38,773 nt of DNA, from assembly GCA_035533075.1 (NCBI GenBank), contig DATLUO010000001.1:1-38773 (forward strand). The letters run 5' to 3'. How positions within the stretch are numbered: the stretch's first letter is position 1; every line of letters starts with the position of its first letter. The notes beneath the pieces were generated by a model that was not told the DNA's origin, did not search any database, and saw nothing but the letters and a program-made list of their open reading frames with translations. Shown one piece after another: positions 1-38,773 of the stretch. Made by a program: the position numbers and the translations under genes. Source of the stretch: Pirellulales bacterium (lineage in GTDB: Bacteria; Planctomycetota; Planctomycetia; Pirellulales; JAICIG01).

Positions 1-3000
1 TAGGCCGTCTGAACCCAGCGACGGCCTAGGAAGGCCGCCCCACGGGGAGTTCTCGGACGGCCTCTCACTGGCCGCCAACGCGGATCCCAGCGCAGCAAGA
101 AGGCCCGAAGCGCGCTCGCTCTGTGAGTCGGAGGTTGCCGACAGGGTTGCCAACTCCCGCCAGTCCGATGGCCTTGCGACGTCAAAGGGCCGTTGCCCGC
201 GACTTCGACCGAACCGGCCCAGCATCGGCCGGCCCTCATCGGCCGGCATGTCGGACCAGATCAGCGGCTTATACTGGCCCGGCGCCGAGACGAGCCATTC
301 TCGCGACGCCACGGGCAAGTCGATGGTTGGCCAGGGCGCTTCGCAGTTGCAGACCAGCCCCAGCGCCGCGCCCGGCAGCGAAAATTCCACGATCACGAAG
401 GGAAACCGTCGCTCGGAGGGCAACGGCACCACGATCCGGCCACTTTCCTGTCGAGCAGCCGTCGTCGCCCCATCCACCCGCACCCGCACCAACTCGGCAC
501 CCGCCGGCAGACGCACGGCGCATTGCGGTCGTCCTTGGTTTTCCACGTCGAACACCGCCAGGTGGCGGCCGCCCCCCGACGCCAGGTAGTGCGAGTTGAG
601 CCGTAATCGCCAGACGGTTGCCGGCCCAGGTGAAGCGGCGACCGAGCGAAACAACAGCACGGCCTCGGGCGATGTCCCGCCCAGCTCGTCGATCGGATTG
701 TAGCGGAAAGCTGCCCGGACTGCGGAGTATCGGCCCTCGGCCGGCTGCGGCAGGGGGACCGGCTCCAGCCGGTCGGCATTGCGCACCAGGGGCGGATCCT
801 GCACGGCACGGACTTCGATCGTGGCCTGCTGGTTGACCGCTTCGGGCACGCAGACCAGAGCGGGAGCGAGATCGTCGGCAAACTTTAGGGCGCGCGCGGC
901 GCGGATTTCGAACGCCCGATCGACGGCCTGAGGAAGCCGCACCATCCAGACTTCGCCCGCCTGAGCCAATCCGCGGACCGCTTGTTGCGGCGGCGAAAGC
1001 CGCTCCGCGGCCAGCAGCCCGCCGGCACCGTCGAGGCTGAATTGCAACGGCTCGTCGCGCGCCTGGCTGAAAGCGACGAGAACCTGGTCGACGCGCGAGC
1101 CTTCGGGTTGGCAGCGGATGGAATACGATTCGGTGAGCCGCCCGTCGTGGATTTCAGCGACGACGCGCAATTCCGCGGCGTAGCGAGGAGTTTGCTGTTC
1201 GATGGCCACGCTCCAATCAGTCCGATCGACCTCGATTTCGAGAATCGTGTCGCCCAAGGCCGATGCCAGCAGCCCGCGCTCGGCGTCGGTCAGATTCGCA
1301 CGCTCGGTGAATCGCGGCCGGTCGGTCCCGTCCAGTGAGACGCGGTGCGCCCCGGAGGTTTCCAGTGCCAGCAAACGCCTGCGCTCGACACAGTCGTGGA
1401 AGGCCAACATTTGCAGCGAATCGCTGGAAAACCGCCGATCGGCTGCCAGCGCACGGTGGCCGGTGACCATCAGCACCAACGACTGCGACGGACTGACCGG
1501 CTCGGCAAGCTGTACCACGAGCAAGGCCGGGCGTGCGGCACGATTGACCGACCAACCCGCCAGGGCGCCGGCCCGATCGGCGGTGACCGAGTCGATTTGC
1601 CAGCCGGCGCCGATCTCTGCTTGCAGCGAGAACGTTTGGCCTTCGGCAAACTCGAAGCTGCCGCGCAGCTCCGCCCGCACCGAATCGGGAGCGAAGCGGA
1701 TGGTGGCTCCGCTGGTGAGCAGCACGCTTGGCCGCCGCCGCGACACCTGGACTTCGGCCGACGCTTCGGGAGAAAACAACTGTAACTCGATGCTTTCGCC
1801 CGAGGCGGCGCCGCCCAGCGGCGTGGCCTTGGTTTGCCGGCAGCCCAACGGTATCAGCTCGTCCAGACCCAAGGGCGGCGGCAGCGACAACGTCAAGTCG
1901 CCTTCCTGCCAGGCGACGTCGCGCACTTTGAATCGCGGCAATTTCAAGGCCTTGCCCACCACGAGCGGCGCCAGCGCCGTGACCGTGATCGCCTTTCCCG
2001 TGCCGAACAACGGTTCGGCGAAATCGACGACCACCGTGTGCTCGCCGCCCGAGGCAACGGCCGGATTGACCGACCAGGCCAGCTCGCTCCCGCCGTACTG
2101 CACGCTGACGACGCGCAGCCGCGGGTCGAGATCGAGCTGCAAGTGCCGCAACGGCTCGCGATGCACGTCGAGTTTCAACAGCGATGCCACATCGAGGCCG
2201 CCCAGCGAAAAGCGATACGTCGTTTTTTCGTGCAGCAGCGCCAGGCGTCGCTGGCGGCTATGCGCGTCGCTGGCGTCCAGTTTCAACTGGGCGCGCGTCC
2301 GGCCGCCCAGCTCGAACCGCCATCGTCCCTGTTTGCGATCGGCCGCGTCGCCGGCGGCAACGCCCTCCGGCAGCACCGGCACGACGGAATCAGGCAGAGC
2401 CAAGTCAAGTTCACAGACGGTGCTGGGAGGAAGCTCCAAGGAAAAGACCAACGAGCCGCTCGCGTCGCGCCGGCCACGCAACGACCAATCGAGCAGCAGC
2501 GTGTCGGGCTGGCCGACCACGATCGCCATCTTGCCCGACGGGCCGACGCCCAGCGTCGCGGCGCCGCCCTTCTCCCACTTCGCTTCTGAAACCGCCAAGC
2601 CAAACGGTTCGAGCGGCATTAGAACCGGGTGTTCTCCGGCAGGCGTAAAAGCGAGGCGGGCCTGGCCGTGCAACGAATCTTCAGCAAGCTGGGCCTGATA
2701 GACGGCGTGGACCACTCGTACCCTCGTGGCCAGCGATCCGCTCGGCGGCGCGGAATTGGCCGCTTCCAAAAGCCGCTCGAATTCCTCGCGTTCGACGGGC
2801 AAATAAGGCACGTTGCGCTTCGGCCAGTCCTGCGGACGATCGGCCGGCACAAAGTACCGTCGATACTCCAGCGGCTTGTCGGCAACCGGCTCGGCGCAAG
2901 CAGCGGGAACTCCGCACAAGCCGAGAAGGAAGGTGAAGACGATCGCCGTAGGGTGGGACCAGCGAGCTTGCGAGCGCCGGCCCACCGGGATTTTGGATTT

Positions 3001-3093
3001 TGGATTTTGGATTTTGGATTGGCTGAATCGAAAATCGAAAATCCAAAATCCAGAATCCCAACGCGTTGCTTCTCGCAGAAAATGCCAACTCAT
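1..3093 (-). CDS. Giant exported protein, unknown family (3' end beyond window)
   Basis: The frame is open for 1031 codons from an ATG at 3093 to the left edge with no stop, so the C-terminus lies outside the window. The ATG overlaps the stop of the upstream giant gene as ATGA, which suggests translational coupling and joint function. The N-terminus is odd: about 50 residues encoded by heptad repeats and a dispersed palindrome precede a hydrophobic signal-like stretch (TAIVFTFLLGLCGVPAACA). The rest is hydrophilic and valine/leucine/aspartate rich, with alternating short hydrophobic stretches typical of beta-sandwich surface proteins (for example TLLLDWSLRGRRDASGSLVF). I see no enzyme motif, and no family is recognised. 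Its architecture resembles the upstream protein, so the two may be distant paralogues of the cell envelope. The exported nature is well supported and the function is unknown. An internal GTG at 2985 could be an alternative start. Confidence 0.8.
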   Translation of the reverse strand, partial: MSWHFLREATRWDSGFWIFDFRFSQSKIQNPKSKIPVGRRSQARWSHPTAIVFTFLLGLCGVPAACAEPVADKPLEYRRYFVPADRPQDWPKRNVPYLPVEREEFERLLEAANSAPPSGSLATRVRVVHAVYQAQLAEDSLHGQARLAFTPAGEHPVLMPLEPFGLAVSEAKWEKGGAATLGVGPSGKMAIVVGQPDTLLLDWSLRGRRDASGSLVFSLELPPSTVCELDLALPDSVVPVLPEGVAAGDAADRKQGRWRFELGGRTRAQLKLDASDAHSRQRRLALLHEKTTYRFSLGGLDVASLLKLDVHREPLRHLQLDLDPRLRVVSVQYGGSELAWSVNPAVASGGEHTVVVDFAEPLFGTGKAITVTALAPLVVGKALKLPRFKVRDVAWQEGDLTLSLPPPLGLDELIPLGCRQTKATPLGGAASGESIELQLFSPEASAEVQVSRRRPSVLLTSGATIRFAPDSVRAELRGSFEFAEGQTFSLQAEIGAGWQIDSVTADRAGALAGWSVNRAARPALLVVQLAEPVSPSQSLVLMVTGHRALAADRRFSSDSLQMLAFHDCVERRRLLALETSGAHRVSLDGTDRPRFTERANLTDAERGLLASALGDTILEIEVDRTDWSVAIEQQTPRYAAELRVVAEIHDGRLTESYSIRCQPEGSRVDQVLVAFSQARDEPLQFSLDGAGGLLAAERLSPPQQAVRGLAQAGEVWMVRLPQAVDRAFEIRAARALKFADDLAPALVCVPEAVNQQATIEVRAVQDPPLVRNADRLEPVPLPQPAEGRYSAVRAAFRYNPIDELGGTSPEAVLLFRSVAASPGPATVWRLRLNSHYLASGGGRHLAVFDVENQGRPQCAVRLPAGAELVRVRVDGATTAARQESGRIVVPLPSERRFPFVIVEFSLPGAALGLVCNCEAPWPTIDLPVASREWLVSAPGQYKPLIWSDMPADEGRPMLGRFGRSRGQRPFDVARPSDWRELATLSATSDSQSERASGLLAALGSALAASERPSENSPWGGLPRPSLGSDGL
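2948..3062. repeat. Palindrome plus GGATTTT heptads inside a coding region
   Basis: The segment 2948-2986 is a copy of the window's commonest dispersed palindrome (starts GTAGGGTGGGACC, ends CGGCCCACC). It is followed directly by four tandem GGATTTT heptads (2988-3015) and then by AAAATC-type heptads in inverse orientation (3030-3058), so the whole block can fold back on itself. It lies within the 5' part of the giant gene read on the minus strand and stays in frame, adding a low-complexity leader before the signal-peptide core. Five more copies of the palindrome occur near 15.7 and 30.9 kb. Confidence 0.85.
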
Positions 3094-6000
3094 GGTTTGC
3101 TCTCGGCCCCCACTTCCACGGCCAGCGCGGCTGTTTGGGTCGAGGCGACCGGCGACGCGGGACGGGCATGCGTGTGCGTGGAGCCGCGGCTGACGATCGA
3201 ACTGGGGCCGCTACGGAGCACGCTCGGTGCCGGGCGACGCCCAAGGGCCCGCTCCAGCGCGGCCGCCATCATCACCAGCACCATGCCCACGACCGCTGAT
3301 TGCAAGGCCAGCAAGGCCAGATCGGGCCAAACGGCCGCCGCGGCAAGCACGGCCACCCCTGCCATAAACAACCATGCAGGCCGCCGCAGCCAGGGGAAAT
3401 AGATCCACAACAAGCCCGCCGCCAACAGCACCCCCGACGACGCCAATACGAGCACCGGCCGCGATACCGTGGATATTTCAACCGGGCCGGGCATGGCGAT
3501 GCCGCTGAAAAGATACGTGTTCACCGACGGCGGCAGCGGCAGCTCATGTTGCTCCGCGCCGCTCCAAATCTCCAGCTCGCTCGAGTCGCGCAAAGGCTGC
3601 CGCGACCAACCCAGTCCCTTCCAAAGCCAAACGAATTCGCCACTCAGGCCGGCTGGTCCTTGGATGAGATAGTCCTCTGCCGGCAGCACAAGCTGCCAAT
3701 AAAAGCGGCGCACCCGTCCCTCGCCGAAACTCGGCAACTCGAACCGCAGGCGTCCCGCTCCGCCCGATCGGTCTGCCAGGTCGTAGGTCGCCACAAGCAC
3801 GTGCGGTCGTTCAACCCCGTCGCCGTCGGACAGCAGCAACTCGCGCTCATTGGGAGTTGTTCCGGGCACGGCGTCCACGGCCTCTCCATCAAGATGAAAG
3901 CTTTCCGTCGAGCTGCCGGACGGCAGCGTCAGTCGGACGCGCCGGTCTTGTGTGTGGAAGCGGAAGACCGCGCGGTCGAATCGCTGGCTGCCCGTCAACC
4001 ACGTCTGAACCCAGGCACGCTCGACGGACAACGATCCGGCCGCGTCCCTTTCCGTCGGACTGACGCCCAACACCAATGCCGGCTGGGGCTGTGCGGACGC
4101 AAAGACCAACGTCTGGCGGTCGCCGCCGCTCTGCGTCGAGCGGAGCGTCCATTGCTTGTCGACCGGTTCGACGTGGAGGCCCGCTTCCGCCACCAGCGTC
4201 AATTCGTTGCCGAGCAACTCTCCTTCGGCGGGCATCACCAACGGAATCTCGGCTTTGACGGTCGTGGCACTCGAGAGCAATTCGTCGAGCGCGTCGTCTT
4301 GCCACGAATAAACGACGGTCAGCTCAAAGTCGCCCAACTGTTGTTCGGGCAACAGCACGCGCATGCCCACCGGCCCGTCGCCCTCGGAATCGACCGCGGC
4401 CGACGGCTCCAGCATCAAGGGCATTCCGTCCAGCTTCACCTCCACCGCGGCCGACGAGACGAGGTGTTGCGGCACGGCCAGCAACAACGATTCCGCCGCC
4501 TCGTGCGCCGCGGTGCAAATCAGCCTTTGTTCGACCTGAGCGACGCCCTCCGCCAACGTCACCCGCGATTCGACCCGGCTGGTGAGCCGGCGCGAGGCCA
4601 CTTGAAAGCCGGCCGCGAAGCGAGGATCGGCCACGTCGCTCCGATAAAACCAGGCCGCCTGTCGATGGGCCGGCAGTTTGACGTCGGCATTCGCCGGCGC
4701 GCTGGTCAGGCCGCTGGCCTCGTCGGTGTGCGGGACGACGATCACGTTGTCTTCCGGCACGACCACGAGCTCGGTCGAACCGACCGTGTCGGCCGTCGGA
4801 TGCAACAGCCCGAAGGCGATCGAATCGGCCCCCGGCTCGATCGGCTTGCGGGCACGGATTCGCAGTTCGATGTCTCCCGTCGTGGCCTGCTTCAAAGGCA
4901 CCAGCACGGAATTGCCGGCGCCGAACACCAGCGCGGCGCTGTTGACCAGCGTCGCGGGCTCCAGCCCGGCGGGATCAAGCTGCCATTCGCCAAGATCGAT
5001 TGAGAAAGAAAAGACCTTCGCCCCGGCCACGTGATATTTGAGCGTGGCGTCGAGTTGCAGATGGTGAGGCCCGACCTCGACGACGTACCTGGGATCCACC
5101 GAGGTGCGCGTCTGACGCGGCGAGACGCGGGCGGAGAGTGAATAGGGCTGGCCGAAATAGAGGAAGCCCGCCACCACGCCGTCGGCCCGCATTTCGGCGG
5201 GCAGTTCGTCGGTCTGCACGACCCCCTGGCGGGCGACAAAGGCCACTTGCCAGTCGTCGCGCACCTGCACGGCCAGCGTGCCCGACTGGCGCACGGCGCC
5301 CGCCACGTCGAAGCCGCCCAGATCGAACGTTCCCTGGCGGCTGACGTCGTGGCCTTGCTTGGTGACCAGCTTGACGCTCACCGGCTGCGAGGTCTTTGCC
5401 TTCAGACGCACTTCGACCATCTTGCGCTGGCGTTGGTCTTCCGTTGCGTTGCCGGCCGCCGGCACTTCGACAATCGAGTAGTCGGGCTGTTCGCCGGGCA
5501 GCAGCGTCGCTCCTCTTGGCAACCGCACCTGAAAGCCGCTGAACTCGCGGCCAAAGGAGTTGATGCTCAGGGTCGCCTCGCTATCGACGCCTCGCCCGTC
5601 GATTTTGGAAACGATCTGGCCAACGACGGAAAGCACCGTCGGTGACTCGTTGCGGCGAGCGGCGACGGCCCGCCAGGTGAGAAGAAAGTCGTTGGCCAGG
5701 CCGGTGGCGCGAAACTGGGTTTTGCCGGCGGCCGGTTTGGTCTCGGCCAGCACCCCGCCCGACACCACTTGTCCGCTCGCTTCCGCCTGCGGCACCTTGA
5801 GTTCCAGCTCGGAGAACACGGCGCGCGGGGCATTGAGGCGCAGCCGAAACTGCGTGCCGTCGCTCTCGACCGCGGCCATGCCGCGCAAGCTCACTCGGTG
5901 CGGCTTCTCGGCCTTTCCGCGGAACCAGGCCACGAATTCGCGGCCGTCGGGATCGAACTCCATCAAGTGTTCACCGGCGGCGGCGAATTTCGGCGGCTCG

Positions 6001-6404
6001 GTGAGCACGAAGTTTCCCAGCCGCAACGGCACGCGTACCCAGCCCGGATCGCTGGCGGCGATGGTCAGCTCCATCGACAATACGGCATAGTCGCCGACCA
6101 CTTCTCCGCGCACTTCCAAACGTTCGAGCCGGGCGGTGGCCCGCGGAGCGGTCGCCGATGCGTCGCGCGACTCCACATAGGCCCGGATGTCTTCCAGGCT
6201 GATGTTGATCAGCGGCAGCAGATCGCCGTTCTTGTCCCGGATATAAAGAATATCGGGTTCGACCCGCTGGACCGCTTGTTGGCTGCGAGGCGCCGCCTTT
6301 TCCGACTCCTTCTCGTTGGCCGCGGTCTGCGCGCAAAGGGGCAGCGTCAGCCCGAGCAACTGAACCAAGGCGAAAAGTGCGGTTCTCGAATGAACGGTCG
6401 GCAA
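3090..6404 (-). CDS. Giant exported membrane-anchored protein, unknown family
   Basis: About 1104 residues. I chose a TTG start at 6404 because GAGAGG lies 10 nt upstream and the result begins with a clean signal peptide (MPTVHSRTALFALVQLLGL, then TLPLCAQTA). The frame is open up to a GTG at 6446, which lacks a ribosome-binding site. After a charged linker, the protein is a long run of beta-rich sequence with no recognisable catalytic motif. Near the C-terminus there are two or three membrane segments (VLVLASSGVLLAAGLLWIYF, then two hydrophobic stretches after RRPAWLF) and a short basic tail. The topology is therefore a large extracytoplasmic part held by a C-terminal membrane anchor. The stop overlaps the next gene's ATG (ATGA), so the two are probably made together. 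I recognise no family; a role in the envelope or in surface assembly is inference from topology alone. Confidence 0.82.
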   Translation of the reverse strand: MPTVHSRTALFALVQLLGLTLPLCAQTAANEKESEKAAPRSQQAVQRVEPDILYIRDKNGDLLPLINISLEDIRAYVESRDASATAPRATARLERLEVRGEVVGDYAVLSMELTIAASDPGWVRVPLRLGNFVLTEPPKFAAAGEHLMEFDPDGREFVAWFRGKAEKPHRVSLRGMAAVESDGTQFRLRLNAPRAVFSELELKVPQAEASGQVVSGGVLAETKPAAGKTQFRATGLANDFLLTWRAVAARRNESPTVLSVVGQIVSKIDGRGVDSEATLSINSFGREFSGFQVRLPRGATLLPGEQPDYSIVEVPAAGNATEDQRQRKMVEVRLKAKTSQPVSVKLVTKQGHDVSRQGTFDLGGFDVAGAVRQSGTLAVQVRDDWQVAFVARQGVVQTDELPAEMRADGVVAGFLYFGQPYSLSARVSPRQTRTSVDPRYVVEVGPHHLQLDATLKYHVAGAKVFSFSIDLGEWQLDPAGLEPATLVNSAALVFGAGNSVLVPLKQATTGDIELRIRARKPIEPGADSIAFGLLHPTADTVGSTELVVVPEDNVIVVPHTDEASGLTSAPANADVKLPAHRQAAWFYRSDVADPRFAAGFQVASRRLTSRVESRVTLAEGVAQVEQRLICTAAHEAAESLLLAVPQHLVSSAAVEVKLDGMPLMLEPSAAVDSEGDGPVGMRVLLPEQQLGDFELTVVYSWQDDALDELLSSATTVKAEIPLVMPAEGELLGNELTLVAEAGLHVEPVDKQWTLRSTQSGGDRQTLVFASAQPQPALVLGVSPTERDAAGSLSVERAWVQTWLTGSQRFDRAVFRFHTQDRRVRLTLPSGSSTESFHLDGEAVDAVPGTTPNERELLLSDGDGVERPHVLVATYDLADRSGGAGRLRFELPSFGEGRVRRFYWQLVLPAEDYLIQGPAGLSGEFVWLWKGLGWSRQPLRDSSELEIWSGAEQHELPLPPSVNTYLFSGIAMPGPVEISTVSRPVLVLASSGVLLAAGLLWIYFPWLRRPAWLFMAGVAVLAAAAVWPDLALLALQSAVVGMVLVMMAAALERALGRRPAPSVLRSGPSSIVSRGSTHTHARPASPVASTQTAALAVEVGAESKP

Positions 6405-6576
6405 GGCCGTTTTTCCTCTCTCCGGTCTTTGAAATACGCGGACCACAGCCGTGCCGCGCGGCCCCCGAAAAACAGACGTGCGGGAGGGCCATCCCCGTAA
6501 TCCAGTTTACCCAGCCGCTTCGATTGCTAAAAGCAGGAAAGCCGGCAGTTCTACTTCGCGTGGCAAGAATGAAACA

Positions 6577-7362
6577 TCATCGGTGGCGTTGGAGCAAGTT
6601 AAGTAATTCACGGTGCAGCTCGGGCGTGGCCGCGGCGATGAACTGCGGGCGCTCGATCGCCAGCGGGCCGCCATCGAAGGCCGTAATCACCCCACCGGCC
6701 TCGGCGACCAGCAGCGCTCCGGCGGCGATGTCCCAAATCTTCGTGGAGGTCGACCAATAACCATCGAATCTGCCGGCCGCGACGTAGCACAGGTTGATGG
6801 CGGAAGAGCCCATTCGTCGCGTGCCTTGCGCCCGCAGCAGCACCTCGATGAAATCGTCGATCTCGCGGTCGTCGCGGCGCACCTTGGCCGAGAAACTGAC
6901 CGCGACCAGGGCCTGTGCCAAATCGGTGGCGCCGCTGGCCCGCAGACGCTGGCCGTTGAGCCAGGCGCCTTGGCCCCGTGCGGCCGAAAAGCACTCGCGG
7001 CTGACCGGATCGTAGACCGTCCCCACGACGACCTCGCCCCGCTGTTCCAGGGCGATGGAGACGGCAAAATTCGGCACGGCGTGGACATAGTTCATCGTTC
7101 CGTCGAGCGGATCGACGATCCAGCGGTAGTCGTCCGAGCGGCTGGCGATCTGCTCGTTTTCCTCGGCCAGAAACCCATGATCGGGAAAGGCGCCCAGCAA
7201 CACATCGCGAATGGCTTCCTGCGACGCCAAATCGGCCTCGGTCACCAGATCGGAGGGACCTTTTTCACGGACGCCGAAACGACCGGCCCAAGAGAGCAGC
7301 ACGTCTCCGCCGGCACGGGCCGCCTCGTTGCAAACCTTGCTGAAATCGGTGATTTGAGCCAA
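6577..7362 (-). CDS. suhB: Inositol-1-monophosphatase family protein
   Basis: A 261-residue Mg-dependent phosphatase of the IMPase/FIG superfamily, which hydrolyses myo-inositol phosphates or related sugar phosphates in the cytoplasm. All metal-site motifs are present, counting from the chosen start: GFLAEE with Glu67/68, VDPLDGT with Asp84 and Asp87, and KIWDIAAG with Asp211. Length is normal for the family. I chose the TTG at 7362 because a strong AAGGAGG sits 8 nt upstream and the N-terminus then matches family length; an ATG at 7398 in the same frame has only a weak site and would add 12 residues that contain the ribosome-binding sequence itself. Substrate cannot be told from sequence: true inositol phosphatase, histidinol phosphatase and 3'-phosphoadenosine phosphatase share this fold. 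The gene stands alone, with gaps of 172 and 333 nt on its two sides. Confidence 0.9.
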   Translation of the reverse strand: MAQITDFSKVCNEAARAGGDVLLSWAGRFGVREKGPSDLVTEADLASQEAIRDVLLGAFPDHGFLAEENEQIASRSDDYRWIVDPLDGTMNYVHAVPNFAVSIALEQRGEVVVGTVYDPVSRECFSAARGQGAWLNGQRLRASGATDLAQALVAVSFSAKVRRDDREIDDFIEVLLRAQGTRRMGSSAINLCYVAAGRFDGYWSTSTKIWDIAAGALLVAEAGGVITAFDGGPLAIERPQFIAAATPELHRELLNLLQRHR

Positions 7363-7604
7363 GAACCCTCCCTCCTTGTCTGTTGTTGTTTCGCGCATAA
7401 AAACCGCCCTTGACCGTGGAAGGCCGATCTCTTATTCTCCCCGCCACTTCAACGCGGTCCAGCCCTGGGCCGCGCGAAACGACGAAACAAACCGGACCAC
7501 GTGGAAGGGTCTGCACCAGAGAAAGCAACCGCTTTCTTGCGGACCACGGAGCGGCAGCTTGCTGGCATGGATGCCGGCGGCGCGCTTCGCGACACTTCCA
7601 ATCG

Positions 7605-7665
7605 CTCCCGGAAACGGATGGCGTCCTTTGCCCCCCTGGGACCTGTTCTTTCCGGGAGTTTTTTT
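7605..7665 (+). terminator. Hairpin with T-run in the 7363-7695 gap
   Basis: CTCCCGGAAA (7605-7614) and TTTCCGGGAG (7649-7658) are perfect 10-bp inverted arms around a 34-nt loop, followed at once by seven T on the plus strand. It looks like an intrinsic terminator for plus-strand transcription, but both flanking genes are on the minus strand. It may block antisense readthrough or simply be a repeat. Nothing else is recognised in this 333-nt gap. Confidence 0.35.
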
Positions 7666-7695
7666 GCGCCCGCCGCCTGGGAGGACGACGAACAT

Positions 7696-8820
7696 CTACT
7701 CGCTGGGCGTCCTACTGAACGAGCGGCGGCAGCGGAGGACGATGCCGATGACAACGCTGGCGACGCCAAGGGCTGCCCAGTAGAGCGTGCGGTCTGCCTG
7801 GCCGTCGGCATCGAGCCCAGCGGGGCGCCGCGGCCCGCTGGCCGGGGTCTGGTTTCGGCCAGCCGGGATGGGAACATAGGTTGGCTCGCCGGGGTCGTCG
7901 GCCGCGTCGGCCACGGGCTGGGCTGGTGCCGTTTCGAGCGGGATGTCCGAGTCACCCCACAGCCGCTCGTCCCAGTTGACCGCCAGCAGCAGATCGAAAC
8001 CGGGGTTCGACTGCTTGACCTGACAGGAGCAGGCGCCGCAGAGAAAGCCCGAACACTCCGCCAGCAGCGCCTCGTCGATCGACTCCGCCTTCAGCGCCGT
8101 CATTGCCCGACCGCGACCGAAGACGGGAACCACGATCGTTTCGTCATCCGCGGGGTCATCAAGCACTCCGCGCGTGACCAGATTGCGCAGCAGCGCTTCG
8201 TCGGCCGGCTTACCGTCGACTTCCAGGACGGAGAACCGAACTTCGAGCGGAAGTTTCGTCAGCAGTTCCGACCCTGGCAAACCGGCCCCAGGGGGAAGCG
8301 GAATCTCGGCTGCCAGCCCCGGCAACTGTTCCTGCAGCTTCTCGACAACCTGACGCGAGCGGGCTTCGTCGCTGCCGCGAAACACGAGCCAGACGACCGA
8401 ATCTCCGTTCGCCAACCGCTCGATCAGCTCGTCGCGCGCCGGAGATGTCCAAAGCGATCCATTAACCTCCGACAGAGGCCCGGACCAGACGACCGCCGAA
8501 CCTCGCCGCCCACCCGGACGCCGGAGCACGACGTGCGGCAGCGGCACTTCACCGAGAGTGCCGCCGACCGCCCGCAGGTCCTCGGCAAGTTCCTCATCGA
8601 GATTGCAGTGGATGACCTCCCAGTTCACGGCCCCTCCGTTGATCTGCGATTGGTCTTCGAGCCGCGACACCCGCGCCCGTTGGTCGGGAGTCAGCGTGCC
8701 GCGATAGAAGACGTCGACTTCGAACAGATCAGCCGGCCAGCGTTCCAGCGCGTAACGGAACACCGGCACCGAACAGGCGTCGGTCGAGTGAGCCAGCAGC
8801 AGAAGGGCCGCAATCGTCAC
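7696..8820 (-). CDS. Secreted protein with C-terminal membrane anchor, unknown function
   Basis: About 374 residues from the GTG at 8820. The N-terminus is a hydrophobic export signal (TIAALLLLAHSTDA) followed by CSVPVFRYALERW. The body has a Leu/Glu-rich middle, a cysteine cluster (CSGFLCGACSCQ) and an NWDERLWG stretch. The tail is proline/alanine rich and ends in one membrane helix (YWAALGVASVVIGIVL) and RCRRSF. This suggests a cell-surface protein anchored at its C-terminus; the cysteines may bind a metal or form disulfides, but no catalytic family is recognised. The true start is unresolved: the frame stays open upstream to 9237, but that extension is encoded by palindromic repeats and has no ribosome-binding site. 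CTG at 8832 would give a better basic/hydrophobic leader. The original start may have been replaced by repeat insertion. Confidence 0.7.
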   Translation of the reverse strand: MTIAALLLLAHSTDACSVPVFRYALERWPADLFEVDVFYRGTLTPDQRARVSRLEDQSQINGGAVNWEVIHCNLDEELAEDLRAVGGTLGEVPLPHVVLRRPGGRRGSAVVWSGPLSEVNGSLWTSPARDELIERLANGDSVVWLVFRGSDEARSRQVVEKLQEQLPGLAAEIPLPPGAGLPGSELLTKLPLEVRFSVLEVDGKPADEALLRNLVTRGVLDDPADDETIVVPVFGRGRAMTALKAESIDEALLAECSGFLCGACSCQVKQSNPGFDLLLAVNWDERLWGDSDIPLETAPAQPVADAADDPGEPTYVPIPAGRNQTPASGPRRPAGLDADGQADRTLYWAALGVASVVIGIVLRCRRSFSRTPSE

Positions 8821-8855
8821 GGCCAGCGTCAGGCATGGCGTTGGATGGTGCGCTC

Positions 8856-9094
8856 GGACCCCATCCGCCTTGTGCGGATGGTGAACGAGATGGTGAGCTA
8901 GAAAGATCCTACGAAAACAGGCAAAAAGGCCCCATCCAGCTTGCCTGGATGGTGAATAAGATTCGTGTTGCCCGCCGACCAGCCCTACAATCTTCTTCAC
9001 CATCCAGGCGAGCTGGATGGGGTCGGAATGTCTTCGCTTTGGCGTCTCTAGCCCACCATCTTCTTCACCATCCAGGCGAGCTGGATGGGGTCGA
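8856..9094. repeat. Four CCATCC...GGATGG palindromes
   Basis: Four near-identical imperfect palindromes lie at 8858-8886, 8929-8956, 8991-9024 and 9057-9092. The core reads CACCATCCAGGCGAGC followed by TGGATGGGG, with the first two copies in the opposite orientation to the last two. Each can form a hairpin of about 10 bp. They sit immediately upstream of the secreted-protein gene and are translated in its upstream open frame. They are likely REP-like dispersed elements. Confidence 0.8.
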
Positions 9095-9209
9095 GAGCGC
9101 AACATCCAACGCAGCCGCCGCGGGCCCGCTCTTCGTGCCTGGCAACGAGGGCCGCTCCTCATTGCAGGGGCCCGGTGTACGCAAACATGGTGTGGCTCCA
9201 TACGGCGAT

Positions 9210-9238
9210 TTGACAAGTGGGATTCGAGCAGACACAAT
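9210..9238 (+). promoter_or_regulatory. Candidate sigma-70 promoter for DUF433 gene
   Basis: TTGACA at 9210-9215 and CACAAT at 9233-9238 are separated by 17 nt, ahead of the DUF433 start at 9276. A second -10-like TATACT lies at 9247-9252 without a good -35. Confidence 0.4.
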
Positions 9239-9275
9239 CGATGGAGTATACTTCAACTGCTCTGAAGCGAGAAGT

Positions 9276-9554
9276 ATGTCCAGCAATCTGAAGACGACCA
9301 GCAGTTGGGTCCAGAAAACGCCAGGCGTGTGCGGGGGCAGAGCCTGCATTCGCGACACGCGGATTACGGTCTGGGGCCTGGTGAATTCCCGCCGGCTCGG
9401 TGCGGCGGACGAGCAGATCCTGGAGAACATCGTGGGCCTCACGCCCGAAGACCTCCAGGCCGCTTGGGATTCTTACCGAGAGCATCCCGCCGAGACCGAC
9501 AACGACATTCGCGTCAACGAGACAGAGTTTAGCGGCCGCCAGTTTGGATTATAG
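9276..9554 (+). CDS. DUF433 antitoxin-type protein (orphan)
   Basis: A 92-residue protein of the DUF433 family, small winged-helix-like proteins that usually act as antitoxins for DUF5615 (PIN-like) toxins. Family landmarks are visible: TPGVCGGRACIRDTRITVW near the start, RRLGAADEQILENIVGLTPEDL in the middle and the DNDIRVNE tail. ATG at 9276 gives the usual length. No toxin follows it on its own strand; its 3' end overlaps the convergent DUF5615 toxin by 6 nt. A second DUF433 gene, in operon with that toxin, is the more likely partner, so this copy may be a solitary regulator or a leftover of an earlier pair. Its central and C-terminal part is duplicated almost exactly at 10436-10593. Confidence 0.85.
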   Translation: MSSNLKTTSSWVQKTPGVCGGRACIRDTRITVWGLVNSRRLGAADEQILENIVGLTPEDLQAAWDSYREHPAETDNDIRVNETEFSGRQFGL

Positions 9555-9890
9555 AGAAAGCCGCTCAAAGCGACTGTTCATGTCGTTCTCCTTCAAGAAC
9601 GCGTCGATTTTACGAGCAACCTTCTTATCAGGCTGTGCGCCGGGGTCATTGCAGCACAGAACACCTGCGTGGCGTGCATTTTCTTGATGCAAGCGGCGGT
9701 AGTCCTTCCGATTCATCGTCAGAACGATGCGCAGCTGGCGCGCGGCCCATTCGAGCACCAGGTCGTCCGGCGTGGCATCCCCTGACTTTGAAACATTCAC
9801 TTGCCTCACGGTAAGCACGTCGTGACCGAGCCGCCGCAAAGCGTTTACGACGCCGACCGGAAAGTGTTCATCAGCGAGCAAACGCGCCAT
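9549..9890 (-). CDS. DUF5615 PIN-like toxin
   Basis: A 113-residue protein of the DUF5615 / Mut7-C-like PIN group, putative ribonuclease toxins of type II toxin-antitoxin systems. Visible landmarks are LLADEHFP at the N-terminus (the acidic pair of the PIN active site), the conserved ATPDDLVLEWAA segment and the TMNRKDYRRLH motif near residues 58-68. Length is typical. It follows the DUF433 antitoxin gene with a 9-nt gap on the same strand, the usual order for this pair. It converges on, and overlaps by 6 nt, the orphan DUF433 gene. No damage is seen, so it is probably functional. RNase activity is inferred from the fold family. Confidence 0.85.
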   Translation of the reverse strand: MARLLADEHFPVGVVNALRRLGHDVLTVRQVNVSKSGDATPDDLVLEWAARQLRIVLTMNRKDYRRLHQENARHAGVLCCNDPGAQPDKKVARKIDAFLKENDMNSRFERLSL

Positions 9891-9899
9891 GATCTAAGA

Positions 9900-10253
9900 C
9901 TAAGGACCGTCGTTCTCGCGGATTTCGGCTTCGATTTGTTCTCGGTGCGCATCGACATAGCGCCAGACAGCCTCCAAGTCCGCGGCAGTTAACGAAGGAT
10001 AAGCTCGCAAGAGGTTCTTATCCGATCTGCCGACTCGTCGACCGACTTCCAATCCCCACACCGGGATGCGAGTGCCGTAGACACGAGCGCTTCCGCCACA
10101 AATTCCCGGCGTCGCCACGATTCGCGGTTGATCTACCGCTCCTTTCTCCGCCAGAGGCTGATCTTGCAGTGGTCGGCTTTGACCCTGCTGGCCCTTGCTC
10201 TCGGTTTCTCGTAATCGGCCCATATCGCTAGGCTCCCGAACCATCATGCTCAT
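9900..10253 (-). CDS. DUF433 antitoxin paired with DUF5615 toxin
   Basis: A 117-residue protein. Residues from about 43 onward match the DUF433 family (IVATPGICGGSARVYGTRIP, SDKNLLRAYPSLTAADLEA, EIRENDGP). The first 40 residues are a polar, Gln-rich extension (KGQQGQSRPLQDQ) that is longer than usual. An internal start cannot be excluded, so the extension may not be translated. The gene lies 9 nt upstream of the DUF5615 toxin and presumably neutralises it and represses the pair's promoter, as in known DUF433/DUF5615 modules. It differs clearly in sequence from the neighbouring orphan DUF433 protein, so the two come from different lineages rather than from a recent tandem copy. Confidence 0.85.
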   Translation of the reverse strand: MSMMVREPSDMGRLRETESKGQQGQSRPLQDQPLAEKGAVDQPRIVATPGICGGSARVYGTRIPVWGLEVGRRVGRSDKNLLRAYPSLTAADLEAVWRYVDAHREQIEAEIRENDGP

Positions 10254-10435
10254 CTTCTTCCTGGGATATTCTACGCGCCAAGGTCCGATCGCGGAAGCCC
10301 GCGGTCGCCCCCTTCAGCACGGATGCATTCTCGGCGCCCTCGTGGCTCAGCCCGTCAATCAGCACTCGCCGGCACAAGGCCCGGACGTGGCGGACTGTGC
10401 CGGACGTTGCGTCCAGCGTCCGAAGACCGGCCAAG

Positions 10436-10593
10436 CGGGCCTGGTAAATTCCCGCCGGCTCGGTGCGGCGGACGAGCAGATCCTGGAGAACATCGTGGGC
10501 CTCACGCCCGAAGACCTCCGGGCCGCTTGGGATTATTACCGAGAGCATCCCGCCGAGATCGACAACGACATTCGTGTCAACGAGGCAGACTGA
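10436..10593 (+). pseudogene. Truncated duplicate of orphan DUF433 gene
   Basis: From GGCCTGGTAAATTCCC to the stop, this stretch is nearly identical to 9385-9530 of the orphan DUF433 gene; only a few substitutions separate them. It encodes LVNSRRLGAADEQILENIV through DNDIRVNEAD but lacks the conserved N-terminal CGG..I.DTRI segment and any start near the homologous boundary. An upstream ATG at 10195 in the same frame would only fuse unrelated sequence. It is a partial segmental duplication about 1.05 kb away in the same orientation. Confidence 0.8.
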
Positions 10594-10745
10594 CCATTCA
10601 TGGCCAGGCTCGATGCAGACAGTTAGGCCGAAATCACTTGCGTTCGTACCCGTTCACGGATTTCAACTGGTGTCCTAGTGGACGGGCGCGCAGAACGAGA
10701 CAAGCGTGGCACCGAAAGCTTGATGAGACCGCAAGACAGAAGGAC

Positions 10746-11252
10746 TCAAGAGGTGTCCGGAACCAGGCTCGGCGCCGGAGTGCCGGTCAGAAATGCGAAC
10801 ACCGCGTCATGAATAAATTCGAAGACCGACCGTGCTTGTTGAGCGCACGTTCCAACCGCGTTCCAGATCCGTTCGCACCAAGTCTGGCCCGTTTGTCCGC
10901 AAGTTCCCTGGGTGATGCGCCGATGAATGGCTACAAATCGGATCGCCTGTTCCGCCAAGTTGTTGGTCGGCTCGATACCCGGCGTCGTGATGAAGCGGAA
11001 AAAGCCCTCGGTATTCAGCCGGAACCGTTCCGCGATGTTGTTCGATTCGCGCGTGCCCGCCGATTCCATGAAGGCGTCCCAGCAGATGTCCGCCGCGATC
11101 CGCTCCAGCGACGCGCGGAACGTGGCCTCGGACGCAAACTCTTCGCGGCGGTGGATCGTTCGGAAAAGTTTTCGCAGGTCGTCGAGCAGACGCTGGCCGT
11201 ACTCGCGGTTTTTCGGGTTCGTGCCCTGGTTCTTCTGGGCGCTGGCGCGGCT
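10746..11252 (-). pseudogene. IS66-family transposase, C-terminal remnant
   Basis: The minus-strand frame reads through about 168 codons with the hallmarks of the IS66 transposase C-terminus: NPKNREYGQRLLDDLRKLF, then ESNNIAERF, TTPGIEPTNNLAEQAIR, HRRITQGT, GQTWCERIW and SVFEFIHDAV, ending in SLVPDTS and a stop. The N-terminal helix-turn-helix, zinc finger and most of the catalytic domain are missing: homology breaks near 11252 where the YfhO-like remnant on the other strand begins. No terminal inverted repeats or accessory genes are visible. The last codons coincide with a REP-like sequence (10748-10764, AAGAGGTGTCCGGAACC). Confidence 0.85.
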
Positions 11253-12473
11253 CTCGGCCTCGCCCGGCGCGGGGCATGCGGCGATCGCGGCGGCGATCGG
11301 CGGCGGCTTCGCGCTGGGGAGCCACCCGCAAATCTCGTATTACGCGCTGTTGGCCGGCGCGGCCTTCACCGCCGGTTGGCTGGCCATGGCGCGCGGCGGG
11401 CCGCGGCGGCGCGCCTGCGCGTGGCTGGCGCCGGCGGCCCTGGCGGCCGCGCTCGTCGGCGCGGCGCAGGTCGTGCCCGCGGTGGAGTTGGTGCGCGATG
11501 CGTCGTCGGGCGGGCCGCGCGGCGGAGACGTTGATGCCACGAGCTACGCGCTTGAGGCACTGGATTTGGCGCGGATGGTGGCGCCCAACGTGGCCGGAAA
11601 CCCCTTTCTCAACGAGCCGCTGTTCGACGCGGGCGACTTCTTCACCTGGGATACAACAACGCGGCGAATTTCCGCCTCGAGGCGCCGCGGCCCGCGACGG
11701 TGCCCGCCGAAGTTCTACGAATCGAGCCGCCGATTCGCTTCGTCGACGCTCCTTATTATCCGCACGTGGCCGAGTCGTCTCTTCGCTACAGCCGCATGGC
11801 GGCGGTCGCGGTGGGCAACCACCGGTCGATGGTCGGAACCAACGACGGAGGGATTTTGCCGGCGGCGGTGACCCGCAATTGGTCTGCGGTCCAGCGCGGT
11901 CCGGCCCGCGCTTTGGCCATTGGGGCGTGCAGTTACGTGACGCAGTGCGGCGGACCTTGGCGGCGCTTGCCCGGCGCCCTGCCGCGCGTGCGCTTTTCCG
12001 TCGGCAGGGCCGCCGCCCTTTGCGACGTACCGATCGAGGATCTCTCGGACGAGGATCTCGGGACGATGGCGAACGACGTGGCGGAACACATGGCCGGCGC
12101 ATCCACGGAGGACCGTGCGCGACGCGACGGCTGCTTTGACGCGCGCACCCGCGTCGTCTGCGACGAACCACGGCGGCTCGAAGCGCGCGTCCAGGCGCCC
12201 GCCGAGGGGACGCTGGTCGTGGCCGACACCTGGTTTCCGGGTTGGACCTGCGAGGTCGACGGCATACCGGCCGAGATGCGCCGCGCCCACGGGGTGTTTC
12301 GCGCCGTGAGCGTGGCCGCCGGGCGGCATCGCGTCGTGTTCGAGTATCGGCCACAATCGTTTTACGTCGGCGGCGGGGCCAGTCTGGCCGGGCTGGCGTT
12401 GACCGCCATGCTGGCACTTCTGGGCATCCTGGCGAGCAGAAGCGGGCAGGGGGCCTGGCGACGTGAAGAGTAA
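11253..12473 (+). pseudogene. YfhO-like membrane protein remnant
   Basis: Two frames together resemble a YfhO-type multi-spanning membrane protein (possible glycosyltransferase or lipid-linked sugar handling). The first part encodes GSHPQISYYALLAGAAF, further hydrophobic segments and LARMVAPNVAGNPFLNEPLF. Around 11640-11650 the frame changes and continues as GYNNAANFRLEAPRP, RFVDAPYYPHVAESSLRYS and then the characteristic tail: VVADTWFPGWTCEVDG, FRAVSVAAGRHRVVFEYRP and SFYVGGGASLAGLAL, ending at the stop at 12473. The N-terminus is cut where the IS66 remnant starts, and several hundred residues expected in the middle are missing at the frame junction. It therefore cannot make the full protein. 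The tail frame from the GTG at 11700 remains open for 257 codons. Confidence 0.75.
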
Positions 12474-12481
12474 ACCGCCCA

Positions 12482-13430
12482 CGTCCGACGAACCTGGGGC
12501 GGGCCTTGCGGGCCGCCGCCCGCGTTCCGCGCAAAAGGCGTTGGGCCGGTCCGCTGCTGGCCGCTGTGGCGGTCGCGGCGGGGTATGCCCCTTGGCTCAC
12601 GGTGCTCTCGGCGCAGCACGAGCAAGTGCGGCAGAGCTTCTGGATCGGGCCGCTGACGCGCGAGTCGGTTCCGAAAGCCGCGTACACGCTGTTCGTCGAC
12701 CCGATGGAAACGGCGCTGGACGACGGCCAAGGATGGGTCTGGGCTGGCGCCTGCGCGGTGGTTCTGACCGCGCTCGTGTTTCGCCCCGTTGCGGCCGACG
12801 GGCTGTTGTTCCTGTCCGCCGCCGTTCCCATCGGCATGGCGGCCGCCGTCAGTGCCTGGGACACCCCCATCTTTTATCCGCGGTACTTCGTCTTCGCTCA
12901 GCTTTTTCTGCTGGCGGCGGTGGCGCGACTGGCCGGCCGCATGCCTGGCCGGCCGGAGAAGTGGATCATCGCCGCCATTTTGCTGGGCAGTTTCCTGCTG
13001 ATCGACTACGACTTTCTGGGAGGTTTAAGGGCGGAGAATTCCGGCGGCTTGCGGGCCGCAGCGGAATTGATCGTCGCGCGACGCGGGCCGCGCGAGCCCG
13101 TGGTCGTCTGCTCGCCCTACTTTTACTTGCCGATGCATTACGAACTGGGCGGGGCCGGGTGCCAGTTGCTCGATTCAGGCCGCCCGCTGCCGCACTTCGA
13201 CGGCGCCGCGGTGCTCACCCCGCACGACTTCATCTCGGCAGCCCAGGCCGCGCGGTGCGGTGCCCGCCGAATTTGGGTCGTGGAAGGGGGCGGGCACGCC
13301 GCGGCTTGCACCCTGCCGCGGGAGCGTTGGCACCGGCGGAGCGAGCATTCGTTTTTCGAGCCCTACGGGATTGTCGGAGCACTCACGGTCGTCGAGTACG
13401 TGACCGCAGCGGGCAAGGAAAGTCTCAGGG
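12482..13430 (+). pseudogene. Glycosyltransferase (GT39/PMT_2-like), C-terminal remnant
   Basis: The frame resembles the C-terminal half of planctomycete PMT_2/GT39-type membrane glycosyltransferases, which move sugars from a lipid carrier at the membrane. It begins abruptly a few nt after the YfhO remnant's stop, with the first usable start a TTG at 12506. Visible parts are AAGYAPWLTVLSAQHEQVRQ, FWIGPLT, transmembrane segments, YPRYFVFAQLFLLAAVARL, VVVCSPYFYLPMHYEL, RRIWVVEGGGHAA and the terminal VGALTVVEYVTA. The N-terminal catalytic region with its acidic motifs is absent. Past 13428 the frame runs into a foreign scrap of REP-transposase sequence and reaches a stop only at 13585. It may still be translated as a 359-residue chimera, but catalysis is unlikely. 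Confidence 0.7.
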
Positions 13431-13475
13431 CACGTCTATCAAGGACGGTTCAAATCGTTCGCCGTTCAGGAGGAC
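13428..13475 (+). mobile_element. 48-bp fragment of REP-associated transposase gene
   Basis: This 48-bp piece matches 36456-36503, inside the intact REP-associated transposase gene, at 46 of 48 positions. In the transposase it encodes GHVYQGRFKSFPVQED; here the same frame gives GTSIKDGSNRSPFRRT-like text because the host frame differs. It is a scar of a related element, fused to the end of the glycosyltransferase remnant. Confidence 0.8.
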
Positions 13476-13644
13476 CGGCACGGTGGCGCGTTCCGCTCGC
13501 CTGGTTCCACCCGACGAGTCTTCCGCGCGAATCCGCTCCCGCACTTTGCCATTCCCACTTGCGACCTGGGAGGTGCCGGAGATAAGGTAGTGATATGGGC
13601 GGAGAGCCGCCTGTGTTTCTTCTCCTCGGAGGCCGGCGGCCTCG

Positions 13645-15669
13645 ATGCTCGCATATCTCGTCATCCGCGAAGGTTCCAAGTGGACCGACGTTTTCCGCCT
13701 GATACCGGGCCAGTCGGTGACGATTGGGCGCGCCCCGACCAATCAAATCGTCATCAAAGACGAGCGTTGCAGCCGCTGCCACGCGGAATTGTTCACTTCC
13801 GAAGGCCAGTGGACGCTGCGCGACCTGGACAGCCGCAACGGCACCGCCGTCAGCGGAACGCTGATCCAGGGCGACCGCACGCTCACGCCCGGCGACGTGA
13901 TCCGCATCGGCAACTGCCAGTTGGCGTTCGTCCACGATCTGACCCAGGCTTTCCCCGAAGGCGGAATCCCCGTGCGGTCGGGCGACGAGCTGACGGTCCG
14001 CGGCAGCGTTCCCGCCTCGGCCGACGAATCGAGCGTGCTCGACATCGAGGAGCCGGCCGAGATCACGCACCGCCGCGGGCAGACCAAGTTTCTGGAGCCG
14101 AGCGAAGAGGAAGACGAAAAGGGCGTTTCCAAGGTGGGCCGCGCGGCCGCCAAGCTCTGCCGGCTGGCCTTCGAGCTGGCCAAAGCGCCCGATGCCGTGT
14201 CGATGGCCAAGCTCGCCTTGGGCGGGCTTTTCGAAGGCACTCAGATGGATGCCGGCGGACTGCTGTTGCTGCGGCGGGGCAGCACCGGCGAAGCGTCCGC
14301 GGCCGATCTGGAGCTGGTGGCCTCGCGAACCGAGACCGAGCGGCCCTACCACCGCGTCTCGCCGTTTCTGGCCGCCACCGTGCTGCGCGAAAGCGAAGCC
14401 GTGCTCGCGCGCAACGTGATGGGCGACAGCACGCTCGGCAGCCGCGACAGCAAAGGCGACCTGTTCGTTACCAGCGTGATTTGCGCGCCGATCCGCCGCG
14501 GCAAGAAAGTGTTTGGCCTGATCCATCTCTATTCGACCGCCTCGGACCGGTTGCCCGATCCCGACGACCTGGAGTTCACGCTGGCGGTGGCCGACACCGT
14601 GGCGGTGGCCTTGCAGAACCTCAGCCGCCGCCAGGAGCTGGCCGAGAACCTGAACCAGATTCGCGACGAGAACCTGCAGTTGCGGGAACGGCTGGGCGTG
14701 CAGAGCGAGATCGTCGGCAAGAGCCGGGCCATGGCCCGCGTCACCGAAGAGATCGCTCGGGCCGCTCCCACCAGTGCCACCGTGCTCATTCGCGGCGAAA
14801 GCGGCGTGGGCAAAGAGCTGGTGGCGCGGGCGGTCCACTTTTCCAGTCCGCGGCGCAAGGGGGCGTTTGTCTGCCTGAACTGCGCGGCCCTTTCCGAGAG
14901 CCTGCTGGAAAGCGAGTTGTTCGGCCACGAACGCGGCGCGTTCACCGGCGCCGTGGCCCGCAAGATCGGCAAGTTCGAGGCCTCGCACCAGGGCACGCTC
15001 ATGCTCGACGAAATCGGCGAGATGAGTCCCACCATCCAGGCCAAGTTTTTGCGCGTGCTGGAAGGGCATCCCTTCGAGCGCGTGGGCGGCAGCGAGCCGG
15101 TGAAGGTCGACGTGCGGGTCATCGCCGCCACCAACCGCGACCTGGAAAAAGACGTCGCCGAGGGCCGCTTCCGCCGCGACCTCTATTTCCGCCTGCACGT
15201 GCTGGAAATCTACGTGCCGCCCTTGCGAAAGCGGCCCGAAGACATTCCGGAGCTGGCCCATTATTTCTTCCACAAGTACAACCTGGAGACCGGCCGCCGA
15301 CTGCGCGGCTTTACGCCCGAAGCGACGGAGCAAATGCTCCGCTACCGCTGGCCGGGCAACGTCCGCGAGTTGAAGAACGTGGTCGAACGGGCGGTCGTGC
15401 TGGCCGAGGGCGAGTTCATCGCTCAGGGAGACGTGATGCTCTCCAAGCTCCCCACCACCGGCGACACGGGCGACCTGTTGTCGACCAACCAGGAGTTCAA
15501 GCCGATCTCGCTGGCTGAAATGGAGCGCCGGCACATTCTGGCGACGCTCAAGTCGACGGGCTGGAACAAGAGTCAGACCGCCCAACTCTTGGGCATCGAA
15601 CGCTCGACGCTCGACCGCAAGATCCGCCGCTACGAGCTGGCCGAGTTCTCTCCCGGCCGGGGCGCATAG
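13645..15669 (+). CDS. FHA-GAF sigma-54-dependent transcription activator
   Basis: A 674-residue enhancer-binding protein. Order: FHA domain at about 20-97 ([30 protein letters not shown]), which binds phosphothreonine; acidic linker; GAF-like sensor at about 160-325; short coiled coil (330-350); AAA+ domain from 355 with Walker A GESGVGKE, the sigma-54 contact loop GAFTGA (431-436), Walker [11 protein letters not shown] and arginine-finger segment RRDLYFRL; and a Fis-type helix-turn-helix ([20 protein letters not shown]) near the end. It would remodel RNA polymerase-sigma54 at target promoters, probably under control of a Ser/Thr kinase through the FHA domain and of a small ligand through GAF; it has no receiver domain. 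ATG at 13645 has GGAGG about 13 nt upstream. Its stop codon lies at the edge of a dispersed repeat. The hybrid kinase downstream has a sigma-54-like promoter. Confidence 0.93.
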
Positions 15670-15849
15670 GGACCAGCGAGCTTGCGAGCGCCGGGCACAT
15701 GAAAGGGTTCAGGGTTCAGGAAGGCGATAGGGTGGGACCAGCGAGCTTGCGAGCGCCGGCCCACCATGTCAGGCGTGAGGCAATTGCCCTGAACCCTGAA
15801 CCCTGAACCCTCTGGGCCGGCGCTCGCAAGCTCGCTGGTCCCACCCTAC
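15668..15849. repeat. Composite palindrome/heptad inverted-repeat block
   Basis: Three copies of the dispersed palindrome (15668-15697 partial, 15728-15765, and 15813-15849 in inverse orientation) enclose GGGTTCA heptads (15705-15718) and inverse heptads CCCTGAA (15788-15812). The outer parts are inverted repeats, so the RNA could form a long hairpin. It fills the space between the activator gene's stop and the kinase promoter and could act as a terminator or as an mRNA-stabilising element. Confidence 0.85.
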
Positions 15850-15875
15850 GCCCCCCCCGCACGACACGCGAATCC

Positions 15876-15911
15876 TGGCACACCGGATGCACTGGAACAG
15901 GCCCGTATAAT
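15876..15911 (+). promoter_or_regulatory. Candidate sigma-54 and sigma-70 promoter elements
   Basis: TGGCAC (15876-15881), five bases, then ATGCA (15887-15891) matches the sigma-54 -24/-12 pattern except for one base in the -12 box. A perfect TATAAT lies at 15906-15911 but has no clear -35. Both precede the kinase start at 15945, whose ribosome site is GAGG at 15934-15937. Confidence 0.45.
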
Positions 15912-15944
15912 GATATTGAGAGCGGAACTTATCGAGGCGCGACC

Positions 15945-18900
15945 ATGCTTATGCCCGCCAATCGGACGGGGCCACAATCCGACGGCACTCCCCAACGCCG
16001 CCGTTGGGCGCGGATCCGCGATTCGCTGCTCGCCAAGCACGTGCTGTTCGTCGCGCTGGTGGTGCTGCTGACGGCCAGTCTGGTCGGTCAACTGGCGTAT
16101 GTGCTGGCGCGGGGCATGTTCTTTCGCCGCATCCACGAGCGGCTGAACTTGATGGCCACCAGCCACTCGCAACTGGTCGAAATCGCCTCGACGGCGGCCC
16201 TGCGCGAAGCGGCGCTGGCGGCCAGCCGCCACCGTTTGCGGCGGTCGATCGATCGCCTCGATGCCGGCGGGTTGTCGGCGGCTGAATTCCAAGACCAGAT
16301 CGGACCCGCACTCAGCGCGGCCCAGCGCTCGGACGGCGGATTCCGCGAGCTTTGGATTGCCGACGCTCAGGGCGACGTGATCGCCGCCACCGACAAGGCC
16401 ATGCTCGGCCAAACGTTCACCGGCGCCCCGCTGTTTCAAAGCGCGCTGCGGGCCCCGTCGCTGGCCGCGCCGCGGCAGGCCCAAAACGAATATCTGGCGA
16501 CGGTCGGCGCGCCGATTCTCGCCGACTCCGGCGCCGCGCGCGGCGTGTTGATGGGCGATCTCGACGTCACCGCCGTGGTCAAGGCGCTCACCGACCATCT
16601 TGGGCTGGGCGATACCGGCGAGGTGCTCATCGGCCGTTGCGACGGCAAGGACGTCGAATTCCTGCTGCCCCCGCGCGACCGGCCGGACCGCACGGGTTCC
16701 GTCGCGGAAAACCCCCTGTTGGCCAAGGCCTGCCAGGGCGAAACGGGCAGCGAGGTCACCGCCTACCACGGTCAGCAAGTATTGGCCGCTTATCGTCCCG
16801 TGTCGTACGGGGCCGCCGACGCGGGCCGCTGGGGACTAATGGCCAAGATGGACTTGGCCGAGGCCTACGCTCCGGTGACGCGCCTGCGACACGCGTTGTT
16901 GGCCCTGGAGGCTGCTCTGCTTCTGGCGGGCGCGGCGGCGTCGTATTGGGTGGCGCGGCGGCTGACTCGCCCCATCGCCCGACTCACGCGGACCGCCTCG
17001 GCCATCGCCGCGGGCGATCTCGACACGCGTGTGCCCGTCACCTCGACCGACGAACTGGGCGCGCTGGCCGCCAGCTTCAACCGCATGGCCGAGCAGCTCG
17101 CCGAATCGCACAGCCGCCTCGAGCAGCGCGTCGAGCAGCGGACGGCCGCTTTGCGGTTGTCGCAGCACGAGTTGCGGCAGGCCAAAGAGCAGGCCGAGGC
17201 CGCCAGTCGCGCCAAAAGCGCCTTTCTGGCCAACATGAGCCACGAGATTCGCACGCCCATGAACGCCGTCATCGGCATGACCGAGCTGCTGCTCGACACC
17301 GAGCTGACTCCCACGCAGCGCGAATACCTGTCGATGGTCCAGGAATCGGGCGAGTCGCTGATGTCGGTGATCAACGACATCCTCGACTTCTCCAAGATCG
17401 AAGCCGGACGCTTCGACCTCGATCTGGCGGCCTTCGACTTGCGGGAGAGTCTCGGCGACACGATGAAATCGCTGGCGGTCCGGGCAAACCGAAAATCGCT
17501 CGAGCTGGCCTATCACGTCGGTCCCGAGCTGCCGCAATTCGTCGTCGGCGACAAGCACCGCTTGCGGCAGATCGTGGTCAACCTGGTGGGCAACGCCATC
17601 AAGTTCACCGACCGGGGCGAGGTGGTGCTCGACGTCGGCCGCGAATCGCGGCACGACGGCCGGTGGCTGCTGCACTTCACCGTCCGTGACACCGGCATCG
17701 GCATCCCTCGCGAGAAGCGGCGGCTGATTTTCGAGGCCTTCGAGCAGGCCGACGCCGCCACCTCGCGCCGCTTCGGCGGCACCGGGCTGGGGCTGGCCAT
17801 TTCTTCGCGGCTGGTCGAGTTGATGGGCGGACGCATTTGGGTTGAGAGCGAGCCGGGCAAAGGGAGCGAGTTTCACTTCACGGCGGCGTTCGACTTGCCC
17901 GCCACCCCACTCCGCCCGGTTCGTCCGCGGAGCGACGCGCCGCTGCGCGACGTCCGCATTCTCATCGTCGACGACAACCAGACGAACTGTTTCATCCTGG
18001 AAGAGATGACCCGCGCCTGGCAGGCGCAACCGGTGAAGCTCTCGCGGGCCGAGGATGTGCTGCCGCTGCTGCACCGGCGACAGCGAGAGAACCGGCCGTT
18101 CCAGGTCTTGCTGCTGGACGCCAAGATGCCCAACCTGAGCGGCCTGGACATCGCTCGACAAATTGCCGACGAACCGGAGCTGGCAAAGGTGGGCCTGGTT
18201 TTGCTGACCTCGGACGGTTGCCCGCTCGACGCGGCCGAGCGACGGCGACTGGGCATCGCGGCGTGTCTCACCAAGCCGGTGAAACCATCGGAATTGCTCG
18301 ACGCCGTGAGCGAGTGTTTGGGAGCGTCGAAGCTGGCGGAGCCGACGTCCGCGGCCAAGCTCGCGGCCGAATTGCGAGACCGCCTGCCGCCGCTGCGCAT
18401 CCTGCTGGCCGAAGACAGCCTCGTCAACCAAAAGCTGGCGCTGGCTTTGCTGGCGCCTTATGGACACCGGGTGGTGGTGGCCAACAACGGCGTTGAAGCG
18501 CTGCGACAATGGTCAGCGGGCAATTTCGACCTGGTGCTGATGGACGTGCAGATGCCGGAAATGGACGGCCTGGAGGCGACGCGCAACATTCGCGAAGCGG
18601 AAAAAGCCAGCGGCGGCCACGTGCCGATCTTGGCGCTCACGGCCCACGCGATCAAAGGCGACCGCGAGCTCTGCCTGGAAACGGGCATGGACGCTTATAT
18701 CTCCAAGCCCGTCCGCGCCCAGGAGCTTTACAGCACCATCGAGCACTTGCTGAGCGAACGTCCGCCGCAAGCCGCAGACGTGGCTGGGCGGCCGGAAGCG
18801 TCATCGGGCGAGACCGCGGAGGAAGATGAAGAGGTCGACGACGGGCCGCTGGATTGGGATGCGGCCCTGTCGGGGTCGGCGTTGAGCGACGATGCGCTGG

Positions 18901-19178
18901 GCGAATTGGCGGCGCTGTTCAGCATCGAATGCCCCAAGTTATTGGCGGAAATCCGCGCGGCGTTGGCCGAAGGCGACGCGACGCGGCTCGCCCGTGCGGC
19001 CCACACGCTGAAGGGATCGGCGGCGGTTTTTTGCGCGAAGCCGGCGAGCGAGGCGGCGAAGCGGTTGGAGTCGCTGGCCCGGGCGGGCAACCTCGTTGCG
19101 GCGCCAAGCGCGGCCGCGCTCGTCGAAGCGGCCTGCGAGCGTCTCTTGGCCGCGTTGGAAACGCACGCCGTGACGTGA
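15945..19178 (+). CDS. Hybrid sensor histidine kinase (HAMP-HK-REC-REC-HPt)
   Basis: A 1077-residue BarA/GacS-like membrane kinase. Order: basic N-terminus; membrane helix about 32-55; periplasmic sensor of about 250 residues, probably a double-CACHE/PDC fold ([25 protein letters not shown]); second helix about 316-336; HAMP to about 385; coiled coil; HisKA with phospho-acceptor His433 in [11 protein letters not shown]; HATPase with [18 protein letters not shown] and [10 protein letters not shown]; first receiver (Asp725, LLLDAKMPN, with LLTSD and TKP); second receiver (Asp867, [13 protein letters not shown], with ALTAHA and SKP); acidic linker; HPt domain with His1020 in AAHTLKGS. All phosphorelay residues are intact, so signal could pass His433, receiver, His1020 and on to an unlinked regulator. 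Both receivers keep their acidic pockets. The adjacent sigma-54 activator may control its expression. Signal unknown. Confidence 0.95.
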
Positions 19179-19264
19179 GTTTTGTACGACACCCGTCGAA
19201 ACCGCGCCGATTCATGCGGAAACGCGTCGTTATCAAGTTGTCAAAGACCCGCGGCGACGCTTGA

Positions 19265-19621
19265 GCGTCGTGCTGCCCGACTCGTCACCCGCGGCGGCGG
19301 GCCGCCGTAATCGAGCCAGGCCCCGGCCGACCACGCGGCCCAGGTTATGTCGGCGATCCTGACGGCAAACTCATTTACACGCCTCTCTGGACCACTCAAG
19401 AATCCTTCGGCACGTTTTTAGGCAGCCAAGACCACGAGCACGTTTCGGCAATAATTCTCGCTTCGCGCGCCGAAGTCATTGCCTTCTTGGAGCTCATACC
19501 GCCGAGGGTCTTAGAAGTCGCGATTGATCCCGACCGTAAGAGCAACACCGTCTTCTTGCTGATCGGCGAGATACTGAAACACCTCAAGTCAGCCCCACTC
19601 CCAAAACAAAAGGGGCGCTAA
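19265..19621 (+). pseudogene. 5'-less coding fragment, unknown
   Basis: After an in-frame TGA at about 19262 the plus strand is open to TAA at 19621 without any ATG, GTG or TTG near the front. The part from 19343 has protein-like composition: GYVGDPDGKLIYTPLWTTQE, SFGTFLG, HVSAIILASRAEVIAFLELI and VFLLIGEILKHL. It looks like the C-terminal end of a real gene that lost its start, in a 1.7-kb stretch without an intact gene. The alternating hydrophobic pattern faintly recalls SseB-type domains, but I would not assign a family. A perfect 7-bp hairpin (19256-19271) sits at its left edge. Confidence 0.4.
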
Positions 19622-19863
19622 ACGGCGCACGAAGAGGTGGCTGGCTCACGACAAAAAAGGCCGGCTCGATCACGATGGCGGCGTTGACGCAGATCCTGAC
19701 GCACCTGATGAGTCAGGCGATTGGCATCTGAGCGACTGCCAGCGCCACCATCCGGCCTTGTATCGGTCGGGAGGAGATTGAACGCCAGAGATGCGGCGGC
19801 GCGTCTCTTCAACTCTCCCCGCCCTACCGAGGCAAGAAGCGGCAGTGGCGGCTTGTCCGCGCC

Positions 19864-20154
19864 TCAGCGGTGCATGGCCGCCTTGATTCCGGCAATTTGC
19901 GAAGCGCTGCAGCCGAACTCGTTCGCCAGGGCATACACGTCGCCGTCACCCCGCTCGAGTCGCGTTCGCAGTTCGACCTTTTCAGCTTCGGTCAGGTCAC
20001 GCTGTTTTGGCTTTGGATATCTCCGCAGTTCCGGGTCATCCCGTTCGGCAATCAGGACTGAGGCGTTGTAGAAGCGGACGGGAATGCTTCTCGTTGCGGA
20101 AGCCGCAAAACCTTTGGCGGAAGTGGTTTGCGACTTCAGCCAATGGTGGGGTTT
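19864..20154 (-). pseudogene. Helix-turn-helix-like protein fragment without start
   Basis: The minus-strand frame is open for 96 codons before TGA at 19864. It reads IPVRFYNASVLIAERDDPEL, RRYPKPKQRDLTEAEKVEL, RTRLERGDGDVYALANEFG and CSASQIAGIKAAMHR. The last part (YALANEFGCSASQIAGIK) looks like a helix-turn-helix or recombinase-type DNA-binding helix pair. No ATG, GTG or TTG lies in frame upstream before a stop at 20155-20157; only CTG at 20139. I judge it a truncated small gene, or one with an unusual start. The preceding sequence towards 20.2 kb is repeat-rich, which may explain loss of the 5' end. Confidence 0.5.
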
Positions 20155-20218
20155 TTATCCACTTCGGCAGCGCGCTGCCAAAGTGACGGCGCCTCGTGCC
20201 TTCCGGCGGGACGCGCCG

Positions 20219-20238
20219 ATGCGACACGCGTGTCGCAT
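20219..20238. repeat. Perfect 20-bp palindrome
   Basis: ATGCGACACGCGTGTCGCAT is an exact self-complementary 20-mer. Its core CGACACGCGTGTCG recurs inside both units of the tandem repeat at 20387-20710. Confidence 0.9.
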
Positions 20239-20386
20239 GGTCGTGAAGCAACTGCTTTCCGCTACGCGGCAGTTTGGCCGCGCGGCCAAAGCGACGTCGG
20301 CCCGTTTAGTCTCCGGCAGCAGGTGCCGATACGGCACGGCCCAACAGCTTTCCTCTCGCTCCAGCGAACGGGCTACGGTGGCAAAT

Positions 20387-20710
20387 GCGTCGCGCGCGAC
20401 GCTTTTGCCGGCGGCAGGCGCCGACGCGACACGCGTGTCGCCGCGCGTGCAAAGACAGTCTGGCAAGGTCAAGCCGAAAGCGGCGCCACGCCCCTCACCC
20501 CGGCCCTCTCCCAGTGGGAGAGGGAGCTTGCGTCGCGCGCGACGCATCTGCCGGCGGCAGGCGCCGAGGCGACACGCGTGTCGCCGCGCGTGCGAAGGCA
20601 ATCTGGCAAGGTCGAGCCGAAAGCGGCGCCACGCCTTTCACCCCGGCCCTCTCCCAATGGGAGAGGAGGTTGCGCCGCGCGCGGCGCATCTGCCGGCGGC
20701 CAATCTGTTT
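20387..20710. repeat. Tandem 142/143-bp palindrome-rich repeat (2.3 copies)
   Basis: Units start at 20387, 20530 and 20672 (third copy only about 35 bp). Each full unit carries four small palindromes in order: GCGTCGCGCGCGACGC, CGGCAGGCGCCG, CGACACGCGTGTCG and a CCCTCTCCCA...TGGGAGAGGG hairpin preceded by CACCCCGG. Units differ by only a few bases. No coding frame is conserved between them. The rest of 20155-20386 and 20711-20912 shows nothing I can name. Confidence 0.9.
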
Positions 20711-20912
20711 GACAATTGCGGGCAAACTCGTATGCTGAAAGCCGTGCGGTAGGAACAGAGGCTTCATTTCAGAACTGCACCGATCGACTGCTCTGCCGCG
20801 CACACAGCGGCGACCTCGCACGGCAGCCCTCACCGGCCGCCGGGCATCGGCCGTCGAATATCCCGTTGTTGAACCGTGGAAGCGGAAGTTTCTCACTCGT
20901 GGGAGGCCGGCC

Positions 20913-22448
20913 ATGCGGAAGAGCGGAGGCGGGGCGCAAGTCGTTGATGATGTCAAGGCGGCGGCAAGCACGCCGCGGCTGCAACCGCCTGCGGGCACCC
21001 CGGCAGGCCCGGTCAAGCAGCGCCCCTCGGACCCGCTTCACGAGCTGGCCCTTCGCAAGCGGAAAGCGCATAGGTCTTCGCGGCGTTCCGTCGCGCCGCC
21101 CGCCGCGCCGCCGCCCGCCACCGAGGGCGCGTGTCAGAGTCTGCCCGCCAGAGCGGGGTCGACCTCGGTCCGTGCGACGCTGTTGGCGTTCCGCCGACAT
21201 TGGAACGGCCATCGGCAACGCGAAGTTCCTTGTTGGCTGGCGAGCCTGGTGTTGCACCTGTTGGCGGTGGTGTCCCTCGGCTCGCTCACGATTCCCGTCA
21301 GCCGGAATCGCACGGTAATGTCGCTGTTGCTCACCTTCGGCGAGATCGACGCGCCGGCCGACAACGCGCCGGTCGAGCTGCTGGCGACGGCGCAGCTTAC
21401 CCCGGTCGAAGAGCCCTTGGAAGTGCCCGCGACCGATCTGTCGGCCGATCCTGCCGTCGCTATGCACATCGCGGATCAAACGCCGCCCAAAGTTCCCCCG
21501 CCGCGCGCGTCGTCACCCGGTACGCCGGACGTCGAAGCGAAGAGCCAAGCGGCCGGCGCGACGCCGAGCGCCAAGCCGCCCGGACAATCGGACCTCGCGG
21601 ACGGCGGCGACGAAACACTCGTCTCTGAAACGACCGAGAACGCGCACGACGAGATTGTCGAGAAGTTCATCGAGTTCGACGTGGGCCGCTTGACCGGCGC
21701 CGAAGGCGCGAAGGCCCGCACCGATTTCGACCGGCTTGGCGCCGAGGCGATTCGCTCGCTGGTCCGCGGGCTGAACAAGTCGGCGTCGATCCATGCGAGC
21801 TGCCCGGTGATGGTCATCGCCTCCAAGATCGAGACGCTGCTGCGTGAGAACCCCGACCCCGCCTTGCTGCGGTATGCGTTAGAGAATATCGGCCGCGGCG
21901 TGCCGCGAAACGCTACGCACATCGGTCGCTTGCGGTCCCTGCTGGCCCAACTGCGTCCGCCGCGGCCGGGCAGCCCATCGCCGAAACTGTCGAACCTGTT
22001 GGCTTCGCTGAAGGCCCGCGATCGCCAAAGCGTGCTCGCCGGCATCCGGGCGGTCGTCGCCGAAGGCGGCCAGTTGGCCGACTTTGAGAGGCGCGGGGCC
22101 GCGTGGGGGCTGATCCGGCTGCTGACGCACCGCGACGCCGCGCTGCGAAGCGCGGCGCACCAGGCCCTGGTCGCCCTGGCCGGCGGCACCGACTGCGGCC
22201 CAGCCAACGACCGCCGGCCGGGCGATCGCTTTGCCGCGGCCGGTCGGTGGTCGCTGCACTTCGACGAGGAGCGTTATCAGGCCACCGCCGAGTCGGTGCT
22301 CAAGAACGCCCAGCATCTCGCCGATGCGGGGAAGCGCGACGCGGCCCGAAAGCAGTTCCAAAAACTTGCCCGCGAATATCCCGGCAGCACCGCGGCGGAG
22401 AAAGCGGACGAGTACCTGGACGGCGCGAAAACTTTCGCCCTCAAGTGA
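20913..22448 (+). CDS. Membrane protein with HEAT/TPR-like periplasmic domain
   Basis: A 511-residue protein, unknown family. ATG at 20913 follows GGGAGG with 6-nt spacing. Residues 1-105 are basic and proline rich and would stay in the cytoplasm; one membrane helix spans about 106-128 (CWLASLVLHLLAVVSLGSL). A low-complexity Pro/Ala/Asp linker follows (130-235). From about 240 to 430 there are repeated helical pairs resembling HEAT repeats (LLRYALENIGRGV, RSVLAGIRAVV-type and GLIRLLTHRDAALRSAAHQA). The last 70 residues look like a TPR (SVLKNAQHLADAGKRDAARK, FQKLAREYPGS). It lies 10 nt upstream of the multiheme cytochrome gene and so is probably co-transcribed; it may scaffold or partner that protein. 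That role is inference from position. Confidence 0.8.
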   Translation: MRKSGGGAQVVDDVKAAASTPRLQPPAGTPAGPVKQRPSDPLHELALRKRKAHRSSRRSVAPPAAPPPATEGACQSLPARAGSTSVRATLLAFRRHWNGHRQREVPCWLASLVLHLLAVVSLGSLTIPVSRNRTVMSLLLTFGEIDAPADNAPVELLATAQLTPVEEPLEVPATDLSADPAVAMHIADQTPPKVPPPRASSPGTPDVEAKSQAAGATPSAKPPGQSDLADGGDETLVSETTENAHDEIVEKFIEFDVGRLTGAEGAKARTDFDRLGAEAIRSLVRGLNKSASIHASCPVMVIASKIETLLRENPDPALLRYALENIGRGVPRNATHIGRLRSLLAQLRPPRPGSPSPKLSNLLASLKARDRQSVLAGIRAVVAEGGQLADFERRGAAWGLIRLLTHRDAALRSAAHQALVALAGGTDCGPANDRRPGDRFAAAGRWSLHFDEERYQATAESVLKNAQHLADAGKRDAARKQFQKLAREYPGSTAAEKADEYLDGAKTFALK

Positions 22449-22458
22449 CGAGCGATAC

Positions 22459-24003
22459 ATGATGCGCGGGCTGTTGCGAGCGGGTCTGGTCGTTGGTCTG
22501 GCGGTGTTGGCTTGCCTGGGTTGGTGGCGCACCGGCCCGGATTACTCGTCGGCCCGCACAAACCTGAAGGGTAAGCGAGGGGTAACGACGGACATACCTC
22601 GCTCACGCTTCGGGTTTGCGTCGCCCGCGGCGCACATCCACGGCCGAGTGTCGGCGGGACCGCGGCCCGTTGCCAGCGCGCGGGTGCGGCTGAAAGGCGA
22701 TGCCGCGTGTGTATTGACCGATGAGTCCGGACGATTCCAACTCGACGCGCCGCCACGCGACGGCCACACCGTCACCGCGGCCAAAGACGGGTATCTCATC
22801 GCCGGCGTGCCCGCTTCCGCCGGCCCGCTCGAAATTCGGCTGACCCCGTTGCCTGCCGCGGACTGCGGCGACTATCAATGGGTCGGTCCCGCGCCAAGTT
22901 CCGCGGCGGGCGGCGCCTGCGGCAATTGTCACCAACCGATCTACGAAGAGTGGCGATCGGACGGGCACGCGCAATCGGCCGTCAGCCGACGCTTTCAAGA
23001 CACGCTCGACGTCCTGGCGCAAGATTATCCCGAAGGCGTCGCCGTCTGCTGGAGTTGTCACGCCCCATCGCTGGAGCCCGACCGAGTGACGTTTGATCTT
23101 CGCCGCATGTCGGGCGTGGTCGCCGCGGGCGTCCATTGCGACTTTTGCCACAAGATTCGCGAGGCGAACTTCGAACACGCCGGCGTGACGCACGGGCGTT
23201 TTGGATATGACCTGTTGCGGCCCGCCGACGGGCAACTCTTTTTCGGCCCGCTCGACGACGTCAACCGCGGCGAAGACGCCTACTCGCCGCTGATGAGCGA
23301 AAGTCGATTCTGCGCCGCCTGCCATGAGGGGACGCTGTTCGGAGTTCACGTCTATGGCACCTGGTCGGAATGGCTCGCCAGCCCCGCCCGGCGACAGGGC
23401 CGCCAATGTCAGACGTGCCACATGGCGCCGTCGGGAGTGCTGACGAATGTCGCGCCCGCCTCGGGTGGAATCGAGCGCGACCCGCAAACGCTCGCCAGCC
23501 ACACGTTCTTGCCCGGCGGACGCGAGGCGATGTTGCGGCGGGCACTCGACGTGTCGGCTGACATCGACCGGCGGCCGTCGAGCGTGGAAGTGTCCGTGCG
23601 GCTCGACGCGCGTGACGTGGGTCACCGGCTGCCGACCGGGTTTATCGACCGGCAGCTTCTGTTGGTGGTCGAGGCGCTCGACGCTGAAGGGCAAGCGGCC
23701 AGGTTGCTGATTGGTCGCCGTTTGCCAGCGGCGGCCGGCAAGGAGCTGTCGGGCAAGGCGGGCCGGCTATTCGCCAAGTTGTTGACGGATGCCGACGGCG
23801 AGTCGCCGGCTCCCTTTTGGCGTGCCGGCGTGTCGATGAGCGACACGCGGTTGTCGCCCGAAGAGCCGCTGGACTGCGATTTCAGCTTCCCGGCCGATGC
23901 GGCGTTGGTTCGAGTTCGCCTGATCTATCGCCGCTCTTGGCAGGATCCGGCCGACGGCGAAACGGTCGTTTACGACCGGTCGTTCCCGTGCCGAGCTACC
24001 TGA
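22459..24003 (+). CDS. Five-heme cytochrome c with carboxypeptidase-like regulatory domain
   Basis: A 514-residue exported electron-transfer protein. An N-terminal membrane segment (LLRAGLVVGLAVLACLGWW) acts as a signal or anchor. Residues about 58-130 match a carboxypeptidase regulatory-like beta-sandwich (HIHGRVSAGPRPVASARVRL, TDESGRFQLDAPP, VTAAKDGYL). Then come five CxxCH heme sites: CGNCH 154-158, CWSCH 197-201, CDFCH 227-231, CAACH 285-289 and CQTCH 317-321, spaced as in cytochrome c554/NapC-related proteins. The last 190 residues are beta rich without cysteines (HRLPTGFIDRQLLLVVEAL). ATG at 22459 comes 10 nt after the upstream stop. Residues about 34-53 are encoded by a dispersed inverted repeat. 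Redox partner and substrate are not evident; no oxidoreductase gene is nearby. Confidence 0.9.
   Translation: MMRGLLRAGLVVGLAVLACLGWWRTGPDYSSARTNLKGKRGVTTDIPRSRFGFASPAAHIHGRVSAGPRPVASARVRLKGDAACVLTDESGRFQLDAPPRDGHTVTAAKDGYLIAGVPASAGPLEIRLTPLPAADCGDYQWVGPAPSSAAGGACGNCHQPIYEEWRSDGHAQSAVSRRFQDTLDVLAQDYPEGVAVCWSCHAPSLEPDRVTFDLRRMSGVVAAGVHCDFCHKIREANFEHAGVTHGRFGYDLLRPADGQLFFGPLDDVNRGEDAYSPLMSESRFCAACHEGTLFGVHVYGTWSEWLASPARRQGRQCQTCHMAPSGVLTNVAPASGGIERDPQTLASHTFLPGGREAMLRRALDVSADIDRRPSSVEVSVRLDARDVGHRLPTGFIDRQLLLVVEALDAEGQAARLLIGRRLPAAAGKELSGKAGRLFAKLLTDADGESPAPFWRAGVSMSDTRLSPEEPLDCDFSFPADAALVRVRLIYRRSWQDPADGETVVYDRSFPCRAT
22560..22617. repeat. Dispersed inverted repeat inside cytochrome gene
   Basis: Arms 22560-22580 (AAACCTGAAGGGTAAGCGAGG) and 22597-22617 (CCTCGCTCACGCTTCGGGTT plus T) are imperfect inverted copies around a 16-nt loop. 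The element is in frame and codes a leader-like linker (TNLKGKRGVTTDIPRSRFGF) between the membrane segment and the first folded domain. Confidence 0.75.
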
Positions 24004-24026
24004 TCGATACCGTGTTGGGCAGCCGT

Positions 24027-24525
24027 TCATGCCGGACTATATCGCGTGATCCACGGCACGCGGTCGAAATCAGCATCGTGACTGGCGATCGATGAAAGTC
24101 CGAATTGCTGCATCATCGCTACTATCAGCGCGTCGCCACTGAGGAGGCAATATTGTTGGCTGATCGCCGCTGCGGCAGAAACCACAGAGGCTTGCGGTAC
24201 GAGAATCTGCACGCCTAACCGTGGAATCTCGTCCACCGCTTGCCGAAAGAGGGTCAAGCTTCTGATTTCCAGGGCATTTTTCCAAACGCTGCGCAATGCC
24301 GGCGGCGGGCCATCCGTTTCGATGGATCGCCTCTGTCGTCATCAACCGGTGTGCCACATCGGTCATCACGTGTGTTGAAGCGAAGCCATGCACGTCCCCG
24401 TGCTCAACCCGATCGCACAGATCGGTGCATGCCGCCTTGAATACGGGGTGCGGCGTAAAGTGATAGACAAACGTGTTCGCGTCGATAAAGAGCGATGCGC
24501 CTTTGGGAATGTCGGCAAAAATCAC
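24027..24525 (-). pseudogene. PIN-domain toxin, frameshifted
   Basis: The N-terminal half (ATG 24525, MIFADIPKGASLFIDANTFV, TDVAHRLMTTEAI) and the C-terminal half (IPRLGVQILVP, LLSGDALIVAMMQQFG, IASHDADFDRV) of one VapC-like PIN RNase lie in different frames. The acidic residues typical of the site (FIDANT, GDALIV, SHDADF) are present overall. The frames meet at a run of five T at 24277-24281 (A-run on the coding strand): one extra A restores RLEKNALEIRSLTL. Without it, translation stays in the wrong frame and stops at 24070. It overlaps the antitoxin stop by 4 nt (ATGA). The cause may be a real mutation, a sequencing or assembly error, or slippage. Confidence 0.8.
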
Positions 24526-24764
24526 GGCGATTCCTCAATGCCGAACTCGGGGTCCAACGCAAGACGCTCGACGGTGGCCGCATCGCCGGTCCATCCCAGC
24601 ATGCCTGAAGTCGCCTTCGCGCGGCTTGCGGCCGGGTCTGAGGGCTGTCGCCCGGCCATTGTCTGAATGGAAACCTGCACGCGCTCATGCTCCGCCAAGG
24701 GCAATGGCTGCTCTGGTTTGAGCACGCCGTTTTCGTAGACCGCTTGAATCAACAATGACTGCAT
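24522..24764 (-). CDS. DUF104-type antitoxin (AF2212-like)
   Basis: An 80-residue protein whose first 35 residues match the DUF104 antitoxin family (IQAVYENGVLKPEQPLPLAE, ERVQVSIQT); the second half is a flexible tail that would bind the toxin (LGWTGDAATVERLALDPEFG). AAGGA lies upstream of ATG 24764. Its stop overlaps the PIN toxin's ATG as ATGA, the standard order for this pair. The antitoxin is intact while the toxin frame is broken, so it may now be a relic, or the broken frame may be a data error. Confidence 0.85.
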   Translation of the reverse strand: MQSLLIQAVYENGVLKPEQPLPLAEHERVQVSIQTMAGRQPSDPAASRAKATSGMLGWTGDAATVERLALDPEFGIEESP

Positions 24765-24782
24765 GACGTACCATCCTTCTTG

Positions 24783-24947
24783 CTAACGAACGAGCCACCG
24801 GTAACGCATTATAACCGGCGATGAAATAGCTTGCCCATCGTCCACTGCCTCACGTATCCGCTCTATGATCTGCCGCAACTCGATAAGGCGTTCGCCGCTT
24901 GCTTCCCTGATTGGCGATTGCTGGCGTCTCGGCCGCGTGCAGTTCAT
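24783..24947 (-). CDS. Possible 54-residue ORF coupled to methyltransferase
   Basis: ATG at 24947 overlaps the methyltransferase stop as ATGA and opens a 54-codon frame ending in TAG at 24783. The product is strongly charged: MNCTRPRRQQSPIREASG, then an amphipathic stretch (ERLIELRQIIERIREAVDD) and a hydrophobic/basic end (VIMRYRWLVR). No family is recognised. The four-base overlap is the same as between the NRPS and the methyltransferase, which argues for it; its small size and lack of homology argue against. It could be a small accessory protein or a chance frame. Confidence 0.4.
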   Translation of the reverse strand: MNCTRPRRQQSPIREASGERLIELRQIIERIREAVDDGQAISSPVIMRYRWLVR

Positions 24948-25675
24948 CTTTCGTCCGCTGGCGCGCGAACGGCCGTCAGCGTCTCGTAGGCAATTGGCCC
25001 AATGCTCAACAGCCGGAACGCTTCGCTTCCGGCAAGCTGCAAACCACACTCGGCCAGGTGGCGGCGGTAGTCATAGATCGGGTGCAGCGGCACCAGACCC
25101 GCCGCCCAAAAAATCACGTTGGCCAAGCGGCTGTAGGCCCGCTGAAGGCGCCGCGAAATGACGTTGCCTTGGGGCAGGGCCAGGTCGGCGATCAGCAGCT
25201 TGCCGCCCGGCCGCACCTGGGTGGCCAGATGGGCGAGCATCGCGCGCATCGACGGCCCGTTCAGACAGTTCAATACGAAATTGGCCGTCACCACGTCGTA
25301 GTGGCCCGGTCGATGGTGATCGAAGGCGTTGCCGCATACGATCTCCGCCGAATGCCCTTCGCCGCCCAGCCGCGCTTCGAGCCGCGAGAGCATGGCCGAC
25401 GACAGATCGAGACAAGTCAGCCGGGCGCCGAGCCGGGCGGCCTCGACGGCGTCTTCGCCGGCGCCGACGCCGACGTAGAGCACGCGGTCGCCAGGCCGCA
25501 TCGCGCCAAGCTGCGCCCGCTTGGCGGCGGCAATCTGTCCGGCGGAGTAGACGTTCGCCACGGCTTCGTAAAACGCGGCGACGCGCGTGTAGCTGCGGCC
25601 CCGCTCGGCGTGCCCCTTTCGCGTCCGCCGCCGCCTCACTGACGCCTTCTGGATTGTGGACGCTTGGTGGTTCAT
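24944..25675 (-). CDS. Class I SAM-dependent methyltransferase
   Basis: A 243-residue methyltransferase with Rossmann motif I VLYVGVGAGED (65-75), acidic ribose-binding Asp90 in LTCLDLSSAML, motif near 128-135 (DVVTANFVLN) and post-motif RPGGKLLIADLALPQG. The type resembles UbiE/Methyltransf_11 enzymes acting on small molecules or lipids. A basic N-terminus (SVRRRRTRKGHAERG) precedes the fold. A hydrophobic stretch (LANVIFWAAGLVPLHPI) may touch the membrane or cover the substrate. ATG at 25675 overlaps the NRPS stop as ATGA, so it is probably co-translated and may methylate the NRPS product. The frame extends upstream to 25819 inside the NRPS gene, but the overlap argues for the start used. 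Substrate is inferred from context only. Confidence 0.9.
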   Translation of the reverse strand: MNHQASTIQKASVRRRRTRKGHAERGRSYTRVAAFYEAVANVYSAGQIAAAKRAQLGAMRPGDRVLYVGVGAGEDAVEAARLGARLTCLDLSSAMLSRLEARLGGEGHSAEIVCGNAFDHHRPGHYDVVTANFVLNCLNGPSMRAMLAHLATQVRPGGKLLIADLALPQGNVISRRLQRAYSRLANVIFWAAGLVPLHPIYDYRRHLAECGLQLAGSEAFRLLSIGPIAYETLTAVRAPADER

Positions 25676-28266
25676 GGAATCGTCTCCGGTTGGAGGATGG
25701 CTTCGTCGACCGCCGATCGGAAAATGCCGGCCACCTGCCCGACACAAGGCGGTTCGAGCAGGTCGAGATGCTCGAAGGGCAGTTCGTGCAAGCAGATCGT
25801 TTGGCACCGCTGCCGCCACTCGCGAAAAGGATGATACTTGCCTTGGGCGTCGGCGCCGACGACGAGCGTCAGCGGCCCGCCGTCGTCGGGCGGGCTGTAG
25901 TGATAGGCGGCCTCGACGTTGGCCCAGAAGGTGTCGAAGATTCTACGCGAGAGTTTCTCGTCGGAGGCGGTGGGCAAAAGCCGGCGTCCTTCATGCCGGC
26001 ACAACCGCGCGTGCATCCGCTGGCGATCGGCGTGTTTCCACATGAAAGCCGGCACGTCGTCGGTCGATACAAAGCGGCGCAAAAGCTGGAACGAAAGCAG
26101 CACGCCCGCGTCGATCAGCACCAGGAGCGGCACCGGGCGGTCCGCCTCGCGCAAGCGGTGAGCCATCTGGTAGGCCACCAAGCCGCCCAGCGACCAACCG
26201 GCCAGCAGGTAAGGACCGTCCGGCTGGATGCGCAGCACGTCGTCCAGGTAGCGCTCGGCCATCGCCTCAATCGTCGTCAACGGCCGTTCATCGCCAACGA
26301 GCGCCGGCGACTCGAGGCCATAGCACGGCTGGCCGTGGCCGAGCGTCTGCGCCAAGCGGCGATAACAAACCACGCTGCCGCCGGCCGGATGAACGAGGAA
26401 CAACGGCGGACGCTGGCCACCGGTCTCCAGCGGCACGGCCGTCGATGGTGCTTCGTGGCGGGTTTCGCTCGCCAGCAGTCGTGCCAATGCGCCAACGTTC
26501 GAGTTCGCCAGCAACTGGCCGAGGGAGACCCTTCGCCCGAAGCGGCGCTCGATGCGGATGAGCAGCTCCGCGGCCCGCAACGAATCGCCGCCCAACTGAA
26601 AGAAGTCGTCGTTCCTGCCGACCTCCGGGGTGTGCAACAACTCCTGAAACAGATCGCGCACCTGCCCATCGAAAGCGGACCGCGTAGGGGGCGCCGACGG
26701 AGTCGCAATCTTCGTCGCTTCCAATGCGAGCAGCGCCGGCTCGTCGAGCTTGCCATTGGGCGAGAGCGGCCAGCGATCGACGAGCGTGAGCGACGAGGGA
26801 ACGAGGGCGACCGGCAGCCGCGCGTGCAGCCAAGCGCGCAGCTCGTTGGCTGCCAGAGCGGCGCCGGCGCGAGGGACCGCGAAGCAGGCCAGTCGCGCGG
26901 CGGGGCGGTCGTGCGCCGCGACCGTGGCGGCCGCCAGGACCTTCGGGTGGGCCTCCAGCGCGGCGGTGATTTCGTCGAGTTCGATGCGGACGCCGCGTAT
27001 TTTGATTTGCCGATCGGTCCGCCCCAGGAATTCAAGCTGGCCGTCGGCGCGGCGGCGCACCAGATCGCCTGTGCGGTATAACCGCCCATCGCGCCGCCGG
27101 ACGAGCGGATGCTGGATGAACTTTTCCGCGGTCAACTCCGGTCGATTCAGATAACCGCGTGCCAGCCCCGGCCCCGCGATGCATAATTCGCCCGCGTCGC
27201 CCTTGGCGACGGGCCGCAATTGCCGGTCGAGCACGAGCAGCTCGACGCCCGGCAACGGGTCGCCCAAGGGCGGCGCCGGCTGGTCGCCGCGGGGACATTC
27301 GCAGGCCGTGGCGCAAACCGTGGCTTCGGTGGGACCGTAGGCGTTGATCAGCCGGCGCCCGACCGACCATTGAGAGGCCAAGGCGGCGCCGCACGCTTCG
27401 CCCGCCACGACCAACGTCGTCAGAGAAGGCAGATCGGGCGGGCCGAGCATCGACAACACCGACGGCGGCAGCGTGAGCGTATCGATCCGATGCTCGTCGA
27501 TGGTACGGCGCAGTTGTTCGCCCGGCAGCAACTCTGCGGCGTCGGCCAACACCAGGCTGGCGCCGCTGGTCAGCGTGCCGAAGATTTCCCAAACCGCCGC
27601 GTCGAAGGCCAGGCTGGCGAATTGCAGCACCCGTCGTCCCGGCCGCAGCCGCAACAGGCCGCGCTCGGCCGCGATAAGGTTGGCCAACCCGCCGTGGGTC
27701 AGCAACGCGGCCTTGGGCTGTCCGCTCGAACCCGAAGTATAGATCGCATAAGCCAGCCGCCTGCCGTCGGACGTGGCGGGCCGACGTGCCGCGGCGCACT
27801 GACCGACGATCATCAGTCCGTCGCGATGGCGCCAGCCGACCGACCCGCGCGGCGACGGCAGAGAGTCGAGCAGGGCCTGATGGGTGACGCACCATTGCGG
27901 CCGGGCGTCGGCCAGCATGAATTCGAGCCGCCGCCGCGGATAGCCGGGATCGAACGGCAGAAACGCCCCGCCTGCCTTGAGCACGGCCAGCAGCGAGACG
28001 ACCATGTCGAGCGACCGCTCCAGGGCCACGCCCACCAGGCATTCGGGCCCGACGCCCAACTCAGCCAGCACACCGGCCAAGGCATTGGCCCGCTGGTCGA
28101 GCTGGGCATAGCTGAGCGAACGGTTGCCGTAAACAACGGCGGTCGCGCCGGGCGTGGCGGCCGCTTGAAGCTCAAACGCTTCGTGCGCCGGCGGGAAGCC
28201 TCGCCTGTGACGTGGCGGACGCAGAGCGCGTGCTGCGCGGTGGATTGTGCCGGCTGGCCCGATCAT
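25672..28266 (-). CDS. Single-module NRPS: adenylation, carrier, thioesterase
   Basis: An 864-residue protein. Adenylation domain about 25-512: A3 YTSGSSGQPK (176-185), A5 NAYGPTEA (308-315), A7/A8 YRTGDLVRR and GRTDRQIKIRG, A10 PNGKLD with Lys506. By alignment to GrsA the ten specificity residues are Asp222, Ala223, Trp226, Thr265, Val286, Ala288, Ala309, Val317, Cys318 and Lys506 (DAWTVAAVCK), which differs from the GrsA phenylalanine code only by two Ile-to-Val changes. Carrier domain about 535-600 with LGGDSL (phosphopantetheine Ser562). Thioesterase about 618-855 with GWSLGG (Ser692) and LPFEHLDLL (His). No condensation domain is present, as in fungal quinone synthetases and bacterial furanone synthetases. 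It would activate an aromatic amino or keto acid, hold it on the carrier and release or dimerise it by the thioesterase. The methyltransferase follows by ATGA overlap. Confidence 0.93.
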   Translation of the reverse strand: MIGPAGTIHRAARALRPPRHRRGFPPAHEAFELQAAATPGATAVVYGNRSLSYAQLDQRANALAGVLAELGVGPECLVGVALERSLDMVVSLLAVLKAGGAFLPFDPGYPRRRLEFMLADARPQWCVTHQALLDSLPSPRGSVGWRHRDGLMIVGQCAAARRPATSDGRRLAYAIYTSGSSGQPKAALLTHGGLANLIAAERGLLRLRPGRRVLQFASLAFDAAVWEIFGTLTSGASLVLADAAELLPGEQLRRTIDEHRIDTLTLPPSVLSMLGPPDLPSLTTLVVAGEACGAALASQWSVGRRLINAYGPTEATVCATACECPRGDQPAPPLGDPLPGVELLVLDRQLRPVAKGDAGELCIAGPGLARGYLNRPELTAEKFIQHPLVRRRDGRLYRTGDLVRRRADGQLEFLGRTDRQIKIRGVRIELDEITAALEAHPKVLAAATVAAHDRPAARLACFAVPRAGAALAANELRAWLHARLPVALVPSSLTLVDRWPLSPNGKLDEPALLALEATKIATPSAPPTRSAFDGQVRDLFQELLHTPEVGRNDDFFQLGGDSLRAAELLIRIERRFGRRVSLGQLLANSNVGALARLLASETRHEAPSTAVPLETGGQRPPLFLVHPAGGSVVCYRRLAQTLGHGQPCYGLESPALVGDERPLTTIEAMAERYLDDVLRIQPDGPYLLAGWSLGGLVAYQMAHRLREADRPVPLLVLIDAGVLLSFQLLRRFVSTDDVPAFMWKHADRQRMHARLCRHEGRRLLPTASDEKLSRRIFDTFWANVEAAYHYSPPDDGGPLTLVVGADAQGKYHPFREWRQRCQTICLHELPFEHLDLLEPPCVGQVAGIFRSAVDEAILQPETIP

Positions 28267-28438
28267 GTTGAGAGTGCGCCTACGGTGGAATCTGCGAGTT
28301 CGATGACGCGGGTGGCGCTTCGCATGCCGGCCGGGCAGTGCGAGGGCGACTCGTCATCGAAAACGTAGGTCAGCCGGGGCAGGCGTCAATCGACATTTAC
28401 GGCCTGCCGTCTCCCATCTTTCATCCTTCTTTCTGTGC

Positions 28439-28624
28439 TTATTCTTCCTCAGGCTCTCGTCCGTAGTCCGGTTCTTCGTCCTCGCGTTCGACGGGTACCG
28501 TGTATTCCTCGCCCAGCCAGCGGCCGAGATCGATCCGCCGGCAACGCTCGCTGCAAAAAGGCAGGAAGGTCGACTGGCTGCTATCGAACCGCTTGCGACA
28601 GATCGGGCAACGCACGAGTGGCAT
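28439..28624 (-). CDS. yacG: Zinc-ribbon DNA gyrase inhibitor YacG
   Basis: A 61-residue zinc protein. Four cysteines form the site: CPIC near the start and FCSERC in the middle. The family segment RRIDLGRWLGEEYTVP follows, then an acidic tail rich in Glu. In Escherichia coli YacG binds GyrB and inhibits gyrase. I chose ATG 28624 (MPLVRCPICRKRF), the usual beginning of the family; ATG 28636 and TTG 28639 lie in the same frame. It comes 33 nt after the FmdB gene on the same strand. The 172-nt gap to the NRPS start shows no clear signal. Confidence 0.9.
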   Translation of the reverse strand: MPLVRCPICRKRFDSSQSTFLPFCSERCRRIDLGRWLGEEYTVPVEREDEEPDYGREPEEE

Positions 28625-28657
28625 GGCGAAATCCATCAATCCACGAGTGACCGAGCG

Positions 28658-28990
28658 TTAGTCTTTGCGTTTCGCCTTTTTCTCGCTCTTGGCGGTGGAA
28701 CCGTTGCCGCCGGCCTTCGTTTCCGAAGTCTTCGACTCCGAGCTCTTCGATTCGGACTTGGATTCGCTGGCCGGCTTATCGGCCTCGGCCCGCTTCTTGT
28801 ACGACTCGCTACGGTAGTCCGTCTGATAGAAGCCCGATCCTTTGAACACAATCGCGGCGCCCGCGCCGATCAATCGCCGCAGCTTCCGCTTCTTGCACTC
28901 GGGGCACTTCTTCTCCGGCTCGGCCGTGATCGATTGGAAAAGCTCGAACTTGTGGTCGCAAGCGTCGCAAACGTAGTCGTAGGTAGGCAT
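28658..28990 (-). CDS. FmdB/CxxC zinc-ribbon regulatory protein
   Basis: A 110-residue protein. Residues 1-60 are an FmdB-type zinc ribbon (MPTYDYVCDACDHKFELFQ, then CPECKK and LIGAGAAIVFKGSGFY), with two CxxC pairs. The C-terminal half is a low-complexity Ser/Lys/Glu-rich tail (ESKSSESKTSETK). Family members are small putative transcription or stress regulators of unknown mechanism. The position between grpE and yacG is common in planctomycetes, which suggests a stress-response link. Confidence 0.9.
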   Translation of the reverse strand: MPTYDYVCDACDHKFELFQSITAEPEKKCPECKKRKLRRLIGAGAAIVFKGSGFYQTDYRSESYKKRAEADKPASESKSESKSSESKTSETKAGGNGSTAKSEKKAKRKD

Positions 28991-29013
28991 GAATTGACGA
29001 ATCTGTCTTAGAC

Positions 29014-29574
29014 CTAATCGGTTCCATTACCATCCGCCGGTGGCGTCGAAACAATCACCTGTGCGGGCCGCAATACGCGGTCGTGAACTTGATAGCCGTC
29101 TTGCGCGACCTGCACCACCGTGTTGGGCGGAAATTCACCCGTAGGCTGCTGCATGATCGCCGCGTGCAAGTGCGGATCGAACGGTTTGTGCCACGCCTCG
29201 ATGCGTTGGCAGTGGTGCCGCGACAACACGTTCTCGAGCTGTTGCGCAACCATTTTGAAGCCGGCCAGCAACCCACTCGCATCCGGCGATTTCGCGGCCG
29301 CCTGGATGGCACGCTGCACGTTGTCGAGCACCGGCAACAGGTCGCCGAGCAACGGCAACTGCGCATAACGCCGCTCGTCGTCCATCTCCTTGCGCATGCG
29401 CTTGCGGTAGTTGTCCAGCTCGGCCTGCGCCCGCAACGCGCGATCTTTGGCGGCGGCCAGCTCCCGCCGCAGCGCGGCGGCATCGTCGGGCGACGTGGCC
29501 GCCGACTCTTCCGTCACCACGTTGGCGGCAGCGGCCGCTTCAGAGGTTGAATCGTTGGTTTCTTGATCGTTCAT
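29014..29574 (-). CDS. grpE: Nucleotide exchange factor GrpE
   Basis: A 186-residue co-chaperone that releases ADP from DnaK. An acidic disordered N-terminus precedes a long coiled coil (LRRELAAAKDRALRAQAELD, NYRKRM) and the C-terminal beta domain (IEAWHKPFDPHLHAAIM, NTVVQVAQDGYQVHDRVLRP). ATG at 29574 is the likelier start; a GTG at 29583 overlaps the dnaJ stop as GTGA and would add three residues, so coupling with dnaJ is possible. No dnaK is in the window. Confidence 0.95.
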   Translation of the reverse strand: MNDQETNDSTSEAAAAANVVTEESAATSPDDAAALRRELAAAKDRALRAQAELDNYRKRMRKEMDDERRYAQLPLLGDLLPVLDNVQRAIQAAAKSPDASGLLAGFKMVAQQLENVLSRHHCQRIEAWHKPFDPHLHAAIMQQPTGEFPPNTVVQVAQDGYQVHDRVLRPAQVIVSTPPADGNGTD

Positions 29575-29579
29575 GGTCG

Positions 29580-30740
29580 TCACCCCGTTCGTTCGCCGCT
29601 CGGCTCCTCAGCCGGCATAAAGTAGTCCTTGAGCTTCTCGAAAAAGCTCTTGCGATGCGCGCTCACATTCGCCCGCTCCTCCTCGGCCAACTCTCGCAGC
29701 AACTCTTCTTGCCGCGGCGTCAACGTCTTAGGCACTTCCAGGCTGACCTGCACCAGCAGATCGCCCTGGCCGCGTTGTCTTGGATCTGGCATGCCGCGGC
29801 CACGCAAGCGGAACACGTCGCCCGGCTGCGTGCCCGGAGGTATGTCCAACTCCTCGCGGCCGTCGAGCGTGGGCACGTCGATCTTCGAGCCCAGCGTCGC
29901 CTGCGAATAAGTAAGCGGGATCTGACACACCAGATGCTGCCCCTCGCGATGAAAGAGCGAATGTTCCTTCACCGTGATGAAGCAGTAGCAGTCGCCCGGC
30001 GTGCCGCCCTCGGCGCTCTGATTGCCTTCGCCGCCCAAACGCAACCGCGTGTCGTTGTCGACGCCCGGCGGAATGCGGACCTCGCGTTCCACCCTACGCC
30101 GCATCTGTCCCTCGCCACGGCAGGCCGGGCAAGGTTCTTTGATCGTGCTGCCGGCGCCGCGGCAGGCCGGACACGTCGTTTGCACGCGGAAGATGCCGGT
30201 GGTCTGGATCACTTGCCCTTGGCCGCCGCAATAGCGGCATTTTTCGGGCTTCGTTCCGGGCTTGGCCCCCGAGCCGCGGCACTCTTCGCAGCGTTCCAGA
30301 CGCTCCAAGCGGATCTTCTTGGTCGCGCCGCGTGCCGCCTCCAGCAGGTCGAGCGTGACGTCGGCCCGCACGTCGCTGCCGCGGCGTGCGCGTCGTCCAC
30401 GTCCCCGCCGCCCGCCGCCGAAAATCTCGCCGAACAGCCCTTCGCCGAAAATGTCGCCAAAGGCCTCGAAGACATCGTTCACGTCGGTGAAGTGCGGGGC
30501 GCCACCCGGCCCCTCGACGCCGGCGTGCCCGTAGCGATCGTAACGGGCGCGCTTGTCCGGGTCGCTGAGCACCTCGAACGCCTCGGCGCACTCTTTGAAG
30601 CGGGCCACCGCCTCTTCGTTGCCCGGATTCTTATCGGGATGGTACTGGATCGCCAGCTTGCGATAGGCGGCCGCGATCTCCTTGTCGGAGACCGTTCGCG
30701 CGACCCCCAGCACCTCATAGTAATCGCGTTTGCCTGCCAT
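29580..30740 (-). CDS. dnaJ: Chaperone protein DnaJ
   Basis: A 386-residue type I Hsp40. J-domain at 1-70 with HPD at 34-36, which stimulates DnaK ATPase; Gly/Phe-rich and basic linker (DIFGEGLFGEIFGGG, then GRRGRGRRARR); zinc-finger domain with four CxxCxGxG repeats (CEECRGSG, CRYCGGQG, CPACRGAG, CPACRGEG); C-terminal substrate-binding domain (GDLLVQVSLEVPKTLT). I chose ATG 30740 (MAGKRDYYEV), the family's usual start; ATG at 30749 lies three codons earlier. It is first in a unit with grpE, fmdB and yacG. Confidence 0.97.
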   Translation of the reverse strand: MAGKRDYYEVLGVARTVSDKEIAAAYRKLAIQYHPDKNPGNEEAVARFKECAEAFEVLSDPDKRARYDRYGHAGVEGPGGAPHFTDVNDVFEAFGDIFGEGLFGEIFGGGRRGRGRRARRGSDVRADVTLDLLEAARGATKKIRLERLERCEECRGSGAKPGTKPEKCRYCGGQGQVIQTTGIFRVQTTCPACRGAGSTIKEPCPACRGEGQMRRRVEREVRIPPGVDNDTRLRLGGEGNQSAEGGTPGDCYCFITVKEHSLFHREGQHLVCQIPLTYSQATLGSKIDVPTLDGREELDIPPGTQPGDVFRLRGRGMPDPRQRGQGDLLVQVSLEVPKTLTPRQEELLRELAEEERANVSAHRKSFFEKLKDYFMPAEEPSGERTG

Positions 30741-30781
30741 AGTCACCATAGCTGTCGCCGGTCGCTCTTATCCGTTCCTGA

Positions 30782-30787
30782 ATTATA
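30782..30787 (-). promoter_or_regulatory. Candidate -10 box upstream of dnaJ
   Basis: The minus strand reads TATAAT exactly, about 40 nt before the dnaJ start. No -35 match lies at the right distance, and no CIRCE-type operator is seen. Confidence 0.3.
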
Positions 30788-30850
30788 GGCCCCACTTACG
30801 AACCGCGGACAGGCGAGTTTTTTTCCGCAACATGAACTGTTCGCGACGTC

Positions 30851-31008
30851 GTAGGGTGGGACCAGCGAGCTCGCGAGCGCCGGCCCACCGACGAAGGGTT
30901 CAGGGTTCAGGGTTCAGGGTTCAGGGTTCAGAAACATTTGAATTGACCTTTGCCTGATGCCTCGAATCGGTGGGCCGGCGCTCGCAAGCTCTCTGGTCCC
31001 ACCTTACG
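30851..31008. repeat. Composite palindrome/heptad inverted-repeat block
   Basis: One palindrome copy at 30851-30889 and an inverse copy at 30969-31008 enclose five exact GGGTTCA heptads at 30896-30930. The architecture equals the block at 15668-15849. It fills most of the 377-nt gap between dnaJ and groEL1; the rest of that gap shows nothing else I recognise. Confidence 0.88.
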
Positions 31009-31126
31009 CCTTTGCGATGCGCCTCCGCGCCGCGAACGGGCCACTCCATCGCTGAAGTGGCCCGTGCGTACGTCTCCGCCGTCCCGTGTCCGCAGCCACT
31101 GACAACTGACCACGGACAACGGACGC

Positions 31127-32746
31127 TCAGCGGACAGATCCCTCAATCCGCGTCTTTTTCTTGTCGTCCTTGTCGAAGTTCGTGACCATGGCCTCGGTGG
31201 TGAGCATCAGGGCCGCGATGCTGGCCGCGTTGCTCAAGGCGCTGCGGACCACCTTCAACGGGTCGATGATGCCCGCCTTGTACATATCGACGTACTCGGC
31301 CTTGTTGGCGTCGTAACCCACGTTGACCGGCTTGCGGCTGATCTCGTCGGCCACAACCGAGCCGTCGATGCCGCAGTTGTCGACAATCTGCTTCATCGGT
31401 GCGGCCAAGGCATGCAGCACGATATCGACGCCGATCTTCTCGTCGCCCTTGGCGCTGCCGCGGGCCTTTTCGATGGCCTCTTTGCAGCGCAGCAGGGCCA
31501 CGCCGCCGCCGGGCAAAATGCCCTCTTCCACCGCCGCGCGCGTGGCGTGCAGGGCGTCTTCGACGCGGGCCTTCTTCTGCTTCATGTCGGCCTCGCTGCT
31601 GGCCCCCACCGAAATGATGGCCACGCCGCCGGTCAGCTTGGCCAGACGCTCTTGGAACTTCTCCCGATCGTACTCGCTCTCGGTGTCCTCGATCTGGTTG
31701 CGAATCTGCTGGATGCGGTTCTTGATTTCATCCTGCTTGCCGGCGCCTTGCACGATCGTCGTGTCGTTCTTGTCGACCGTGATCTGCTTGGCGCGGCCGA
31801 GCTGACCGATCTCCAGGTTCTCCAGCTTGATGCCCAGATCCTCGCTGATCAGCGTGCCGCCGGTGAGCACCGCCAGGTCGCCCAGCATCGCCTTGCGGCG
31901 GTCGCCGAAACCGGGGGCCTTCACCGCGCAGATATTGAGGATGCCGCGGAGCTTGTTCACCACCAACGTCGTCAGGGCGTCGCCCTCCACGTCTTCGGCG
32001 ATGATCAACAGCGGCTTGCCCGTCTGGCTCACCTTCTCCAAAATCGGAATCAGGTCGCGCAGGCTGCCGATCTTCTTCTCGTGAATCAGGATGAAGGCGT
32101 CGTTGAGCAGGCAATCCATCTCGGCCGGACGGTTGATGAAGTACGGCGAAATGTAGCCTTTGTCGAACTGCATCCCTTCCACCAGCTCGAGCGTGGTCTC
32201 GGTGGCCTTGCCTTCCTCGACGGTGATCACGCCGTCTTTGCCCACCTTCTCCATCGCGTCGGCCAAAAGATTGCCGATGTCGGTGTCGTTGTTGGCGCTG
32301 ATGGAGCCGACCTGGGCGATCTCGGCCTTGCTCGAAACCGGCTTGGCCATGCTCTTGAGCTGCTCGATGGCCGCATCAACGGCCTTCTCGATGCCTCGCC
32401 GCACCGCCATGGGATTGCTGCCGGCGGCGATGTTGCGGGTGCCTTCCTTGAAGATGGCACGGGCCAGCACGGTCGCCGTGGTGGTGCCGTCGCCCGCCAC
32501 GTCGGAAGTTTTGGAGGCCACTTCGTTCACGAGCTTGGCGCCCATATTCTCGAAGCGGTCTTCCAGCTCGACCTCTTTGCTGACGGTCACGCCGTCTTTG
32601 GTCACGGTCGGACCGCCGAACGACTTGTCGATAATCACATTGCGGCCCGTCGGTCCCATGGTGATGGCGACCGCATCGGCCAGTTTTTCCACACCCTTGA
32701 GCATTTTCGCTCGGGCGCTGTCTTCGAAGAGTAATTGCTTGGGCAC
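31127..32746 (-). CDS. groEL: Chaperonin GroEL, copy 1 (no GGM tail)
   Basis: A 539-residue Hsp60 with all core motifs: [40 protein letters not shown] (ATP site), [25 protein letters not shown] and [14 protein letters not shown]. The start is GTG at 32746 with AAGGAA upstream. The C-terminus ends in [14 protein letters not shown] and lacks the Gly-Gly-Met repeats that normally line the ring cavity, unlike the second copy. It is the last gene of groEL2-groES-groEL1. Divergent copies of this kind often take specialised clients. Confidence 0.96.
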
Positions 32747-32780
32747 GGTTATGGGTTCCTTGGTTCTTAAGAATCGTTGT

Positions 32781-32904
32781 TCTGTAGGGAACGCACTCCG
32801 TGGCGTTCCGTGTTCTGTAGGGAACGCACTCCGTGGCGTTCCGTGAATCGAGAAAAGACGTCAACTCGCTCATCGCGGAACGGCACGGAGTCCGTTCCCT
32901 ACAG
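32781..32904. repeat. GTAGGGAACG palindromes, three copies
   Basis: Two direct copies (32781-32810 and 32814-32843, period 33) and one inverse copy (32876-32904) share TGTAGGGAACGCACTCCGTG and GCGTTCCG. They fill most of the 178-nt gap between groES and groEL1 and could form a long hairpin that separates translation or stability of the two genes. Confidence 0.85.
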
Positions 32905-32924
32905 AGCGGGGCCAGCAAGGCAGC

Positions 32925-33224
32925 CTACGCCAGCACCTTGGCCAAAATGTCCGCCTCGCGCAGGATCTTCACATCCTGGCCGTTCAGCTCGATCTCGGTG
33001 CCGGAGTACTTGCCGTAGATCACTTCGTCGCCGATCTTGACCGACATCGTGCCGCGCTCGCCGCTGTCCATCAGCTTGCCGGGTCCAGTGGCGATCACGG
33101 TGCCGCGCTGCGGCTTTTCCTTGGCGGTGTCGGGCAGCACGATGCCGCCGGCGGTCATCTGTTCGGCCTCCATGGGTTCCACAACAACGCGATCATCGAG
33201 CGGACGCAGTTTGGCTTCTTTCAT
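32925..33224 (-). CDS. groES: Co-chaperonin GroES
   Basis: A 99-residue lid of the chaperonin ring. Visible parts are LRPLDDRVVVEP, the mobile loop (EAEQMTAGGIVLPDTAKEKP), the roof region (GTVIATGPGKL) and KIGDEVIYGKYSGTEIELNG. ATG 33224 has AAGGGA upstream. It lies between the two groEL copies, 120 nt after groEL2. Confidence 0.97.
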   Translation of the reverse strand: MKEAKLRPLDDRVVVEPMEAEQMTAGGIVLPDTAKEKPQRGTVIATGPGKLMDSGERGTMSVKIGDEVIYGKYSGTEIELNGQDVKILREADILAKVLA

Positions 33225-33266
33225 AATTAGGTCCCTTGTCTAAGTTCATGCTTGGATCGTTGGAAA

Positions 33267-33338
33267 GGCGTCAGGCGTCAGGCATCAGGCGTCAGGAAGT
33301 CACACCAAGCGCCTGACGCCTGATGCCTGGCGCCTCTC
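33267..33338. repeat. GGCGTCA heptad inverted repeat
   Basis: Four heptads (GGCGTCA, with one GGCATCA) at 33267-33294 face inverse heptads at 33311-33338. The two arms can pair over about 25 bp. It sits between groEL2 and groES. Confidence 0.85.
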
Positions 33339-33344
33339 GCCTGT

Positions 33345-35039
33345 TTACATCCCCATGTCTCCCATTCCCATGCCACCCATGCCACCCATTCCGCCCATGC
33401 CACCACCCATTCCACCCATGCCGTGGTCGTGGTGGCCGCCCGCCTCAGGCTCTTCTTCCTTGGGAATCTCGGTCACGAGCGACTCGGTGGTCAACATCAG
33501 CGAAGCCACGCTGGCCGCGTTTTGCAAGGCGGTGCGGACCACCTTGGCCGGGTCGATGATGCCCGCGGCGACCAGGTCGGTGTAGGTGCCCTTGTCGGCG
33601 TCGTAGCCTTCGTTCTTGTTCTTCAACTGGCGGACGCGATTGACGACCACGGCACCGTCGGCGCCCGCGTTGTCGGCGATGCAACGCAAGGGATAGTCGA
33701 GCACGTTTTTGACGATGCGGGCACCGAGCAGCTCATCGCCTTCCAGGTCGAGTTTCTCCAGCGACTTCTCGCTGCGAATCAGGGCCACGCCGCCGCCGGG
33801 CACAATCCCTTCTTCCAGCGCGGCTTGCACGGCCGACTTGGCGTCTTCGAGCAAGTGCTTGCGCTCTTTCATCTCGGTCTCGGTGGCGGCGCCACAGTTG
33901 ATCTGGGCCACGCCGCCCGAAAGCTTGGCCAGCCGCTCTTGCAGCTTCTCGCGATCGTACTCGCTGTCCGTCACCTCGATTTCGCGGCGAATCTGCTCGG
34001 CGCGGCCGTCGATGTCGGCCTTTTTGCCGGCGCCTTCGATGATCGTCGTGTTCTCGGCGTTGATGATGACCTTCTTGGCCCGGCCCAGGTCGGTCAGCTT
34101 GACCGAGTCGAGCGAGATGCCGAGATCCTTGAAGATGGCCGTGCCCGCGGTGAGCGTGGCAATATCGCCCAGCATCGCCTTGCGACGGTCGCCGTAGCCG
34201 GGGGCCTTGACGGCACAGGCACTGAGAATGCCCCGCATCTTGTTGACCACCAGCGTGGCCAACGCTTCGCCTTCGAGATCCTCGGCGATGACCAGCAGGG
34301 GCTTGTTGGCCTTGCTGATCGCCTCCAGCAGCGGAACGAGGTTCTTGGCGTTCGAGATCTTCTCTTCGTAGATCAGGATGTAGCAGTTCTCCAGCTCGAC
34401 CGTTTGATCGTCCTGGTTGGTGACGAAGTGCGGCGAAAGGTAGCCGCGATCGAACTGCATGCCTTCGACCACTTCAACGGTCGTCTCGGACTGCCGGCCC
34501 TCCTCAATGGTAATCACGCCGTCTTTGCCGACCTTCAAGAAGGCGTCGGAGAGCACGTCACCGATGCTGGGATCGTTGTTGCCGGCGATGGTGGCGATTT
34601 GCCGCAGCTCGGTCTTGTTCTTTTCGTTGATGGGCGTGGCCAACTTGGCGACCGCCTCGACGACCCGGGCCGTGGCCTTCGTGATGCCTCGCGAGAGGGC
34701 CATCGGATCGGCCCCGGCGGCGATCATCTTCAGACCTTCGCGAAAGATGGCTTCGGCCAGCACGGTGGCCGTGGTGGTGCCGTCGCCGGCCACGTCGTTG
34801 GTCTTGCTGGCGGCTTCCTTGACGAGCTGGGCGCCCAGGTTCTCGAAAGGATCGTCCAGTTCGATGTCTTCGGCGACGGTGACGCCGTCTTTGGTTACCT
34901 TGGGCGAACCCCAACCTTTGTCGAGCACGGCGTTGCGGCCGCGGGGGCCGAGGGTGCTGCTGACCGCACGGGCCAACTTCGAGGCGCCGGCCAACAGCGG
35001 CTGCCGTGCTTCGTCATCAAAGACCATCTGCTTTGCCAC
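33345..35039 (-). CDS. groEL: Chaperonin GroEL, copy 2 (His/Gly/Met tail)
   Basis: A 564-residue Hsp60 with motifs [73 protein letters not shown] and [14 protein letters not shown]. It ends in a His- and Gly/Met-rich tail ([16 protein letters not shown] and further GGM repeats), as in canonical GroEL but with extra histidines that could bind metal. The GTG start at 35039 has a strong AGGAGG 9 nt upstream. It opens the cluster, and its sequence differs from copy 1 throughout, so the duplication is old. Confidence 0.97.
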
Positions 35040-35063
35040 AGTGGTTTCCTCCTGGTTTTAGGC

Positions 35064-35092
35064 GATAAAAACGGTGATTGTTCTGTTGTCAA
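35064..35092 (-). promoter_or_regulatory. Candidate sigma-70 promoter of groEL2
   Basis: On the minus strand TTGACA (35087-35092) and TTTATC (35064-35069) are separated by 17 nt, ahead of groEL2. No CIRCE inverted repeat is seen, so HrcA control is not supported. Confidence 0.5.
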
Positions 35093-35286
35093 AAAGCGTC
35101 CGGGCGACTCAAGCTTGACCACAATTGGCAGCCGAACGCCCGCGCGACAAGGCCCCAAACGCACACCCCGTGCCAGAGCGAGTGTTGTAATCATAACTCC
35201 TGACTGCATAGGAAGTTGTAACGCGGTCTGGCGGATTTCGGCGTCGGCCTCCGACCGTGGGCGATATGTCAAATTGGCAGCCTTCG

Positions 35287-35328
35287 GGGTTCAGGGTTCA
35301 GGGTTCAGGGTTCAGGGTTCATGGTTCA
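35287..35328. repeat. GGGTTCA heptad array
   Basis: Five exact GGGTTCA heptads followed by a variant TGGTTCA. Inverse heptads (CCTGAACCCTGAACC) lie at 35779-35794, so the 42-bp minisatellite is bracketed by this pair. Nothing else is recognised in 35093-35286. Confidence 0.85.
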
Positions 35329-35410
35329 GGAGACGGCAGCCACGCGACTATCCGGCTTCGCGCAGGGCATCGACGATCACTTCGTACCAGTTTTGTGCCT
35401 TATCGGGCGT

Positions 35411-35702
35411 CCCCAATTCCTCGTGTTCTATCGAAGATGCGCAACTCGCCGCCGCTAATTCTTCGCGTTCCTTCGAAGACGCGCAACTCGCCGTCCCCAA
35501 TTCCTCGCGTTCCATCGAAGTCGCGCAACTCGCCGTCCCCAATTCCTCGGCTTCCTTCGAAGATGCGCAACTCGCCGTCCCCAATTCCTCGCGTTCCATC
35601 GAAGACGCGCAACTCGCCGTCCAATTCCTCGCGTTCCAGCGAAGACGCGCAACTCGCCGTCCCCAATTCCTCGCGTTCCAGCGAAGATGCGCAACTCGCG
35701 AC
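35411..35702. repeat. 42-bp minisatellite, seven copies
   Basis: Seven head-to-tail copies of a 42-bp unit (contains CCCCAATTCCTCGCGTTCC and GAAGACGCGCAACTCGCCGT), 85-100 percent alike by eye. The sixth copy is 2 bp short. Read on the minus strand it codes a 14-residue repeat (EREELGTASCASSL type), interrupted by the short copy. No unique spacers separate the units, so it is not a CRISPR array. A pyrimidine-rich tract (35706-35765) follows. Confidence 0.9.
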
Positions 35703-35798
35703 CCCTAATTCCTCTCTCCCTCTCTCCGTCGCTCCGTCTCCCCCGCTCTCCCTCTCTGGGGCTTGGGGCTTGGATTCTTCCTGAACCCTGAACCTTTG

Positions 35799-35878
35799 TA
35801 TGCCCGAAGTGGCTCGGGTTGTGTCGGGAACGGTTCGTGTCTTCCCGCGTTGTACGAGCAAAGTGGCTTGGGTTGTGT
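35799..35878. repeat. Two diverged direct repeats
   Basis: GTATGCCCGAAGTGGCTCGG and GTACGAGCAAAGTGGCTTGG, each followed by GTTGTGT, lie about 50 nt apart. I see no gene in 35703-36104. Confidence 0.6.
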
Positions 35879-36104
35879 TCGCGACAAACAGGCTGAACCG
35901 CCAGATTTGATGTAACTCTCTAACCATCAAATGGTTGCGTCGTTTTGGCATATTTGCACGGCATCGCGGGAAACGCGGCGGTGGTGCCGCATGGCGACGA
36001 GGTTACACCCTGGATTCAGGCTTTTTTTCACCCAACGCCTTGCCGGCCGGCCAGCATCGCCCCATATTCGGCGAATGGTGAAACTCGGCCGACCAGTGGG
36101 CCAG

Positions 36105-36122
36105 AAAAGGTGTCGGGAACCG
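36105..36122 (+). repeat. REP sequence, left of transposase gene
   Basis: AAAAGGTGTCGGGAACCG lies 43 nt before the transposase start and is matched in inverse orientation after the gene. Confidence 0.75.
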
Positions 36123-36164
36123 TTTTCTTGACGGGCAGGGCCTCATGGATTATCATTTCCGTTT

Positions 36165-36860
36165 ATGGGAAGACCACATCGAGCTAGCGAAGGCGGGTTC
36201 GTCTACCACGTGCTGAACCGTGGCAACGCGGGCATGACCGTGTTCGACGATCAGGGCGACTTCGATGCCTTCGAGAAAGTTTTGGCCGAGGCGGTCGAGC
36301 GGACCGACACGCGACTGCTGGCCTATTGCCTGCTGCCAAACCACTGGCACTTGCTCGTCTGGCCGCGGAAGAAAGGCGAACTCTCGCAGTTTGTCCGCTG
36401 GCTCACCCTGACCCATACGCAGCGGTGGCACGCGCATCGGCCCGACGTCGGCAATGGGCACGTCTATCAAGGCCGGTTCAAATCGTTCCCCGTTCAGGAG
36501 GACGAGCATTTCTACGCGGTCGCGCGGCACGTGGAGCGGAACGCCTTGCGCGCGAACCTCGTGCCTCGCGCCGAGGCGTGGCCCTGGTGTAGCCTGTACC
36601 GCTGGCTGCGCGGCACGGCCGACGACAAGCCCGTCCTAGCCTCTTGGCCCCTCCGGCGTAAATCTGGCTGGGTGGAATGGGTCAATGCCCCACCGAACGA
36701 GGCGGAGTTGACCGCGATTCGCCGCAGCGTGGAACGCGGCAACCCCTATGGAAGCGAGTCGTGGAATGAACGCACGATCCGGCGGCTCGGATTAGAATTG
36801 ACCATCCGCCCCCGCGGTCGCCCAAGAAAGGAGCCGGCAGCCCATCAAAGCGGTTCCTGA
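36165..36860 (+). CDS. REP-associated tyrosine transposase (RAYT)
   Basis: A 231-residue Y1/HUH-family enzyme related to IS200/IS605 transposases, which nicks single-stranded REP hairpins. The HUH pair is His60 and His62 in LLPNHWHLLVWP; the likely catalytic tyrosine is Tyr117 in HFYAVARHVERNALRA. N-terminal YHVLNRGN and the GHVYQGRFKSFPVQ segment are typical of the group. The gene is intact and single, without the terminal structures of a full IS, and is flanked by inverse copies of AAAAGGTGTC..GGAACCG, its probable target hairpins. A 48-bp scrap of a sister copy lies at 13428-13475. Confidence 0.93.
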   Translation: MGRPHRASEGGFVYHVLNRGNAGMTVFDDQGDFDAFEKVLAEAVERTDTRLLAYCLLPNHWHLLVWPRKKGELSQFVRWLTLTHTQRWHAHRPDVGNGHVYQGRFKSFPVQEDEHFYAVARHVERNALRANLVPRAEAWPWCSLYRWLRGTADDKPVLASWPLRRKSGWVEWVNAPPNEAELTAIRRSVERGNPYGSESWNERTIRRLGLELTIRPRGRPRKEPAAHQSGS

Positions 36861-36895
36861 CATCCTGACACCTTTTCCGGTTCGATGGCGAACCG
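36851..36895 (-). repeat. REP sequence, right of transposase gene, plus hairpin
   Basis: The inverse strand reads AAAAGGTGTC, an 8-bp insertion (AGGATGTC), then AGGAACCG, ending 36851-36876; it partly overlaps the transposase stop. A perfect hairpin CGGTTCG-ATGG-CGAACCG follows at 36878-36895. Confidence 0.75.
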
Positions 36896-37029
36896 TACTA
36901 CCGAGAGTCTGCGGAAGAATGCGGTTAGCGAACTTCGTTTTCGGCGGGCCGACCCGCTCGCTTTCTGATGATAGCAGATACGTGCTACAACGCTACGCCG
37001 TCAGCCAAGGTGGGCGACCGGATTGATAG

Positions 37030-37191
37030 GACCTATCTCTATTCCGCCAGCGTCGCAGCGAGACCTTTCGCCTGGTGATGAAATCGCGCGACGGCTTGCA
37101 CCTTTGGTGGTGGCAACGCCAACGCTCGATCCCGATGGCGTTTTTTGACCGGTTTGAAGGCCAGGCCGTCTTCAATCCGCCCTACCCGTGA
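37030..37191 (+). pseudogene. Coding-like fragment, unknown
   Basis: After two stops the frame is open for 53 codons to TGA at 37191: DLSLFRQRRSETFRLVMKSR, DGLHLWWWQRQRSIPM and AFFDRFEGQAVFNPPYP. The composition is protein-like and there is no start at its beginning (an internal ATG lies at MKSRDG). It may be the C-terminal end of a lost gene. It overlaps the methylase remnant's last 20 nt. No family is recognised. Confidence 0.3.
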
Positions 37192-37854
37192 CATCCGGCC
37201 AGTCGATGCCGAAGGCCTGCGCGACCAGCGCGTCGACCCTCGCTTCCAGCCGCTGACGCTCCTCACTGCTCAGCGTCTCTTGCACCAGCCGCCGGACGAC
37301 TTTCACTACCTGCCGCGACGGCGCGGCATCGCGGTCGGGCAGCGGATACTCGGTGATGTACTGGGTCAGGTGACGCCTGCGCTGCGAATACAGCTTGTTT
37401 TGGAAGGCCAAGTCGTGGTACCGCGAGATCAGCGCCGAATTCGCGACTCGATGTTCTCTTTTCTGCTCAGCAGATACTTCCAGGTGGGCGACGATGCCGA
37501 AAAACGAACCGCACGCCGCCGGCCATCGACGACCTCGTGTGTATAAAGCACCCGCCTTTGCGGGCCAGTGGCTTCCAGCGGCCGCCATCGGGCGGCGTCT
37601 TCCTGCGAAAGGAGCGCCAGGAGATGCTGCGGGTCCGGCCGAATCTCGCCGGGCAGCGTCTCCCAATCGCGGCGGATGAAAACACCGTCGGCGGTGGTCT
37701 TGATGCCCACGCGCACTTTCGCCACCTCGCCGATCCGGCACCGCGCGGCGGCATCGACCATTGCGACCCAATCCGCTTCGCCGCCGGTGAGTAACGTCCA
37801 CGGCTTGGTGTCGTCGTGACCGAGCGGCAGGTTGCAGCCGGCTCGAAGATCCAC
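37172..37854 (-). pseudogene. Adenine-specific DNA methylase (type IIG-like) remnant
   Basis: Two frames on the minus strand together resemble the C-terminal target-recognition part of Eco57I-like restriction-methylases. The first (37429-37854) reads PWTLLTGGEADWVAMVDAAA, VRVGIKTTADGVFIRRDWE, LYTHEVVDGRRR and SPTWKYLLSRKENIESR. The second (to 37172) reads VANSALISRYHDLAFQNKLY, SQRRRHLTQYITEYPLPD and SRQVVKVVRRLVQETLSSEE. They meet near 37440 out of frame, and the segment expected between them is missing. The catalytic N-terminal NPPY domain is absent. Nothing active can be made from it. It suggests loss of a restriction system next to transposon scraps. Confidence 0.75.
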
Positions 37855-38011
37855 TCCCCGACGATCACGTTCTGCTGCCGTGGCATGCCCAGGGGCATCC
37901 GCGGACCGGCTTCAACCGGCGCTCGTGTTGGGCCTGGCGTTGTTGTTTGCGTCGCTCGCGGGCCTCGGCCAGTTTGCGATCGCGGGCGGCCAGGATGTCC
38001 TTGTCCCGGCA

Positions 38012-38104
38012 GCAGAGGAAATAAAACGTGCCGGCGATGTTGAGGTAGCTGACATCGACATGCCAGTGTTCGTCGGCGTTGCGTCGTGGCTTCGAGGCAT
38101 CTCG
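38012..38104 (-). mobile_element. Integrase-core (rve) transposase scrap
   Basis: About 30 codons (ASKPRRNADEHWHVDVSYLN, IAGTFYFLC) match the beginning of an integrase catalytic core with its first Asp, as in IS3/IS481-type transposases. The other two catalytic acids are missing. Charged unrelated sequence follows (RKLAEARERRKQQRQAQ). The rest of 37855-38176 shows no gene. Confidence 0.7.
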
Positions 38105-38176
38105 AACGCGCGCGGAGAGGGAATAATAAAGGGCCTTCCCTACGCCTCGAAAGCGGTCGAGCAGCAATGCCTTGAT

Positions 38177-38247
38177 CGGGGATCGGCTAACGGTAGGCTG
38201 CCTGGCTTTGAACCAGGTGATGGAGGTTCAAGTCCTTCTCCCCGAAC
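38177..38247 (+). tRNA. tRNA-Gln (TTG)
   Basis: Acceptor TCGGGGA/TCCCCGA; anticodon arm CCTGG-CTTTGAA-CCAGG with anticodon TTG; T-arm GGAGG-TTCAAGT-CCTTC. No CCA is encoded. It is the first of a run of close-set tRNA genes. Confidence 0.88.
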
Positions 38248-38282
38248 TTTCGTCGCGATGGCCGTGTCCCAAGAACACCCGA

Positions 38283-38357
38283 TCCGGGGCAGTTGCTGCT
38301 GGTAGTGATGCCTGGCTCTGAACCAGGAGGTCGTTGGTTCGATTCCAACCCCCGGAA
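38283..38357 (+). tRNA. tRNA-Gln (CTG)
   Basis: Acceptor TCCGGGG/CCCCGGA; anticodon arm CCTGG-CTCTGAA-CCAGG with anticodon CTG; T-arm GTTGG-TTCGATT-CCAAC. The D-stem is weak, with several wobble pairs. No encoded CCA. Confidence 0.85.
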
Positions 38358-38370
38358 CTTTTTGACAGAC

Positions 38371-38443
38371 AGTCCCGTGGCCTAGCAGCGAAGGCAGCAC
38401 CCTTACAAGGTGACGATCGACAGTGCGAGTCTGTCCGGGACTA
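38371..38443 (+). tRNA. tRNA-Val (TAC), atypical loops
   Basis: Acceptor AGTCCCG/CGGGACT; D-stem GCCT/AGGC; anticodon loop CTTACAA with TAC; T-stem GACAG/CTGTC. The T-loop is TGCGAGT, with G in place of the near-universal U at position 55, and the D-loop AGCAGCGA has no GG pair. No encoded CCA. Confidence 0.8.
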
Positions 38444-38459
38444 CTTCGAACAGCGACGC

Positions 38460-38533
38460 GTCCCGGTACGCCAACAGGCAGAGCGGCTTGGCTTAAACCC
38501 AAGTGTTTGCGGGTTCGACTCCCGCCCGGCGCA
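38460..38533 (+). tRNA. tRNA with TAA anticodon, class I shape (Leu codon)
   Basis: Acceptor GTCCCGG/CCGGCGC (one mismatch and one wobble); anticodon arm CTTGG-CTTAAAC-CCAAG with TAA; T-arm GCGGG-TTCGACT-CCCGC. The variable loop is only TGTTT (5 nt), whereas bacterial tRNA-Leu has a long variable arm. The D-arm (GCCAACAGGCAGAGCGG) recalls tRNAs of phage and plasmid arrays. The charged amino acid is uncertain. Confidence 0.78.
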
Positions 38534-38549
38534 CTCGAAAACACAACTT

Positions 38550-38622
38550 GGCCCGTTCGTCTATCGGTTCAGGACACGAGCCCCTCAAGCTCGGAAGGCG
38601 GGTTCGACTCCCGCACGGGTCG
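38550..38622 (+). tRNA. tRNA-Glu (CTC)
   Basis: Acceptor GGCCCGT/ACGGGTC; D-stem GTCT/AGGAC; anticodon arm CGAGC-CCCTCAA-GCTCG with CTC; T-arm GCGGG-TTCGACT-CCCGC. It is canonical. No encoded CCA. Confidence 0.9.
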
Positions 38623-38626
38623 CTTT

Positions 38627-38710
38627 GGCCAGGTGGCGCAACTGGAAGACGCACGACGCTCAGAACGTCGGCCCCTCGTGGGCGTGGGAGTTCGAGTCTC
38701 CCCTTGGTCA
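38627..38710 (+). tRNA. tRNA-Leu (CAG)
   Basis: Acceptor GGCCAGG/CTTGGTC; anticodon arm GACG-CTCAGAA-CGTC with CAG; a long variable arm (about 15 nt) as expected for Leu; T-arm GGGAG-TTCGAGT-CTCCC. It lies 4 nt after tRNA-Glu. Confidence 0.9.
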
Positions 38711-38713
38711 CTT

Positions 38714-38773
38714 TGACGCAGGTGGGCCAGTGCTCAGTGGAGCCTCATAAGCTCCGCGCGCCGGGTGCGACTC
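38714..38773 (+). tRNA. tRNA-Met (CAT), cut by window end
   Basis: Anticodon arm GGAGC-CTCATAA-GCTCC with CAT at 38746-38748; variable loop GCGCG; T-stem begins CCGGG and the T-loop is TGCGACT, again with G at position 55. The 3' acceptor strand is outside the window. The D-arm is hard to fold. Ile (lysidine) or initiator identity is possible. Confidence 0.7.

Follow-up and report, generated by a model that had tools for sequence, protein, structure and literature searches.

The L-arrays described by Santamaria-Gomez in 2021 are reportedly supernumerary to a complete core set of tRNAs, spread by horizontal transfer, silent, and induced by translational stress. Ribosome-mediated attenuators of the trp, ilv and erm types combine an upstream open reading frame (uORF), an antiterminator and a terminator with mutually exclusive pairings. 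In Anabaena sp. PCC 7120 the array stays silent until translation inhibitors induce it, and its regulon also includes rtcB, a slipin gene and an HNH gene; it is under the repressor TrcR, which acts at the promoter, and an attenuator goes unmentioned (PMC10272220). A tRNA array unit is defined as 20 or more tRNAs at no less than 2 per kb (as cited in PMC5966550), and such units on the chromosomes, plasmids and phages of Mycobacterium are dense, redundant, unlike the core tRNAs and have an embedded HNH gene (PMC5966550, PMC12803027). The Salmonella rsr-rtcBA operon links Ro60 and RtcB as partners in a response to tRNA damage under the activator RtcR, with no tRNA genes mentioned in the operon (PMC7790460).

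We analyzed a window of 38,773 nucleotides from a Pirellulales bacterium, which is the entire contig C1 of a genome of 8.54 Mb in 296 contigs. At its right end ARAGORN calls six tRNA genes on the plus strand (38176-38711: Gln-ttg, Gln-ctg, Val-tac, Leu-taa, Glu-ctc and Leu-cag), and comparison with the arrays of relatives adds a seventh, a Met-cat gene starting at about 38717. An earlier note, made from the sequence alone, had claimed at least seven close-set tRNA genes on one strand, mixed in isoacceptor identity (two Gln, two Leu, Val, Glu, Met), in a run extending past the window; these calls bear out the first two points, and the next genes of the run were found on contig C135. The spacers between the genes measure 3-35 nt, and seven genes in 0.6 kb is a density within the range of at least 2 per kb that characterizes array units. 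The features of this region are as follows.

36165..36860, plus strand: REP-associated tyrosine transposase (Y1_Tnp), above the Pfam cut-off; its NCBIfam match, E 2e-15, lies under the curated cut-off
37175..37854, minus strand: type II DNA methyltransferase remnant with a frameshift (PADLOC MTase_II in two frames, E 2e-31 and 3e-22)
38143..38174, plus strand: remnant of Ser-cga (anticodon and variable part), fused to the spacer preceding Gln-ttg, with Gly-tcc lost
38176..38247, plus strand: tRNA-Gln(ttg) in its array slot (ARAGORN; Rfam 62.5 bits)
38283..38358, plus strand: tRNA-Gln(ctg) in its array slot (ARAGORN and array comparison)
38371..38444, plus strand: tRNA-Val(tac) (ARAGORN), whose T loop TGCGAGT deviates from TTCRA
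38460..38534, plus strand: chimeric tRNA by alignment to other arrays, with the 5' part of Leu(taa) and the 3' acceptor strand of Tyr
38550..38623, plus strand: tRNA-Glu(ctc) with C33 replacing U33 (ARAGORN and array comparison)
38627..38711, plus strand: tRNA-Leu(cag), class II (ARAGORN and array comparison)
38717..38773, plus strand: tRNA-Met(cat), 88% identical to array Met-cat genes of relatives, cut by the contig end and continuing on C135 through a shared terminal 141 bp

The final 141 bases of C1 are identical to the ends of both C135 and C52, an overlap that looks like a k=141 assembly-graph junction. C135 carries the array onward with Met, Leu-gag, Val and Ala slots and a partial Ser-gct, and the contigs are compatible with either C1 or C52 as its true left neighbour. 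Further partial arrays lie on C52 (15 ARAGORN calls), C74 (10) and C216 (7). The largest counts, about 14 slots for C1 plus C135 and 15 for C52, compare with up to 42 tRNAs in relatives, and none of the arrays is complete in this assembly. Besides the arrays the genome encodes a core set of 47 dispersed tRNAs with 43 anticodons that serves all amino acids and includes each isoacceptor of the window, which makes the array supernumerary. Array tRNAs have a median identity of 0.59 to their core counterparts versus 0.80 to the arrays of other genera, and 34 of 36 are nearer to foreign arrays than to their own core; the Gln-ttg of the window reaches 99% identity to Gln-ttg genes in the arrays of other genera versus 48% to the core Gln-ttg of its own genome. 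These identities point to separate descent of array and core tRNAs. The earlier note had set against acquisition the prospects that these genes might be the only copies of their isoacceptors or might hold a position conserved among relatives. All of them are duplicated in the core set, and groEL, which lies 3 kb from the array in the window, is on another contig or megabases away from the array in those relatives with arrays that were checked. The stretch from groEL to the REP transposase also contains degenerate direct repeats built around AATTCCTCGCGTTCCATCGAAGACGCGCAACTCGCC, next to runs of GGGTTCAGGGTTCAGG (35380-35720).

Two apparent signs of foreignness or decay were tried and dropped. 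The absence of an encoded CCA, to which the earlier note had drawn attention, is real in the array but tells nothing of its origin, because 43 of the 47 core tRNAs likewise lack it. Low Rfam scores are a trait of these arrays and not a sign of decay, because the arrays of relatives (about 31-66 bits) score in the same range as those of this genome. When acceptor pairing and the T loop were taken as a measure of decay the array resembled the core set, with the caveat that ARAGORN itself selects for both.

The genes of the window belong to one common array order that is found in relatives of the same order and in about 50 loci from Planctomycetota and other sources. The loci were gathered by a search with the array HNH gene and include 51 arrays with 8 or more tRNAs. 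The order reads Phe-Glu-(Pro)-Pro-Ile-Lys-Ile-Lys-Thr-Gly-Pro-Asn-Ser-Gly-Gln-Gln-Ser-Val-Leu-Leu-Asp-Leu-Tyr-Glu-Leu-Met and continues after Met with Leu-Val-Thr-Ala-Ala-Ser-Arg-(Ser)-His-[HNH]-Trp-Thr-Arg-Arg-Arg-Cys, the HNH gene of about 660 bp being placed between His and Trp. The seven genes of the window fit this order with gaps, for which the chance under random order is 1/5040. The same order recurs across genera in varying genomic places, with patchy presence, and also occurs on two IMG/VR contigs; by this fixed order, together with the leader and partner genes described below, the array is recognizable in other genomes. A survey of 591 ORFs from flanks and arrays recovered few recurrent families, mainly HNH, Ro60, slipin, 23S-IVP-like and FLCGHDE, and no recurrent integrase or phage family among them. 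Two related complete genomes (G107 and G086; loci L330-L335) each gave three leader hits: one leads an array that starts with Phe, one an array that starts with Glu, and one a short run that includes His and the HNH gene. The three leader-unit types of the one genome correspond to those of the other.

Like the planctomycete arrays, the L-arrays of Nostocales plasmids (trn operon) comprise many isotypes in addition to a dispersed core set, and the planctomycete array HNH gene is about 36% identical to those of the Nostoc and Mycolicibacterium plasmid arrays. However, the tRNA order of both plasmid arrays differs from the planctomycete one, and in the Nostoc plasmid the HNH gene stands before the array instead of between His and Trp. 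The Mycobacterium units share with the planctomycete arrays their density, redundancy, embedded HNH gene and divergence from core tRNAs, but have another order, and one account of them mentions no slipin, Ro60 or terminator (PMC12803027). Nucleotide searches of plasmids and phages with a full array returned nothing beyond short matches, each to one tRNA or to a few.

The array tRNAs themselves show several oddities. Those for Leu with anticodons CAA, GAG, TAA and TAG are nearly all of 73-79 nt with a short variable loop (seen in the arrays of relatives, in L041 and L044, and at 38460-38534 of the window), whereas all core tRNA-Leu of this genome (83-87 nt) and the array Leu-cag are class II; short Leu tRNAs also occur in the Nostoc plasmid array (Leu-taa, 75 nt) and among several viral Leu tRNAs. 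C33 in place of U33 recurs in the arrays, in 29/33 Leu-gag, 16/24 Glu-ctc, 16/32 Thr-cgt and 8/12 Pro-ggg genes. A hairpin element of 22-35 bp with the form CGACCA-stem-loop-stem-GGTGCC, whose inner stem is variable yet paired, sits inside array tRNA genes of many genera in both orientations (for example L041:614-638 and L042:705-729, 862-886, 965-989 and 1287-1311). It often substitutes 5-9 nt of a tRNA loop, even the anticodon, and hides such tRNAs from ARAGORN; 46 copies were counted in 279 kb of array sequence versus 3 in 597 kb outside the arrays. Near-exact copies in this genome are confined to the arrays of C74 and C52, and a search of the window found none.

Certain protein-coding genes are also embedded in the arrays. 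A family with the motif FLCGHDERHWFVA, here termed FLCGHDE, is encoded within arrays just before His, and in one case next to RtcB (L077:8634-9311, L081:10873-11664, L086:9992-10792 and, beside RtcB, L296:8683-9612). It has no match in Pfam, NCBIfam or PADLOC and no significant PHROG match, and the AlphaFold model of an array-embedded member has a mean pLDDT of 52. Other arrays contain genes for the four-helix protein of 23S rRNA intervening sequences (L077:6282-6641, L083:10159-10515, L154:10672-11040) or, on the opposite strand, a dual-specificity-phosphatase-like gene (L073:7819-8235, L089:10120-10734).

Upstream of the arrays we detected a conserved leader, analyzed in the 33 arrays with enough upstream sequence. 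In 32 of these tRNA-Phe is preceded by an intrinsic terminator (AAAGCCCGGTGTC-loop-GACACCGGGCTTTTTT type) whose end lies 6-113 nt from the gene; in the remaining one (L147) the stem is present and the T run is interrupted. The terminator stem is paired in 98.3% of alignment cells, with six pairs changed on both sides and none of 500 shuffles scoring as high. About 40 nt further upstream lies GTGACRCTCGGCC, a strand with complementarity to the terminator's 5' arm that would act as antiterminator. This pairing averages 10.97 of 13 positions versus 6.84 in shuffled sequences (maximum 7.42). Its covariation is weaker than that of the terminator (91% of cells paired, four pairs changed on both sides, equalled in 8 of 500 shuffles), and pairing with the arms of other species is nearly as good as with the own arm (10.71 of 13), but the three leaders with GTAAC (L154, L158 and L198) carry a matching GTTAC in the arm.

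The stop codon of a uORF (TGA, or TAA in three leaders) falls inside GTGACRCTCGGCC. In the frame of this stop all 33 leaders have an open frame of 31 codons, versus 13/33 and 9/33 in the other two frames, and 27/33 have an in-frame ATG 30-46 codons upstream, versus none in either of the other frames; the predicted peptide of the C52 uORF is MTSKRPSITNERIGTCLFAGQPANSLPAHPLRL. The uORFs use 16.6 kinds of amino acids versus 15.3 (sd 0.33) in random protein windows, above all 1000 samples; they are varied and not rich in one amino acid, unlike those of trp-, ilv- and erm-type attenuators. Third codon positions differ at 0.41 versus 0.32 and 0.36 for first and second positions, a weak signal, and the slightness of this excess suggests little constraint on the peptide apart from its two ends. 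A sigma-70 promoter scan upstream of the arrays gave hits in 1/33, below the shuffle mean of 4.5.

By sequence the leaders of intact arrays thus have the parts of an attenuator, namely a uORF ending at the antiterminator, an intrinsic terminator and a predicted, mutually exclusive antiterminator. Whereas the attenuators named above control biosynthesis or resistance genes, this leader precedes tRNA genes, and whereas the Anabaena array has a repressor at its promoter, control here would be by attenuation. Rfam gave only weak sub-threshold matches on the C52 leader besides tRNA (best E 0.055), and on the basis of this lack of an above-threshold match and of a limited literature search the leader, with its uORF of about 33 codons, antiterminator and terminator, appears to be so far undescribed. 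A covariance model of its 3' 92 positions (R1) recovered the array heads of C74, C52 and C216 in this genome at 90, 89 and 83 bits, with the rest being partial matches near 28 bits. Of 15 further high-scoring sites in other genomes and outside the training set, fetched with downstream DNA and taken by rank among the matches listed and not randomly, 14 precede same-strand tRNAs, most of them arrays; at least one of the 15 (L339) belongs to the locus family of one of the training sequences.

The arrays are furthermore linked to genes related to RNA repair. Among the 43 arrays with at least 2 kb of downstream sequence, in 32 a slipin gene (PF01145) or a Ro60 gene (TROVE plus vWA_Ro60) lies on the strand of the array, either inside it or within 2 kb downstream, versus 0/24 HNH loci without tRNAs (Fisher p=4e-10, a value which, as with the leader tests, overstates certainty because arrays and leaders are related sequences). 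The remaining 11/43 have neither nearby. Slipin and Ro60 occur as alternatives, with both together in a single case. TROVE is present in eight of 39 genomes of the order, and in six of these eight it lies beside an array or an array remnant. RtcB is in line with array and Ro60 on one strand in a single genome (G015), and in another (G022) it lies about 2 kb upstream of the array on the opposite strand. The planctomycete arrays therefore differ from Salmonella rsr-rtcBA in having mostly only Ro60 or slipin, with RtcB close by in these two of the genomes examined. In the genome studied here the slipin gene behind the C216 array is frameshifted, RtcB is located elsewhere and TROVE was not found.

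Against this background the window copy is, by its gene content, a decayed middle portion of a long planctomycete-type tRNA array that has lost leader, head and tail. It begins inside Ser-cga: the remnant at 38143..38174 is identical over 32 nt to the Ser-cga of C52 and over 20 nt to that of other arrays. Strong R1 hits in the genome are limited to C52, C74 and C216, with none at the window copy, which is thus probably not expressed from a switch of its own and is itself likely to be silent. Its Leu-taa gene follows Leu-taa of other arrays up to the T arm and then continues as a Tyr acceptor strand and spacer; a block of 44 nt from within this gene through the downstream spacer matches the Tyr of C52 with three mismatches. 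Read against the alignment, this chimera was left by a deletion that removed Leu-tag, Asp and Leu-caa. Similarly, the Leu-tag of C52 bears the 5' part of Gln-ttg, with the switch point within a common CGGCAG. From these two chimeras the arrays seem to shrink via recombination within tRNA genes that leaves chimeric tRNAs behind.

The earlier note had taken the neighbouring debris as the mark of an acquired island. Its methylase remnant and REP transposase were recovered in profile searches, but the alleged transposase scrap (37868-38167) had no significant family match. The island notion was borne out in part: the array duplicates tRNAs of the core set and belongs to a type for which movement between genomes is known. 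We nevertheless hold it improbable that the run is an island marked by these neighbours. Mobile-element debris does lie directly upstream of the array, but it sits at the truncation point in Ser-cga, and so marks the site where the 5' part was lost; the methylase fragment has a copy of 96-98% identity elsewhere in the genome, on C227, and the same array order and leader are found in many other genera. Recent transfer into this genome is unsupported by the present data, the array family being widespread in Planctomycetota.

We consider it likely that the intact arrays constitute a reserve of tRNAs for emergencies, which is kept off by default, is turned on by ribosomes stalling in the uORF and is coupled to RNA repair, and that the window copy is a decayed middle part of such an array. 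We infer a switch of the following kind. RNA polymerase would start upstream of the leader, at a hypothetical promoter. As long as ribosomes complete the uORF of about 33 codons they would cover GTGACRCTCGGCC, so that the GC-rich terminator before tRNA-Phe could form and transcription would stop. Stalling in the uORF, on account of cleaved or scarce tRNAs or of a poisoned ribosome, would leave GTGACRCTCGGCC free to pair with the 5' arm of the terminator, and polymerase would then read about 40 tRNAs of many families and often go on into the slipin or Ro60 gene. The array tRNAs might replace damaged ones, while Ro60 and RtcB would handle damaged RNA. In this genome the arrays would have been broken by recombination between tRNA genes. 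Such a switch accords with the silence of the Anabaena array and its induction by translation stress, despite the presence of TrcR there. A more specific version, to which we give an even chance, is that the leader is an undescribed ribosome-sensing attenuator whose varied uORF samples the health of the tRNA pool, such that a stall anywhere turns on the spare set with Ro60 or slipin, and that conserved odd features such as C33 and Leu tRNAs without a long variable arm may help evade nucleases.

Several other readings were weighed against the emergency-set proposal. One of them, which we put somewhat short of an even chance, concerns this genome, in which all copies may be dead, decayed repeats without function in their present host: C1 and C52 carry chimeric tRNAs, palindromes are inserted in C52 and C74, the C216 slipin is frameshifted, no HNH gene lies near the arrays, and five contigs yield no complete array. 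Yet three heads (C74, C52 and C216) keep leader, uORF and terminator, and most called tRNAs retain acceptor pairing and the T loop as often as core tRNAs do, although ARAGORN favours tRNAs with both. We think it rather unlikely that the array is part of a phage, plasmid or integrative element, where it would support the translation of that element or act against anticodon nucleases of the host, with the chromosomal copies being relics. The IMG/VR contigs L197 and L198 each have the leader, the canonical array and a slipin or Ro60 gene; L198 adjoins serine recombinase and ParB-like genes, L073 adjoins a serine recombinase, and a huge phage has an HNH homolog of 41% identity and a separate cluster of 28 tRNAs; mycobacterial arrays, too, occur on plasmids and phages (PMC5966550, PMC12803027). 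However, serine recombinases were seen at two loci only, the 591 surveyed ORFs are without a recurrent integrase or phage family, and an attenuator of the ribosome type with RNA-repair partners suits a stress response of the host. There is little likelihood that the leader hairpin merely terminates the upstream gene, with the arrays being expressed in the same way as any tRNA operon. In principle an upstream gene could end at a conserved terminator, and the scan ahead of the first tRNA revealed no promoter. However, the sequence and position of the hairpin are preserved at 32 array heads, it comes with a complementary strand further upstream in which the uORF ends, and it was recovered at array heads in the many-genome search.

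Under the emergency-set proposal the leader offers a concrete and testable switch for the question of why bacteria keep silent duplicate sets of tRNAs and how they sense when to use them. The neighbouring Ro60, slipin and RtcB genes would tie these arrays to RNA repair in cis. The covariance model, the uORF and the HNH slot provide handles with which such arrays may be found in other genomes.

Follow-up and report, generated by a model that had tools for sequence, protein, structure and literature searches.

Does a bacterial tRNA with a leucine anticodon but no long variable arm signal that UUA is read as another amino acid, or does it belong to a genuine class of leucine tRNAs? The question is raised by a gene close to the end of a 38,773-nt stretch of DNA from a Pirellulales bacterium (the window), which is the entire contig C1 of a draft genome assembled into 296 contigs (8.54 Mb). 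ARAGORN placed a tRNA-Leu(taa) at 38460-38534 on the forward strand, and the Rfam RF00005 match at 38460-38533 scored 43.8 bits versus a gathering score of 29, as expected of a member of the tRNA family. The 74-nt gene ends in A73 with no encoded CCA, and both ARAGORN (anticodon at position 35) and a cloverleaf fit assign the TAA (UAA) anticodon to 38494-38496. Its D arm region (38467-38486) has a Leu-type layout, with the 3-bp stem CGC/GCG, A14, A15, G18G19 and A20a, while the cloverleaf fit gave a variable loop of only 5 nt, TGTTT (38504-38508), the last base of which, U48, forms the A15-U48 pair. With 5 nt against the at least 10 nt that define class II, this tRNA is not to be filed as a canonical class II tRNA-Leu. 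The initial annotation had described a UAA tRNA whose variable loop is 5 nt long, 94 nt away from a CAG tRNA-Leu with a long arm, an arrangement that it rightly treated as unusual in a bacterium; the CAG gene, at 38627-38710, indeed has a 15-nt variable region. The annotation had also named a pseudogene score below cutoff and an overlooked long arm as ways in which the observation might fail. The score exceeds the cutoff, and although Leu is the best isotype (see below), the variable loop is 5 nt only. On the usual pseudogene criteria, the gene scores above cutoff and has one acceptor mismatch, and a promoter of its own was not seen in the window. Its acceptor stem deviates from a standard 7-bp stem by a C3-C70 mismatch and a U2-G71 wobble, and the 3-70 mismatch is unique to the window copy among 29 aligned Leu-UAA sequences.

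The final 600 bases of the window are a tRNA array that extends past the contig end. On the forward strand, it contains tRNA-Gln(UUG) (38176-38246), tRNA-Gln(CUG) (38283-38357; the ARAGORN end at 38358 is one base extra), tRNA-Val(UAC) (38371-38443), the Leu-UAA gene, tRNA-Glu(CUC) (38550-38622), the class II tRNA-Leu(CAG) and the start of tRNA-Met(CAU) (approximately 38716, cut by the contig end at 38773), the sequence of which goes on in contig C135. ARAGORN identified Gln-CUG, and ARAGORN and Rfam both identified Gln-UUG, Val-UAC, Glu-CUC and Leu-CAG, the last of which was also resolved by the cloverleaf fit. The window array is truncated at its 5' end, where 32 nt of an array tRNA-Ser(CGA) persist (38143-38174) with exactly the sequence seen on contig C52 of the same genome. 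The order Val-UAC, Leu-UAA, Glu-CUC corresponds to a conserved slot in related arrays, but the window array lacks Leu-UAG, Asp, Leu-CAA and Tyr and is a remnant. The 268 bases from 38506 to 38773 are 97.4% identical to C52 starting inside its Tyr-GUA gene, and the 3' acceptor strand and A73 of the window tRNA (38526-38533), the source of the 3-70 mismatch, are identical to this Tyr-GUA; the 5' part of the window tRNA is of the Leu-UAA type. From these alignments, the window copy appears to be the product of a Leu-UAA slot fused with a Tyr-GUA slot, which would explain the C3-C70 mismatch, and it is probably at best weakly functional. Since its acceptor stem is damaged, poor decoding, which the initial annotation had proposed as one outcome, is possible for this copy.

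Other array copies in this genome are also broken, with acceptor mismatches in Leu-UAA and in the Leu-UAG of C52 (two), hairpin inserts in several tRNAs of contig C74, and truncated copies. Contigs C1, C52 and C135 have an exact 141-base end in common, which we interpret as a probable assembly-graph junction. The 5' end of the C52 Leu-UAG (L035:510-586) matches array Gln-UUG, and with its two acceptor mismatches this gene looks like a second fusion; taken together with the window copy, it suggests that tRNA-to-tRNA recombination is frequent in these arrays. Several class I isotypes among the array tRNAs (Gly-UCC, Lys-UUU, Ile-GAU and Pro-UGG) have the hairpin element, GACCACCGCTGCGCGGCGGTG, in their variable region, and it was also observed inside the Phe and Ser genes of C74. 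Its copies lie in loci L036 (C74) and L035 (C52), e.g. at C74:866-886, 969-989, 1291-1311, 709-729 and 76-96 and at C52:618-638, and all six copies detected in the whole 8.5-Mb genome with at most two mismatches fall in arrays. Elsewhere in the window, a Y1 (IS200-like) transposase ORF is encoded on the forward strand at 36165-36860, ~1.3 kb upstream of the array, and two adjacent Cpn60 chaperonin genes (31127-32746 and 33345-35039) lie beside a DnaJ gene (29580-30749), all three on the reverse strand. Three ORFs just upstream of the array had no reliable Pfam or PHROGs match.

Array DNA from C52 matched 24 of 30 genomes, its own included, at E ≤ 0.001, a count in which the weak matches may be ordinary tRNAs, and a cluster of at least six ARAGORN tRNAs was present in 13 of the 14 relatives for which stretches were fetched. 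The genes recur in the order Phe, Glu-UUC, Pro-UGG, Ile-GAU, Lys-UUU, Ile-UAU, Lys-CUU, Thr-CGU, Gly-GCC, Pro-CGG, Asn, Ser-CGA, Gly-UCC, Gln-UUG, Gln-CUG, Val-UAC, Leu-UAA, Leu-UAG, Asp, Leu-CAA, Tyr, Glu-CUC, Leu-CAG, Met, Leu-GAG, followed by His, Trp, Arg and Cys. The array amounts to a second, divergent and nearly complete tRNA set spanning nearly all isotypes, and the largest (L180) has 42 tRNAs. A D-arm pattern holding no anticodon information retrieved 113 stretches (80 as loci) from a named collection, the titles of which were mostly Planctomycetota, and those mostly tRNA arrays; records of Rhodopirellula, Stieleria and Lacipirellula were among them. For 62 of the 80 loci, the pattern fell inside ARAGORN tRNAs, 84 in total, of which 80 have Leu anticodons. 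Phylum-wide, the exact pattern occurred in 7 of 392 genomes, a figure too strict to serve as prevalence because many class I Leu tRNAs differ from the pattern at one base or more. Two further features of the arrays were observed. An Ile tRNA with a UAU anticodon is conserved in them (L035, L089-L094 and many named loci) and has no counterpart among the 48 dispersed tRNAs retrieved for the genome of the window. Several genomes also have array tRNA-Ala(GGC) and tRNA-Ala(CGC) genes that measure 88-89 nt and possess a long variable arm (L037, which is the end of C135, L091 and L107), the reverse of the Leu case.

We surveyed variable loops in 73 array loci with 1360 tRNAs, 53 of these loci having been picked by the class I Leu D-arm pattern and the titles of three (L118, L178 and L181) naming no phylum. 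From the loop, identity-element and discriminator counts we dropped loci with fewer than six fitted tRNAs (including L037), as well as L119 and L136 (not from planctomycetes), L149 (from Nostoc) and L180 (on the contig already represented by L091), and loops of exactly 9 nt (11 Leu) were counted neither as short nor as long. The variable loop was 5 nt in 31/31 Leu-UAA called by ARAGORN and 5-6 nt in 30/30 Leu-UAG, and it was 8 nt or less in 41/43 Leu-GAG, 36/52 Leu-CAA and 15/44 Leu-CAG. The long arm was kept by all 88 Ser and all 21 Tyr tRNAs. The same picture emerged from the 20 loci that had been selected only by array DNA, with short Leu tRNAs in 6/6 (UAA), 7/7 (UAG), 7/7 (GAG), 6/8 (CAA) and 2/8 (CAG) cases and long arms in 20/20 Ser and 4/4 Tyr. 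Within arrays, the arm has been lost by Leu and never by Ser or Tyr. When 29 of the 31 Leu-UAA sequences were aligned (L145 and L153 were omitted, their sequence being equal to that of L124), 98.4% of stem cells were paired and double changes occurred in 15 of the 20 pairs, a level reached by none of 500 shuffles. The short loop seen in the window is thus not a chance event.

To assign an amino acid identity to the window tRNA, we used home-made position profiles with the anticodon masked as a substitute for the tRNAscan-SE isotype models; the training set consisted of array tRNAs, that is, of arrays of the same family as the window tRNA. With its own genome left out, this classifier gave Leu 79.8 versus Glu 35.0 bits, and Leu still scored 75.9 bits when every Leu-UAA was taken out of training. 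Without the acceptor stem, the scores were Leu 76.4 versus Ala 37.1. The classifier called 162 of 165 short-loop array Leu tRNAs Leu, assigning the other three to Ile, and called none of 1028 non-Leu tRNAs Leu. In a raw-identity comparison with the genome's 48 dispersed tRNAs, Trp and Leu-CAA tie at 42 of 66 positions each; we discarded this nearest-neighbour comparison as an isotype test, as it does not discriminate, and the Leu assignment rests on the identity elements and the array family rather than on similarity to housekeeping tRNA-Leu. The available portion of PMC9976931 states that E. coli tRNA-Leu needs A73, A15-U48, G18G19 and A20a, that E. coli variants deprived of the long arm are still charged, and that A73 and A14 are named for human mitochondrial tRNA-Leu as for E. 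coli. For E. coli, this contradicts the premise of the initial annotation that bacterial LeuRS relies on the long arm. The elements A73, A14, A15-U48, G18G19 and A20a are all present in the window tRNA, and the complete set of five is shared by 105 of 154 class I Leu tRNAs of the arrays versus 88 of 1050 other array tRNAs. At least one is missing in the other 49, many of them Leu-UAG and Leu-CAG, which in the arrays often have T15 or C15 plus an irregular D stem; A73 is present in 199 of 201 array Leu tRNAs. Over all isotypes, 1262 of 1358 array tRNAs have the discriminator of the dispersed set and 96 do not. Each of 20 genomes, including that of the window, encodes a single LeuRS above the TIGR00396 cutoff. 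A second, adapted LeuRS was looked for and not found in these 20 genomes, the lower TIGR00396 matches being partial, below cutoff and taken for related synthetases. The dispersed set contains six class II tRNA-Leu genes, reading with UAA, CAA, UAG, CAG and GAG anticodons, that have variable regions of 13-17 nt; as the Leu-UAA among them (17 nt) is class II, the array Leu-UAA is redundant.

Class I Leu tRNAs of the same layout also occur outside the planctomycetes. We found them in Nostoc arrays (L149 and L227), on a M. intracellulare plasmid (L228: Leu-UAG and Leu-UAA), in Acinetobacter phage Acibel004 and the mycobacteriophages Aziz and EniyanLRS, in Plesiocystis and on a Spongiibacteraceae contig. 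A scan of viral contigs yielded 75 loci, with a tRNA at the pattern in 47, of which 44 were Leu-UAA. The other Leu tRNAs of the viral loci were short in 38 cases and long in 29, and the arm was long in 47/47 Ser and 13/13 Tyr. Two further settings were noted among these organisms. A lone class I tRNA-Leu(CAA) is the sole tRNA on the stretches fetched from Streptomonospora and Actinopolymorpha (L117, L131 and L127), and Plesiocystis pacifica (L136) has a cluster of Leu and Arg tRNAs only (Leu-GAG, Arg-ACG, Leu-CAG, Arg-GCG, Arg-CCG and Leu-CAA) in which Leu is class I.

Intact planctomycete arrays have a conserved leader upstream of the Phe gene (L035, L036, L038, L089-L098 and others). In the genome of the window, leaders were located on C52, C74 and C216, and no promoter, leader ORF or terminator was found upstream of the array within the window. 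We examined 37 of 44 leaders; L113 and L183 were too short, L149 is from Nostoc, L180 is a duplicate, and L124, L145 and L153 have another gene order. In 34 of the 37, with stop codons picked by hand from the ORF list, there is a leader ORF ending at GUGA or a similar stop, and in 31 of these 34 it runs for 28-47 codons from an ATG. Frame 0 was open in all 31, versus 5 for frame +1 and 11 for frame +2. The ORF often ends in Leu-Arg-Leu-stop, and its coding signal is moderate, with a median pN/pS of 0.69 over 44 non-independent pairs. A terminator-like hairpin and T run lie downstream of the ORF in 33 of 34 leaders; for the terminator and promoter analysis, L103, L135 and L154 were dropped as they have no typical ORF, and L120 was lost for want of a T run. 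Upstream of the ORF, the motif GAACC-N15/16-CGTCT was present in 24 of 33 leaders versus 0.012 per shuffled leader, and we take it to resemble ECF sigma promoters. A MerR-type promoter with a dyad, an idea that came from the own-genome copies alone, was dropped, since other families keep GAACC-N15/16-CGTCT and not the dyad. Complementarity between the segment around the stop codon and the terminator's 5' arm exceeded the 99th percentile for random segments in 23 of 33 leaders. Own pairs scored 19.6 versus 18.8 for permuted pairs, a value reached in 16 of 10,000 permutations, although the excess beyond general conservation is small. As far as sequence can indicate, these features suggest that the leader has the anatomy of a ribosome-stall attenuator for a backup tRNA set, and that this operon looks conditionally expressed.

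The class I shape led the initial annotation to propose that the UAA tRNA is charged with another amino acid, in which case UUA would be ambiguously decoded whenever the tRNA is expressed. The tie between Trp and Leu in raw identity and the three array Leu tRNAs classified as Ile lean the same way. With the anticodon masked, however, Leu is 40 bits ahead; the window tRNA has neither the G3-U70 pair for AlaRS nor the long arm for SerRS, the other anticodon-independent synthetases, and A73 is almost invariant in array Leu tRNAs. We therefore rejected altered identity, which we regard as scarcely credible. Decay is a better rival, in that the arrays could be laterally acquired, functionless tRNA clusters in which Leu lost its arm by drift, and the broken copies in the genome of the window, with their acceptor mismatches, C74 hairpin inserts and truncations, fit such decay. 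The accessible part of PMC4807772 likewise describes planctomycete tRNA clusters, Ile-UAU included, as degenerate, horizontally acquired and possibly dispensable. Against this, most array tRNAs have a mismatch-free acceptor stem, with 145 of 154 among class I Leu tRNAs and 1052 of 1159 among non-Leu tRNAs (counting ARAGORN-detected tRNAs only). Stem changes are compensatory, gene order and leader are conserved, and drift would have to have removed the arm from Leu and never from Ser or Tyr. We thus consider general decay improbable.

The redundancy of the window tRNA with the housekeeping Leu-UAA could also point to a non-translational role as a regulatory RNA, aminoacyl donor or decoy. A role for one tRNA can hardly explain an array that covers nearly all isotypes with isotype-consistent discriminators, and we judge it very improbable. 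Counter-defence deserves more weight. A second set including an arm-less tRNA-Leu might serve to evade phage-defence nucleases and toxins that cleave or modify tRNAs, instead of being a response to translation stress in general, and the occurrence of the same Leu shape on plasmids and in phage contigs, with the predominance of Leu-UAA at the pattern in the viral loci, fits this reading, as does the argument in the available portion of PMC10264068 that phage tRNAs escape anticodon nucleases. The planctomycete arrays recur across host families, however, and phage genes were not seen beside the window copy, in the flank of that copy only. As the primary purpose of the arrays, we find counter-defence somewhat unlikely, though it is compatible with a stress response, as cleavage of housekeeping tRNAs would itself stall ribosomes.

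The reading that we favour, with a probability of roughly 0.7, is that the window tRNA is a damaged member of a real class I tRNA-Leu family reading UUA, most likely charged with Leu by the single ordinary LeuRS, and that it occupies a slot of a conserved and most likely stress-induced second-set operon. The observation in the initial annotation was true and its recoding inference most likely wrong, the gene being best explained as a damaged copy of a conserved arm-less leucine tRNA. LeuRS would recognize the family through A73 and the D-loop and Levitt elements, the long arm being dispensable. Intact operons would be off during normal growth and on under translation stress, a proposal for which the Anabaena trn operon offers an analogy, since the available text of PMC10272220 describes that operon as silent while Anabaena sp. 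PCC 7120 grows normally and as induced by inhibitors of translation. An ECF-type promoter would start the operon transcript; a ribosome stalling in the short leader ORF would free the stop-codon segment to base-pair with the terminator's 5' arm, which would keep the terminator from folding and allow the array tRNAs to be made. More tentatively, and at less than even odds, many planctomycete families may hold an ECF-started, stall-released spare set that is swapped in when their own tRNAs are depleted or attacked; there and in the phage and plasmid sets of other phyla, Leu rather than Ser or Tyr may have shed the arm because LeuRS alone can spare it and the loss hides the tRNA from attacking enzymes. 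A conserved bacterial family in which Leu alone departs from the long-arm rule, as would be predicted from in vitro studies of E. coli LeuRS, is a natural experiment on tRNA identity, and the leader makes the purpose of redundant tRNA arrays directly testable through terminator read-through under translation stress. For annotation, class I shape in a tRNA-Leu is by itself not a sign of a pseudogene or a reassigned codon.

In the main text of open-licence papers, we found no account of the planctomycete leader and none presenting class I tRNA-Leu as a feature general to arrays and phages. In leader-peptide attenuators of the trp, his and ilv type, the structural genes are preceded by a promoter, a short ORF, hairpins that exclude each other and a Rho-independent terminator. 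The planctomycete leader would share this layout, but its ORF is not a run of codons for one amino acid, and it would control tRNA genes covering nearly all amino acids. The Anabaena trn operon is similarly a redundant multi-tRNA operon, and the Nostoc arrays (L149 and L227) share the class I tRNA-Leu. From what the accessible text of PMC10272220 describes, however, control differs, with the ribbon-helix-helix repressor TrcR acting at the promoter in Anabaena as opposed to the ECF-like promoter, leader ORF and terminator of the planctomycete operon.

Array units of Mycobacterium and its phages, to judge from the portions available of PMC5966550 and PMC12803027, are likewise redundant arrays on chromosomes, plasmids and phages, but differ from the planctomycete arrays in gene order and context. 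The clusters of PMC4807772 are of the same kind and from the same phylum as those studied here, Ile-UAU included; in contrast to the term degenerate, we find gene order, stems, discriminators and a regulatory leader to be conserved, and the part of that paper available to us makes no mention of class I Leu. The closest precedent for the window tRNA is a tRNA-Leu(TAG) with a short variable loop from one mycobacterial cluster, reported in PMC6582537, which is also cluster-encoded and likewise accompanied by a normal class II isoacceptor at a separate site in the genome. That report, in the part accessible, devotes one sentence to one tRNA of mycobacteria, without identity elements, the contrast with Ser and Tyr, planctomycetes, phages or cyanobacteria. 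According to a 2023 review, the arm is absent from animal mitochondrial tRNA-Leu only. Animal mitochondrial tRNA-Leu, as covered in the available portion of PMC9976931, is likewise charged by its LeuRS without a long variable arm; it belongs to an organelle, whereas the tRNAs described here are found in bacterial hosts and have an intact cloverleaf.
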